From NCBI GenBank assembly GCA_010094045.1, contig ML986633.1, forward strand, positions 205,511-269,510: 64,000 nt of DNA, read 5' to 3'. A program made the position numbers and the translations under genes. The first letter of the stretch is position 1. Every line of letters starts with the position of its first letter. Source of the DNA: Lojkania enalia. Lineage: Eukaryota > Ascomycota > Dothideomycetes > Pleosporales. Below, piece by piece: positions 1-64,000 of the stretch. The notes below the pieces were generated by a model that did no database searches, had not been told where the DNA came from, and saw nothing but the letters and a program-made list of their open reading frames with translations.

Positions 1-554
1 GTTGGATAAGTGCCCTGGCACTCTGTCATCTGCTGCAACTGCCGCATCTGCTTGGTGATGTGGGGTGGAAGCATCTCATATAGCTCCGGACGAACGTATC
101 CTGGCTGTCCTGGTTGGAGGTGATTCGCAAGCAAAGGGTTCTGCGCCGATGACAGAGGGGCCGGATGAAAGAGGGGTGGGTTGGGGTAACTCGGGGCTAT
201 AGCCATGCCGGGAGTTATCGTAGCATTGGAGGCAGTCAAGTAGGAGGAATCTGAGTCTGCGGAGACGGCGGTTGCTCGGTCCGGCGACATCAGATTCGCA
301 GGCAGAAAGCCATCGGCATGACCCAGATTGGAGTAACCCATGGGAGGCTGAGCTATTTTTACATTAGCCCGAGGTGCACGACGAGGAGTGTCATGACGCC
401 CACCATAGACAGTGGGCAAGAATTCTCGGGAGATGCCGGCCATGTCAACCCGACCATTTTCCTCCACCATGCTATGGATTGGATAATCGTTGTATACTGT
501 TTCTAATAAGCTAGATGCTCAAAACATGATGGCCGATTCTTACGCACCGCTCAT
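1..554 (-). CDS. N-terminal part of an unknown protein, cut by the left edge
   Basis: The minus strand is open from 502 to the window edge. It reads as a Pro/Gln/Asn-rich, low-complexity polypeptide with PRRAPRANVKI near its start and HITKQMRQLQQM near the edge. I place the start at ATG 554-552, followed by a 7-nt first exon (554-548), a 45-nt intron (547-503, donor GTGCGT, acceptor TTATTAG) and exon 2 from 502. This joins to MSETVYNDYPIHSMVEENGR, which reads smoothly. The alternative is an unspliced start at ATG 470. I do not recognise the family. Compositional bias of this kind is common in N-termini of fungal transcriptional and chromatin regulators, but no DNA-binding or catalytic domain lies inside the window. 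Confidence 0.5.
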
Positions 555-1614
555 GTTTGCCACCCACAATTCAATATCTTGGTTCGAAAGAAGGCTACTC
601 TCACTCACGTCATTGGCTACACTTGCCTCGATATTCCCGAAGAGGTCTAGAATCCCTAAATAGACATGAGTTCCCGATAGATAGAGTATATACGCTCAGA
701 TTACTGACCGTTGAAAGCACTAAGCGTTTGCGGGGTGAGTTTAACCAACGATTCTTTAGGCGCTGTCTCCAGCCCCTCTTTGGAAGCGTTGAATTGATTT
801 GGGTGGAATTCAGCCGCGCGAGGATTGAATGAATGCGCAACTGGAGTGCGGGAGAGCGTCGGCGTTGCTGTGGGATCTGTTTGGCGTAGTAGTCCCATGA
901 TCTGCGACTTAAGTGAGCACAACAAACTGAGCGCGACATAAACATGGGGTGAGGGGGTGAGAGGAGTGACAGGGCTGTTGCCAGAAATTTCTTGGTTAAG
1001 AAGTGAAAGTAGACGAGCGTTTGAAAAGTACGCTTTGGTGGAATATCATTTTCATTTCTCAATAAGTGGAGAATACTAATCTTCCTGACGAGCGGTGAAG
1101 CTGGCGACAAGAGAACAGCCAGTGCGAACCACATTTTATCTCACTGTATTTACGCTAGAACTTGCTCTTGCGATTATAGGTGGGCTCTCCTGATACGTGG
1201 CAAGAGTATTTTCGTCACCGTACGTCTATACCTATGGATTTGGTCTTTCTCTTATTATTCTGTTTTCGAAGCGTATATATGCTGCGTTTGAGTTCTCTAT
1301 CTTTAGGTTTATTTCAAGATCGGATGTATTGTGGCAATTGCCTGGTTAATGGATTTGAGGTGACGGCATCTCTGCTCACAGCTTATATCTCTCTCCGCAA
1401 AGCCACAGAAATCACAGTGTACTTTCACTATATCACTTCGAGTAGAAAATATGACGCCCTTCTTGCCCCGTCTTCGCTCTCATCTCTGCGGCAGCCACGC
1501 TCAATGCCTTTACAGCACTTCGTCTAATTGTTGCCTAGAATGAAGGCTGCACTAACACTGTCCCCTCGTACTCTATCTACCAATACTTCATCAATCGTGA
1601 TCGTGTATACTCTC
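555..1614. other. Intergenic region / divergent 5' flanks
   Basis: This stretch separates the leftward gene at the edge from the rightward gene starting at 1615, so it probably holds both promoters and leaders. Open frames up to about 170 codons exist on the minus strand (for example 610-1134), but they lack recognisable motifs and are not supported by splice context. I see no repeat or RNA gene. Confidence 0.5.
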
Positions 1615-2766
1615 ATGCCAAACCAAGAAGACACGCAGCCCGGCAATTCCGACTCTGCGAAGCAAACAGACGGAAGTGAACAATGGCCACCCTGGATAGG
1701 AGAATGCCGCGAGCGGCGGATTGCAAGTCGATGTCGGCATGACTTGCACCAATCTGCTTCTCCACATACGCCTTGGTGTCCGCAGTGCATTCTACAAGCT
1801 GCTCAAGTAAATTTTACGCAGGCGCAAGATAGTTTTCTTGCGGAGGGAGCCATGAGCCGGCTTTACCCTCTTCGCGACGCTTCGTGGAACAAGGCGCGCC
1901 TAAGATACACTGCTGCAGCACGAAGGCTGGAAAATGCTCATAAAGGGGACCAGCGCAGGGTATGTCGCGAGAGGGGGTGGGATAAAACACATGTGAGTGC
2001 GTGCAGCAGCGCAGCAAATAAGCTCCTGAAGTTAACTCACTCAGCTAACTTTGTCGATTATAATTCCAATTCAAGCGAACCCTACCATGCGTATCCTTCG
2101 ATCACTACCGAAATACCTCTCGTCGTCGACCTTGGAATCCGAAAAGATACTGCTTGGTGGGAGCGTCCTCAAGCACCCGATACGAAATCAAAGACATCGC
2201 AATCGCCGCACGCCAAACCGCGAAGGTCACATAAAAGGCACAAAGGATCTCTAATTATGCGCAAATGGATACGGGAAAGGCGAACCGTCTATCAGGCTGA
2301 GGAAGCTCAGCGACGGAACAGGGAGCAGCGCTATATCACCGAAGCAGCTATCCGCCGGAAACACCACCTCGAAAATAACCAATATGACCCCGGGTTCTGG
2401 GACACGCCGATTTCAGCTGTGATAATGAGGAATCACTTTCAGGAGGTGCAGCAGATACGCCGGATGCAAGAGCGAGCAGCTCGTGGTGGTAAACTGCGGT
2501 CTAGGCTTCCAAGGAGTTCACTGAGCAGCGTTGAATCTGTGGATGATCTGGATCAGATGGAAGTAGAAATAATGAGGGCTCTTGACGAAGCAGAGGAAAT
2601 GGAGAAATTGGCAAAGAAGGTAGCCGGAGAAGTCGGGTATCTGTACTTTGTCGGCATTGATGAGGCGAAGTGGAAGAGCGACTATATGGAATCGAATTAC
2701 GCATTGGTGGAGCGGAAGAGATTGCAACAAATTGAAGCTACTGTTGGAAGAGTGCTAACGGGTTGA
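1615..2766 (+). CDS. Hypothetical protein, 383 aa, Cys pairs plus charged C-terminal helix
   Basis: This is a single uninterrupted frame. The frame is open further upstream, but the first good ATG is at 1615 (MPNQEDTQPG). Early in the protein two cysteine pairs occur (C-x8-C, then WCPQC), reminiscent of a small metal-binding knot. A middle Lys/Arg-rich part (KPRRSHKRHKGS) could be a nuclear localisation signal. The last 90 residues are strongly charged and helical (EVEIMRALDEAEEMEK), possibly coiled coil. Codon usage and GC content look like the other intact genes. I do not recognise the family; the pattern suggests a lineage-specific fungal protein. It ends 82 bp before a solo LTR. Confidence 0.6.
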   Translation: MPNQEDTQPGNSDSAKQTDGSEQWPPWIGECRERRIASRCRHDLHQSASPHTPWCPQCILQAAQVNFTQAQDSFLAEGAMSRLYPLRDASWNKARLRYTAAARRLENAHKGDQRRVCRERGWDKTHVSACSSAANKLLKLTHSANFVDYNSNSSEPYHAYPSITTEIPLVVDLGIRKDTAWWERPQAPDTKSKTSQSPHAKPRRSHKRHKGSLIMRKWIRERRTVYQAEEAQRRNREQRYITEAAIRRKHHLENNQYDPGFWDTPISAVIMRNHFQEVQQIRRMQERAARGGKLRSRLPRSSLSSVESVDDLDQMEVEIMRALDEAEEMEKLAKKVAGEVGYLYFVGIDEAKWKSDYMESNYALVERKRLQQIEATVGRVLTG

Positions 2767-2848
2767 TCTATCCTTTGCCAATAAACATACCTAGCATCAG
2801 GCTATCAGGCATATGACACTGGTTTAAGGATATATGCGGATCAGTATT

Positions 2849-3039
2849 TGTGATGGGGATTTTGGCAAGTCTGCCGAGCTGTATCGGATATCGTAGTACG
2901 ATATCACGCTCGATATCACGCTGGATGTCAGCTGATATACTCCTTTTCCATGTACATAAATATGGCCCGCTGGCCATCTTCAATCAATCAGTTCAGTTTC
3001 TCATCTCCCTCCCTGAGACAAGATTCGCCTTTCACCACA
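2849..3039 (-). mobile_element. Solo LTR, family A (copy 1)
   Basis: This 191-bp element has TG...CA ends and is flanked by the perfect 5-bp duplication gtatt (2844-2848 and 3040-3044). It matches 39795-40021 over most of its length, including the stretch at 3004-3039 and the block around 2910-2990. Orientation is assigned because the minus strand carries an AT-rich TATA-like block after about 80 bp. No internal retrotransposon sequence is attached, so it is a solo LTR. Confidence 0.85.
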
Positions 3040-6000
3040 GTATTCACTCCAAAGCATTAGTATTGATTGCCAATGATACACCTTACTGTCCTGCAACATC
3101 AATTGTAGACTTACGCGTGATGACGACAAAAAAACATTTCCTAATATTGCACCCCATAGATGTTACTTAATTCTTCGTATGAGTAACGTCACTGCCCATT
3201 ACAATCCAAACGGTCTGCGCGGGGACCGGCGCAAGTGAAACATTCTGGTAAGTTCTAAGAATTGACCGTGGAAGGTTCCAGACATGGCGACCGCCAATCT
3301 GTCTATTCTTGTGGTGTTTGCTGTATTCACGTGGTGCGGCGCTAGGAGTCCGGCATGGTCCTTTGTCTGCCAGCATCTTGGCAGACTACTAGCGCCCTCC
3401 TAGAAGGTTATACTAGGCTTCCCGTCAGCCTGCAGTAAATTTTTCTACCCTGCACGCCAACCACAACCCAATACACCTTGTGGATGTCTTCACCACTCAA
3501 CGTCGTGGTGGCCTCTACCACCGTACCTCCTTTTCATGATCATTTCTAATCGACCTTACCACCTTCACTTCATGTGGAGCTCAGCAAGCCACAGTCGCCG
3601 ACACCAAATTTCAGCCTCACTCGAATTGATGTGGGCAACCAACCACCAGCATATCAACAACATCCTACTCAACAGCAAGACTCTTGCTTCACCCTTTCCA
3701 TGACCGCCACTAAAAGGTTTCCAGCACTGCATAACCACATGCGATTTGCAACGTCGCAACACCAAATCAAACACCAGCAAGTATATCACTCACCTAGCCA
3801 CCATCTATCCTCCGCTGATGCACTTCAGAATTAAAATTATCTACCTCATTTGACTCTGCCGGGGTCATAGCATGTCCTATCTGGCAGTGGCTCTAAGTCC
3901 TCACTCACATTATTGGTGTGTGCCGTTCGTTGCAGTAGGTCTACATGCCGGACTTACATAAGCCGTAAGCGCGTGTGCGGAAGGTCCAAGTATAGGATGG
4001 GCGTGCTTGAACCCCGATGTGAAGGACGAAATGTTAAAGGCAGTCCGTGTTTTAGGTTAGTTGTGAGTATGGTCATGAGTGCGTATCCCGGTCTCAAAGT
4101 TGTAGTAGTATGGTCTTCAGACATACCTAAGGGTATGAGGGATCTTCCCGATAATGCAAACAAACGACCATCACATCGAAACAGTTTGATGGTATCATCA
4201 AACAGTTATCAAAACAATAAGACACATTCCCGTAATCGATATCGCATGTTACTCGCTCAACCTTCTTAACATTGGGTGACCGTCTCTTGCATGAATTGCG
4301 ACGCAACAGATATTAAGTTGTAGCTCACGTCAACCTGCCTAGACGACACTTTCGGCGGTTTTGCATGGCCTCCTTATTAGCATCACTTTAGTTCCCATCA
4401 GTCTCTTCCTGTGCCTCGTTTCAATCAACCTCTGTAGGCTCTACCGACGTGTCAGGGAGATTGAGGTACGTATCGCTTCACGAGTCTAACACAATCGAGG
4501 AAGGACCGGCCATATACTATTCGGCTCGGATATTTTCCAGTATCATAACGGGATACAGCACGATGTCGCGGCTTCGTGTCTTTATATTCACACTATTTTG
4601 ACAGCGTCAAATGTTTCACGCCTCTGCCGTTCTCCGCGTACGTTCTGGGCAAAATCCTTCTGGGCCCAGTCTAAATGCCTCTGGACGAGGAAGTCGGAAA
4701 ACATACTCGAACGAAGAATATTGCGTTCCCTCGTTTCGACCACGGACATTAATATGCAAGCCCGGCGGTCAACAGTCACAAGGTGCGTCTCCATTCTTCA
4801 AGCCCGGCTTCCACATCTATCATAGACCGAGATGCGCATGGAATCTCGGCCCCGCATTAACGGACTTATCAATTGAGATCCTCGGGCGCGGAAATTGTTG
4901 CGAAGATGATTCTGGTTTTCGCATGGCGCTACTCTAGGGCTCAGTGGGAAGAGTTTGTCAATCGCCAATATTTTCAGTGCCAAATTCTATTGACGCGGGG
5001 CGAGATATCAGTATGCGATAGAGCAATGATTGTTATGCAAGCTTCCAACGAGTGCTCATGGTGTGAAGACTCCTAAGTCGCTAAGCTGGTGTTCTTGCAC
5101 AAGATTAGTGCAAAATCTGGACACATTTTCCCACTCATGGTTCAAAGTTCGATAATTACTATAAGTAGGGAGCACATTCAAGACGATGAAGACGAAGCGC
5201 TTGACGGTTATAATGGCGGCTGGATGATCAGAAAATTGCGAAGACATCACTCCAAGCATTCGCAAAATTAACCTCGTTATGTGTTATGCTAAAAGTAAGA
5301 TTTCAGTTCTTGGTTCCAACAAGCAACGATTTTCTCGAAATTGTGCTTCTTTCCCAGCCGATCTTAAACATAGTGATGATAGCGGCGCTTATCCGTCATA
5401 TCTAATACAACAAGACCGCATATCTAGTGAGTCATTATCAAAGACTGCATTGCTGACGAACGGGGCCTGATTACCAATGCTGGACGTCACAGTTCATCGA
5501 TTGGCGGATACGTTTCCGATTTCAGTATAGTACTTTGGGGTTCACGATGCTCCGCAAGGGGATGACAAGGGATATGCAGCACGATTGTTGAGCGAGGATC
5601 AGGGGTTAATGATCGCATTCCTCGCGAATTCATAGTGTATTGGTAATAGACGTTACTGCTTTGCGAGATGTCTCCGAAGAGGCCGGTTCTTGGCTTTGTT
5701 GATGTCGCTGGGTAGGAAGAACTATCAGCATGGCGGCGGACATTCTCTAAGTTTGCAGGCAAAGAAACGTCCCAAGGTTTCAATTCCCGAGCGAAGGGCG
5801 CCAAGGTCGAAATAGAGGAGGGAGGGCGGCTTAGCAAAGTGGCTACATTCCTCTACAGTCGCAACATAATTTGTCAATCAAGCGTCCATCATACTCAGCT
5901 AACGCAGGAACCAGGAGACGTCCTCTGATTTCTGAAAAGCTCATCGAAAACCCATGATTTCCTATCTCTGACTCAAACTCCGGAAATATCCCACGGACGT

Positions 6001-6175
6001 ACGCCGTCAAAGAAACAAGCTCAAGCTAGCCGCAACCAAGTAAATGTCGGCACGGCCCAGTGCCAACCCCTGCATTCCCCGCGCATACTACACACCACCA
6101 AGATAAAGAGCCCCAACTTCTCGCCCACACTCAGCTCATTCCCACCTCGCCTCCCGTCTTGCCAATGCCTTGCTC
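3040..6175. other. 3.1 kb without a convincing gene
   Basis: The base composition is ordinary and there are many short frames (up to about 118 codons), but none shows family resemblance, clean splice sites or consistent codon use. A minus-strand frame at 5487-5837 is proline-rich and could be a remnant, but it has no start context or recognisable motif. The last 150 bases are pyrimidine-rich leader of the gene starting at 6176. Confidence 0.45.
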
Positions 6176-7277
6176 ATGACCCTCATATACTCCAACGTGG
6201 CGCTTCCAATGAAGGGCCGCCTCCTCAATTGCCTGCCCTCCATCCGCTGGATCCCGCACGACATCCCCGCGCAATCCGACTCGTCTTCACATGCTACTTC
6301 GCATTCCCACTCCCTCTTCTCCTCGGCCCGCAAAGGCAAGAAGGGAAAGAACCCGCAGCCCCCGCTCCACCGTCGCAAGTCCGCACTCAGCATCACGAGC
6401 GCACAGGACCCGGAACTCGATGCGAGGACTGATTTACAGGCCCAGAGCCGCTTTTTCAGCGCCTTGCCCTACGAGATTCGGGTCATGGTTTACGAGCTTG
6501 TGATGGGGTGCGAGACGGTTCATTTGACGCTAGGATCGAAGGGAAGGTTTGGGCATTTTGTATGTCCGGAGGGGGAGGCGAGGGAGGGTTGTGGGTGTCG
6601 CGTGCTTGTTGGTGGAGGCCGGGAGATGAGGCTGGGAGGGTGGATGGTTGGTGTGTTGCGCGTTTGTAGACGGATGTATGTATTTTTCTTCATATCTCGG
6701 AATTCTACTTTCGTTCTACTCTATTCAAATTTTGGTGTGGGCGTGCACCGCCAAATCGGATTGGCTAAGATGGAATGCTTTTTTGAGTGATGCTAACAAA
6801 AGAAGGTATACGGAAGCTGTCCCCCACCTCTACAAACCGCATACCTTCTCCCTCCTCCATCCTACCCATCTCCTCTACCTCCCCGCCCGCATCCCCGTAG
6901 CCCGCTTAAACAACATCCGTAGACTCCACCTCCGCTGGACTATCCGAGCTCTCCCGCTCCTCCGCCGCGGCCCCCACAAAAAATTGGCATATCCTGAAGA
7001 TACAACGAACTGGCAGCGTGGCTGGAATATACTTGCGCACATGAAGGGCCTGCGAGACCTGCGCGTCGTGTTGATAGATCCAAGCAGGAATGCGATGTGG
7101 GAGACGCATTGGCTGGAGTTGGAAGGCGACTTGCTGGAGTGCGTGAAGGCAGTGCGGCAGACGAGGTGGTTCGAATTGGCGTTGCCGTATGAGAGTTGTA
7201 GTACGGATTGGGATTTGGGCGGCGGGGTGGTGCTTAGAAAGCCTGAGGGTGATGTTGAGGAGGATCAGATGGGGTGA
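6176..7277 (+). CDS. 2EXR/DUF7730-type protein, 323 aa
   Basis: There are two exons, 6176-6675 and 6806-7277. The 130-nt intron has donor GTATGT, branch point GCTAAC and acceptor GAAG; the splice joins CRRM to YTEAVPHLYK in frame. The signature of this fungal domain starts around residue 90 with RFFSALPYEIRVMVYELVMG. It continues through a short Cys-containing loop, LRVCRRMYTEAVPHLY and HLLYLPARIP, ending in an LHLRW-type strand. The first 85 residues are basic and low-complexity. Such proteins are abundant in filamentous ascomycetes, resemble F-box proteins at the N-terminus, and have no assigned biochemical role. The start is ATG 6176; ATG 6209 is possible. Confidence 0.85.
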
Positions 7278-8100
7278 ATTAAAAACATCCCGACTGGCGT
7301 TTTGGAAATTTGGAGTCGCGTAGGGTGCATGGGTAGTATTTGAGATGGGAGATGGTGTGTTAGGGAACAGCCGTGTGGGAATCCCTATCATGCGGGTCAC
7401 CAGTCGGACCACCCAACTAAAGACTGTTGATCCAACGCCATTTTTCTGGACAGGATTGAGGGCTGTATGTTAGTACTGCAGGATGTATATACCCCTTTAC
7501 GTAATCTATATTGCGAACCGTATTCTCTGGCGTTAAAACTTAAGAACTTTTTTTTTTTGCTACTTGTTATGTGTGAATAAATCGGTCTATAATACGTTTG
7601 CGGAGCCGAAGTGGCAAAATAGTTGTAGATCAAAGCACATATTAATTTTTAGCTGATGTGGAGGACTTAGCTAGTAGAGGCAGCTTATTGATTGGATGCA
7701 GTTGCAGTAGCCTAGTGTTTTGGTCGATAGCATGCTATTATGGGGTGTAAGGCAATTAGATGCCTAATAGAAGCTATAATACATGATGGCTATAGGATAC
7801 TAGCGAAAACAGATGAACGAAAAAGCTAGGCCCAACCGTACGTTCGCTTCGTCATGGTTGCGAAGGGAAAGGAAATACATATAAGAACCTTGTGCGCCGA
7901 ACGCCAATTGATTAGAATTGATTGGGCTCAATGTGTGATTTCCCAATGCTCTCAGGGTCTTCTTTTTCTCCAAGAGACTCCAACACGATTTGGCCATGAA
8001 AGATTGTGACTTGATCTAGATTTAGAAGCGGCTGGCGTTGCAGAAGGACTGCCTAGATCTCTTCAGTCGCTTTCTTCACATTAGAGATTTTGATATAACC
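7278..8100. other. Intergenic, no feature recognised
   Basis: This is the AT-leaning 3' flank of the 2EXR gene, with a run of nine to ten T residues near 7550. I see no coding frame with family resemblance and no repeat shared with the rest of the window. Confidence 0.4.
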
Positions 8101-8790
8101 CGTATAGGCCGTGAAATGATCACACTACACTATCGTTCATTCTGGTACAAATGGCCACTACCGACAATAGTCGAGCAGCCTTGGAAGATAGTGGAAGCCA
8201 TATAGGTGCTTCTCTATGAAATAATCCTAGGTCTAATATAGCAATCTTTAATAACCAATCCGCGAACTAGCACGAGGTAGAATTGCGTGATCATACCCAG
8301 CGGATAGGTTGTGAAGCTACGGAGGTGCAATGTCATGATAGAGAAGCCGAATGTGCTAGTAGTCTAGAATATCGACCTAGTCTCATTGTAGAATTGCTTT
8401 GAGATGACAGGTATCAGGAGAGCAAAATTATCAACCTTCATCTCATGGAATAGATGATGGTTGCAGCGGGAGGAGTCAATATTGTCAGCTCGATCCAGAT
8501 TCGATGGCCTTTCCAAGTCCAATTTTTCAGTCTGCTATTCCGACGTGTTCTTTTCGGAAGCTCCTGGGGGATTTTGCTCGTGGAGCTCATTGTCCAGCAT
8601 CTCCTAGCACCCATCAACGACTGGAATATCTTTTTCTGTTGAGCCGCCGAAGGTTGTTCCGGGTACCCGAGTCTCGTCTTCAAATGCATGTGTCCAGATG
8701 AGTTCACAGATTTCGCCCGGGAGGAATAACAAAGGGGATTCCGCTGCTTTGCATTGAGTGCTTCGTCATGCCAGCGATTCTGTAAGGGAG
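8100..8790 (-). pseudogene. Decayed 2EXR/F-box-like gene
   Basis: One minus-strand frame reads ESPLLFLPGEICELIWTHAF around 8755-8680. After an acidic spacer it gives FALLIPVISKQFYNETRSIF, then TSTFGFSIMTLHLRSF. This is the order of the 2EXR layout: hydrophobic EIR-type opening, then a conserved LL-x-V-x-RQ-x-Y-x-E segment. At least three TAG codons interrupt it, and no intact N- or C-terminal region remains. It is therefore a dead relative of the gene at 6176-7277, though too diverged for me to call a direct duplicate. Function is presumably lost. Confidence 0.45.
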
Positions 8791-9195
8791 AATTTGACGT
8801 ACACGATAGCGATTATCCTGTACCCACATTTCAGAAGTTTGTTCAGACTTTTCTTGTTTACTCGCTGTCTTTGATATCTTAGCTCGCTTTTTTGTCCATT
8901 TCTCCGTCCGTTCAGTGCGGGAATGCTTGCTTCGGTATTCAATTGATGTGACTACGTTGGATGGGCCTCCTTCAAGAGATAAGATTGGGAAGCAAGAAGA
9001 ATCGCAAGAGGGAGATCGCAAACGTGTTTTTTGGTGATGGGAAATTATAGTGCTACACCCACGGAGCAGGAAGTAAGCTAATGCACGTATATGTTTGCCT
9101 TGTTGGCCATGTTGTGGTACATACTCTTGAAGGAGTATCCTTAACACGTAAGATAAGTAAGTGTTTTATAATAAGGAATACCAGCTACAGTGAAT

Positions 9196-12100
9196 TCATG
9201 TCCCTCGGATATGTGACCTAATCAAATCTGCAACAGCATCATGACCTTCCTTCAACGACACTTCTATCGCTTCACCATACCTCTGTTCAGGTGTGTCAAG
9301 AACCTCTAAGGCATTCAGAAGCATCTGGACAAGATCAATCCTTCCATGCTTAGCCGCACCAACCAGTGCTGTTCCTCCATGTAGCAGGGCGCCCTCTGCG
9401 TCTGGGTTAGCTCCAGCACGAAGGAGGATAGATGCAGTTCCGACATAGCCATGGATGGCTGCTAGCTGCAAAGCAGTCGCTCCCGCATCCTGACTTGGAG
9501 GTGCATTAACGTTCGCCCCAAGAGCTATGAGATGCTCTACAAGCTCTATATCCCCCCTTTCAACTGCTGCTTGAAGTGGCGTTCTCCCGAAAATGCCGGC
9601 TGCTGGTACATTTACGTTTACGCCTACGTTGATAAGACAATTAATTAACTCTCTGGTACCTTCGAGCACGGCTACTTCAAGAAGAGAGCCTATGCATTCG
9701 CAGCTCCTGGTCTTTGACCAGTAAGGGAAATGGGCGTGTCGACTCTTTGTATCTGCGCCTGCATTAAGCAGCAACTGGCTTATCTCGATGTTCGAAGCTG
9801 CAATAGCCGCTTGGATTGGAAGCAGATAGTAAGATCTCCCCGAATCATTTCTAACTTGAGCTGGAAGATTGACATCCGCCTTTGCATCTAAAAGGAGTCG
9901 GACCAGTCTTACGTCTTCTTGATCCACTGCTGTAAGAAGTAGCGTTCCCAAGTAATCGCAGTTCCGACGTTGAAGAAAGTACGCTCCGGGTGAGTCCACA
10001 CCGGCGCCGGCTTCAATGGTCAGTTTCACCAACTCATACTTGTTTGTTTTCATTGCAGATTCCAATAATATCGTTCCAAAGGGTCGGGCCAAGTCTACAC
10101 GGGCTCCCGCTTTTACTAGCAATTGAGCAGCATGTGTTTTGCCTTGACGAACAGCAAGTTGGAAGGGGGTTTCTTGCGAAGATGATGATTCCCCGTAAGT
10201 CGGCACAAAACTGGCCAAATTTGGGTTGGCAAAATTGCTTAAAAGGAGTGCAATTAGGACGGTGTCGGAATTACTGACTGCTTCGTAGAGAGGACTTCCA
10301 TAAGAGGCTAGAGGCGAAATCGCGTTTACGTTGGCGCCATATTCCAATAAGGTTTTGACAACATTGATGTGGGAATTCCTTGCTACTAATAGTGAAGTAC
10401 TTGTTGATGATCGGGGAGCACTCGTTATTGCTTGGGGAGTACTCCGTACTGCCGTTTGGAGAGCAGTTCCACGATGATCGTCCATCCCAGCATTGATATC
10501 CGCGCCTAAATCGAGGAGCAGCTGGACAATTTCGGTATTTCCCATTTCCGCTGCGGTTTGTAGTGGGCTTTGGTTTGGATGGGCTAGACCTTGAAGAGAA
10601 TCGACTTGTGCGCCAGCTTGTAGTAGCAGCATCACCAGACTAAGATTGCCATTTCGAATTGCCAGTTGTAAGGGGCTGACATGGATTGTCTTTAGACCTC
10701 CAATAAAATTAGCTTGGCTACCAGCTCGTAGGAGGAGTCGCGTCATCTCGAGGTTTCCGTCGGAAATTGCCATTTGGAGAGATGTTTTGAAACGATATCC
10801 ACAGGCCGGAGCGTTAACATCCGCGTTATAAGCCAGAAGAAACTCTACCATATGATAGTCTCCCAGACCAACAGCTTCTTGGAGAGCGTCCCCGCAATTT
10901 TGACCTCCAGGCGCGTTGACCCAGGCACCAGCATCTAGTAGGCGAGCCGTCAGGTAACGGTTCCCTTTCCGAACCGCTTCCTGCAGTACCGTGCCGCTTG
11001 CTTTATTGGTAGGCCATGAGTTCACGTGCACACCAAAATTTAAGAGACGCTCGAATAATTCTATATCACCTAACTGTATTACGGTATGAAGGGCGGACAC
11101 GCCGGAAGCTGTTGTAATAGTTGGATTGGTACCAAGTACCAAACGGATTATTGATCCATTCCCAGTCTTTGCGGCAAGCTCAAGGGTAGTGATTGGATTT
11201 TCACCTAAAAATGCCGTGCGACTGGTATCCGCACCAGCCGTGATAAGGAGTTGAGCTACTCGATACTTGGAGCTTTGTATGGCTAGATGAAGCGCAGTCC
11301 CTTTATAAGAGCCCCCGAAGTAATATGAACACATTTCATTGACTCACGCTCCGGCTCCAATTAACAGTTGAACAAGTCGTAAATTCCCTTGGAGGACCGC
11401 CAGTATCAGGTCGGACGTGGGTATTTGTATGTCGCAATTCGCACCGCAGCGTAGCAAAAGCTGCACCAGTTCTGCATTCTCGCGGTGGATTGCTTCATTC
11501 AATGCATTCCCGAGATAAGTATGATCTTCTTCTTGAGGGGTTTCAGGTGGATTTACGGCTGCGCCGGCTTCAATGAGGATAGTTGCAAGATCTAAATAAC
11601 CCCTGCTTGCAGCAACTTTCAGAGCCCCTACGTGGACCATCGGGGAAGCACCTACGTCAGCACCTCTTTCAAGCAGCATTTCAATAAGTTTTTGATTGCC
11701 ATTTCGAATCGCAGCCTGTAGGGGTGTTCCAGTAGGATGGTTATCAGTTTGCGGGGCATTAACATCTGCGCCAGACTCTATGAGAAGCCTGACCAATGAG
11801 GTATTGCCCCGTTTCGTAGCTATTTGAATGGCTGTTACGATCGGACTTCGAGCTTGAGCGTTGACGTTTGCGCCAGGCTGGAGAAGGAGTTGAATTGATT
11901 CAATATGGCCCTTTTTAACCGCTTCTAGGAGTGCGGTTGTGGATGAACTAGATGCTCTGGCATTGACATCCGCGCCAAATTGGATGAGCAGCTTGACCAT
12001 GCTTATGTTGCATTCTTTGACAGCTGTTTGTAGCGCTGTACATAAAGCTCCAATAGATTGAGCATCAACATCTGCACCCGCCTCGATAAGCGTCTCAACT

Positions 12101-13493
12101 AGTTCTATCTTTCCCCTCATGATTGCTCGCTGAATAAGGGTCAGAGACTTGTCAGCACTGATCATGTCTGCGCCGGCTTTAACCAAGAGCCGGGTTATCT
12201 GGGTGTTACGTCGATCAATGGCTTCTTGAAGAAATCGGGATGCGTCAATGGCAGATGCCCCGATCAATGCTCCGACCTCTATGAGTAGCTTAACTATTTC
12301 TAAATTCTCCTGCACGATAGCGATATGAAGTGGTAGATGGGTGCTAGCAGTCATGTTGAAATCGGTGCCTAGTTCGATTAATCGGCGGGTCAATTCGATA
12401 TTTCCCTGTCGGATGGCTTCTTCAAGCGCGGATACTCCTCCTTGTCCATGAACATTAGCTCCAGCTCTTAAAAGGCGCTCTGCCAGATCCATATCCTTCT
12501 GGCATACAGCAGTAGCCAAGGGCACTCCAGTATCCTGTCCCCAGGCATCGAGGAATACGCCAGCATCGAGTAGAGCTTCAATAATTGTCGTCTTTTTCGC
12601 TTTAATTGCAGCTATAGATAGCTTCTTCGAAAATATCCTCGTAGTTGGTGTCCTGATGTGTAATAAAGCTCTGAGCAGGCCTCTATCTCCAGGGCCATCC
12701 AAGATATCGAGCATATCCGATGGAATTTCCATTAAATTATTCGAAATTAAGTACAGTAATGTTTCAAAATATGATGGAGCCGATCCTAGAATGTCATTAG
12801 TTGGCAAGCAACCTTCATATTGGCTCGGTACAGGGGCAATCGATGCGAAATGGCGTTCGTGTGAAGAGACAAAGTTCATATTACTCCCTATTCTGACATT
12901 AGCAAGCGAAGAGGGATGGGTTGGAGTCAACTATACTTATTGAGTCAAATTCAGTTTGAAAATAGAGCCAAGGCAAGTTTCTTAATAGGTCAGGGGCTAT
13001 TGGCGAAGAAGGTGGTGTAAATATTAACACTTCTTCGGGGAGCTCTGGATTGTGCAATAATGCACATCAGTGACATCTACTAAGGCTTTGACAATCTAGA
13101 GCATACCTCGAGCAAGTCCACTATGCCAATGAGGCATCCGATATCGGGCAATCTTTTTGCGAAGTTTCTCATTGGAAACCGGTCTCCCATCGATATGTAC
13201 CGTGCTCTCCTTGTGGTTCTTTTCTCGGTTTGTTACAATACTTGCCAATGCAGTCCATAGTGTGTGTCGTTGATTCTTACGAAACTCGTCGCCCCATTTC
13301 TTGAACTTGCTTTCATACGTTTTCTTCCTACTCCACATTAGACTTCACGTGGCATCTTCCATTAGAATGTGTAATACTTTTTATCAAATTGATGTTTATC
13401 TCTCATAAGCGCAACGACATCTTCTAGCTTCAAGCCCTCGACAATATAGTATTGCCAGATGGTTGGCTTGTATACATCCCATTGGTCCTGCAT
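9196..13493 (-). CDS. Clr5-domain ankyrin-repeat protein, with one internal TGA
   Basis: I model four exons: 13493-13378, 13327-13107, 13044-12937 and 12887-9196. The introns are 50, 62 and 49 nt, all phase-consistent. Exons 1-2 encode a Clr5 domain (start MQDQWDVYKPTIW; later KKTYESKFKKWG and FRKN), a putative DNA/chromatin-associated module of fungal proteins. A linker ending LPWLYFQTEF follows. Exon 4 carries roughly thirty ankyrin repeats (GADVNA, LLLDAGA, TALQLAA patterns) to the stop at 9196. The frame is continuous for 1,378 codons except TGA at 11346-11344, between LLIGAGA and VNEMCSYYFGG. Ankyrin stacks mediate protein-protein binding. Alternatives are two tandem ORFs (restart at ATG 11334) or a short intron; the obvious 47-nt one would shift frame. 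The exon structure is inferred from splice signals. Confidence 0.85.
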
Positions 13494-14468
13494 CTTACAT
13501 TTTACTTCCCTAGGATTGATAGTGTGAGGACCCAGTTGGTCTAGAAACTAATGTGAATGTGATACAATCAAGGCAATAAACTTATGAGTTGCTTAGTTCT
13601 GTCACCGCCAGTGCCAAAATTAGTTCAATCCGTACAGACAAAACTAATCCGTTGTAATTGAATATATCGTGAAGAGACGTTCGCAGTGTGGAGAAAATAT
13701 CGTGAGCCCTCTTGCTTAAGGATGAATGACGCATGATGCTTAAAAATTTGGCATTTGGGATAGGGAGTAACATAATCGACAAGTTTAAAAATGAGACGTT
13801 AGGGTTAGCCGACAAAGCGGCGGGGAGGTTGGGGTGACGTGGACAGGTAGGCTGATTGGCTTTTGCCAAAACCCTCCCTTAGCCTGATTGGTGTATTCCG
13901 AAACCCTCGCCAAGTTACAAAGCTTCTACTAGCTTCATGCACAGCTTACCCTGGCGAACACGGCCTGTGAGTGATCATATGAATAGGATTGGTTATTACC
14001 AAAATCCTCAGATCTTATCAGCGTTCACCGGTCCAAGTTGACGCTATGCGCCAAGTCGTTTATGGCACATATCCGTGCGGAGAGAGCAACCTCGTATTCT
14101 CTGAATTACTGTGCACCAAACCCCTCGCAGTTTATTATTGGTTGGTTGGAAAGTTCTACCGGGCTGTAGCCAGACGTCCTTGAACAATTACTAAAACCCT
14201 CAGTCAGATCCAGAGCCGAGAGTTGAGCAACTCAGTTCATCCCGCATATACCTTGGAAATGAGGCAAAGAAATGTCACAACTATTGGATATTTAAACACC
14301 TTCTCAGGGAACTTTTACATCGGATGGTGCGATAATCTTGTACTTGTTGTTTATCAGGAGGTGCACCAAGGCTATCGAACCCTTCTTCGTTTGTTTAGAG
14401 TATTTATCTAGGCTTTTATTCCCATCTAGTACTTTCACAGTCTTTTTCAATCTTTCATCTCATCCATC
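13494..14468. other. Intergenic between Clr5-ankyrin gene and first microprotein gene
   Basis: No gene is recognised. The motif CCAAAACCCTC and close variants recur near 13866, 13902, 14000 and 14195, and a short TTAGGGTTAG occurs near 13798. The last 60 bases before 14469 are a C/T-rich leader typical of fungal 5' UTRs. Confidence 0.4.
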
Positions 14469-14679
14469 ATGCGCATATCTATTGAGGCCCTTGTCGGAGT
14501 CATTGGCCTCTTTGTAGCTCTTCCACCCACCCTCCTTATCCTCTGGGCATGGCTACGACGTAGGAACTCGGGCCACGCAGACTTACACCACCATTCACAT
14601 GAGTTAAGGTACTCGTGCCAATCAGCAGCTCATTACTTCTTATAGGCTGACTACCTTACACAGAATACTCTTATATTGA
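14469..14679 (+). CDS. Single-span membrane microprotein, copy 1 (51 aa)
   Basis: Exon 1 is 14469-14608. The 55-nt intron 14609-14663 has donor GTACTC, branch-like CTGACT and acceptor CACAG. Exon 2 is 14664-14679. The protein begins MRISIEALVGVIGLFVALPP, runs through a hydrophobic helix of about 20 residues, then has an Arg cluster (WLRRRNSGH) and ends RILLY. The layout predicts one transmembrane segment with a basic cytosolic edge. Support for a real gene comes from the paralogue at 16701-16898, which shares the helix, the intron position and the five-residue second exon (RILIY). Function is unknown, and I know no characterised family. Unspliced, it would read on to a different tail ending at 14646. 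Confidence 0.7.
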
Positions 14680-15081
14680 AGCATGGAATTAGCGCTTTAC
14701 CATTCTATAATATCATTGCTATATATCACTTTGCATAGTTGGGGTTTATTGTCAATTCTTTTAGAGGTTATTCCAACTCGCATCGAATGCGTATATCTCC
14801 AACAATTCTCGTTGATAGGCAGAATTAAATCAATATCCCTGTTCATTTATATCATGTCGAGAATAAGACGATGGGCTTTAAAACTCAGAAGTAGTTCGTC
14901 TGAATCTACCAAGTTATCTCTTTGTCTCCATTTTGTACATCATCCTTTACACAACCCGAAGATCTGCGTAGCGATATAAAATACTGAAATAATAGACAGT
15001 TATCTTTTTTTCTGACTTCTCAGTATTCAGTCCGTTAATTCTAGAGCCTGACTGCTACTCTCCGCTTTATTCATTTATAAG
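14680..15081. other. Intergenic, no feature recognised
   Basis: This AT-rich stretch downstream of the first microprotein gene includes a frame at 14683-14979 that is hydrophobic but shows no family resemblance. It could be 3' UTR sequence. Confidence 0.4.
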
Positions 15082-15222
15082 TGTAAGGTTATAAGAATAG
15101 CACGATCCTTATTGAGGACTAGTCCGGATATAATACGTAGGACAGACAGCATAAGTAGCCTTGATCCTCCATAGGTACGAGTCAACACAATTTTTCCTCC
15201 TTATCCGCTCCGATACTTTACA
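15082..15222 (-). mobile_element. Solo LTR, family B (copy 1)
   Basis: This 141-bp element reads, on the minus strand, TGTAAAGTATCGG... to ...AACCTTACA. It is clearly related to 34763-34908 and to the partial copies at 42845-42966 and 46605-46690. The flanks are ataag (left) and acgag (right); these differ by one C/T and one A/G transition, so a decayed 5-bp duplication is possible but not proven. Confidence 0.75.
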
Positions 15223-16700
15223 ACGAGACGCAAATAACATCTCGATCTGACACTCTGCGCACTTACATCCTTCATAGAAGCAATATTCCACGAGCAAAAC
15301 TAACCTAGTCTTCTTACATCTAGGACTCGCGCGAAAACCCGATAGCCCATGACCAAACGTCGTCCTCATTCTCGTATTTTCTACTTTTTATACACTTACT
15401 TTCTAACAATCGACTCACCTATATACCTACACATACTCATAAAAACCATACAACATCCGGAGATAAGGTTTACGGAAATTAGTGCATTTGATGCCGGAAT
15501 ATTATACAATCATCAATCAGAAGGTTACTCCAATCAGATTGCATCCGTTGATGAATAGTACTACTGCAGGCCACGTTACGTGATTCTAACGTCGAGTACA
15601 TGCTTAATATGCTTGGCTGATAGAGCCCGTAAGTATACGGCTCTGAATTAGAGGCGCAAAATAAGGAGACATTGTAGGAAGTTATAGAAGTATGTTACAT
15701 AAACATTACTGTGCTTTTCTACATAAGAAATGTGCACTACCTATTGTCCCGTTTTCCTCCAACAGCAACAATTCTAGTGAATCTCTCGACGAACTGAAAG
15801 GAAAAAACACACCTAGCGGAATCTAACAGCCAATGAGAACAGTAATCGATGGAATTGCGGATCAAGGATTGGACATAAATTATACAGAAAATGTAGTGGG
15901 CTTGATCACGTAGAAGGCGTGATCACGCGCTTATGGATACATTAGCCGATATGATTGGCCAGCTTCAAGGGAGGGTATCAGGCTTCCACAAATATCGACG
16001 CTTTCTAAATCTGGGTAGAAAGACGAGATATATTTAAAGTAACTAGTATGGTTTAAAAGCTAGTTGCTTCCTTAGGCCACGGCGCAGCGGAAGCTTTATA
16101 CGGACAACAGATATCTTCTTCGAAAGCAGTGCTCGCCGGCTGTGCATAGCTTGGGGCGGACATCCCGACAGCTATACGACTCCGGCAGGGGCTCGCTAAC
16201 CAGGACGTTAGAAAAAGGTTAGTTAAATGTCAATGTGGGGCGTTGGGCTGCAGGAACCTAAGAATTTAGGAGAATTTAGGAGAATTTAGACGTATTTAGG
16301 CGTATCGACATAAGCGTAGGCCAATAAAAAGTGATAATCTGAGACAGTGGGTAACATGCGGTTTACCTTGTGCTTGTGCATCCCGGACCCCGATCGCATC
16401 AAGATCAAGTATTTGGTCGCCTTCTAAAAGAAATATTGTTACTAGCATGAAATATTATCGAGTTTGCTACTAGGGATGTAAGTAATAGGGTTATTGCGTA
16501 GACTATCACCACCAGAAGTCACCACCCGGTATTTAAACGCTCACAAACCTTCATAGAGCGCTCCTCGCTCAACTAAATAGCACCCAAATTCTCAGGTTCT
16601 AGTGCTACTGATAAGCCTACCAATCAAACTAAGCTTTCTATAATCGGAGCACCCTCCCTATACTAGCTTGGAGCACCCCCAGGCCTCCACTCTACCTACA
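15223..16700. other. Intergenic upstream of microprotein copy 2
   Basis: No gene is recognised. A short tandem repeat lies at 16257-16307. The region just upstream of 16701 is C/T-rich, like the leader of the first copy, but otherwise not alignable by eye. Confidence 0.4.
16257..16307. repeat. Short tandem repeat, about 11-bp unit
   Basis: Three to four copies of GAATTTAGGA-like units stand head to tail, followed by GACGTATTTAGGCGTAT. This is a microsatellite-scale feature with no coding potential. Confidence 0.6.
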
Positions 16701-16898
16701 ATGCAAATATTAGTCGAGGCTCTCGTCGGAATAATTGGCCTCCTCATAGCCTTACCGCCCTCTCTCCTCATTATATGGTCTTTGTTGCGACGGAAAAATG
16801 GGGCCCGTGCGTATGCGCGGGAGTTGAGGTACGCATCTGCATGGAGCCTAATAACTTGTACTGTACTTATGGCTTGGGATAGGATATTAATTTACTGA
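16701..16898 (+). CDS. Single-span membrane microprotein, copy 2 (47 aa)
   Basis: Exon 1 is 16701-16828, intron 16829-16882 (54 nt, donor GTACGC, acceptor GATAG) and exon 2 16883-16898. The protein starts MQILVEALVGIIGLLIALPP, has one hydrophobic helix, then LLRRKNGARAYARELR and the terminal RILIY. Compared with copy 1, the helix core (EALVGxIGLxxALPPxLLIxW), the RR(K/R) stretch, the ELR|RI(L)LY junction and the intron phase are all kept, while intron sequence is not. That pattern suggests selection on the spliced product. Unspliced, the same frame ends at the same TGA with an 18-residue insertion, so intron retention would still give a protein. Confidence 0.72.
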   Translation: MQILVEALVGIIGLLIALPPSLLIIWSLLRRKNGARAYARELRYASAWSLITCTVLMAWDRILIY

Positions 16899-17348
16899 GT
16901 GAAGGGGGAAAGACACTCGTTGTTCATGGCTCAGTCGTCTAGCGCAGGTATATCTGGCGACTGATTTGGAGGACGTATGTAGTGGATCTTTTTGTACACT
17001 TCAAGTTCTCATATCAAGGTTCCTTTTTTTTGTCCTGGTAGTATTATGCTTTTCCTAGGTGCCTTCCATATACGCTTCCAGCCCTTCCCTCTCATGTCAT
17101 CCCCAGATCAGCCCTTCTCTTTTCCTAAACCACTTCACCGTTGTCGCGGAAAGCTCTGCGGAAAAGAGAGTTAGAAATCCTTCAGATATTCACATTGAAA
17201 ATGCCTCCAGTACTCTAGGAAGTCCTATCATACAAACCAACGAAGTGTGCTTGACCAAGAACACAAAAATGCTCTAAAAATACCACAAACGCCTTGTTGA
17301 ATACTCCCATTTGAGATCGAATAGAAGTCCCCACACGAACCTAATTCC
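16899..17348. other. 3' flanks between microprotein copy 2 and the MFAP1 gene
   Basis: These genes converge here. Only short frames are present. No repeat or RNA gene is seen. Confidence 0.45.
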
Positions 17349-18599
17349 TCATCTCTCATCAACTCTTGACCTCTTGCGCTCCCTTGACGACTCCTCACCG
17401 AACCGTTTCCGTTGGCCCAATGGCCGTGCATTTGCCCCGGTCGCACCCTTCCTATCCTTCGTCTCATCTATATACCTCTCATCTCGATCCCTCCTGTCAC
17501 GGTACGAATCACTCTGAAACCTCTCATCCTTCGGCCGATCCCACGAATCACCTTTCGGTCCCCTCCTCTCTCCATAATCCGCCCAACGTCCTGTATCTTC
17601 ACTCCTCATATCCTTGTACCTCGTCCTCCCTTTCTTGCCCAGCTTAGTCATATCCCTAATCTGCATATACTCCGGCAGCACCTCCCTATTCGTACTATCT
17701 TCGAACCTTGCACCCATAACATTTCTCTTATCGACGCCAAGCTCCTTCAATTCCTCATTGAAGAAAGCGCCTTTGTGGAAATACTTCTGCATATATTGCA
17801 TCTGGCTCCTATCGCCCCTCTCCTCCTTCTGCTTTTCGATAAATTCGCGATCTTCAGCTTCTCGTTCCGCAGCGCTGAGGTTCTTCCGCCGTTCTATCTC
17901 CTCACGCTCCTTTTCCACTTCCTCGATGGCTACCCTCTCGCGCCGTATGCGTTTCAATTCTCGAAGTTTCCAGGCTGCGTATTCGGCTTCAGGGTCCACG
18001 TTATCCGTGTCATCCACCGCGTTGATATCCACTTCTTCGACATTATCATCCCAGTCCCTTCTCCCCGCCGCCTTTTCTGCAGCGCGCTGCTCGATTTGTT
18101 CCTGGACTAGGGATCGGGTTTGCTGTTGGCGACGCGCTTCTTCCTCAGCGGCTAGTTCGTCAGCGGATTTTGCGGGCGTGGAAGACAGATTTCTCTGGCT
18201 CTTCCTTAGGAATACGGGCCGTAACAACTTTTTTGGCGCCTCATCCTCACTACTTTCCTCCTCTTCTGATGAAGATACAGTTTCTTCGCTCTGACTTTCA
18301 TTCTCCGAGTTATCTTCCACTGACTCTCCTTCACTCTCCGTCTCGAATTCAGCCTCCAATCGCTTCCGCTCCTCTTCTCTTTTCTGCCGTGATGCAAAAT
18401 TACTTTTCAGTGCCGATTTCGGGAAAGAGGATGCGAGGGGTGCGGATCTTGGCTTTATCAACTTCTTCTGCGGCTCTTCTTCGGACGAGGATTCTTCTTC
18501 GGATGAGGGTTGTTCGACTTCTAGGGCGCCAGGCTTTCCAGCAAAGTGGCGCGTGCGGACAGGTTGCGCCGTCATCTTCTTCGACCTGGGGGGGGGCAT
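17349..18599 (-). CDS. MFAP1: MFAP1-family spliceosomal protein, 416 aa
   Basis: This single-exon gene starts at ATG 18599, reading MPPPRSKKMTAQPVRTRHFA, the usual fungal opening. Upstream codons in frame are leader. The N-terminal third is acidic and serine-rich (EEESSSEEE type, several blocks). It is followed by a long Glu/Arg-rich helical region and the conserved MFAP1 core with QMQYMQKYFHKGAFF, LPEYMQIRDMTKLGKKGRTRYKD and a DTGRWADYG segment. The C-terminus is rich in Arg/Asp. MFAP1 homologues are nuclear components of the spliceosomal B complex that contact Prp38 and act in pre-mRNA splicing. All other frames over this span are shadows. Two features fit a housekeeping gene: intact reading and no introns. 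Confidence 0.95.
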   Translation of the reverse strand: MPPPRSKKMTAQPVRTRHFAGKPGALEVEQPSSEEESSSEEEPQKKLIKPRSAPLASSFPKSALKSNFASRQKREEERKRLEAEFETESEGESVEDNSENESQSEETVSSSEEEESSEDEAPKKLLRPVFLRKSQRNLSSTPAKSADELAAEEEARRQQQTRSLVQEQIEQRAAEKAAGRRDWDDNVEEVDINAVDDTDNVDPEAEYAAWKLRELKRIRRERVAIEEVEKEREEIERRKNLSAAEREAEDREFIEKQKEERGDRSQMQYMQKYFHKGAFFNEELKELGVDKRNVMGARFEDSTNREVLPEYMQIRDMTKLGKKGRTRYKDMRSEDTGRWADYGERRGPKGDSWDRPKDERFQSDSYRDRRDRDERYIDETKDRKGATGANARPLGQRKRFGEESSRERKRSRVDER

Positions 18600-18897
18600 T
18601 TTGAAGATTGAAGAGCCGTCTGGGGGAAGACAGGTAGAGGATGCTGTAGCTGTTGGATGGAGTGGAGTGTAAATGTTGGAGGTACAATGCGCCGTCACGG
18701 AAATTTAATTTAGCGGCTTGGCGCAATGTAAGGCTGAGGGTCTGTGCGACATTGCGGGGATTGAATATGAACTAATAATAATTAGCAGAAGCGGAAATGA
18801 TTGAGGCTACAGTATAGGCGCAACTTGTCGGTTCACTACATAAAGGAAATGGCACCGTAAAACGCACGCCTAAGGTTCACATCTCTATAATCATCAT
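18600..18897. other. Promoter-side region of the MFAP1 gene
   Basis: About 300 bases separate the MFAP1 start from the 3' end of the RNA ligase pseudogene. Nothing else is recognised. Confidence 0.4.
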
Positions 18898-19992
18898 TTA
18901 AGCGCCAAATATAACCAATCCGTATGGCTCTTGTCCACAGACATACTCCGCTTCTCGGTGCTTCTTTGGATACCACGGCCTAGCAACTCGGATAATCTCT
19001 GTCCTTAGCAATTCCTCATTCACACCATTCCCCTCAATACAACCTTTCTCCTTAACAAGTACATCTCTCTGCACCCACTTCAAAAACTCCCCAATTCCCT
19101 TCATCGTCCTTTCCACACCAATCTCTTGTAGGTGATCCCACCCCCGATCTAGCCTCTGCTTCGAACACTATAACTTTGCAAGCCTGGTTGCGAATTCCCT
19201 CTTCACATTGCTATCTACAAGCTTCTTTGGCGCGGGCGTGAATGTGGGTTTAAACCGTCAGCCTTTCGTCTTGAACTAGTAGTCCGAGTTGGAGATATAC
19301 GGCACAAGCTTCCAGACTATCCCCTCCCCCTCGCCCGCCACGCCAAACGACTCTGCGAATGGACACTTTGTAGCGATTTTCCTGGCCAGCGGCTCTAGCT
19401 CAGCGATCGTGCGCTGGATATCTGCAGGCTACAACGTACTGTGGAAATAACCTGCACGTGAGACATTAAATATATCAGCGGCTGGGACTTCGATGTCGGC
19501 ATTGTCGTGGTCGGCGATCCAATTGTTGTTTATTTTGACGCTGCTGACGACGAGGCGTTTGGAGAGGGAGGAGATGGCGACGTGCTTTTGGACTTTTTGG
19601 CTCACCCATTCGCCGGCGATTGTTATTGGGACGCTTGGGCCTAGTTCGGCACCGGGATGCAGAGCTTTCTAGCGGACGATGTACTAGGTTTTTAGATTGA
19701 GGATCGCGGAAGTTCTCTGCGCCATTGCAGCGGCGAAGCCGGCATTATCCACTGTCGCGAGCATATTAGAATTGTTGCAGGATTGGAGGACGACAGTATT
19801 GTCTAAGTAGATTAGGATGTCGGCGTGGGTGCCATGGAGTTTGACTGTGCCAACAATGGGGATGTGATTAAGAATAATTTCCTTTTCGTGATTCTCTGGG
19901 TCGTGATGCTCCCATTTTAACCTTTTCATGACCTCTTTGATGCGGTTTGTTATTTTAGGATACAGTGTTGATGGCGACGTAGTGGTCTCCAT
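18898..19992 (-). pseudogene. Nucleotidyltransferase-type RNA ligase, six in-frame stops
   Basis: A single frame runs 365 codons from ATG 19992 to TAA 18898 with no frameshift. The ligase superfamily motifs are visible. Motif I is GTVKLHGTHAD near residue 53, with the nucleotide-accepting lysine in a K-x-H-G context. Motif IV is EGIVWK and motif V is FKTKG. A helical tail of about 100 residues follows (GEFLKWVQRDVLVKEK). Six nonsense codons interrupt it: TAG at 19686, 19671, 19431, 19278 and 19170, and TGA at 19260 (first base on the minus strand). Each could arise from a Gln or Trp codon by a single C-to-T or G-to-A change, as in RIP or deamination. Family members seal RNA ends via a ligase-AMP intermediate. 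The present copy should be dead unless the transcript is edited. Confidence 0.8.
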
Positions 19993-21049
19993 TCAGGATT
20001 CAAGCGTTTCAACTAGAAAGTATGAATAATTCTAAAATATTGACGGTAGTAATCTGGTGATATATCAAAGATATAAAAAGGACGACTACATGGACTAGAG
20101 TGAAAAGCGACGCGCGGAACCGTGAGCGACTTATTTCTGCCTCCAGAAATTTGGAAGGGCGCAAGGTGGCTCTACCTGCTATATGACTCGGCCTCCGCGG
20201 TCGCACTATAATCTTGGTTCGTGCTTGAGGAAGTGGCGGCGCATGACTGAGCAATGGGAGTTGTTGTTAGAATTCTCGGAGAGTATTAGGAGATATTCAT
20301 TTTGCATTGAAATCAAGCTGGAGTGAATCTCACGGAATTGAAGGTTGGGGGAGAGATGGTGCTGACAGGTTCGTTTGGCCTGGCGAGAAGTGGCGAGCTG
20401 CGATTCGCTACGTAACCGTGGCCTCCTTTGGGTTAGCGTTAAGGTCTGAAATACTTCTGCGGAGCAGTTCCTGCACTCTAGCTCAGACTTGATCGGAGTC
20501 CCTGTTATCTAAAGAGCATCCTTATTAATTAACATAATGAGTATTAAGGTATTGTTAATAATAGTACGTGTTCATGTGCTTAACCACTATTGCCTACTAT
20601 TCGGCACCATTTAGTCTCGCCGCAACTCCTCCTCACCACATCTCCCCGAGAATTGCAAACATATGTATCACGCGCAAAGGAAAATTCAAGCCTTCATCGA
20701 TGATAAGCATGACCAGCCACTCAGATCGCGCTCTTTGTCGCTAGTCTTGGCGACGACGAGGTCAGAACATAATTGACTGCTATCTATTCGTGATAAGCTC
20801 TAGGTTGTCCTCGGGCATTAAAGGGATATCGCGGCTCGGGTTCGGGCTTTGGTCATGAGAATCGCTCAGTGATAGAGCTATTACGTACAATATCTTGCGA
20901 GGGGTTGTGGCCGGAATTATTGTATGTTGAGGCCGGAAGCGTTCCGGCCACGAGATATAAGCAGATTCCGAGCGACCAATCTCGGAGTTCTCTTTGATCC
21001 TCCAAATACTATTTTTGGAATCAATACAATTCCGGCTTCGAACTTCAAT
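19993..21049. other. Intergenic upstream of the IDO gene
   Basis: No gene is recognised. The IDO frame is open back to ATG 20924, but the family starts later, so 20924-21049 is probably 5' UTR. Short AT-rich palindromic-looking bases occur near 20520-20570. Confidence 0.45.
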
Positions 21050-22696
21050 ATGGCGACTCCTGGCTTTGACTTTCCTGTCCTAATGGATACCAGTCCGGAA
21101 GATCACTCTCTCCCGGCGTTCATGGTCTCAACTGCCCGTGGCTTTCTGCCTCGTCAAGATCCCGTCGTGGAGCTGCCGCCGGAGTTCAAGGTCGTCGAAT
21201 CACTCCTCAATCGCATGCCCGTCAAGACTCGGACTGGCGAGCCGGGACTCCTGGCAAACTTTACTTTCGGTCCTACTCTTGATCAAGAACTCTTGGACTT
21301 GTCGTCAGAGGTGGAAAAGTACCGGGGTGACCTCGTAGTTATGAATACATTATACCGTGACTACTCCTTTCTGGCCTCAGCGTATCTACTTGAGCCATGC
21401 CACGAGCGGTACCTGCGAGGAGAGCCGTATGGTCTAGGCAGACAGTCCCTGCCACGGAGCATTGCATTACCGATAGTCAAGATTGCTGAGATGTAAGTCA
21501 TGTCGATTAAGCGTCCTGTCGTCAGATACCGTCGATCCCTCTTTGTCCTGCCCATGTTTCTGTACTACACTGGCTAATCACGTGAACGCGCGTCAGCGTC
21601 GGATTCAAGCCATTCATGGAGTATGCTGGCTCATATGCGTTATTTAACTATCGACTTGAGAGCCTAGAAAAGGGATTGGAGTATCATAACCTTCGGTTGA
21701 TACGCGCGTTCGAGCATGGCTTAGATCCTACGTCGTCCGAAGCCGGGTTCGTACTTGTGCATATTGCAATGGTGAAGGAGTCTGGAGCGCTGGTTGAGGG
21801 AGCTGTTAACATGCTTAATGGCAGTGCTTTGCGCCATCGAGAGCGTTTCGATGAGGGACTGCGGACGTTGGTCGAGGGGTTGAGAAAGGTCAACGCCGTC
21901 ATGAACAGTGGGTCGTTACTACTGCTCAATAGCCTCGTATTTCGGACTGACGCCTATGGTAGCGATGTGGAATCGGAGCAAGCCGCAGAGCTATACAACT
22001 TTTCGTACATTCATCTTCGGGATTGCGTCGCAGTCAATGTTTCCGAACGGCGTAGTCTACGAAGGCGTCAGCGACGAACCGATGTCTTTTAGGGGAGAAT
22101 CTGGCGCAAATGACAGCATGGTATGTTGCTAAAATGCTAGTGCATTAGCTTCTCTAATAATCTCTAGATCCCGCTATGCGACAATCTGCTTCAGATCCAA
22201 ATGCCCCAGACACCGCTTACGGAGATCCTAAAAGATTTTCGTCAATACCGTCCAGGTAACCATCGCGAGTTCCTCGAAGCGGTACGCGAATCTGCTGAAA
22301 AGTCAGATCTTAAAGAGTTCGCACTGGGCGATCCGGTATCAGCCGCATTGTATCTGCAAGCGCTTGATCAGGTTCGCGATTTCCGGTGGCGGCATTGGTG
22401 TTTTACGCGTGAGTATATTCTCAAGCGTACTATGCATCCGACCGCAACTGGAGGGAGTCCAATTGTAACAGTGAGTATCTATATGGTTTGTGTTCAATCG
22501 CTAATCGACGCTGATAACGGTGCAGTGGCTCCCAAACCAACTGCAAGCCGTAATGGCTCAGATGGTTGTCACGGCAGGATATTGTGGGGCGGTGAATGGA
22601 GTGAGCGATATCATGGACACGGTGGATCACCAGCGTGAAACTCTTCGGAAAGAAGTCGCCAGGTATTGCGGAGAGAGGGGGGTCGCAGCTCCCTGA
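21050..22696 (+). CDS. Indoleamine 2,3-dioxygenase, 461 aa
   Basis: There are five exons: 21050-21492, 21597-21907, 21963-22120, 22168-22470 and 22526-22696. All have canonical GT-AG borders (GTAAGT, GTGGGT, GTATGT, GTGAGT donors) and consistent phases. Family landmarks occur in order: GFLPRQDPVVELPPEF; SIALPIVKIAEM joined to VGFKPFMEYA; MFPNGVVYEGV followed by FRGESGANDSM in the substrate/haem pocket region; then VRDFRWRHWCFTREYI, whose His is in the position of the proximal haem ligand, and ATGGSP. IDO opens the indole ring of L-tryptophan with O2 to N-formylkynurenine, the entry to kynurenine and de novo NAD synthesis. It is cytosolic. I start at ATG 21050 (MATPGFDFPVLM). The length is normal for fungal IDOs. 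Confidence 0.93.
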
Positions 22697-23278
22697 GCTG
22701 CTTGCCGATTCATCTGAAGATTCGATTTATCCGAACGGTTATCAGCGGACAGGACTTGCGCTGCAGGCAGGGAGACTGGTGTAGTGTCACATGGCTCGTG
22801 CTCGCAAAGGCTGTGAGCCCTTCTCGTGTTTGCGCCCTTGTGGGAAGTCTCTAGTGATGTTGTGGCGGTGCGCGTAGCTTGTGGATCAATGAATTAGCAA
22901 ACCAAAGACCTTGAATAACCAAAAACGTGCATTTAAACACGAAGCAGCAGCACAAGTCATCCAGAACAACTTCACCGTGAGTGAGTCAAGGTGGGGAGCG
23001 TAGATGAATGTGTCTGACGGGTCCAAGCGTCATGCTCCTGCGGCGTATGACTCGTTTCGTTTTATCGATAAGATATTTAGCCCGCAACACCGCACCTCAT
23101 GCCCGCTCTCCCCAGAGCTCCTCACCGTCTTCCGCAGCGACACTCTTCTCAATGAAAGCGCAGCAGAATCCCATGGAATATTTGCATCACACTAGAAGAC
23201 GGCACTGTAAATTCATACTCCGGCACGTTTTACGGGACTCAACTTGTGCGGGACAGGGGTGAGGGCGTTGTAGCAACT
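22697..23278. other. Intergenic between IDO and GTPase genes
   Basis: Short frames only (for example 23008-23262). This region is likely the IDO 3' UTR and the GTPase promoter/leader. Confidence 0.4.
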
Positions 23279-25694
23279 ATGACTTCACGACACGCCAAAC
23301 AGAATCCCGTTGACCGGCGGAAGGGCGAGTCTGTGAGTTGCTTTTTATGGCGGGATAGGCGCGGTCATTTGGATCCTGGATGTGAGGACTAGCTATCTTA
23401 ACACGCTCAACCAAAGCGTCCGTTATGTCATTGGTGTCCTCAGCTACTATTCGAATTGCGATCCTATCTGCAGTCGCAAAGCTGCCCCAAAGATCCAGAT
23501 CAACGCGCCTACCATTTGTATGCCAGAATTCCCGCGACTGACTTCCGCCAGGCCCTCAGTGAATTCGCCGACTACGTCCAGAAACAGCAGGCCTCGCGCC
23601 GCCCACCCGGCCAGACTCCCGCTGTCCTCGAAGACCACGACGAGCTCAACATCATCGACCAGCTAGGCCTCTCAGATGATACATCTGCTCACCTGCCCCT
23701 GAAAACACTGCTGCTCGACCCTGCTGAAGAGAATGTTGCTGCGCTGGGGGAATACTTGCGATGTCGTCTGGCGGAGGGACAGGGCGAGACGCTATTCGAT
23801 CTAGGGTTGGAGGATAATGGAGAGTCTATGGACTTTTCGAAGGAGGAGTGGGAACAGGCGCTGCAGGGTCTAGATTCTGTATGCGAGGATATCAAGGCAG
23901 ATTATAAGCTATTGATGACGCGCAATGTGGGCGGGGACGTTGAGGTGGGGCCGCTGAATGCGAAAGAGACTGGCGCATGTGGGAAACTCATCTTGAGACA
24001 TCGACCGGAGAATGTGGATGAGGTGATTGAGACGAGGATAGCAGTCGTCGGCAACGGTGAGTCATGTCATTCAAAGCCAGCACGGGATCATTTCTAAAGC
24101 TGGCATACTCACTCGAACGAATGTGCTAATAGAGCGATAAGTCGATGCTGGGAAAAGTACCATGCTTGGCGTGTTGGTCAAAGGGGGGCTTGATGATGGG
24201 CGTGGCAAAGCTCGCGTCAATCTCTTCCGCCACAAGCATGAAATCGAGAGTGGGCGAACTAGCTCTGTCGGCATGGAGATTATGGGCTTTGACAGTAAAG
24301 GCGAGGTTGTCGTTTCCAATGTCGCAGGCCGTAAACTGACCTGGGAGGAGATTGGTAGACGCTCTGTAAGTCCAACGTCTGGATTACCGTCACCTGAAGC
24401 TGGCAATCCGGGCTTTACCGAACTATTGGCTTACTGTTGTCTAGGCGAAAGTCATTAGTTTCACTGACTTGGCAGGCCACGAAAGATATCTACGTACCAC
24501 AGTTTTCGGCTTGCTGAGCAGCGAGCCAAATTACTGTCTATTAATGGTTGCTGCTAATAATGGTTTGATCGGCATGAGCAAGTTAGTATCCATCGCCATG
24601 GGCCATGTAGACTCAGTCTGACATTGTTCAGAGAGCATCTCGGAATTGCTCTTGCGCTTAACGTCCCTGTCATGGTTGTTATTACTAAAATCGACATTTG
24701 CCCACCACAGATTCTTGAACAGACTATTACTCAGTTGACCAAAATTCTCAAGTCGCCTGGCGCTCGCAAAATCCCTATCTTCATCAAAAACAGAGAGGAG
24801 TGCATAAACACTGCGGTATGTATGCAAATTCTTATCATACGGTTAACCACCTGAAGACGCCTCCCGCCGTCCTATTTAGTTTCCATCCGTCCCGCTGGCT
24901 ACTTCAACACGAACTAACACTCGCAGACTCAATTCGTCTCCCGCCGTATCTGCCCAATCTTCCAAGTCTCCAACGTAACGGGCACTAACCTGGACCTCGT
25001 CCGCACTTTCCTCAACATCCTACCACACCATGGGAATTACAACGCCGACGCACCCCTCGAGTTCCATGTCAACGACACCTTCTCGGTCCCCTTCGTCGGC
25101 ACTGTGGTCTCAGGCGTTGTAAAAAGTGGCGTTATCCATACCGGAGACACCATCCTCATTGGTCCGGATTCCCTCGGCCAATTTACCACCACGAAAGTCC
25201 GTTCCATCGAACGAAAACGGATTTCGGTACCCGGTTGTTCAGCTGGGCAATCCGCATCCCTTGCACTCCGTAATGTCCGCAGAAAAGACGTGCGCAAAGG
25301 CATGGTCGTTCTGCACAAAGCGGACAAACCAGACCCCGCCACCGGCACTATCCCTACGCCACAAGTCTATCGCGAATTTGTAGCAGAGGTCCTGATCCTC
25401 AGTCATGCTACTACAATCAAAACGAAATATCAGGCTATGCTGCATGTTGGGCCCGTCAGTCAGACGTGTGCTATAATCGACATTGATCGGAGCTATATTC
25501 GGACCGGCGATAGGGCTCAGGTGGCGTTTCGGTTCGTCCAACGTCCGGAGTATTTGACTGTGGGGGATCGAATATTGTTCCGCGAGGGACGGACGAAAGG
25601 GTTGGGGATTGTGAAGAGTTTGGGATATGATAAGAGCCGGCCCCTGAATCCGGAGGCAGGAAAGGAGAAGGGCGGAAATGGGAATGAGGTGTGA
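23279..25694 (+). CDS. GTPBP1/2-like translational-type GTPase, 659 aa
   Basis: The exons are 23279-23332, 23444-24056, 24142-24365, 24445-24581, 24632-24815 and 24927-25694. G-domain motifs: [11 protein letters not shown] (P-loop, split by an intron after GN), [15 protein letters not shown] (switch region), [15 protein letters not shown] (G3), [10 protein letters not shown] (G4, TKID variant) and [12 protein letters not shown]. Two beta-barrel EF-Tu-like domains follow ([34 protein letters not shown]). This order and wording match the GTPBP1/GTPBP2 family, linked in animals to ribosome rescue and mRNA turnover; the fungal role is less studied. The first exon ([18 protein letters not shown]) and its intron are inferred, and acceptor choice there is uncertain (23443 preferred). 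All later junctions fit closely. Confidence 0.92.
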
Positions 25695-26248
25695 GAGCTT
25701 AGGGGGTATAGAGCTTAGTAGATAATGGGGTGCTATGAGTTCAAGAGGAGAGGGTTGTATAGTATATGCCTAAGTTATTATGATGGGAAAGTTTGACTAC
25801 CGTTTTTGGTCCACCCTCGTAATCCTTCAATACCTGCATCCTGCATAAGAGCCTCGCGTAAGTCCTACAATCCAATTAGAAGGAGATACGAAAAGTACGA
25901 AAATATTCGCTATAGGAGGTTCTTGGCACTCCGAAAGTGGAAAGGTCCGAAGACAGCGACATGATCTAGTAACGCGCCTTCTAACACAGCGACCCCATCA
26001 AAATCCACGCATGGCTTCCATCGGCACCGACACATATATAAGTCGGGCCTATCTATCAACACTATTGCCGAAGGATTTACCGCGGACAGTTGACGGTTGC
26101 AATTGCCCGTCACGATACGCCGCGCGATGTGCTTGGTGGGGCAAAGCGGGGTTCCGATCAGACATCAGATAACAATCATAGCACTACAAATGGCTCCTGA
26201 ACCCCAATTTCGGCCGCACTACCTTTGCAATCCATCCCATTTACTGCT
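25695..26248. other. Intergenic, ADH promoter region
   Basis: This is the 3' flank of the GTPase gene and upstream region of the ADH gene. Apart from the TATA-like element listed separately, nothing is recognised. Confidence 0.4.
26035..26042 (+). promoter_or_regulatory. TATA-like element upstream of the ADH gene
   Basis: TATATAAG lies 207 bases before the ADH start codon, in an otherwise GC-balanced stretch. The distance is compatible with a fungal core promoter with a long leader. This is inference only. Confidence 0.3.
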
Positions 26249-27356
26249 ATGACCGCCCCCGAGATACCTTCCACTCAGACGGTCGCCTGGATCGAGAGCC
26301 CTGGCCCCAACGGCACTCTCGTCATCAGGGACGGCGTCGAGGTCCAGCAACCCGCGGCGAACGAGATCCTGGTGAAGCTCGAGTGCTCCGGCATCTGCCA
26401 CTCGGATTGCCGAAATGTTGAGGGTATGGGATCCTACACGGACATTCCGGGCCACGAAGGCGTCGGCACGGTCGTGAAGCTGGGCCTAGGAGCGTCTCCT
26501 TCGCTACTGGGCAAGCGTGTCGGCATCAAATGGCTATGGAGTGCATGCAGCAAGTGTGCCGCATGCAAGGCTGGCAAGATCAATAATTGTCCAGGCCAAC
26601 GGAACACAGGGCGCAGCGTCAGGGGGACACTGCAGCAGTATGTGGTTGCGCATGCGGATTTCGTTTCGCTGATACCAGACGGCGTACTGAGTGAGGTCGC
26701 CGCGCCGCTGTTGTGTGCCGGTCTCAGTCTAGCGGGTGCAGTCTCCAAGTGCGAACCCGAAGTCAAGCCTGGCGAGTGGGTAGCCATTGTGGGCGCGGGC
26801 GGCGGGCTGGGACACATTGGCGTCCAAATCGCTGCCAAAACGAAGGGATATGAGGTGATCGCCATTGACAGTGGCACCGACAAGGAGAAATTATGCAAGG
26901 AGATGGGTGCCGCGGCCTTCGTCGATTACGCTAAGGAGGACGTCGTCAAGGCTGTACAGACGCTGACAGACGGAGAGGGAGCGCATGCCGTAATTTGCGT
27001 GGCCGGAACAGAGCGTGCATACCAGCAGGCACCGAATCTGGTCAGAAATAACGGAGTGTTTGTATGCGTAGGCCTTCCACCGGACTCATTCATGTTCCCC
27101 ATGTCGCCCATTCACATTGCGAATAGAGGTACGTCTTTACAATGCCCCTCTTCATTCGCTGACCCGTCTAGGACTCGTTATCAAAGGCTCATCAACTGGA
27201 ACTAGCGCACAGATGGACGAGCTGCTGCAGCACGCACTAGAGGGCAAGATTACGCCTAAGATCGAGGTATACGAGTTTGCTGACTCGCCGAAGATCATCC
27301 AGGAACTGCAGAGATACGAAGTTACGGGACGGAAGGTCGTCAAGGCGCCTTCATGA
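26249..27356 (+). CDS. Zinc-dependent medium-chain alcohol dehydrogenase, 354 aa
   Basis: Two exons, 26249-27128 and 27172-27356, flank a 43-nt intron (GTACGT...TCTAG). The start is ATG 26249 (MTAPEIPSTQTVAW). Catalytic zinc ligands appear in CSGICHSDC and GHEGVGTVV. The structural zinc lobe has four cysteines (CSKCAACKAGKINNC). The nucleotide-binding Rossmann motif is VGAGGGLGHIGVQIA, followed by an acidic residue after the second strand (IDSG), which favours NAD(H). The length matches tetrameric yeast-type ADHs. The reaction is reversible oxidation of a primary or aromatic alcohol to the aldehyde. The VAO-type flavoenzyme gene follows 860 bases downstream on the same strand, so a shared aromatic pathway is plausible but not shown. 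Confidence 0.93.
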
Positions 27357-28218
27357 GCCGTGGTGTTAGGGTTTCCATAAACAACATTAAACGAATCCTT
27401 GTCCCTGAGTGCGTCCGGCATCTGTTTTGGCGACTGCTTTCCCATTCAATGTTTCCCCTCACAATATCATAGCACATCACATTTGGAGATCCTATATCGT
27501 TACTCCAATTCCAATATAGTAATTTAGATCGAAGTGTCGAAACCGGTTTCCCCGAGCAGTGAAAAGAACTGTCCGTTTATGTTAGCAAAACTACAAGGTA
27601 TATACTCAGCAGTAGCATTGAAGGGGGATTCCATCCGGCCCCAAGCCCCATTCTTGCAAATCGTATGCCCCACAAGTCACGCAGGAGCCGATCTCGGACG
27701 GTGTGCCTGCAACGCGTGGCTCACGCGCGCACAAGCAGGGTCCAGTTGGGGAAACAAGCTACCCCGCACCAGGATTAAGCTGTCGGAGCGAGCTAACCCG
27801 TCTGCAGGGCCTCTCCGGGGTGTATTACAGCACTAGAGAGAGCGCGGGGAGATTGCGAGCTTATATTGACGACAGCTGTCTATTGTTGCTGCTACCCGTT
27901 TTGCACAGCTACACATTGACTCAGCGCATCTATTGTTCGCTCTCTTTCCCCCAAGGATTGTCGTATCGCTGGTTTATGCTGATTGGAGTCGTTATTTTAT
28001 GCCGTGTTTGTGAGGCTTGTTGGCCCCACATTAGTTGTGCTCCACAAGCGAAGGCTCAGGCGGAACTATTTCCGACCAAGAAGTTATAGTCCACTCTGCT
28101 TCAGCTTATATTGCATCTATTATTGCGAGTTCAGTCTTCGCTATATCCCTCTCTGACGAATGAAGAAGGGGGTGTTTGCCGTCCATCAACATCTCCACCG
28201 CAATCAATTCCCGCAATC
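27357..28218. other. Intergenic between ADH and VAO genes
   Basis: This is 862 bases of GC-balanced sequence with short frames only. It presumably carries the ADH terminator and VAO promoter. No repeat is seen. Confidence 0.4.
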
Positions 28219-30138
28219 ATGACTATGTCAAAATCCTCAATCCCCCAAACACCAACTCTCCGTGATACCCATTCCGGGATCCCCTCCCGCTTGCTTCCCA
28301 AAGCCACCAACGCGAAATCCCTCATCTACGCTGGCAAAACAGTTTCCGACACCGTACCTTTGCGGCGCGGCCTCCCTATCCCACAAGGCATATCGAAACC
28401 TACATTCCTCTCCGCAGTCGCCGAGCTCAAAGAATCTCTCGGTGCAGAACAGGTCATCCTCAATGACAAAGAAGTGCAAAATGGCTGGTACATGGAGCAC
28501 CCGAACACCCACGACATGATGCCCTTGCTCTCCGCCGAAGAGTTCATCGCGTCAGCCGTCGTATATCCCGGCTCCGTAGCTGATGTGCAGACAATTGTTC
28601 AGTGGGCGAATAAGCACCTTATCCCCATCTCTCCTATCTCGCTAGGCAGGAACCTGGGATATGGCGGCTCCGCGCCACGAGTCAGGGGCGCCGTGACGAT
28701 CGACCTGGGCAAGAGGATGAATAGGATTCTGGATATCAATCCGGATGATTACACCTGTCTTGTGGAACCTGGCGTCACGTTCTATGCGCTACACGAGGAA
28801 ATCCAGAGAAGAGGACTCGGCGACAAAATGTGGATCGATGTGCCGGATCTTGGAGGCGGAAGCGTTCTGGGAAATACGCTTGATCGCGGCGTCGGGTATA
28901 CGCCGTACGGTGATCATTGGGCAGTGCATTCTGGGCTCGAGGTTGTGCTTCCGGGACCAGAGGCTAGGGTGTTGAGGACGGGGATGGGAGCCCTGCCGGG
29001 GGAAAATACGTGGCAGAGTTTCCCGTATGGATTTGGGCCGTTTAGCGACGGGATATTCTCGCAGTCGAATTTCGGTGTCGTAACGAAGATGGGAATGACA
29101 CTGATGCCGAATCCAGGCGGCTACGAGAGCTTCATGTACGTCTTCCCGAATGAGGACAGCCTGGCGCAGATCATGGACATCGTACGACCGCTCCGCATCC
29201 AGAATATCCTCGAGAATGTCGCGCAGTTGAGGCATTGTCTCCAGACGCTGGCAGTTAGGGGGCAGCCTAGGACAAAGTATTGGGATGGCGAGGGCCAGAT
29301 GCCGGAGAGTGTTGTACATGAGCATCTGAAGAATACACCTGTAGGGGATTTTACGTGGGCCTATTATGGCACGTCGTATGGCCCGGAGTTTGTGAGGAAA
29401 CATAAGCTGGAGATTATTGACCGCGAGTTTAAGAGGGTTCCCGGTGCTAGAAGAATCGATCCGAGCACCCTGCCAGCGGATGAGTACTTTTGGTCCCGCG
29501 ATAGGATTGCGAGTGGAACCCCGGATCTGGTCGAGCTGGCTTGGGTCAATTGGATGCCGAATGGGAGTCATATTGCATTTAGTCCTATTGCGCCAATTCG
29601 CGGCACGGATGCGACGAAGCTGTGGGATTTGGCAAAGAAGAGCCATAAAGAGGCAGGTATTGATCTTATGCCAGCATTTTGTGTAGGCCTGAGGGAGATG
29701 CATCTCATCGTTGAGATTGTGTTTGACAATACAGATGAGGGGATGAGGAGACGGGCAGAGAAGTGTCTCCGGGATATGATCGATGATGCAGCGAAGCTAG
29801 GGTATGGGGAGTATAGGACACATTTAGCGCTTATGGATCAAGTGGCCGGGACGTATAATTGGAACGACAACGCGTTGATGAAGTAAGTTGCCATACTCTG
29901 CTTCATAATGTTACGTATTTGTTCACGGAACCTGACTAGTACATTATCAGAGAACTAACAGGAGTATAGGTTCAATAATGATCTCAAGGATGCGCTTGAC
30001 CCAAATGGCATTCTTGCGCCCGGCCGCTGCGGGATTTGGCCGAAGCGATATAGGAACAGGGATTGGGAGTTGAAGGGCGGAGAGACCAGGAGTGAGGGAA
30101 ACGGTGTTGCGCCGAGGATTGGTGAAACGAAGATCTAA
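28219..30138 (+). CDS. Vanillyl-alcohol-oxidase-type flavoprotein, 610 aa
   Basis: Exon 1 is 28219-29882, intron 29883-29969 and exon 2 29970-30138. The start is ATG 28219 (MTMSKSSIPQ). The PCMH FAD-binding domain is complete: PISLGRNLGYGGSAPR, VEPGVTFYALH, LGGGSVLGNTLDRGVGYTPYGD. Residues matching the characterised Penicillium vanillyl-alcohol oxidase are visible: the acid of WIDVPDL, the His of NVAQLRH (covalent flavin site) and the Tyr-Arg pair in GEYRTHLALMDQ. Enzymes of this type oxidise para-substituted phenols (vanillyl alcohol, eugenol-like 4-allylphenols) with O2, releasing H2O2. An N-terminal extension of about 50 residues is unusual. The C-terminus (GETKI) is not a standard peroxisomal signal, unlike the Penicillium enzyme. 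It could be a homologue with a different phenolic substrate. Confidence 0.94.
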
Positions 30139-30327
30139 GCAAGAGATGTGGAATCTTGCAGAGAGAACTGCTAGTGCTTTCACAGACCTTTGGCTAGTAG
30201 AGTTCTCTCTAACGAGAAAATCGGAGACTCACGTAATTAATTAAGGTTTCGCAACACATTATATACATTTAAATTACAATTGCTCCACTACAGTACATCA
30301 CCTCATTTCGCATCCGTAATTGTGTTT

Positions 30328-31788
30328 TCAGGCCTTCCATTTCCAGGTCGAATTACCGTCTATCCGCCAATCGGCGCTCCTGATTGTTTTCCAGATCCCC
30401 CAGAATCCGCCAAGAAGCCATACTGACTTCAACCGTGAGCTCTAATGCTGCTTCACCAATTGTTTGTGCCTTTAAATATCTACATGCACCTTCTCGTACA
30501 CGGCAACATCGTAGCCCGATATTTCTCTCGGAGACTTTCATGCCACTTCCGATCGAACAGCACCCAGAAATCCAGTTCGCTGTAGTACGTGTGTGCGTAT
30601 AGCCACTTCATGCCGCCTAGCTTACCAAGCTTCTTTCCAAGTTGCCGATTCTTATCTAGAAACTCTTCCTTGTTCTTAGGACCGAATCCCCACGAGCCTA
30701 TGTTGAGCTTTTGATCCGATGCCAAATCACTCTTCATATGCGGATTCATCGTTGGGTGTGGACTCTGTTTTAAGGGACAACCAAATCGGCCGAATTCCAA
30801 ACATTCCACCGGTATACTCGATAAATTCTTCTGCACTTGGGTAAGGCAACGCCATGTCTTGCACCACGTACCGACTTACTTCTCCACTAGCATGCAAGGC
30901 ACGATATAGCATTCGAGTGTGGTAGAAGTCGTCGAGAATCCAACATGTGTATTATTGAAGGGAAAATTCATGTAGCGGAATGCAGAGCGACCGACACAGA
31001 AACCGCTGCGGTCGTACCTAAAAAATGTACTCTGCTAGCGGAACATATTCGACAATTGGCTTTGAAATGGATTTTGTCCGGGATTCGACGTGCGGATAGA
31101 ACCATGGATCCCAAGGGTGGCTGAACATCTACGGCTTTTGTGCCTATGATGAGATCGTTTGTCATTTCGCTTATTACGATCGCCCCATTATCTTTCGAGA
31201 AGATAATGCCTTCGACATAGTCGTAGTCATTGTCCGTTCCCTCCGTCTTCCCTTTCATCATCTAGATAGCCTCGCTCACGCTTCTCGTCGGCCAATAAGT
31301 CGTCATAACAAATTTCTTTGCTTCAATCAATTTCAACTCAACAACTGTAGTAACGCGTAATGTGCCCATTTGCTATTTTGCTTTTCTGATGCGGTAACTA
31401 CTTCTCCGTCCCCAAGAACCATCTCCACAGAACTAATGGTCCGATCAAAAAACCAAACTTAAACCTACTACTCTCGCCCGCCATCCCCGCGTCCCCGCCC
31501 CCTACCGTGATCCCATGGAACTCCATAACAACAGGAGGTACTAAGCCGTGCGGGAGCGTGACTTCTACTAAGCGATCCATAGGCACATTAGGTTCGACTA
31601 GAGTTGGTTGCGAGGCGGTGTCGACTTTGAGAACACACCGCAATGCGGAGATGTTAACTACGCGGTTTTCGAGAGAGGGTCGCGTGCTGTTTGTTGAGCC
31701 GTGGGATATCCGGAATGGCTCTGTCCGGGAAGAAATAGTCGGAGACGGCGGAGGCAATGCGCAATACAAGGCGCTGGTGGCGATCCAT
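30328..31788 (-). pseudogene. DHCR24-like FAD oxidoreductase, broken
   Basis: On the minus strand successive frames give the family order. There is a start MDRHQRLVLRIASAVSDYF at 31788, FRISHGSTNSTRPSLENR, a FAD-domain block LPHGLVPPVVMEFHGITVGG and AGESSRFKFG. Then come GTDNDYDYVEGIIFS, WLYAHTYYSELDFW and a tail GFWGIWKTIRSADW ending near 30328. Frame changes fall near 31725, 31430, 31130, 30800 and 30490. A stretch of about a dozen residues is missing where the family has its FYG-x-AGS-type FAD segment (near 31350), and a TAG follows at the start of the MMKGKTEG part. Intact relatives reduce the delta-24 double bond of sterols or related substrates using FAD and NADPH in the ER. This copy cannot make a full product. 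Confidence 0.85.
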
Positions 31789-32076
31789 TTTTGAAACAAT
31801 AAATAAACGACTGAAATATATTGTCTACGGTTTAGAAATATAAAGGGAGGCCATTCGTACATTTGATGACGACGAAATGAACGGATGGTCAAGCAACTGG
31901 TGAAGTTTTCTGCCAATGGAGGCTACCGGGTTGCGGTTAGTAAGGATTGGTGGCCTGGCCGGCAGTTTTTGGCACGCTTGCATGTTTCCGAACTGTGTTT
32001 ACTATATGGCTATCCTATGGAACGGGTTCTGCATCCGGAGCCTGCTAATCGGGGTTCTAACATTCTAATTAGATTC
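31789..32076. other. Short intergenic stretch
   Basis: No gene is seen between the DHCR24-like pseudogene and the family C LTR. Confidence 0.4.
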
Positions 32077-32187
32077 TGTAAGCAGGAGGGGGGTGGAGAC
32101 TGTATAGGGTGGTATAGATAGATGTATTGATGGCGTACTGTGGTGTTCCCTTGACCTCTTGGTCAAGGTACGGCGGGGGAACATATA

Positions 32188-34016
32188 ACGTAATCCACCA
32201 CTGAGCTGCGCACCCCAGCGAGCTGCGCACCCCACCAAAACGCGACAAAACGCGTCCACCTTCTTGACCATGGCTCGACAACAACAAGCTCAATTACTAT
32301 TAAAAGAAGGCAGAATTAGTCTTGCCCTTGTCTCAATCAAGTCTAATACTTGTCAGTCAATTCGTGCTGCTGCAACAGCCTACAATGTCCCTGAATCGAC
32401 CCTACGGACGCGTCTCCGCGGTGTACAAGCTAGGATCGAGACAACGCCTATCAATCGCAAGCTATCGCCAGTTGAAGAGCAGTCCCTTGTTTACTGGATC
32501 CTAGACCTTGATCGACGAGGTTTTCCCCCGCAACTTATTAACGTGCGACAAATGGCAGACGTTTTACTCGCTGCTCGCGGCGCAGATCCTCCCCCGAGGC
32601 CTATAGGAAAGAACTGGGTGTCACGCTTTGTCAAGAGCCAGGTAGAGCTCCAGACTAAGTGGAATAGGAAGCTGCACTCCCAGCGTGCTCTCTATCAGGA
32701 TCCAGTCAAGTTTGGTGCCTGGTTTAAGCTCGTAGAAGAGATGCGCTAGGCGTATGGAATCTATGATCAAGATACCTATAAATTTGATGAGACAGGATTT
32801 ATGATAGGGGTCGCCAGCACGTCTAAGGTCGTGACGAGCGCTAATAGAACTGGCCGGGTAACTGCTATTCAGCCAGGTAATCGTGACTGGGTCACAGCGA
32901 TTGAGTGTATTAATGCGTCTGGCTGGATGATCTCACTGCTCATCATCCTACCAGGCAAGCTATACCAGGCTAGCTGGTATCGCTTAATTCCTGACAACTG
33001 GACGATTGCAGTTAGCGAAAATGGCTGGACAACTGATAAGATTAGCCTAGTATGGATTAAGCACTTCAACAATCAGATATTGTCACGTACGGTGGGCGTC
33101 TATCGTCTGCTTATAGTAGACGGGCATGGCAGCCATATAACGCCTGAGTTTGATCAATATTGTACAGAGAACAAGATTATCAGTCTCTGTATGCCAGCTC
33201 ACAGCTCCTACCTCCTACAGCTGCTAGATGTCAGCTGCTACGCGCCGCTCAAGCAGTCGTACAGACGCGAGGTGTCTGAGCTAGCGCGCAATCGGATCTT
33301 CTATGTTGATAAGCTAGACTTTCTAAGCATGTATCAGCGTATTAGGCCTACTGTATTTAGTGAGCAGAGCATTAGGAGTGGGTTTTAAGCGACAGGCTTA
33401 ATCCCATTCTGCCCTAATCGCGTTCTATCGTCGCTCACTATCGTCCGAACACCGTCACCTCCACGCCAAAATCCTGATAGTGAGCAGCACTGGACAGCAG
33501 AGACGCCTCATACAGTTGTCCAGCTTCAGCAGCAGACTTATATAAGACCGTCTAGGTCGCCAGTCACAGAGCCCTACAAACCAGGCAATATCTCAGCTTG
33601 TTAAAGGATGCCAGATAGCGATGCATTCTGCGACAATCCTCGCAGAGGAGAACACCAAGCTCCGTCAGGCAAACCAGCGCCGAGAGCGGAAGAGACAACA
33701 GTGACGACAGTATATTGCCTCAGGAGGGGCTCTCTCAGGCGAGGAAGGTCGAAGGCTGGCTACAGAGGCTGATAGGTTGCTTGAGGTAGAGGCGCAGGCT
33801 GAGGCATCTCAGGTGCGCCAGCGAGCACCACCAACCTGCTCAAAGTGCCACGAGCGAGGCTATAACAGGTCTGGATGTAGAAGCAATTAGGAATATTTTG
33901 TATATATATTTGTATAGGTTTAATTCAGTTGTTGTTCAGTTATCCGTCAAAAAAGCACGCTGCTTTTGGTGGGGTGCGCAGCTCGCTGGGGTGCGCAGCT
34001 CAGTGGTGGATTACGT
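32188..34016 (+). mobile_element. Fot1/pogo-type DNA transposon (1,829 bp)
   Basis: Perfect 53-bp terminal inverted repeats lie at 32188-32240 and 33964-34016. Each contains two direct copies of a 15-bp GAGCTGCGCACCCCA motif. The flanking dinucleotide TA is duplicated (32186-32187 and 34017-34018), as expected for the Tc1/mariner-pogo superfamily. The interior carries one transposase gene with nonsense mutations. The size is in the Fot1 range. The TIR identity points to a fairly recent insertion. Confidence 0.95.
32270..33890 (+). pseudogene. Fot1/pogo transposase, disrupted
   Basis: The start is ATG 32270 (MARQQQAQLLLKEG). Two helix-turn-helix DNA-binding modules come first (SIRAAATAYNVPESTLRTRL; then a CENP-B-like region with PPRPIGKNWVSRFVK). 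The DDE endonuclease has aspartates in YKFDETGF, LLIVDGHGSH and LQLLDVSCYAPLK. A C-terminal zinc-knuckle-like CSKCHERG...C ends at 33890. TAG at 32747, TAA at 33386 and TGA near 33703 interrupt the frame. A one-base shift near 33530 is followed by another TAA. Several stops fit single C-to-T changes. The transposase cut and pasted DNA at TA sites when intact; this copy is now non-autonomous. Confidence 0.92.
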
Positions 34017-34079
34017 TAGTACATGAGACTGCTTAGTCAAGGGCTGCACAGCTGACCAGGCACGTGACCTGAGCTTACA

Positions 34080-34757
34080 GATTCCATTTTCCAAGCCATG
34101 ATATTTAGAGCGTGTACGAAGCTAGGGATTGCTTATTGGCCTTGATTAGGCACCGAAGTAATTAGTCATGACGAATGCTCGTCAAGTCGTGCCAATGAAA
34201 ATGCTCGCACATCCTTACTTGTGGATGAAACATGCCCTTTGTTTACAGAGGTATCTAAGAGAAAAACTCCCGTTAACTCTCCGTGGGGTTTTGGCTAAAT
34301 AGATGACATTCCTAAACTTTGAGGCAGAGAGGCATCCTAGCTAAGCCGTTAGACTTAAGATTCTAGACATTAGATTATTGCGCAACTTGACAAATCGCAA
34401 ACGGCAGCGAAGGGAGATTGAGCGAATTGGTTGGCTCCTACTTGTCAGAATCTTCTGCACTGTTTTGGTCACACTCAAAATTAACATCGGCCATCTAAGT
34501 CCTCTACCATATTGTATCATTGTCTTTTTTTCTCAACGGGGAAACTAGCTCAGCACCGTTTGTATCAGAGCGTAGATTTTGGCCTCGCTGATAAATCCAT
34601 GCTTTATTACCAATGTGAACCCTTTTGCTTTCTTGAGGACCACTGCTCCACTGAGTACGCAGAGATGCCCGCGGCAGCTTTCTTTGGACGGAATCAGGCC
34701 ACGGCGCCCCAGATAACTGTGCCATAGCTGAAATCTCCCAATTTAGAGTTTTGCTTC
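34080..34757. other. Intergenic, no feature recognised
   Basis: Only short frames are present. There is no similarity to the other repeats in the window apart from the adjacent LTRs. Confidence 0.4.
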
Positions 34758-34762
34758 TTTGA

Positions 34763-34908
34763 TGTAAGGTTAGATGTATCGCATAATCCCTATTATGGAT
34801 TAGCCCTGATATCGTGTGATACCTAGGATAGACAGTATAAATAGCCCTGATGCTCCATGGATATGAATCAACACAGCCCTTCCTCCTTGTCTGCCCCGAT
34901 ACTTTACA
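34763..34908 (-). mobile_element. Solo LTR, family B (copy 2)
   Basis: This 146-bp element has plus-strand ends TGTAAGGT... and ...ACTTTACA, which form an imperfect inverted repeat. It is flanked by a perfect 5-bp duplication tttga (34758-34762 and 34909-34913). It is the best-preserved member of its family and contains a TATA-like ATTTATACTG on the minus strand. No coding interior is attached. Confidence 0.9.
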
Positions 34909-34913
34909 TTTGA

Positions 34914-36185
34914 TATCGTTCCACCACCTACATAATACGAATTCTCCGCGGATTCCTATATGGCTAACTGGCATCGCGAGCCTAGACCTGGGTCTTCATC
35001 GTCCTCATGGCGCTATTGGCTTATTTTTCAGCCTAGGAATTTTTTTTTTTCAGCGGAATTTTATTAATGACCAAATCCGGCATGTTTAGATCGTTGGACG
35101 TTAAGATCTGCAACGGGACAGGGCCAATTGTGACCTCCATGCGCCAAAGAATCTCTATTTTTCGGCTTGCATTAACCGAAGTAAACGCCGCTTTAGGTGC
35201 TTCTTCTCATAGAATTCTCTGAAGAGAAGATAATGAAAGATTCTGCATGTTATGAAATCCATGTCTTTCCATTCTATTAATATCGCACATGTGGATTTTA
35301 TCACGTTTGGTTAGTTACAACATCATGGATGCACTCCCTCAGACTCTAAAGTCCATATATATATCTACTGCTGTAACCTAGGCCCTGAATGAATTTCATT
35401 CGTGAAAAAAGCTGAATTTCAGCCTTGTATCCTAGCCCCACTCTGTTTGAGTGATTGTTGGGAATTTCGCCGCTCGCCTTATGTAAATGGTTAACCAAAT
35501 CATAGTTCGATGTTTTATTGGCTCTACTCGGCCGTCTTAAACCTCATTCTTAACCGAGTTCCAAGGCGAAACACATCCCGGTGCTTGCCGAGACTTCTCG
35601 TGTCTGTATGCACTGAGATACAACATCCCGACTCAGGTAGAAAATCTCAAGAACATCTTGCTAGAGCGTGCTACCCAGCTTCAATTATGTAAGGCGTCCC
35701 ACGGGAACGTTAACTCTCACGCGCGCTTCTACCCGACTCCATGCAAGGAGTTTCCAAGGATGGGCACAGCATGCACGAAGTACAAGGCAAAAGTCGTGCC
35801 TCGTAGCGCGGCCAACTCAATTAAGCAGGAGACAGAGTCTTGGTAGTCTGGTTTCTTCACATGTGCATGGATTTTTCTATCTTTGCAGTAAGGCAAACAT
35901 AGACGCTTGTTCGCCCCCCTACGCTGGAAATCCTTTTCATTTGGGTTCTGCTTCTATGGGGTTTAGGCTATTTAGAGAATATAGAGACGCATAAGTAGCA
36001 ACGACCCTTCCGTGAAAGATAAAGTCCCCATCTACTAGCTTTGCCTTCACCGCGATCTAGAGCCATCGTTCTTCGAAAAGGAGGTTTTGCAAATTGATTA
36101 TAAAATTCTATACTTCTATGGCCTTGTTGCAGCTTGTCTTCTTCAACTTGCATCTTCAAGAAGCGATATAGATGCTGGCGCTTTC
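34914..36185. other. Intergenic, no feature recognised
   Basis: A poly-T run lies near 35041. Frames around 35510-35994 lack family resemblance. No repeat is detected by eye. Confidence 0.4.
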
Positions 36186-36190
36186 GAGTA

Positions 36191-36351
36191 TGTAAGCTCA
36201 GGTCACGTGTCTGGTCAGCTGTGCAGCCCTTGACTAAGCAGTCTTGTGTACTATATATTCTCCAGCTGTACCTTGACCGAGAGGTCAAGGGACCTCATCA
36301 ATACATCTATCTATACCACCCTATACAGTCTCCACCCCCCTCCTGCTTACA
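36191..36351 (-). mobile_element. Solo LTR, family C (copy 2), uninterrupted
   Basis: This 161-bp copy is in opposite orientation to copy 1. The flanks gagta (36186-36190) and aagta (36352-36356) differ by one G/A transition, fitting a decayed 5-bp duplication. Its central ATATATAGTACA is the empty-site equivalent of the TA target that holds the Fot1-like transposon in copy 1. Confidence 0.88.
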
Positions 36352-36409
36352 AAGTATAACCAGGAAGACCACGATTACTCTCACATATGCAGAAGGCGAG
36401 TACTAATAC

Positions 36410-37110
36410 TTAGCTCCTCTCTTCTTTCTTCGCTAACTGACTGGACCTAATTATGTAGTATATTATCACTCTTATACTATATAGAGAGGCGATCGCCTGC
36501 GAAGATGATAAAGAGTAGAATCGCCTCGCCGCGAGCATTATTACCCTGAATTACTATAACCTTCTTTCTATTACCTAGCTGTACGGCCTTTGGTCAATTA
36601 CGTCTCTCTAAGCTAGTACCAGCTTTATTTATCGATATCACACCCATCTAAAAGCCTATCTTATCGAAATAATAGATATCTTCATCAATAATGCTGTGTT
36701 TTGCTTTTATGTGCTGTACAAGGTTGAGCCATATCCTAATTATCTCAAGATCCTCGTGTAGAGCTCGCCAGCAATTATACTCTCGATTGAATTAAGTAGT
36801 GAGCTCAGGTGTTCGTTTGAAGAGGTTTTGTGACCACTTCTAGCCGATCTGACTAGTAGAGCGCGCAGACATCAATTGATCAGCCATGTCGTATACAGCA
36901 TTCAACCGAGGGGGAAATTCTCGAGAATCCGAGTCAAAAATATGTCGAACAGTAATTGATACTGCTGAACTGGTGAGATCCTTTAAATTAGGTTCACAAT
37001 CGCGTCGTGAAAGGTTTCTAGCACGTCGATTTTGAAGAGCATTTCCATTAATATCGTACATCGCTGCAGCGCGTCGCTAGCGTTGAAGCTGGTTTTAATT
37101 AATTTTAATT
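36410..37110 (-). pseudogene. Fragment of a second Fot1/pogo transposase, RIP-decayed
   Basis: The minus strand reads FPPRLNAVYDMADQLMSARS, then EDLEIIRIWLNLVQHIKAKH, IIDEDIYYFDKIGF followed by TAG, and LGNRKKVIVIQGNNARGEA. These are the CENP-B HTH and first-aspartate region of the DDE domain. Repeated TAG/TGA codons stand where Trp or Gln are expected, and the glutamate after the first aspartate (DET in relatives) reads as Lys. The rest of the catalytic domain is missing. A possible terminal repeat end lies near 37240-37262 but has no visible partner. Confidence 0.75.
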
Positions 37111-37278
37111 AATAGCTGGTATAGTTAGTAATAACCTTCCTTCATATTGAATTGACTATAGCTCGGAGAATTGAGACATAATAGTTGACGGTCGACACAT
37201 CGCGTTTTGTTAATGGAGTTGCTATCTCGCCTAAGTGGTTACTTCGCTTTGTGGAGTACGTTAATCCACCTTCAAATG

Positions 37279-37424
37279 TGTCACTTGTTTCTACTATCCT
37301 ATTATAGTTGACCTATTTTCAGGCCTATATAGTCTCGCTACTACCAGCCTCTAATCAGGTAAGCCACTTACCCTCCAATACATCAATATTTGCCTCAGCA
37401 ATTGATGCTGCCTGATACGCGACA
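37279..37424 (+). mobile_element. Solo LTR, family D (copy 1)
   Basis: This 146-bp element has TGTCAC... and ...GCGACA ends and is flanked by a perfect 5-bp duplication aaatg (37274-37278 and 37425-37429). It aligns along its whole length to the inverted copy at 42600-42750. Confidence 0.9.
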
Positions 37425-37631
37425 AAATGCTTTCTTAATTCATGAAAAAGGTGTCATAGTAGCTCGAGGAAAGCCTATGTGACTTCGTATTGTGAGCGTG
37501 ATATAGGGTGAACTGGTTTTCTAAATTTATGCAGTCGTATTTTGGAGCTCAAGTGGCAATGCGGCGTAGACGTGGCATCATAAAAAGCACTACCCCAATA
37601 TTGGTATTGTCTATTTCAAATGGTATGGATC

Positions 37632-38365
37632 ATGGTCACATTTAGTAAACTCTCACATGATATAATCCACTATATGTTCCTCTACTTGGAGCACGATCTA
37701 CCGTTCCTCTGCTGCCTGGCCATAGTATGTAGCGGATTTCAAGTCGTGAGAAAGCTAATTACCCGACATATTAGCGGGCTAGATAGGCGAGGTAATATTT
37801 TGGTTTACAGAAGATTTTCAGAAGCTCCGGAGCTACCATCATATGTTCTATCCTGCGACGAGATTAGCATTGTGAAAGATGGGTATATCAGGCACAACGG
37901 CCTTGGCAGGCTCTCAAATTTCCGAATCATCGCGAACCTACGTTCAGTAGGAGACTTTCGCCAGAGCCAGTTAGGGATTCGAGCGTACTACAACGTATTG
38001 AATTAACGTTCAGATGTTGGCGTTATGGACGAGATGAGCAGCACGACTTCCCGTGCGAGTTCCTTAACGCTTATGATTTCTCTAGAATTCACACAATCAA
38101 CCTCATCTTGTGCGATTTCGCATCGACAGAAATTGTACGGTCCATTCTGCTACCAAATATTAGGAATATAACAGTGAGGCTCTTGGCTAGGATTCGGAGG
38201 CCGCGGGTTCCCGGTTTCCTTACGACACGGGAGTCAACAATTCATTCGAATCTTATGAAACAAGTGGTATGTGGAATCTTTGCTCGAAACCCTTCACGAA
38301 GTAGTCACACTCTATCCATTCTTGCGACGATTATATTGTCAGATTTCAGTGCGCATGTCTCCTAA
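37632..38365 (+). pseudogene. F-box protein gene with a frameshift
   Basis: ATG 37632 opens MVTFSKLSHDIIHYMFLYLE, then LPFLCCLAIVCSGFQVV, a typical fungal F-box with Leu/Pro positions kept; F-box proteins link substrates to SCF ubiquitin ligases. The frame stops at 38006. The adjacent frame continues the same protein: IELTFRCWRYGRDEQ, then HTINLILCDFASTEIV, to 38365. The switch lies near 37975-38000, too tight for an intron, so it is a one-base indel. Sequencing error or a real pseudogene cannot be told apart here. A C-terminal leucine-rich section may also be lost. Confidence 0.6.
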
Positions 38366-39339
38366 TACCGGGCTCGGACCAAACTGCCAAACAATCTAAT
38401 TAAATAAAGTAGGTTGGGCGTTGGAGCCAGTGCAGAGGACCCTGAGATGTTTATCACTACTCGAGATGTTTGAAGACAAAGTCCCTTATGATAATTCTTA
38501 TATGGGATTTTCGGGATATTCTGTAATAGAGGAATTGTGAATTGCTTCAAGTCTCTAGTTGGAGGTCCCACCGATGAAAGACAGCCGCTGCCATTTTTAC
38601 TTTACTCTACTTTAATATCCCTACGCTTATGTAGTAAAATAGGTGGAGACGAGGCTTAGTAGTCTGAATACATAATCAACCTGAATTTTCCAAAGTGTCG
38701 CGCGTTTTTCATGACTATAGCGAGAAAGAATTTAGGGAGTAGGACATACATGTCATTCCCGAATCTCGCTTCTCCTGGGTTCCCCAATTCCCTTTAGTAG
38801 AGGCAAAAAAAAATTCTTGGTTTAAGACAGGTAGAAATGGCGGATGCAACTGGGAGTATTGAAATGATAAATTGGCCGCGGAAGCAATGGACTTCTCCGG
38901 TTTCTGTTGAAGCATTTCGGGATGCTAGCGTCATGGAAAATATCCGAATGAGTTACTCTTAATCACGCCCGAATAGCTAAGTGCGCCCTTGGTAGTGCTA
39001 GATAAGTACAGAGAACTATGCGTCTAACGACGCCTTGCCGAGTTGTAGTGGCTCTGCTTGTGGAGAAATGCAATTACAAAGAGGAATTTGAGTTTGATAC
39101 TAAAGACGGCAAAATGCTCACAATGTATGCATTCTTGATTTACATGGTCAACCAATACGGGCGGAAGTAAGTGGCCACTCCACTAAAATTTCATAACTGG
39201 TTTCGAACAATATTTAATAATCTATGTTAATGACCGTGAATTTCATAGCTATTAATACTGATTTGGCCTTCCTTGTTGCGATGCAAATTTAGTCAGCCGA
39301 TCCCCTTCTGTCTCCCGCATATCATAATTCTCTCTCTGC
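38366..39339. other. Intergenic, possible gene relic
   Basis: A 50-codon frame around 39018-39170 reads KEEFEFDTKDGKMLTMYAF. It looks like real former coding sequence, perhaps of the ankyrin type, but is too short to assign. No repeat is seen. Confidence 0.3.
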
Positions 39340-40553
39340 ACCTTTAGAATAACCTTAGTGAATTTTTTGATAGCCACCTCCAACGACGCGAAACCATCTT
39401 CTTAATTCTTCATTCTATTCAACAACCCCAGACTCCTTCCATTCTCTACCGTCAGTCCTCTTGGCGCCTCTTCTACGTTATCAATTAACGCCTTATCCGG
39501 CACTTCCTTCCTAAATATTTCTAGAATCTCGTTATACGTAAATGAGTATCCCATCGCAAATATCCCTTCACTTTGAACATCTAGCTAGGTCAGCACCGCA
39601 AGATGCAATAACCCATCATCCTCGACATCAATATAAAATTCTGACGGAGCCATCTGGACCGGCCACGTAACCCCGCTACAAATTGCTTTTAGAAATCCAC
39701 TTGAGCTCCCAAATACTGTGTATTTCGCCGCTGCAGGGGCTCCAAAATTGACATTCGGAACGACAACGTACAATGTAAAATGCGGGTTATTATCTGTGAT
39801 AGGGATTTGGCGAGTCTACTGAGTATGATTTCCTACTACCGTACGGGAGCAAGTTATCCTGTTGCAGGTTGTATTGGATACCGTCGCACGATATCAAATC
39901 ACGCTGCATATCAGCTGATATACCCTTTCTTATATATATAAATATGGTTTGCTGGCCATCCTCAATCAACCAGTTCAGCTCCTCATCTCCCTCCCTGAGA
40001 CAAGATTCGCCTCTCACCACATTATCCTTAATCCACTTCCAACTCGCCTTCTCCGCATCCGTTTTCGACGAGCAGTAATTCATCAGCATGCGCTTAAGGT
40101 CTTGGCTAGGTGGCAATGTCCACTTGGCTCTGCATTCCTCGTTCCATGTGTCGGCGGTGATATGGAGCTTAGAGGTCACATCCATGGTCGTGGCGGCTTG
40201 GCTACTAGTGTAGATGACACTTTTCACGCTGGGCTCCTTTTTTGCAGCTTCCAACATGCTCACCACTGACTTGATCATAAGTGGGATGACGTTTTGTGGA
40301 TTCGTCTTGAAGACAACAGCTGAGGCTATATGCGCGATGCTGTCGACGCCCTTTACGGCTTCCTCAAAGGCGTTGTCTGCGCCCATTTCAGGAATAGAGA
40401 TGAGTGAGAAATTGGGACCATAGTGGGAGGGCATTTATTTTTTGCTCTCAATATCGCGTACGGTGCGGCGAGGAACTTTTTAATAGCGACACCAGCTATG
40501 AAGCCGTTTGCGCCGGTAACAAGGATTGTACCTCTAGGAGGGACAACCGGCAT
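39340..40553 (-). pseudogene. Extended SDR (GRE2/cinnamoyl-CoA-reductase-like), split by an LTR
   Basis: ATG 40553 starts MPVVPPRGTILVTGANGFIA, the N-terminal NAD(P)-binding motif. The next frame gives FSLISIPEMGADNAFEEAV and VKSVIYTSSQAATTM. The usual catalytic tyrosine segment of this subgroup is degraded to MNYCSSKTDAEKASWKWIKD. The coding sequence is broken at KDN by a 227-bp solo LTR. It resumes as NPHFTLYVVVPNVNFGAPA, then FYIDVEDDGLLHLAVLT and LEVAIKKFTK near 39350. A deletion or frameshift near 40430, plus TAG and TAA codons in the C-terminal half, add to the damage. Intact relatives reduce aldehydes or ketones with NADPH. Confidence 0.85.
39795..40021 (-). mobile_element. Solo LTR, family A (copy 2), inserted in the SDR gene
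   Basis: This 227-bp element has TG...CA ends and is flanked by perfect ttatc duplications (39790-39794 and 40022-40026). Removing the element and one flank restores the SDR reading from KWIKDN into NPHF, which proves the insertion point. Minus-strand TATA-like ATATTTATATATATAAG is present. It is longer than copy 1 by an internal segment around 39825-39865. Confidence 0.92.
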
Positions 40554-42594
40554 TTTAAGAAAGAATTTTTGGCTGATATTGGAGTAAGCGATTTCGCTGG
40601 GCGAATTTAAAAGGAGTAATTTGGCACGAGGTAAAAAGAATCTGGATGAATTAGATGATGGTAGTTGGGGACCATCTTATACTTTGAACGATGGGGGTAA
40701 ATCTCCTCGCGGCATAATCCTTCCGACTCTCATATCTTAATTCCAATTGCAGTTATGCTTAGAGTTTCATTCGGGCTTATGTTTCTCCCGCCTTTCCCTA
40801 GCTAACCTGGGTAGATACCCCCAAGTTGGATCAAGATGATCATGTGAACTTTAGGGCTCCAGGACACTTGATTGGCTGGTTATACGAGGTCTAATTCAAT
40901 TCGCCATTGCAGATGCCAGCATTGATCGAATTTGGGTATGACATAGGATTACTGCTTACTTGAACAGAGTTCCAAGAAGTAAGCTGTCGTACGAATCTTG
41001 CCAATACTAATCATACACGATGACCGGGGCATCTCGCGGTCCGGGCACGATGTCCTATCCCGGAAGTATGCACACGCCAGTCAAGTAGACTGTCTGCTTT
41101 CATACCGTGAATTCGCAGACCAATTGTAGCCGTCCGGCTCACATAGTTTGCACCATCTTGGAATGGCCGAAACGGTGGGCGTCCTAGCTAACGTAGTGTA
41201 GAGCACCACTGCTGGGGAGTCTCCAGCGATCGCCTAATAAGGTTTCCCAATAATCTCAAAAGTATGATTCATTGACCCCACGGCATAAAGTAAGCTCCTC
41301 CAGCTACGATAATTGCCTAATCTAAGCAACCTCTCCCCGCTCCGCTCCTCCTTACACATTCCAATTGTTCGTAGTAGCTCAATCGCAAAAGTAACCGTTC
41401 AGCTAAGTCTTGTCCAGTGTTCAACCATCAAGCAGACCGGTAGTATCTATTCATATGTCTTATTTTACCTTCTATAGGAATTCCTCTGCTGTACTGGGAA
41501 CGAGTGTTCAAGTCGCTTCGAAGCCGGGTCTTACGCATAAAGGAAGAAGTACTCGACATTTCGCTCTTATGTGCGTATCAGGGTGAAATCTCTAGTTTTA
41601 CGGAAAGCTTTTCACGCTAGGGTATGTCAACGGTCATCAACGTCACTAAGAAGAGGAGGACTAATAGATACTGATTCACCGTACGAAAACGCCACCTACA
41701 GTAGCCGAGGCGGATTCCGTACTCACGGCTCCCAGGCCGTGGCATGCCTTGAAAGTATCGTTCCTTCGGAATCTCAAGAATATTGCTTCGTGAGTGCTGG
41801 AAGGCCGTTTTGCTGCAGTGCATCAAGGAACTACTGCTGTCATATAGGGAGGGCATTGCGCACTTCCTCCGAACGCGCAGGAGCGCCGCGTTCTCTAAGC
41901 GCCTAATGGTTCTTGACTGCCACCCATTATCAGCAGAAATCAAAGGGAATCGTAGCCTGTTGAGGCGTCAAGTCAAGCGTTAATTGTTAAAGAGTGGAAA
42001 CACTGCTGATGAAACTGAAAGCCACCTCAAACCGCGTCAAACCATAAATAGTAAACTGCCAAGAGATCTGTTAAATACGGTACTAACTCCAGGAACTCCT
42101 ACCAAGATCTACCATTACATACCAGACTAGCAGTGAATTTAATATGTCAGCCAGAATTATCACCTATATAAGCCTTCATGCTTTAGCAGCAAAAAGGTCG
42201 GCCTTTTTGTTCCTGATATAATATATGAACAAAGAGTGTCCGGGCTAGAGGAAATGACTTGGAAATTATTCTCATAAACTTCAATTCAGTATATTCCTGC
42301 TTTGATACCGGATTCTCAAGTCTAAAAAGGCCAGGAAATAAGACAATCTATGAAAATGTATATCGTGCAGGCGCTTACTTGATCTACATCACTCCTAAAA
42401 CGCTTTCCCGTATAATATGGTTTATTTGGAGCCCAACCGGTGTCCGATCTCGGGCATAGGCTTCCACCAGTTATGGACCATTGATGAAGTAGAAATTAAG
42501 AAATAGAGCATTAGATAACACGAAGACAGATCGAGGATGATTTATCCGTTTCTACGTTATCAATAGTTTATTTGCTTCCAGTATACCAGAAGCA
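40554..42594. other. 2 kb without a convincing gene
   Basis: Overlapping frames of 100-110 codons exist at 41571-41983 on both strands. None resembles a family I know, and composition does not favour either strand. No shared repeat is detected until the family D LTR. Confidence 0.4.
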
Positions 42595-42599
42595 GCTTT

Positions 42600-42750
42600 T
42601 GTCGCGTATCAGGGAGCATCAATTGCTGAGGCAAATATTGATGTATTCAAGGAGGGTAAGTGGCCTGCTTCGGTAGAAGCTGGCGATGGCGAGACTATAT
42701 AGGCCTGAAAAAACAGGCCAACTATAATAGGATAGTAGAAACATGTGACA
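42600..42750 (-). mobile_element. Solo LTR, family D (copy 2)
   Basis: This 151-bp element is inverted relative to copy 1. Its plus-strand ends are TGTCGC... and ...GTGACA, with perfect gcttt duplications (42595-42599 and 42751-42755). Confidence 0.9.
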
Positions 42751-42844
42751 GCTTTTACTCTACCAAAAACATAAATAGAGCCCAAAATTCTTCTACCAGC
42801 AGAGCCCTGGGCGATAATAGCTTGGAGTCTTCGTGACCTTTCTC

Positions 42845-42966
42845 GGATCTATTAAGGACCAACCCTGATATGATGTGATATTAGGATAGACAGTATAAAT
42901 AGCCTTGATCCTCCGTAGATATGAATCAACACAGTTTTTCCTCCTCGTCTGTTCCGATACTTTACA
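42845..42966 (-). mobile_element. LTR remnant, family B (copy 3)
   Basis: It matches copies 1 and 2 from the CTTTACA end (42966) through the segment around 42880-42960. The opposite end is degraded and no target duplication can be read. It lies 95 bp from a family D LTR. Confidence 0.7.
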
Positions 42967-43524
42967 GTTTTGCACAGTGCGTAAGAATTATTTTGTCGCT
43001 GTTGAGCTAATTTCCACAATCACAATCTGTCGAAGAACGACCTGGGGCACAAACTCTCCATAGTATCGGACCACTAGGCTCCTCCACCCTGGCATCTTCT
43101 CCCACCTTTACATCTTATCACAATATGAGGAAGGCTGCCGGGCTCATTGAACTATGGTTTCCATTGAGCAGGGAAACTATGTAAACGACTGTCATCGTTG
43201 GGTATTCTAGATAGTCATCTGAGACCTACTAACATAGGTCATCTGTTAAAAGAGAGCAACCGGAAGAAAAGATGGAAGGGTCAAGTAGGTTTGCAATTTG
43301 AACATATAATACAAGCACCACAGTAGACTAATTAGCTAGTAAATCACTGGAGAGTGGATTTGAACGCGAGATAATATGGATTTCATGCAACTCATGCCTT
43401 AATTCTAGATGTCACTAAATGAGTATATGAGACGGGACTCAAAGGAGGTCAATTGGTAACTCCAATCAATGCAATTTCTTCCATGTCAAACTTACCCTAT
43501 TCAGAAAGGAAATGTGCTGGCACC
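42967..43524. other. 3' flank of the chitosanase gene
   Basis: No gene or repeat is recognised between the family B remnant and the end of the GH75 gene. Confidence 0.4.
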
Positions 43525-44435
43525 CTATACCCTTGCTCGCATAACCCTACTCTTCACAGTCCCATTCGAATCCAAACTTCCACCCCCCAACTTCCGAACA
43601 AGCAGATCCCCAACCGGCGCCAAACTTGCCTCAAACTCCTCCCTCGTTGCAGCCTTCCAGTTCGCAGTCGCGCCAGGCACTGCATCATCGCCTTCAAAAG
43701 CAATATACAACACATCATGATCACTATGTCCATTGTTGCCTGTGATTTCTCCATCCGGGAAACACATTTGCCCCAGGCTCAAACTGCTTTCACCTGTTAC
43801 GATACCTCCGTTCACATCGCCCCATACCCCATAGAAGAGCTGGTCGTTGCATACGACAACGACAACGGAGAGCGGTTTGACGTTTGCGTCGGTGGCGGGA
43901 TCGAAGGGCATGCCGCCGTTGCCTTCCTTGGCGGAGTTATCATTGCCGAGGACAACGTAGGTATGGATGTGTGAATCTAGGTCTTCGATGCCGAAGGCCT
44001 GTACTTGGTTTTTGAAGGCTGTTTGAGACTGGCCTATAGAAATTAGCATCTTGTCCATGAAATATCCTTAGAGGTGAGGGGTTGGGTGTACACACCTGTC
44101 GGATCGTTAAAACAATCGCCTTTGTCAGCGTTAAGGCCGTCGCAGTCAATATCCACGTCCGCATAGCCATTCGCATTGTCTTTGAGGTAGATGGCACCAC
44201 TGGCGTTGTCTTTGCAATAAACCGTGTCACCTTCCCCTTGGCCAGAGTTATATGGTATCGAAATTGCATTAGGGCAAGGGCCATTCTGGAGAACGAAGGT
44301 CTAAACATTTATCGAGTATATGGGGGTGAAGCATCTAACCTTGTGTGCGTCAAAGAAGGCCTGTAGATTTGCAGGAATCTCGCGAGTCGAGACAAGGCTA
44401 GCAAAAAACACTGCGGAAGCTATGGTAGAGCGCAT
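43525..44435 (-). CDS. Secreted GH75 chitosanase, 269 aa
   Basis: The exons are 44435-44340, 44300-44096 and 44033-43525. The introns are 39 nt (GTTAGA...TTTAG) and 62 nt (GTGTGT...GCTAAT...ATAG). The N-terminus MRSTIASAVFFASLVS is a signal peptide, so the enzyme is secreted. The GH75 core follows: YADVDIDCDG, SQTAFKNQVQAFG, IHTYVVLGND. The catalytic segment is QLFYGVWGDVNGG...GESSLSLG, with the Asp and Glu of the family present, and then NGHSDHDVLYIAFEGDDAVPG. GH75 is an almost exclusively fungal family that endo-hydrolyses chitosan, as in wall remodelling, nitrogen scavenging or mycoparasitism. It is the only intact gene in the repeat-rich 30-46 kb zone and shows no nonsense mutation. Confidence 0.94.
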
Positions 44436-45562
44436 TTTCAGATTTTTGCGTCAAGAGGAGTGTCGGTAAAGCAATTATTGTTAACAGGGTATCTGTTTTG
44501 CGTAAGAGCTTTAAATAACAAGGCTGAAATAATAGTTGAAGTGTAGAAAGGGCATAAGGCTGCTAGACATCCCATCTAATATACCCTAGACAGCCTTATG
44601 GCTGCAACGAAGTTCATCAGTTATCACAATCCAGATCGAGAAATCCAACAACCGCGAAACATGGCATCATCATCCACTACAATCCTTAGACCTATCAAGT
44701 CAATGCCCTGAACCCACAAGTCCGTAGAATCGCTTACTAATATTTAGGCTTAGCATCCAAATACGGTCCGAGAAGCGTAACCGCCAAGAGAGGCCTGAAA
44801 CTCTGGTGGGACCCCATGAAATTGGATGGATGGATCGGATAACGTGTTTCGCGATGATTAAGAGCAGCCCTCCTCCAGTCCGACTGCAAAACCAGGAATT
44901 GCGCATCAATTTTCCAGACAGAACGGGCAGTTCCTGCGCGACTAAGGAGTTCTTACCATGGCCTGGCCTAGGGGCCATGCCATGTAAGCCTGTAAATCGG
45001 CTGATCAAGACTCATTGGGTGTACGATTTAGTGCGAGATTTCGGTAGCATTAATCATTTCCGTCATCATGGCTAGTGATAGAAGCCATAAGATCAAAAAT
45101 AGAAGTTGGGCAATATACATAAAGGCGGTTCTATGGTTTCGGGGTTCCACGTGTGCCGAAGAATACGAGAACGCTTGTGGAACTACGCTTGGGGCGGGAT
45201 TTGCTATGAGACGGTAGCAGATTCGAAGTCTAAATAGATACTAAAGTCTAATGTTTGCGACTATTCTATTCCGTTCCGGCCTTCAGAGAACTAACGAACA
45301 GAATGGCGGACTGAGGAAATCATAGTGTGCCTAATCGAGGGAGCCCCACGTGATGTAAGGTCCCGTGACCGGGAGAATGATTGCACCCAGGCGCCTAGGT
45401 AGGGAGGTAACTATAGTAATTGAGAGAAAGAATATAAATATCAAGTAGCAATCGCATTATCCGAGACTTTATGCTTAAGTCTACATGTCACAATGACGAT
45501 ACGGCTCGGCGGTAGCGACTCGACTTTCCGACGCTAATATTTGGTTATGAAAACTTACTACT
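44436..45562. other. 1.1 kb without a recognised gene
   Basis: A minus-strand frame at 44700-45008, or its neighbour reading YPIHPSNFMGSHQSFRPLL, has a protein-like feel, but I cannot assign a family. It may be a relic. The first 150 bases are the chitosanase promoter. Confidence 0.35.
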
Positions 45563-45838
45563 TCTCCCCTAGAATTTCGGGTAACTCATCTCCATTAAAG
45601 CTTTCCTATATCCCTTTTCCCTTTGCCATTAATCTTAAGTCCTTCAACCTTACGATCCGACCCCGGCTGTTTAAACCGATAAATGTAGCACTGTCCTCAC
45701 CGAATAAATCACCCCCGCCTTCTTTGATAGACTCCTTCGAAACTGGGTCTTTGATTAGTCTTTGTCCGTGTAGTGCTTCGCCTATTTCCTCAGCGACCTT
45801 TTTCCAGGAGAATTTACGCCTATTCTCGTAGAAATAAA
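45563..45838 (-). pseudogene. C-terminal remnant of an NAD-dependent epimerase/NmrA-like protein
   Basis: The minus strand reads FYFYENRRKFSWKKVAEEIG, then EALHGQRLIKDPVSKE, GDLFGEDSATFIGLNSRGR and ESFNGDELPEILGEK, ending at a stop. This matches the tail of fungal nucleoside-diphosphate-sugar epimerase-like proteins (SWKEVAEAIGKAL, GLNSRSRAVRL). One TAG stands where Trp is expected before ESF. No N-terminal NAD-binding domain is found upstream, so only about 90 residues survive. Confidence 0.65.
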
Positions 45839-46604
45839 ATTAGGAATTCTTGAGGAAATTAGATGGTGGTGAGGACTCTATGTGATACAAAGAACGACGT
45901 TCGCGCACTAAAGACACAAAACATGGGTCCGGCTCTCGATGCTCACTCCATTTCCAACGTGTCCGGCAAACCCGTGTTTCAATGCTAATCGCATGATCGT
46001 TTAAATCCGAATTGTGAGCGGCTTGTGCTTTTGATTGAAGCCGTAGATTTCAAGCGGGATCATTATAGCCAACTTAGCCTTTTCACCTTGCTCTTTTCGA
46101 AGCCTTGAAGATGTTAAGATTGATGGGTCAATGCGGAGCATTGTCTGATACTACCTTGATGGCATCAGCGTCTGTATAGTGATAAATTTTGTCGCCTTGA
46201 TGTTAGGCAAAAAACTATTACCTAGAATGAGGTTCCGAATGTGTAGATAGAGATTACCTGTTTGGAATCTGCCACGCATTTGCGGACCCCGTCGAGAATG
46301 GTCTTTACCAATAGTAAGTGATCCGCCGTTGCGGTGCGGATGGTGATCTATTTTAGTAGCTAACTCTTGGTCTAAATTTATTTTCTCTAGCCTGGATCTG
46401 GTGTCTATATCGCTACTCTATTTAATCCAGATCTATAGTCCCTTGTTCAAAGAGTCTCCTATCGACCACGTGTCTCACGTCGTGTTCTGTGGGTTTTACG
46501 ATTAGATCATTTTCATCCAAGCTTCCTAGATGGTCATGGCGCCGGCATTGTTTATTCAATCCCCATGTGACTCTCGTCGCACCAGCGCGGAGACAATATA
46601 CCCT
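45839..46604. other. Intergenic, approach to the AT-rich block
   Basis: No gene is recognised. GC content starts to fall towards 46.6 kb. Confidence 0.4.
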
Positions 46605-46690
46605 TTTTCTTTAACGGAAAGTATCGGACAGAGGATTTAAGAGCACTGTATTGATTCATATCTATGAAGGACCAAGGGTATTCGCCGGAC
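46605..46690 (+). mobile_element. LTR remnant, family B (copy 4)
   Basis: The reverse complement matches the GATATGAATCAACACAG and CGATACTTTAC portions of the family B LTR, with numerous substitutions. It is opposite in orientation to the other three copies. The far end merges into the gypsy fragment that starts the AT-rich block, so its left boundary in the family is not visible. Confidence 0.5.
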
Positions 46691-47900
46691 GGCGAGTTAT
46701 AGACAGCTTATATTAGCTTAAGCTTCAGCTCATCGTAGTCTAGTATTATAAGTCAATCTTAGTAGTATAGTTAATTATTACGCTCTTTATAGTTAGCTAG
46801 AATTAGGAACTTAAATCGACGGGCTCCTTCTTTTAATAGCTTCAGGATATTTTAGATTAGTTTATCGTTCGGGTATTCTTCATTAATAATCTCTATAATC
46901 GATTAACCCACTTCTATCTATTAGAATAGTTTAGGACGAAGTAATATTTGTTAATAACCTCTATAGGCCTCTTCTTATATAGGTTATCCTATAACCTTTA
47001 AGTTAAGGTATTAGGCTTCTCTCTAAGTTTCCCGGGTTAATATATAATACTAAAGTTAAACCTTAATAAATATTCTAACTAATAGACCTATTAATAAATT
47101 AGCTACTTTATTATTATAAAGTACTATAGGTTCTTATAGTTGTTTAACACTTCTATAGGAAATACTATACCTTCTAATTCGAGCCTCTATTATTTAAAAC
47201 ATCGGATAATCGCGAGTAGCTCCTTAATATATATTTTATAATTATCTTTAGTAGGCTTTATATACTTAGAGAAGTAGGTAACAGGTTTTAGTTTACCGTT
47301 AACGCCTCTCTAGAATAGCACGCCGGCTATTATAAAGTTAGATACGTTAGCTTCTACTACTACTAATAGTTTAGAGTTAAAGTATTAGAGAATTAATATA
47401 GAAATAAAGGTATTCTTTAAATAGTTAATAGAATATTAATAGTTATTATTCTAGTTAAATTAGATATTCTTCTTAGTTAGGGCTACTAATAGAGAGATTC
47501 TCTATAAGAAGTTGCTAATAAATTATTAGTAGAAGTTTACGAAGCCTATAAAAGCTTAAATATCTTTTATATTCTTAAAGTATTTCTAGTTAATAATTAT
47601 TTCTACCTTTTTTAAGTCTATATAAATCTCTTCTATAATAATTATATATTCTAGATAGGCTACTTCTAACTAATAACGTATTTTATAAGCAAGTTGCCTA
47701 CCTAAGTAAGTCGCCTACTTTTGCTAAGAAGTTATACTCTACCTATTTATAACATAATATAGTAACTATCTTAACTTTAATTAATCTATTAAGAAGGTTA
47801 GATATTACTAGCTATTTTAGCTATTAATTAAGATTAAATTTAGAGTATATAAAGTACTAAAACTACCTATAATATCTTTTAAACTAGGTTAGTAAATAGG
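46690..47900 (-). mobile_element. Ty3/gypsy pol fragment, RIP-decayed
   Basis: The reverse complement shows the RT C-terminus and RNase H of a gypsy element: NQKYFKNIKDIQAFIGFVNF, then [24 protein letters not shown], [17 protein letters not shown] and IIYQPGKLREKPNTLT, interrupted by dozens of TAG/TAA. It is closely similar to the equivalent part of the element at 48364-54359 but in the opposite direction, and it carries neither gag nor integrase. It is truncated abruptly at 46690 beside an LTR B remnant. Confidence 0.75.
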
Positions 47901-47924
47901 GTATATAATACCTTACCTAGGTTA

Positions 47925-48062
47925 AAGTTAAGTTTAGAGTTTTTAGTACTAGGGTTAGAGTTAAGGTAGGGTTTTTAGCGCTGGGGTATAAGTTAGATAG
48001 AAGTTCTTAGTATTAAAGTTAAGGTTAGAGTAGGATTCTTAGCGCTAGAGTATAAGATTAAG
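47925..48062. repeat. Minisatellite, about 36-bp unit, roughly four copies
   Basis: Variants of GTTAAGGTTAGAGTAGG followed by CTTAGCGCTAGGGTATAA recur head to tail. They are diverged mostly by A/G and C/T changes. The array lies between the gypsy fragment and the pogo-like element. Confidence 0.65.
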
Positions 48063-48363
48063 GTAGAAATATTCTATAAAGTTTCTCTATAATTATAGGA
48101 AATAATTATATATTATATATTTATTATAATATATTCTACTATTAAAGCGGGTAAACTATTAAAGCGGCTACTTTTTTTTAGTATAACGAATACTATATAT
48201 AAAAAGTTAATTTACTTAATACTAATAAAAGATCCTATATATAATATACTTTTATCTAATTTAGAATTTTCTCTACTATCCTTTTAGCACGTATAAGCGT
48301 TATATCTAGTCTTACTATAGTTACTATAGTAGCATTAAGCTAGTTGAGCCCTTTCTTAAGTAT

Positions 48364-51300
48364 TAGCTATTACAGTAATACCGCGACACTTCTACACCTA
48401 TACTACTCTTACTATAATACCCGAACTAGCTGCTAGCAACAGCTGTTAGCTACTAGCTAGAATATAACCGACTTGTTGTAACTATAATAGAGGAAGGTTT
48501 TACCGACCTAGCTAACCCGTATAGTAGTATAAACCTAGCCTCTATAAAAACCTATATAATATAGATATCTCTATTCTTTACGTAATATTTTAATATTTAT
48601 ATATAGTATATAGTAATAGAATTAACTATTTAAAGTGTAATTAACTAACTATATATAAGCGTCTATAATATTATATTATATTATCTACTATTATATACTA
48701 TAGACGAGAACGCGCTTATTAATATACTTAAAGAGATCTAAAGTAAACTAAACTCTTTATAGTAGAAGAATAAGATGCTAGTAGAGGCTTTAGTAACCTA
48801 AGAGAACTATTATAAGTTAAACCTTAAAGTAATACGAAGAGAATTTAGTAGTTACTAAACAGCTACCCCTCTACTAGCTACTAGTATATTAATAGTAATA
48901 GAACTATTACCCGCCCTTAGCCTAACTTAGCCTATAACTCTAACTTCTAAATAGATGTCTATATTAACTTCTAATCTACCTAAAACTATATATAACCTAT
49001 ATTTCTATTTTAACTATTTATCTAACCCTCTAATATTCTCTAGTAAACGTTTAGAGCTTTTATACTTTGTTAGAAAACTCTACTATAAACTAGAAGAAAA
49101 TGTTGACTAATACTTAACTAAACGTACCTACCTTCTATATACTTATTCCTACCTAGAACGAGACCTAGTAATATTAGTTAACCTATTAATAGATAAGGGT
49201 ATTAATTCTATAGATAGCTTGGTCGCCTTTTTAGAATCTACTTATAGCGACCGGAATAAGGAGGCTATAGTATAGAGTAAGCTAGAAACCTTAAAGTAAG
49301 ACTAAAGTAGGTTTCTTACTTACTTTACTAAATTCTAACATCTAATTATAGATATTAAACTAAATAAGACTAGACAAATTATATATCTCTAATATTCTCT
49401 CTCTAATAAACTCTACTATACTATAATAGGTATTATAATACCTGGTACCTTAAACGACTATACTAACCTAATTTTCCTATATAATACTAATCTATATTAT
49501 CTATCTAGTAACTACCGTAAATAACCGAAGTATTATACTACTTATTAGAAGGACCTAAATACTATAAAACTGAATACTTCTAGCTATATACCTATAGGCT
49601 CTAATAAATAAAAAAGGCGCCGCTGTAAAAGATGCTGTTATAAGTATAGTAGTAAGAGATATATTTTACTAGAATGCAGCACCCCTCTACTATTAATCTA
49701 TTAAGGGTCTTAGAGCCCTACTATACCCTATAAGACCTACTTTTAATCCTTTAACTAATCTTCTAACTAATTCTTAATACGCTTATTATTTTATAGATAA
49801 AGCTATTACTTTTACTCTTAAATATAGCTAGTTTTACCAACTAGAATATTACTAAAAGGTCTATTTTAGAAGTAAATTACCTTTTAGAACTATACTTACA
49901 CCGAATTTCTATATATTTATAGAACTAGCCTCTATAAAAATAGTTATAAAACTACTAGATTCTAGCTCCTTTCTTAATTTGTTAAGACCTAGTCTAGTAA
50001 GATATTAATATTCTTATTAATACTAGGGCTACTAGTTATAGCTATATCTATAAAGACTTTATATATACCCTAAAACTTTAAAAGATATAACTTCTATATA
50101 ACTTATATTTAACTAGCTTTAATAGAAAAGTCTTCTATAAGAGGACTATCTCCTATTTAATTATCTTAATCCTCTAACATCTAAATTATTTAGAGATAGT
50201 ATATCTTTATATAACTATACTAGAAAAATACTAGTTAATTTTAAGATAGCTATAAATATATAAGTATTATATAAACCTAGACTATAAGAACGAATAGCTA
50301 GTCTTTACTGCTAACTAATGCCTAACTTAATACTTATAATCTACTAGTATTACTATCTACTAATAGGCTACTTAAACGGTTATTAAAGACTATAAACTAC
50401 CTAAACCTAATATAAAAGGAGATTCTAAAGTAACTAATTTATAACCCCTATATAGCTTAAAGCTTAGATAGTACTACTTAAAGCTCCGCCTATTAAACTA
50501 TATCTAATATAATTACTAGCTGCTTAAAATACTATTCTAGTTAGAAAAACTTAAAACTAAAACTAATCTAACCTTAGATAAAGATTATAGTTAAGAGAAT
50601 CTATTTAAACTTAAATATCTAAAGTCTATACTATAACTAGATATATACTATATAAGCGTTATACTACTAGTCTAACTCTTTTAGTAATTTAACTATAAAA
50701 TCTTCGCTATATTAATAGCTAATATTAATAAGACTCTAGCCCTAAAAGTATATACTAACCCTATTACTAAAGTACCTAAAGAATACTATAATCTATTATC
50801 TATCTTCTTATATAAGAATATAGATAAGCTGCCTAAATAATAACTATACGATTATAAGATTAAACTAGAAAACGGTAAGTAAACTAGCTTTAGTCTACTT
50901 TATAGGATATTCTAGAATAATTTAAAGGTACTAAAAAAGTACCTTAATAAGAACTTGTCTAAGAGATTTATTAGAGTAAGTTTATTACTAGTAGCTATAC
51001 CTATAATCTTTATAAAAAATCTTAAAGGTAGTTTCTAATTTTATATAGACTATAGAGCCCTAAATACTATTACTATTAAGAACTAATACCCGATTCTACT
51101 AATCTAAGAAATGTTAACCTAATTTAGTAAGGCTAAGTACTATATAAAACTCGATATTATTACCGCGTTTAATAAGCTAAGAATTGCTAAGGAAGATAAA
51201 TAGAAAATTACCTTTTATATATACTATAGGCTATTTAAATACCTAGTAATATTTTTTAGCCTAGTTAATACTTTAAGTATATTCTAGTACTTTATAAATA

Positions 51301-54300
51301 ATATACTAAGACTATACTTTAATATATTTTATACTACCTATATCGATGATATTCTAATATTTAGTAAGAATCTAAAGGATTATAAGTAGTATATCTAGCT
51401 AGTTTTTAAAGCCTTAAAAGTAAATAGTTTAAAGCTTAATATAGATAAGTATAAGTTTTACTAGTTAGAAGTAACCTATCTAGGGTATATAATTACTATA
51501 GAAGGGATTTATATAGACCCGAAGAAGATAGAAATAATTGTTAACTAGAAATATTTTAAGAATATAAAAGATATTTAAGCTTTTATAAGCTTCGCGAACT
51601 TCTACTAATAATTTATTAGTAACTTCTTATAGAAAGTCTCCCCCTTAGTAGCTTTAACTAAGAAGAATACTTAATTTAACTAGAATAATAGCTATTAATA
51701 TTCTTTCGACTATTTAAAGGATACTTTTATCTCTATACTAATTTTCTTATACTTTAACCTTAAGCTACTAATAGTAGTAGAAGCTAACGTGTCTAACTTT
51801 ATAACAGCTAGTATACTATTCTAGAGAGGCGCTGACGGTAAACTAAGATCTATTACCTACTTCTCTAAGTATATAAACCCTACTAAAGGTAACTATAAAA
51901 TATATAATAAGGAGCTACTTACAATTATCTAATATTTTAAGTAATAGAGGCCCAAATTAGAAGGTGTAATATTTTCTATAGAAGTACTAAGCGATTATAA
52001 AAACTTGTAGTACTTTATAATAATAAAGTAACTAAGCTACTAATAGGCCTATTAGTTAGAATATCTATTAAAGTTCAACTTTAGTATTATATACTAACCC
52101 GGAAAACTTAGAGAGAAGTCTAATACCTTAACTTAAAGGTTATAGAACGAGCCTATATAAGAAGAGGCCTATAGAAGTTATTAATAGATATTATTTTGTT
52201 CTAAACTATTCTAATAGATAGAAGTAGGCTAATTAATTATAGAAATTATCGATAAAAAATACCCGAACGATAATCTAATTTAAGATACCCTAAAGTTATT
52301 AAAAGAAGAAGCCTATTAATTTAAACTCTTAACTCTAGCTAACTATAAAGAGTATAATAACTAACTATACTACTAAGATCGACTTATAGTACTAGACTAT
52401 AATAAGCTAAAGTTTAAGCTGCTATAAGCTATCTATAACTTGTTATCTAGTAGATACCTTAGTTGAGGAAAAACCTTAGAACTACTCTAGCGCGAGTACT
52501 ATTAGTTAAGGATATTCGACTTGGTATAATAATATATAGGCTATTATTATATATACTAAAGAAGTAAGGCTTCTAGAAAGAAGTACTATAGACTACTAAA
52601 ACTATTACCTATACCTAAACGAAGGTTTTAAAATATTTTTATAGACTTTATAACCGATCTACTAGAATTAGAAGGTTGTACGAATATTATAGTAGTAGTT
52701 AATAGGCTTAGTAAGTATAGATACCTAATACTATACGCAAGAATCGAAGCTTCTAATATTATCTAACTGTTCTGTTGCTATATATAGGTTTACTATAGAC
52801 TATTATATACTATTACGTCCGACTGTAGAATATAGTTTATCTTTACCTTCTACTAAGAGCTCTATAGATATCTATAAATTAATATATATATATATTAACC
52901 AGCTTTTATTTAAAGACTAATAGCTAGATAGAGAATGCTAATATAGTAATAGAATAAGTTCTCTAAGCCTATACTAGTTACAAATAAGATAACTAGGTTA
53001 AATAGCTACTAATAGTATAGTTTAAAGTAAATAATACAGTATCTAAATTAATAAAAGTCTTCTTATTTCTAGCCTACTTTAGCTAGTACCCTTAAATAAG
53101 CTTCGAGCCGCCTATAAGAATCTATTAACTACTAAAATAGTCCCTAATAGTCTAGAAAACTAATAGACTAGTTAATAAGATAAAGGATATTATAGAGTAT
53201 ATTAGAGAAGAACTTATCTAGATATAAGCGTTTTAATAAGAGTACGCTAACCGTAAGCGCGTACCAGCCCCTAACTACTAGGTTAATAATCTAGTCTAGC
53301 TAAACGCTAAAAATATACGTATATAAAGACCGTTAAAAAAGCTTAACTAGAAGAATATAAGCCTCTATAAAGTTATCGCAAAGGTGTCCTCGTATACTTA
53401 TAAATTAAAGCTACCTAAATTAGCTAAAATACATCCTATATTCTATATATTACTATTATAGCTAGCATCTAAGTTATCTAACTACTTATCTAGTTAATAA
53501 GTATATAATCCTAAACCTATCGAGATTAATAGAGAATTAGAATACCTTATTAAGTAAATAGAAGACCTCTATTATAACTGATAGAGACGCTGGCACGAAT
53601 ACCTAGTTAAGTAGACTAGCTATTATAACCTAGAATAGTACCCGGCTAGTAACTTTACTAAGACAACTATTATAGAAGATTACTACGCTAGAAACCCGAA
53701 TAAATTAGACTTAAATATAATATTACGTCTAGATTCTTAATTAGATACTAGAATCTAATCTAATATAGTACTACTATATAAACCGATCTAATTCCTAGTA
53801 TAGTACTACTATATAAACTAAACCAACCTAATTTCTAGTATAATAGTACTATATAATAATAACCGATCGCGCTAATATACCTACAACTAGATCTAACCCC
53901 TAGTATAGTACTACTATATAATAATAATAGACTATATTAATATACCTACAATTTTAACTAATACTAGTATTAATAACTACTATTTAATTATAAATAACCT
54001 AAATATAATATAAAGACCTAACTTATAGGAGCTTATAACTAAGAGGGGGGTACTATTATAGTAATACTATAACACCTCTATACCTATACTACTCTTACTA
54101 TAATACCCGAACCAGCTACTAGTAATAGCTGTTAGCTACTAGCTAGAATATAACCGACTTATCGTAACTACAATAGAGGAAGATTTTACTAACCCAGCTA
54201 GCCTATATAGTACTATAGACCTAGCCCCTATAAAAACCTATATAATATAGATATCTCTATTCTTTATATAATATTTTAATATTTATACGTAGTATATAGT

Positions 54301-54359
54301 AATAGAGTTAACTATTTAAAGTATGATTAACCAACTATACGTAAACGCCCGTAATATTA
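48364..54359 (+). mobile_element. Full-length Ty3/gypsy chromovirus-type retrotransposon, RIP-decayed
   Basis: LTRs of about 310 bp lie at 48364-48673 and 54051-54359 and align along their length; a polypurine tract AAGAGGGGGG precedes the 3' LTR. Frames, read through TAG/TAA, give in order: gag (PLIFSSKRLELLYFVRKLYY near 49030, Cys-rich knuckle near 49620); RT (YIDDILIFSKN near 51340); RNase H (NYKIYNKELL near 51890); integrase core (FIDFITDLLELEGCTNI near 52640, catalytic-region Asp changed to Asn); and a chromodomain (HEYLVK near 53600, YPASNF). The gag-PR-RT-RH-IN-chromo order defines chromoviruses, which integrate into heterochromatin. Flanks agtat and agtac/gtact suggest a decayed 5-bp duplication. 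Stops at nearly every former Gln/Trp codon make it inert. Confidence 0.88.
53740..53935 (+). repeat. Tandem repeat inside the gypsy 3' untranslated region
   Basis: Four imperfect units built on CCTAGTATAGTACTACTATA separated by AACCGATCTAAT-like spacers stand between the chromodomain and the polypurine tract. This is a typical place for non-coding repeats in gypsy elements. Confidence 0.6.
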
Positions 54360-56039
54360 GTACTATAAGTTTTCTTAAAGGGCTGAAAGTCTATAGATAC
54401 TTTAGTAGCTATATATAAAGATCTCTCGCTATATAATACTATACTATTATACTAAATATACTTTCTTTTATATATTTTATACTTAGTTACTTTTTCTAAT
54501 TACCTTTTAAGCTTAGAGTTATAAGTTTAAAGAAGTATATTCTAATATAGTATTAATTTAGTACTTTTTATAAGCTATAAAAATCTTTCTTATATTTCTT
54601 TTAGTAATTATATAAAGGACTTTTATATAAGTATTAATTATAACCTAAATTTATATATATTACTTAGAGTTTTAGACTATTAGAAGTCTTCTTATAGAAG
54701 TAGTTCTAGTAGGGTACGTAGTTATATATTAAAATAATCTAATATAATCTATACGTTTAAAAGAATAATTCTTATTACTTTAAAAGTCTTTTAATAGTTC
54801 TTATACGTAAATATATTAAAAAACGCGTTCTTAAAGGCTGGAAAGAAGCCTTCTTTATTAATATAGTAGATGTATTAATATACTAAGTTTTATATACACT
54901 ACGAGTATTTTAGTTTTAATAGTAAGAAGTAAACTATATTAAGAGGCTAAAGTATATACGATAAATAAGAAGGTATATAAAACGTTAGAATCTTTCGTAT
55001 AAGATAGTAATTTTTAAATTCTTAGTTAAGGTAGCTTTTATAGCCGTCTAAAATAAGTAGCCTATATAACTCTATCTAACATATCTTTATATACTTATTA
55101 AAGTACTTTAGCTACTTAAGACTAAGCGTATTATTTATCTAGTTGTTCTTAGAGACTAAAATTTTCTAATTATATAGTATACCTTCTTCTTTATATTATA
55201 TAGAAATATAGATATATTCTTTATAAATAATAAATAGTAGAGTTGTATACGTAATAGTATAGATATTCTAGATAACTATAATCTACTCGCGATTACCTAG
55301 ATATATAAGAGTAGGCCTTATATAATATTCTAAACCGATAATAACCTTTATAGTACTAATAATATCTATCTAAAAGCCTATCTTATTAAAATTGTAGATA
55401 TTATTATTATATATACTATATTTCGCAATTATATTTTATATAAGTTTAAACTATATATTAATAACCTCTAGATTCTCTTATTTTATTCTTTAATAATTCT
55501 TTACTTAATTAAAGGCTATTTTAAACTCGTTTATACGCGCTATAAATTATTTAAACTAATTCTTTCTAATAAATATTCTACTACGTATATCTAATAGTTT
55601 ATTTACTATATCTACTACCTTATATAGTTGGGGTATAAATTCTTGCGAATTAAGGTTAAGAATATATTATACGATTATTTATTTTTTAGTTACTATAAAC
55701 TTCTAGCAATTTAGTTATATATAAGGGCGAAATACGATTTTATAAAGTTAAATAGAGAGTTGTTAATATTATATATTAAAAGCTATAGCAGCGCGTTATA
55801 CGCTCTTAAATTAGCCTAATTTATACGCCTGTAAGATAAGCTTAATTCTACCTTCTTATTAAATTAATAGAAGGTTATATTATAGATTTATTATAATTTG
55901 TATATAGTATTTATAATACTAAGAAAAAGTAGCCGCTTCGATAGTTTAGCCGCTTTAATAGTAGTATATATTATATTATATAATTATTATATATTATATA
56001 TTAAATATTTATTATAGTAAATTATTATAGTAGAAAACT

Positions 56040-57460
56040 AACGTAATCTACCACCAAGCAGTCAAAACTACCGAGCGGTTAGTAACCTACCAAAATCTCC
56101 ACCACCCTATTAATTTTCGTAATATTTCTACAACTACGCGATAAAATGCGCTTATCTAAAGCTGATATAACTATAGTAAATAAAGCTTTTAAACAAGGTT
56201 AATTTAAGTTAAATCTGGCTGTAGCGCAGGTGTTTAAAGTTAGCTATACCACCCTAAGAAAGCGCTGTAATAGGAGACCTTATAGGGCCGATTACACCCC
56301 TAATTCGAAGAATCTTATAAAGCTAGAGAAGAGGTCGATTATAGACTATACACTTAATATAAATACGCGTAGGTTTCAGCTTAATCTCGATATACTATAA
56401 GATATAGCTAATAAACTACTTCTTAATCGCGGTTAGTAACCTATTAGTAAAAATTAGCCTAATTACTTTATCTTATATATTCTAGAGCTTAAATTACGCG
56501 TTAATTGATAATATAACTACTAAAGAGCTCTAAACGAAGATTCTAAGGTTATTTAAGGCTGGTTCCGCCTTATATATAATACTAAGGCTAAATATAACAT
56601 CCTTAATAAAGATACGTATAATTTCGACGAGACCAGCTTCTAAATAGGTAAAATTAGCCTAAGAATAGTTATTACTAGTACTAAGAGGCGATAAATACCT
56701 AAATCTATCTAGCCTAGTAATACTAAGTAGGTAATAGTAATCGTAGTAGTAAATATACGTAGCTAGCTAATTCTACTATTTATTATCCTTAAGGGCGCGT
56801 AATAATATAATACCTAATACTAGTTAATTATAGATAAACTTTAGTAGGTTTTATCTATTAGTAAAAAGAGCTGGATATTTATTAAATACAGGTTTAAGTA
56901 GCTTAAGCACTTTAATAAACATACTAAAGCTAGTACTACTAGCGCCTACTAACTACTTATTATAGACGGCTATAATAGCTATAATTCTATCGAATTTTAT
57001 AATTATTGTAAAGAACATAATATTATTATACTTTATATACCTCTATACTTATCTTATCTTCTATAGCTATTTAATATAGGCTGTTTTGGTCTATTAAAGC
57101 GTATATATAGTAAGGAGATTAAAAGCTTAATTCAGTACTGTATTAACTATATAACTAAAGAAGACTTTCTACCTATATTTAAAGCAGCCTTTAATAATGC
57201 TATTACTAATAAAAATATAGCTAGAGGCTTTAAAGGGTTTAGATTAGTCTTATATAGTCTAGATTGTATTATTTTAAAGCTCGATATCTAAGCTTTATAA
57301 ACTCTAATACTACTACTCTTAGAACCTACTAAATAGTAGTTATAAATACTATATAATTGCTTAGAGGTAGAGTACTATTACTAACCTATATACCGCTAAT
57401 ATATATAATAACTACTATTGCAGTTATATATATACCGGGGCCTTATTTATATTAGGTTAG
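56040..57460 (+). mobile_element. Third pogo/Fot1-like transposon, RIP-decayed
   Basis: The transposase frame starts at ATG 56144 (MRLSKADITIVNKAFKQG). It runs in one frame to about 57330 through TAG/TAA codons. HTH: VAQVFKVSYTTLRKR. DDE signatures: TYNFDETSF near 56620, LLIIDGYNSYNS near 56950, and LFNIGCFGLLKR near 57070, where the usual third Asp reads Asn. The 5' flank contains ACGTAATCTACCACC near 56043, reminiscent of the 32188 TIR start (ACGTAATCCACCAC). A possible partner, GAGGTGGTAGC, lies near 57463, but no clean inverted repeat can be traced. Confidence 0.72.
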
Positions 57461-57559
57461 TTAGAGGTGGTAGCTTTAGTAATAAGAGAGTATTAGGTTC
57501 GCCGGTTCTTCGAATATAATAAGTATATTTAGAAGTCTAATAGAGTAATAAGATAAATC

Positions 57560-60500
57560 TGCGAGAATAACTATAAAAGACTTAATTTTATAAAAAGATC
57601 TTCTTTCTTATATAGTTAAGTCTAAGACTACTAAGCCTAGCTTATTAGGTCTGTCAGGTCTATTAGGTCCATCCTACCATATCTAATACTTCTGCTATAA
57701 TTACATGTATAGGTTATACTATACTTTATTATCTAACCAATTATCTCCCCAGTTCCTACAGTCCTACTACTTACTATCTAATAACTGGTCCCTAATATAC
57801 TTCTACCTATTATTACCTTATCGGTCCTTATCTAAATCGACCTCTATAGTAGCTAATATTAGATTAAGCCCTAACTATAGAAGCGGTGCCTCTTAGCATT
57901 CTATATTTATAATACCCGCTCCTCCTTTTATAGGTTTGTCCCAAAGCTCTTTAATCTATTATTTTACCTATTCCGTCTAAGTACAGTATCCTACTATTAT
58001 AGGTAGTTTATTCCAGCTTCTAATATACTTAGTATAGGTATACTATAAGGCTGTATCTATATTTTTCTATTCTAGGGTTAGTACTTTATATATTCTAGTA
58101 GGTCCTGCTTAGCTTGCGAGTACGGCTCTATTCTTCTTCTTTTTCTTCTACTATACTAAAGGTCTAGTGCGAAAATACTTCCACCTGCAACTATTATACT
58201 AGTTACTTAATTCTTTCTTTAGGCGTTATAATAGATTTATCCTACTATTATTTAAACTGTTAGTCTGCGAACCGTAACTATTATAGTAATACTACTCTTT
58301 CTTCTGTATATAGAGAAAATTTTTCTTAGGGTCTATCCTGCGATCTTTCCCTAACCGAAGGTACCCTTCACCGTTTTCTAGTAAATATATTAAAGGCTTA
58401 TAAGAAGTCTGCCTCTACCTATTAAGATTTTATAGCTACCGAGAAAGAGGAGATTTATTATCTTAAGGAATCTGCGCGTTGCTGTTAGGCGGCTCTTTCT
58501 TACTTAAAATATACTAAGAAACACGTCTATTCTCTAGAGGAGTATAGTTTAGATCTTAGGAAACGAGAGGTAAAGTTAATAGAAGAGTAGGAGAAGTTGG
58601 AGGAAGAGGAGAGGAGGTCTACCAGGTCTAAGGTACTTTCTACCCTCGCTCTGAGTTCTATATAAGAGGCTCCTTCTATATTACTACCACTATTACTTCC
58701 TAACTAAACTTTACTTAATAACCTATTATTCTAGCCTTCTAGTAAAACTCCTTCAGCTTTATAGTACAGTTAGTTAAGTTCTATATTAGTTCTTATAAAC
58801 TTTCCTCTTATAGGTATCTTTCCCACTTTACTAGATACTTCTACTAACGTCTAAATTACTTTTTTACTAGTATATATTCTACTTTATATTCCTATTCTAG
58901 TTCTATATTAATACTTTCTTATAGTAGTGCGTCGTCTGGCGCTGGTTCTAGTTTTAACTTATAAAATACTGGGTGTATTTTTATCTTACTTAGTAGCTTT
59001 AATTTAAAATTTATAGATCTAATCTATTCTTTAATTAGAAATAGTTCTATCCTTTTATAATCCAACTTCTTTACGGGTCTTTTAGTCTTTAAGTTTTTTA
59101 TTAATAGGAAAACTTTACCCCCCTCTTTAAAGGTTAGTCTCTTAATCCTTATTTTATTAGCCTATTCTACTATCTTAAGGTTTCTTAACTAGATTTTTTC
59201 TTTAAGTTAATCGTAGACTTCTTCTATTTCTCTAGCTTTTTAGTCTACTATTAGAACTAGAGGTCTTTTCTCGTTCTATTCCTAATATATAATAGCTTTC
59301 TGTCTATAGTTAGCTTTAAAGGGTATAGTTCCTATAGTATTCTAGGTTATTCTATTATAGGCTATTTATACTATAGGTAATAATTCGACCTAATTATTTT
59401 ATTATTTATTAATATATATCCTTAAATACGTTTTTAAGCTCTAGTTAACTTATTCTATCTAACCGTCTATCTATAGATAGAAACTGGTTGATATTTGTTA
59501 TTAGATTCCTATCTTTTCTATCTATCCCTGCTAGTATTTAGATGTGAACAACTTGTCTCTATCTAAAGTAATATACTTTAAGACTCTATATTTTATAAAT
59601 ACTATATATAACAACTCGTACGCTAGTTTAAGTACTATTATTATCTCTAATACTAGTCTAAAGTACGTATATTTTATTAACCGATCTACTACGTTTATAA
59701 TTATATTATATTTTCTTTCTAACCCTAGTTCTATTAACTCTAGTAACTTGGTTATAAAGTTAATTATAATCCATTCCTATAGTCCTTTAGGTGCTTCTAG
59801 CAGCTATAAGAATCTATAAGATTTATACCTTATAGCTTTATTCTTTCCGCATTCTAAACACTTGTTTAGTATATCTTATACTTCCTTTCTTACGTTAGTA
59901 AGGGTAAAGCTCTTCCTTAACCTTTATTCTATTTCTACTACTTCTAAATATTTCTATTCTAACGATTTGTATAATTCTTTTATTATCTATTTTTATATAT
60001 ATAAGTATATATATAGTTGTTTCTAAGTTACGTTTTTAATTACTTTTACTTTATTATTATTTATTAGATATTGTTCTACTATCTGCATGTCTCTTAGCTT
60101 CTATTACTAGGTTTACTCTAATATAGTTAGTTTTATAACTTTAGCAACTTATAGGTAGTTATATATAAGAAATTTATCTAATTTCTATCTTAGGATTACA
60201 TCTCTTTTATACTTTTCTTTAGTTATATAGTCAGCTCTATAACTTAGTATATCTACAACTATATTTTCTAACCCTTTCCGGTACGTTATTCTAAAGTTGT
60301 AGTCTACTAACTATTCTACCTATTATATTTATCTTTCTATAAGTTCCTTTATTATTATAAAGTATATAAGATTTTTATAATCTATCTAGACTTTAAATAG
60401 GTATTTAGTTCCTACTAGGTATACTCGCCATTCTTTTAATACTTTAACTATTATTAATAGTTTTTTATCGTATATATTATAGTTGAGTTCTTCTAGTTTT

Positions 60501-63500
60501 ATTTTTCTTAAAAAGTAGGCTCGTAGCCTCTACTTTCTATCTTCGTCTTACTAGCTTAAGTAAGCGTCTATTACTTTATCTAAAGTATTAGTTTCTACTC
60601 GGAATTATTTTTCTAGGTCTAGTATCCTTAGTATTAATACTAAGGTAAAGTAAGCTTTTAGTTCTTCGAAGGCTTTTTACTACGCTTCTTATTACTTAAA
60701 TTTCTTCTCTTTCTTAGTAATCTCTATTAAGGGTAGTACTACTCTAGAGTACCTACTTATAAATTTCCTATAGAAATTCGCAAAGTCTAGGAAAGATTAG
60801 ATTTATTTAACTAAGATAAATACTAGCTATTCTAGTATTACTTTAACCTTTTCTTATTCTATCTTAATACTATCTCTAAATATCTGGAATCCTAAGAACT
60901 CTATTCCTATCTTATAAAACTCGTATTTCTCTGGAATTATAAGTAACTTATACTTCTACAGTTTTACTAGTACTTTTCTAATATATTCTTTATACTCTCT
61001 TAGTAATCCTTTTATATAGACTAGAATATCGTCTAGGTATACTATTACGAATATATCTAAGTATTCCTTTAATATATTATTTATAACTACTTAGAAGGTT
61101 ACTAGTATATTTATAAGTCTAAATAGTATTACTAGATATTTAAAGAGATCTTCTTTTATTTTAAATACTATTTTCTATTTATAGCCCTCCTTTATCCAAA
61201 TTTAGTAGTATCCTTCTCTTATATTAAACTTTATAAACTACTTAGCTCCTTATAATTAACTTATAAGTTCTATTATCCTAGATAATAGGTATCTATTTTT
61301 CTTAGTTATATTATTTAGCTGTCTATAGTCTACATATAACCTTAGTTTACTATTTTTCTTAGGTATAAATAGTATTAGTAATACTATCTTACTCTAGCTT
61401 GGTTATATATACTTTCTTGCTAAATTCTTTTAGATATACTTCTTAAGTTCTTCTCTTTATTTTTAGTTTAAGTTATATATTAGACTAGATTTTAGCTTCT
61501 TTTTATCTTTAATAATAATTTTATAGTTATATTCCTTATATTTAGATAATCCTCTATTCTCCGCTTTTTTATATAGCCCTATAAATTTACTGTAATTTTT
61601 TTAGATTTTTTAGAATATACTATTATCCTATAGTTCCTTACGCACTTTTTAAACTATAATAATACCTAGTATCTATTTTATCTTCTTAAGATATCTTACT
61701 ATTATAGCTGCTAATACTCTCTATATTAACTGTAGACCTGAAAGATACCTTATCTTATATTATCCTGCTATTTATTCCCTCTTAAATCAGCTCTATAACT
61801 TATAAACTATCCCTTACTACTAATCTACTCTAGAATTATATTTAGCTAGCTAGTCTATACCTAGTAATATATTAAATTTTCTTAGGTTTATAACATCGAT
61901 ACTTCTTATATTAATATATCCTATAATATTAAGCGCTTACTTCTTAGTTTCTATTAGTATAACTCTTCTACTATAGTCTATTAACTTATTATCTACTAGG
62001 TATATTATATAAGGTACTATTTTTTCCCTCTACTTTATATTATTCTTATAAACCTATTACGCTGATATAAATATATCTAAAGCTCTACTATTAAGTAGTA
62101 TTTTAAGCTTTCTTCTATTAAACTCTATTTAGAATACTATATATAAAGGTACTATACTAGTAACCCTTCTAACAGCTTTCTTATCCAGTTCCTTAGTATA
62201 GCTATTACTTTAGGGGCTACTTAGTTTTTTAACTAAGGTAAGAAGAACCCTACCTTCTCTTTTTCTCCTCTATGTAGTAGATATCTATCTATACTATACC
62301 TTATCTATAGTTCTTAAGCGTAAGCGGCCTTTACTTACTTACTATATATCTTATACTTCTATCCTAAGAAATACTATTATTATTTAATTAGTTGGTAGTC
62401 TTTATCTAATTTTTACTATCTAAGTACCCTAAATATATCTTAGTAGTACTAGCATCTAATTATATATTATTTCCAGCTTAGCGCTTTATATTCTTCTAAA
62501 TATATATTATTCTTAGGATATTCCTTCTTAAGTATACTTACTCCCGTTATCTTATAAGCTGTAATGTTAAGTCGTCCTCTAACATTCCTCTACATCTCTC
62601 TTACTTTTAAAACTACCTTTCTCAGCTCTTTAGCTTCTACGATAATTTTACTAAACTGGTATAGATACTCTATTCTAAGGTAAATTAGACTTTTATAAAT
62701 CTAATAGTACCCGTTTTCTATATAATCTTCTATTTTATCTTAAGATAGTAAAATTCTTAGTAATAACTCTATATTTATCTTCGGCTATACTTCTAGCTTT
62801 ATCTTAATACTCTTATATATCTAGCAGTTATTCTAATAACAGCTAGCCTAATCTTTTTCGCAGCTGTTCTTATAGGGTAGTATATATTTCCCTTTCTTAC
62901 CTTTTACTAGTTCTATAGAGTAGTTTTAGTATATCTCTTATATATACTCAAATATTTCTTTGTTCGTAACCTTTTCTACTAACTTTACTACAGCTTCTAG
63001 TACGTCCTAACTATCTTAGAATGTTACTTCTTTAAATAGGATGTTCTAGTATTTCTAAAAGTATAATCTTATTTAGTATATTTTATTATAGATCTAGTAC
63101 TTCTTTTACTTTATTCTTTCTAGGATGGTTGTACTATTAAGTCCTAATACTCTTAATAGGTACTCTATATATTTAATAACTACCGCTGCTCTTTTTAGTT
63201 ATAGCTAATAATTACTTCCTTCTTTTACTAAATAGTATATCCCGCATCTATTATTTGTATAATATATCTAGTACTATATTAGTTAGTATTTATTAGTAGG
63301 TTGCGTAATTATTATTTAAGCTTCTTTCTTCTTATTTAGATATTCTTTTATATAGTACCCTTTTTATCTATATAGAAGGCACGCTTCTTTTTTAAGCCTT
63401 TCTTTCTTAAGATTACTTATCCTTAATTATTAGTAGTTCTTTCTCTTATCCTTTTCAACTTTTCTAAGGACTATTAGATTACTATTTTATAGCGCCGTCT

Positions 63501-64000
63501 TACTTTCTTTTTTTACTAGTATAAATATCTGCAGCTGAGATCTTTTCTCTATCTTCTACTTATACTAATAGTTATTAATCCTAACTGTTAATTTGATTAT
63601 TTCTAATAGTTTAGTTAGCCTTTCTTCTCTAGCTAGGTTATCCTTAACCTTATCCTTAAGACCTTTATAGAAGATTCCTACTAATATACTATCGTCCTAT
63701 CCTAGTCTAGCGCTAAGTCTCTAGAATTCTGTAGTATAATCTATTATCCTCTTAGTCTAGGTTAGCCTTAGTAGTTTCTTTTACGCTTTCTATTCTGCGT
63801 CTACTTTTCTAAAGACGTTCTGGACCTTATTCTTAAATCCTTCCCAGCTTTTAAAGAGTTCGTCCGTAGATTCTCTAGTCTTCTTTATATTGCCTCTATT
63901 CTCTAGCTAGTCTACTATAAATAGTTTAGCCTATACTAGTAGTATCTCTTCTATATTTATTATTGTAGCTAAGATCTTATTCTTATCTAGGAAGAAGGTT
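57560..64000 (-). mobile_element. Ty3/gypsy retrotransposon, RIP-decayed, running off the right edge
   Basis: The reverse complement reads, from the right edge: gag (STDELFKSWEGFKNKVQNVF, YTTEF then RLSARLG, DDSILVGIFYKGLKD at 63990-63600), a Cys-poor protease region, RT with VIVYLDDILVYIKG near 61030 and SFLDFANFYRKFISRYS near 60780, RNase H near 60500, and integrase through about 58700. All are peppered with TAG/TAA/TGA. It differs in sequence from the chromovirus at 48364-54359 (YLDDILVY versus YIDDILIF) and is a separate lineage. The 5' LTR lies outside the window and I could not locate a 3' LTR. Short plus-strand frames here are shadows. Confidence 0.8.

Follow-up and report, generated by a model that had tools for sequence, protein, structure and literature searches.

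The analysed window, a 64-kb stretch of Lojkania enalia DNA, carries two small genes in tandem, designated A and B, and a gene encoding a Clr5 domain and ankyrin repeats that lies divergently upstream of A (Table 1). Gene A (14469-14679) encodes a product of 51 aa, MRISIEALVGVIGLFVALPPTLLILWAWLRRRNSGHADLHHHSHELRILLY; gene B (16701-16898), an extra tandem copy located 2.0 kb behind A, encodes a product of 47 aa, MQILVEALVGIIGLLIALPPSLLIIWSLLRRKNGARAYARELRILIY. Both peptides consist of a short N-terminus with a common Glu, a single hydrophobic helix, an Arg patch, and the ending RILLY or RILIY. The introns of both genes are in phase 2 and follow directly 3' of GAG-TT(A/G)-AG, and the 16-nt last exon comprises one base of an Arg codon, four codons, and the stop. 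A search of both strands of the 64-kb window for the pattern AG|N-ATH-(L)-(L/I)-TAY-stop returned the A and B sites only.

Table 1. Positions of the microprotein genes, the Clr5-ankyrin gene, and the spacer features in the window
Feature	Position	Strand	Remarks
Gene A, exon 1	14469..14608	+	Predicted membrane helix and Arg patch
Gene A, intron	14609..14663	+	55 nt, GTACTC...CACAG, phase 2
Gene A, exon 2	14664..14679	+	16 nt, (R)ILLY-stop
Gene B, exon 1	16701..16828	+	Helix-encoding exon
Gene B, intron	16829..16882	+	54 nt, GTACGC...GATAG, phase 2; open in frame if unspliced
Gene B, exon 2	16883..16898	+	16 nt, (R)ILIY-stop
Clr5 domain (PF14420), first part, partner of A	13380..13493	-	C56:218890-219003; 39.5 bits, cut-off 22.3
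Second Clr5-region exon, partner of A	13141..13332	-	C56:218651-218842; 47% identical to the C80 partner, E 2.2e-9
Ankyrin-repeat part, partner of A	9199..12930	-	Two open frames divided by an in-frame TGA
Divergent spacer, putative two-way promoter	13494..14468	.	Between A and the Clr5 gene
Two copies of CTGATTGG(N8-11)AAACYC	13852..13906 (13852-13874, 13884-13906)	+	Tentative, chosen by eye

The two introns differ in how readily they can be recognized. The 5' splice site of gene A (GTACTC) is weak, and our splice scan demanded a G at position 5, so that this intron was absent from its list, although the scan did list a branch-like site for the 3' end of the intron; a CTGAC branch-point-like site is located 13 nt upstream of that end. 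In gene B, the intron contains no in-frame stop and the RILIY ending is thus reached whether or not the transcript is spliced, so the ending is no proof of splicing.

At the DNA level, the only match between A and B lies over exon 1 (106 bp, 69% identity), and the remainder of the two stretches (12931-15269 for A and 15270-17348 for B) showed no alignment beyond it. Within 44 aligned codons, which left out 7 of the 51 codons of A and 3 of the 47 of B, differences at codon positions 1, 2, and 3 numbered 12, 7, and 26. The corresponding pS and pN were 0.75 and 0.20, giving a pN/pS of 0.27 (bootstrap 0.15-0.44), a value that is rough because silent sites are near saturation, while its direction is still clear. 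This predominance of silent differences indicates that the peptide sequence of A and B is under selection. The tandem arrangement at these positions, the helix with its Arg patch, the endings encoded by a 16-nt exon, the common position and phase of the introns, the unalignable introns and flanks, and selection on the peptide had all been proposed in a preliminary description of this DNA and were borne out by these comparisons.

Several repeat-like features were observed in the surrounding DNA. A short tandem repeat with a unit of approximately 10 bases (AGAATTTAGG-like, recognized by eye) is located upstream of B at window positions 16260-16299. A stretch of approximately 145 bp downstream of A (window 15082-15223) is 77% identical to positions 2582-2722 of L037 (the C122 locus, described below) and is possibly a dispersed repeat. 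Farther away, at window 32189-33388 on the plus strand, the translations of two adjoining frames resemble, by eye, a pogo-type (CENP-B/DDE) transposase.

Translated searches of the whole 58.1-Mb genome identified relatives of A and B. Exon 1 of B matched A, B, and a third site on contig C80, and exon 1 of the C80 gene gave five matches at four loci (A, B, C80, C30, and C122) and no match outside these loci in 58 Mb. The C30 and C122 sequences, used as queries, each matched themselves and C80 only. Nine of the ten pairs among these five sequences scored z >= 6.5 against region-wise shuffles that kept the composition of the hydrophobic core; for the tenth, C30-C122, z was 2.3 and the score was reached by 16 of 500 shuffles. 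These similarities indicate that A and B belong to a genuine family, which comprises five genes at four loci of this genome and is hereafter called family I.

Gene structure varies within family I. The C80 gene (MTLSVEVIVAIVTLFVTCPPTFLIIWKVSRRQRNPHRSICRPFQLIGRSILLYCQRH) is a single frame without an intron that reads through to RSILLYCQRH*. Two introns were listed by the splice scan at C122. The better one (51 nt, GTATGC...ACTAG) leads into a long second exon and yields a product of 69 aa that matches the hypothetical protein CC78DRAFT_536853 of L. enalia (P0001) at every residue, an identity that independently supports both the gene and its intron model. No clear second exon was found by the splice scan at C30. 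A tiny terminal exon that encodes the RI(L/I)(L/I)Y ending is therefore confined to A and B, two of the five members, and the proposal that it characterizes the family did not hold. A, B, C80, C122, and P0002 (a metagenomic protein described below) contain a looser tail pattern, R-x(0,1)-[ILM]-[LQV]-[LIVF]-[YF], which is absent from C30 and C1; this pattern was fitted post hoc to sequences already seen, and it matches 77 of 20,000 random 22-residue stretches.

Family I is poorly represented in existing resources. No Pfam family above the cut-off was obtained for A, B, C80, P0001, exon 1 of C30, C1, or P0002; weak matches to MLANA, LapA_dom, DUF4914, AA9, and TMCCDC2 all fell below the curated cut-off and were rejected. 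Searches of 5.8 billion proteins with B alone and with a profile of A, B, and C80 gave zero matches, and a profile to which C30, C122, and C1 had been added gave two, P0001 and P0002; C30 and C1 themselves were absent from these matches. This search was restricted to relatives of similar length with common short words, so annotations modelled differently could be missed. As C122 alone of the five genes was found in this protein set, family I is poorly annotated, in agreement with the earlier expectation that such genes are usually missed. That expectation had been coupled to the view that the family is undescribed or unnamed, which stands as far as Pfam is concerned and needs qualification for C122, an annotated hypothetical protein.

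We examined the likely membrane topology of family I. Hydropathy over 18 residues was 2.3-2.8 in all five members, and an AlphaFold model of the C80 protein, built with seven sequences, placed a helix at residues 5-33 with a pLDDT of about 80 and a second helix at residues 41-56 with low confidence. The peptides are most likely single-pass membrane proteins, as the preliminary description had also suggested from A and B. According to the positive-inside rule, positively charged segments flanking a membrane span tend to remain on the cytosolic side; with an Arg patch C-terminal of the helix and an acidic residue before it, the sequences suggest a single span with the N-terminus out and the C-terminus in.

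A Clr5-like gene located on the opposite strand beside the C80 member prompted a search of the genome for the Clr5 domain (PF14420). The domain occurred at 13 places, 12 of which scored above the family cut-off, including the partners at the window locus, C30, and C122; the C80 match (16.6 bits, cut-off 22.3) was below it and covered the end of the domain only. In all four family-I loci, the Clr5 gene is divergent and lies on the 5' side of the microprotein gene at 0.3-1.0 kb, with distances from the microprotein ATG to the Clr5 match of 976, 297, 930, and 603 nt. Ankyrin repeats were above the Pfam cut-off in all four partners (window, C30, C80, and C122). All four family-I loci are thus linked to Clr5-ankyrin genes. 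If random placement is assumed, the chance that one random locus would lie within 1.5 kb of any of the 13 Clr5 places, on the right side and strand, is about 1.7e-4, and the joint chance for C80, C30, and C122 is about 5e-12. The spacers of A, C80, C30, and C122 do not align with each other, so that the linkage has outlived the intergenic DNA. The preliminary description overlooked these head-to-head Clr5-domain genes; the key property of the family is its linkage to them rather than the tiny exon.

The association is not uniform across Clr5 genes. With the second Clr5 exon of C80 as the query, five loci were matched, four of which have a microprotein; the match at C122 was weak (E 1.78, two internal stops), and the fifth locus, C42, is a Clr5-ankyrin locus at which inspection, a hydrophobic-ORF scan, and alignment found no microprotein. 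Counting both microprotein types described here, a divergent microprotein was present at 6 of the 13 Clr5 places, and none was recognizable at the other seven, namely C42 and six others (among them C394, whose contig extends only 1.3 kb upstream). Gene B lacks a Clr5 neighbor of its own, and no Clr5-ankyrin remnants were found beside it (best E 0.09). Within the partner of A, an in-frame TGA is located at window 11344-11346 on the minus strand with ankyrin sequence on either side; this gene may be truncated or decayed.

A structure prediction for a Clr5 domain, based on one sequence, was of poor quality (pLDDT 48.8), and none of the solved structures matched the domain convincingly. The Clr5 ORF of C394 showed a sub-cut-off match to the winged-helix family HTH_33 (E 3e-4), a resemblance that gives a hint that Clr5 may bind DNA. 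At this locus (L036:1286-1621), an intron-free Clr5 domain is followed, by eye, by a second helix-turn-helix-like stretch.

A second type of microprotein emerged from the inspection of DNA beside Clr5 genes. A scan for hydrophobic ORFs is not evidence in itself, since 10 of the 13 Clr5 loci have such an ORF upstream. Both Clr5-TPR loci, C1 and C12, nevertheless contain matching microproteins in the same divergent layout. The C1 microprotein is MARISLSAEVITSITFGILQLIIGLISLWQQRHFRRVNCTLFFVPIYLMCD; on the minus strand of L029 (C12), its relative is frameshifted in the middle of the helix, and the downstream part is similar in another frame and ends at the same stop. Genome-wide searches with the C1 type matched C1 and C12 only, and because the type was discovered by looking beside Clr5 genes, its absence elsewhere is the only unbiased part of this result. 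A metagenomic relative, P0002, is a protein of 49 aa encoded on a 1,362-base contig of a JGI metagenome and shares 73% identity with C1 across 44 residues. Comparison of C1 and P0002 with all five family-I members gave z scores of -0.3 to 1.7, that is, no demonstrable homology, and the two types appear to be linked by position only. An exon 2 ending in ILFKTIER was attractive in the C1/C12 alignment and was dropped, because in P0002 and C12 the conservation continues beyond the putative 5' splice site and C12 has the same stop; the tiny exon is thus not supported for this type either. The C1 and C12 loci can be aligned across 2.7 kb and therefore arose by joint duplication.

We also compared the divergent spacers. 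No similarity across loci exceeded chance except that between C1 and C12; the A-C1, B-C1, and C30-C122 comparisons reached z 1.6-1.8. The element CTGATTGG(N8-11)AAACYC had five exact matches genome-wide, four of which were in Clr5/microprotein spacers (two in A, one in C1, and one in C12), and its reversed control had none. The fifth match, on C26, showed no visible Clr5 or microprotein gene in a 3-kb locus. In a looser form, five of seven matches fell inside spacers, and those at window 4969 and L033 5183 fell outside. The element is suggestive only, as it was picked by eye, the DNA of C1 and C12 is homologous, and no copy occurs in the spacers of C80, C30, and C122. In the A spacer (window 13855-14195, plus strand), several CCAAAACCCTC-like stretches were noted by eye, and an ATTGG box precedes three of these.

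Based on these data, the reading that we favor, with a rough probability of 0.55, is that A and B are coding genes of a small microprotein family which is divergently paired with Clr5-ankyrin genes, and that the paired products act together. The microprotein would span a membrane, its acidic N-terminus facing the outside or the lumen and its Arg-rich tail facing the cytosol. Its short hydrophobic tail, or the helix itself, might recruit, or be governed by, the repeat-rich Clr5 protein. The Clr5 repeat protein would then serve as a sensor or scaffold, and the microprotein is most likely its membrane anchor or output. The repetition of the family-I layout at C1 and C12 with a second microprotein type counts for such a partnership. 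Counting against it are the frameshift at C12, the TGA in the Clr5-ankyrin frame of the window, the Clr5 loci without a microprotein, the sub-cut-off Clr5 match at C80, the weak match at C122, and the solitary position of B. The evidence from other species amounts to a single short metagenomic protein, P0002, which is of the second type and comes without gene context.

A serious rival, to which we assign a minor share of the probability, is that a microprotein gene and a Clr5 gene were co-duplicated a few times and stayed adjacent, the microprotein having a membrane function of its own unrelated to Clr5. The linkage could have arisen from joint duplication alone, as the C1/C12 pair did, and B is present without a Clr5 neighbor. 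Against this, A, C80, C30, and C122 keep the layout even though their spacers are unalignable, with no family-I match elsewhere in 58 Mb, and the same layout recurs in two microprotein types without detectable similarity.

A more specific, rather doubtful explanation assigns the Clr5-repeat protein the role of a non-NLR sensor and the microprotein that of a membrane executor, by analogy with NWD2 and HET-S. The adjacency of a repeat-protein gene and a gene for a small hydrophobic protein fits this explanation, and receptor/effector gene clustering is described for fungal NLRs in the accessible portions of two studies (PMC3321046, PMC9815663). The scanned ORFs, by contrast, contained no NACHT/NB-ARC or HeLo match, and a search for the tail pattern in 11 ORFs taken from seven Clr5 loci gave no match; this test was crude, since C42 and possibly some off-frame ORFs were among those searched and the first exon of C80 was missing. 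In its broadest form, which we regard as an unlikely generalization, the Clr5-ankyrin and Clr5-TPR proteins of Pleosporales would be the sensor halves of a non-NLR membrane-effector system built from two genes. The effectors would be single-span microproteins, for the most part not annotated, and would belong to two or more unrelated sequence types occupying the same divergent slot.

The remaining explanations are far weaker. In one of them, transcribing the short gene would control in cis how active the divergent Clr5 promoter is, and the peptide would be incidental; the divergent layout and the possible common spacer element suit this reading, which is very improbable given that the peptide sequence appears to be under selection, with amino acids kept in distant relatives. 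Equally improbable is the reading that the genes are open frames arisen by chance or remnants in decay. The frameshift at C12, the weak 5' splice site of A, and the commonness of hydrophobic ORFs beside Clr5 genes speak for it, and the pN/pS, the genome-wide homology, and the identity of the listed spliced form of C122 with an annotated protein contradict it.

If a small membrane partner is indeed recurrent, Clr5-domain repeat proteins, which barely figure in the literature among the matches listed, would gain a testable mechanism, and the place to look for partners would be behind each Clr5-ankyrin or Clr5-TPR gene. Titles and abstract beginnings among the matches listed contained no report of a Clr5-linked microprotein in searches on Clr5, fungal small membrane proteins, and gene pairs. 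The main text of PMC9815663 does not mention Clr5, and in the accessible portions of PMC12258605 and PMC6627653 it is mentioned once each, in passing. The partner of A resembles known Clr5-domain proteins in that it scores above the family cut-off of PF14420, and differs from them in its putative small divergent membrane partner, none having been reported in the same titles and abstract beginnings.

In HET-S/NWD2 and further NLR-effector pairs of fungi, a gene for a small membrane-acting protein stands beside one for a large repeat-rich protein, with conserved clustering, according to the accessible portions of the studies cited (PMC3321046, PMC9815663). The microprotein and Clr5 genes are similarly adjacent. 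Unlike in HET-S/NWD2, the partners of family I and of the C1 type combine Clr5 with ankyrin (window, C30, C42, C80, and C122) or TPR (C1 and C12), with no NACHT/NB-ARC found by Pfam in those partner exons that were scanned, and the microproteins A, B, C80, C30, C1, P0001, and P0002 show no HeLo domain above the Pfam cut-off. Plant head-to-head NLR pairs form inverted tandems, possibly with a common promoter, in the accessible part of PMC12258605; both partners there are NLR receptors, whereas one partner here is a microprotein. Finally, as the accessible part of PMC7394265 describes, conserved fungal short ORFs of up to 80 aa are coding and have been overlooked by annotation. The family-I genes are likewise small, mostly overlooked coding genes and differ from those short ORFs in having a recurrent large neighbor. 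The family also shows how the conservation of gene neighbors can expose microproteins that annotation has passed over.
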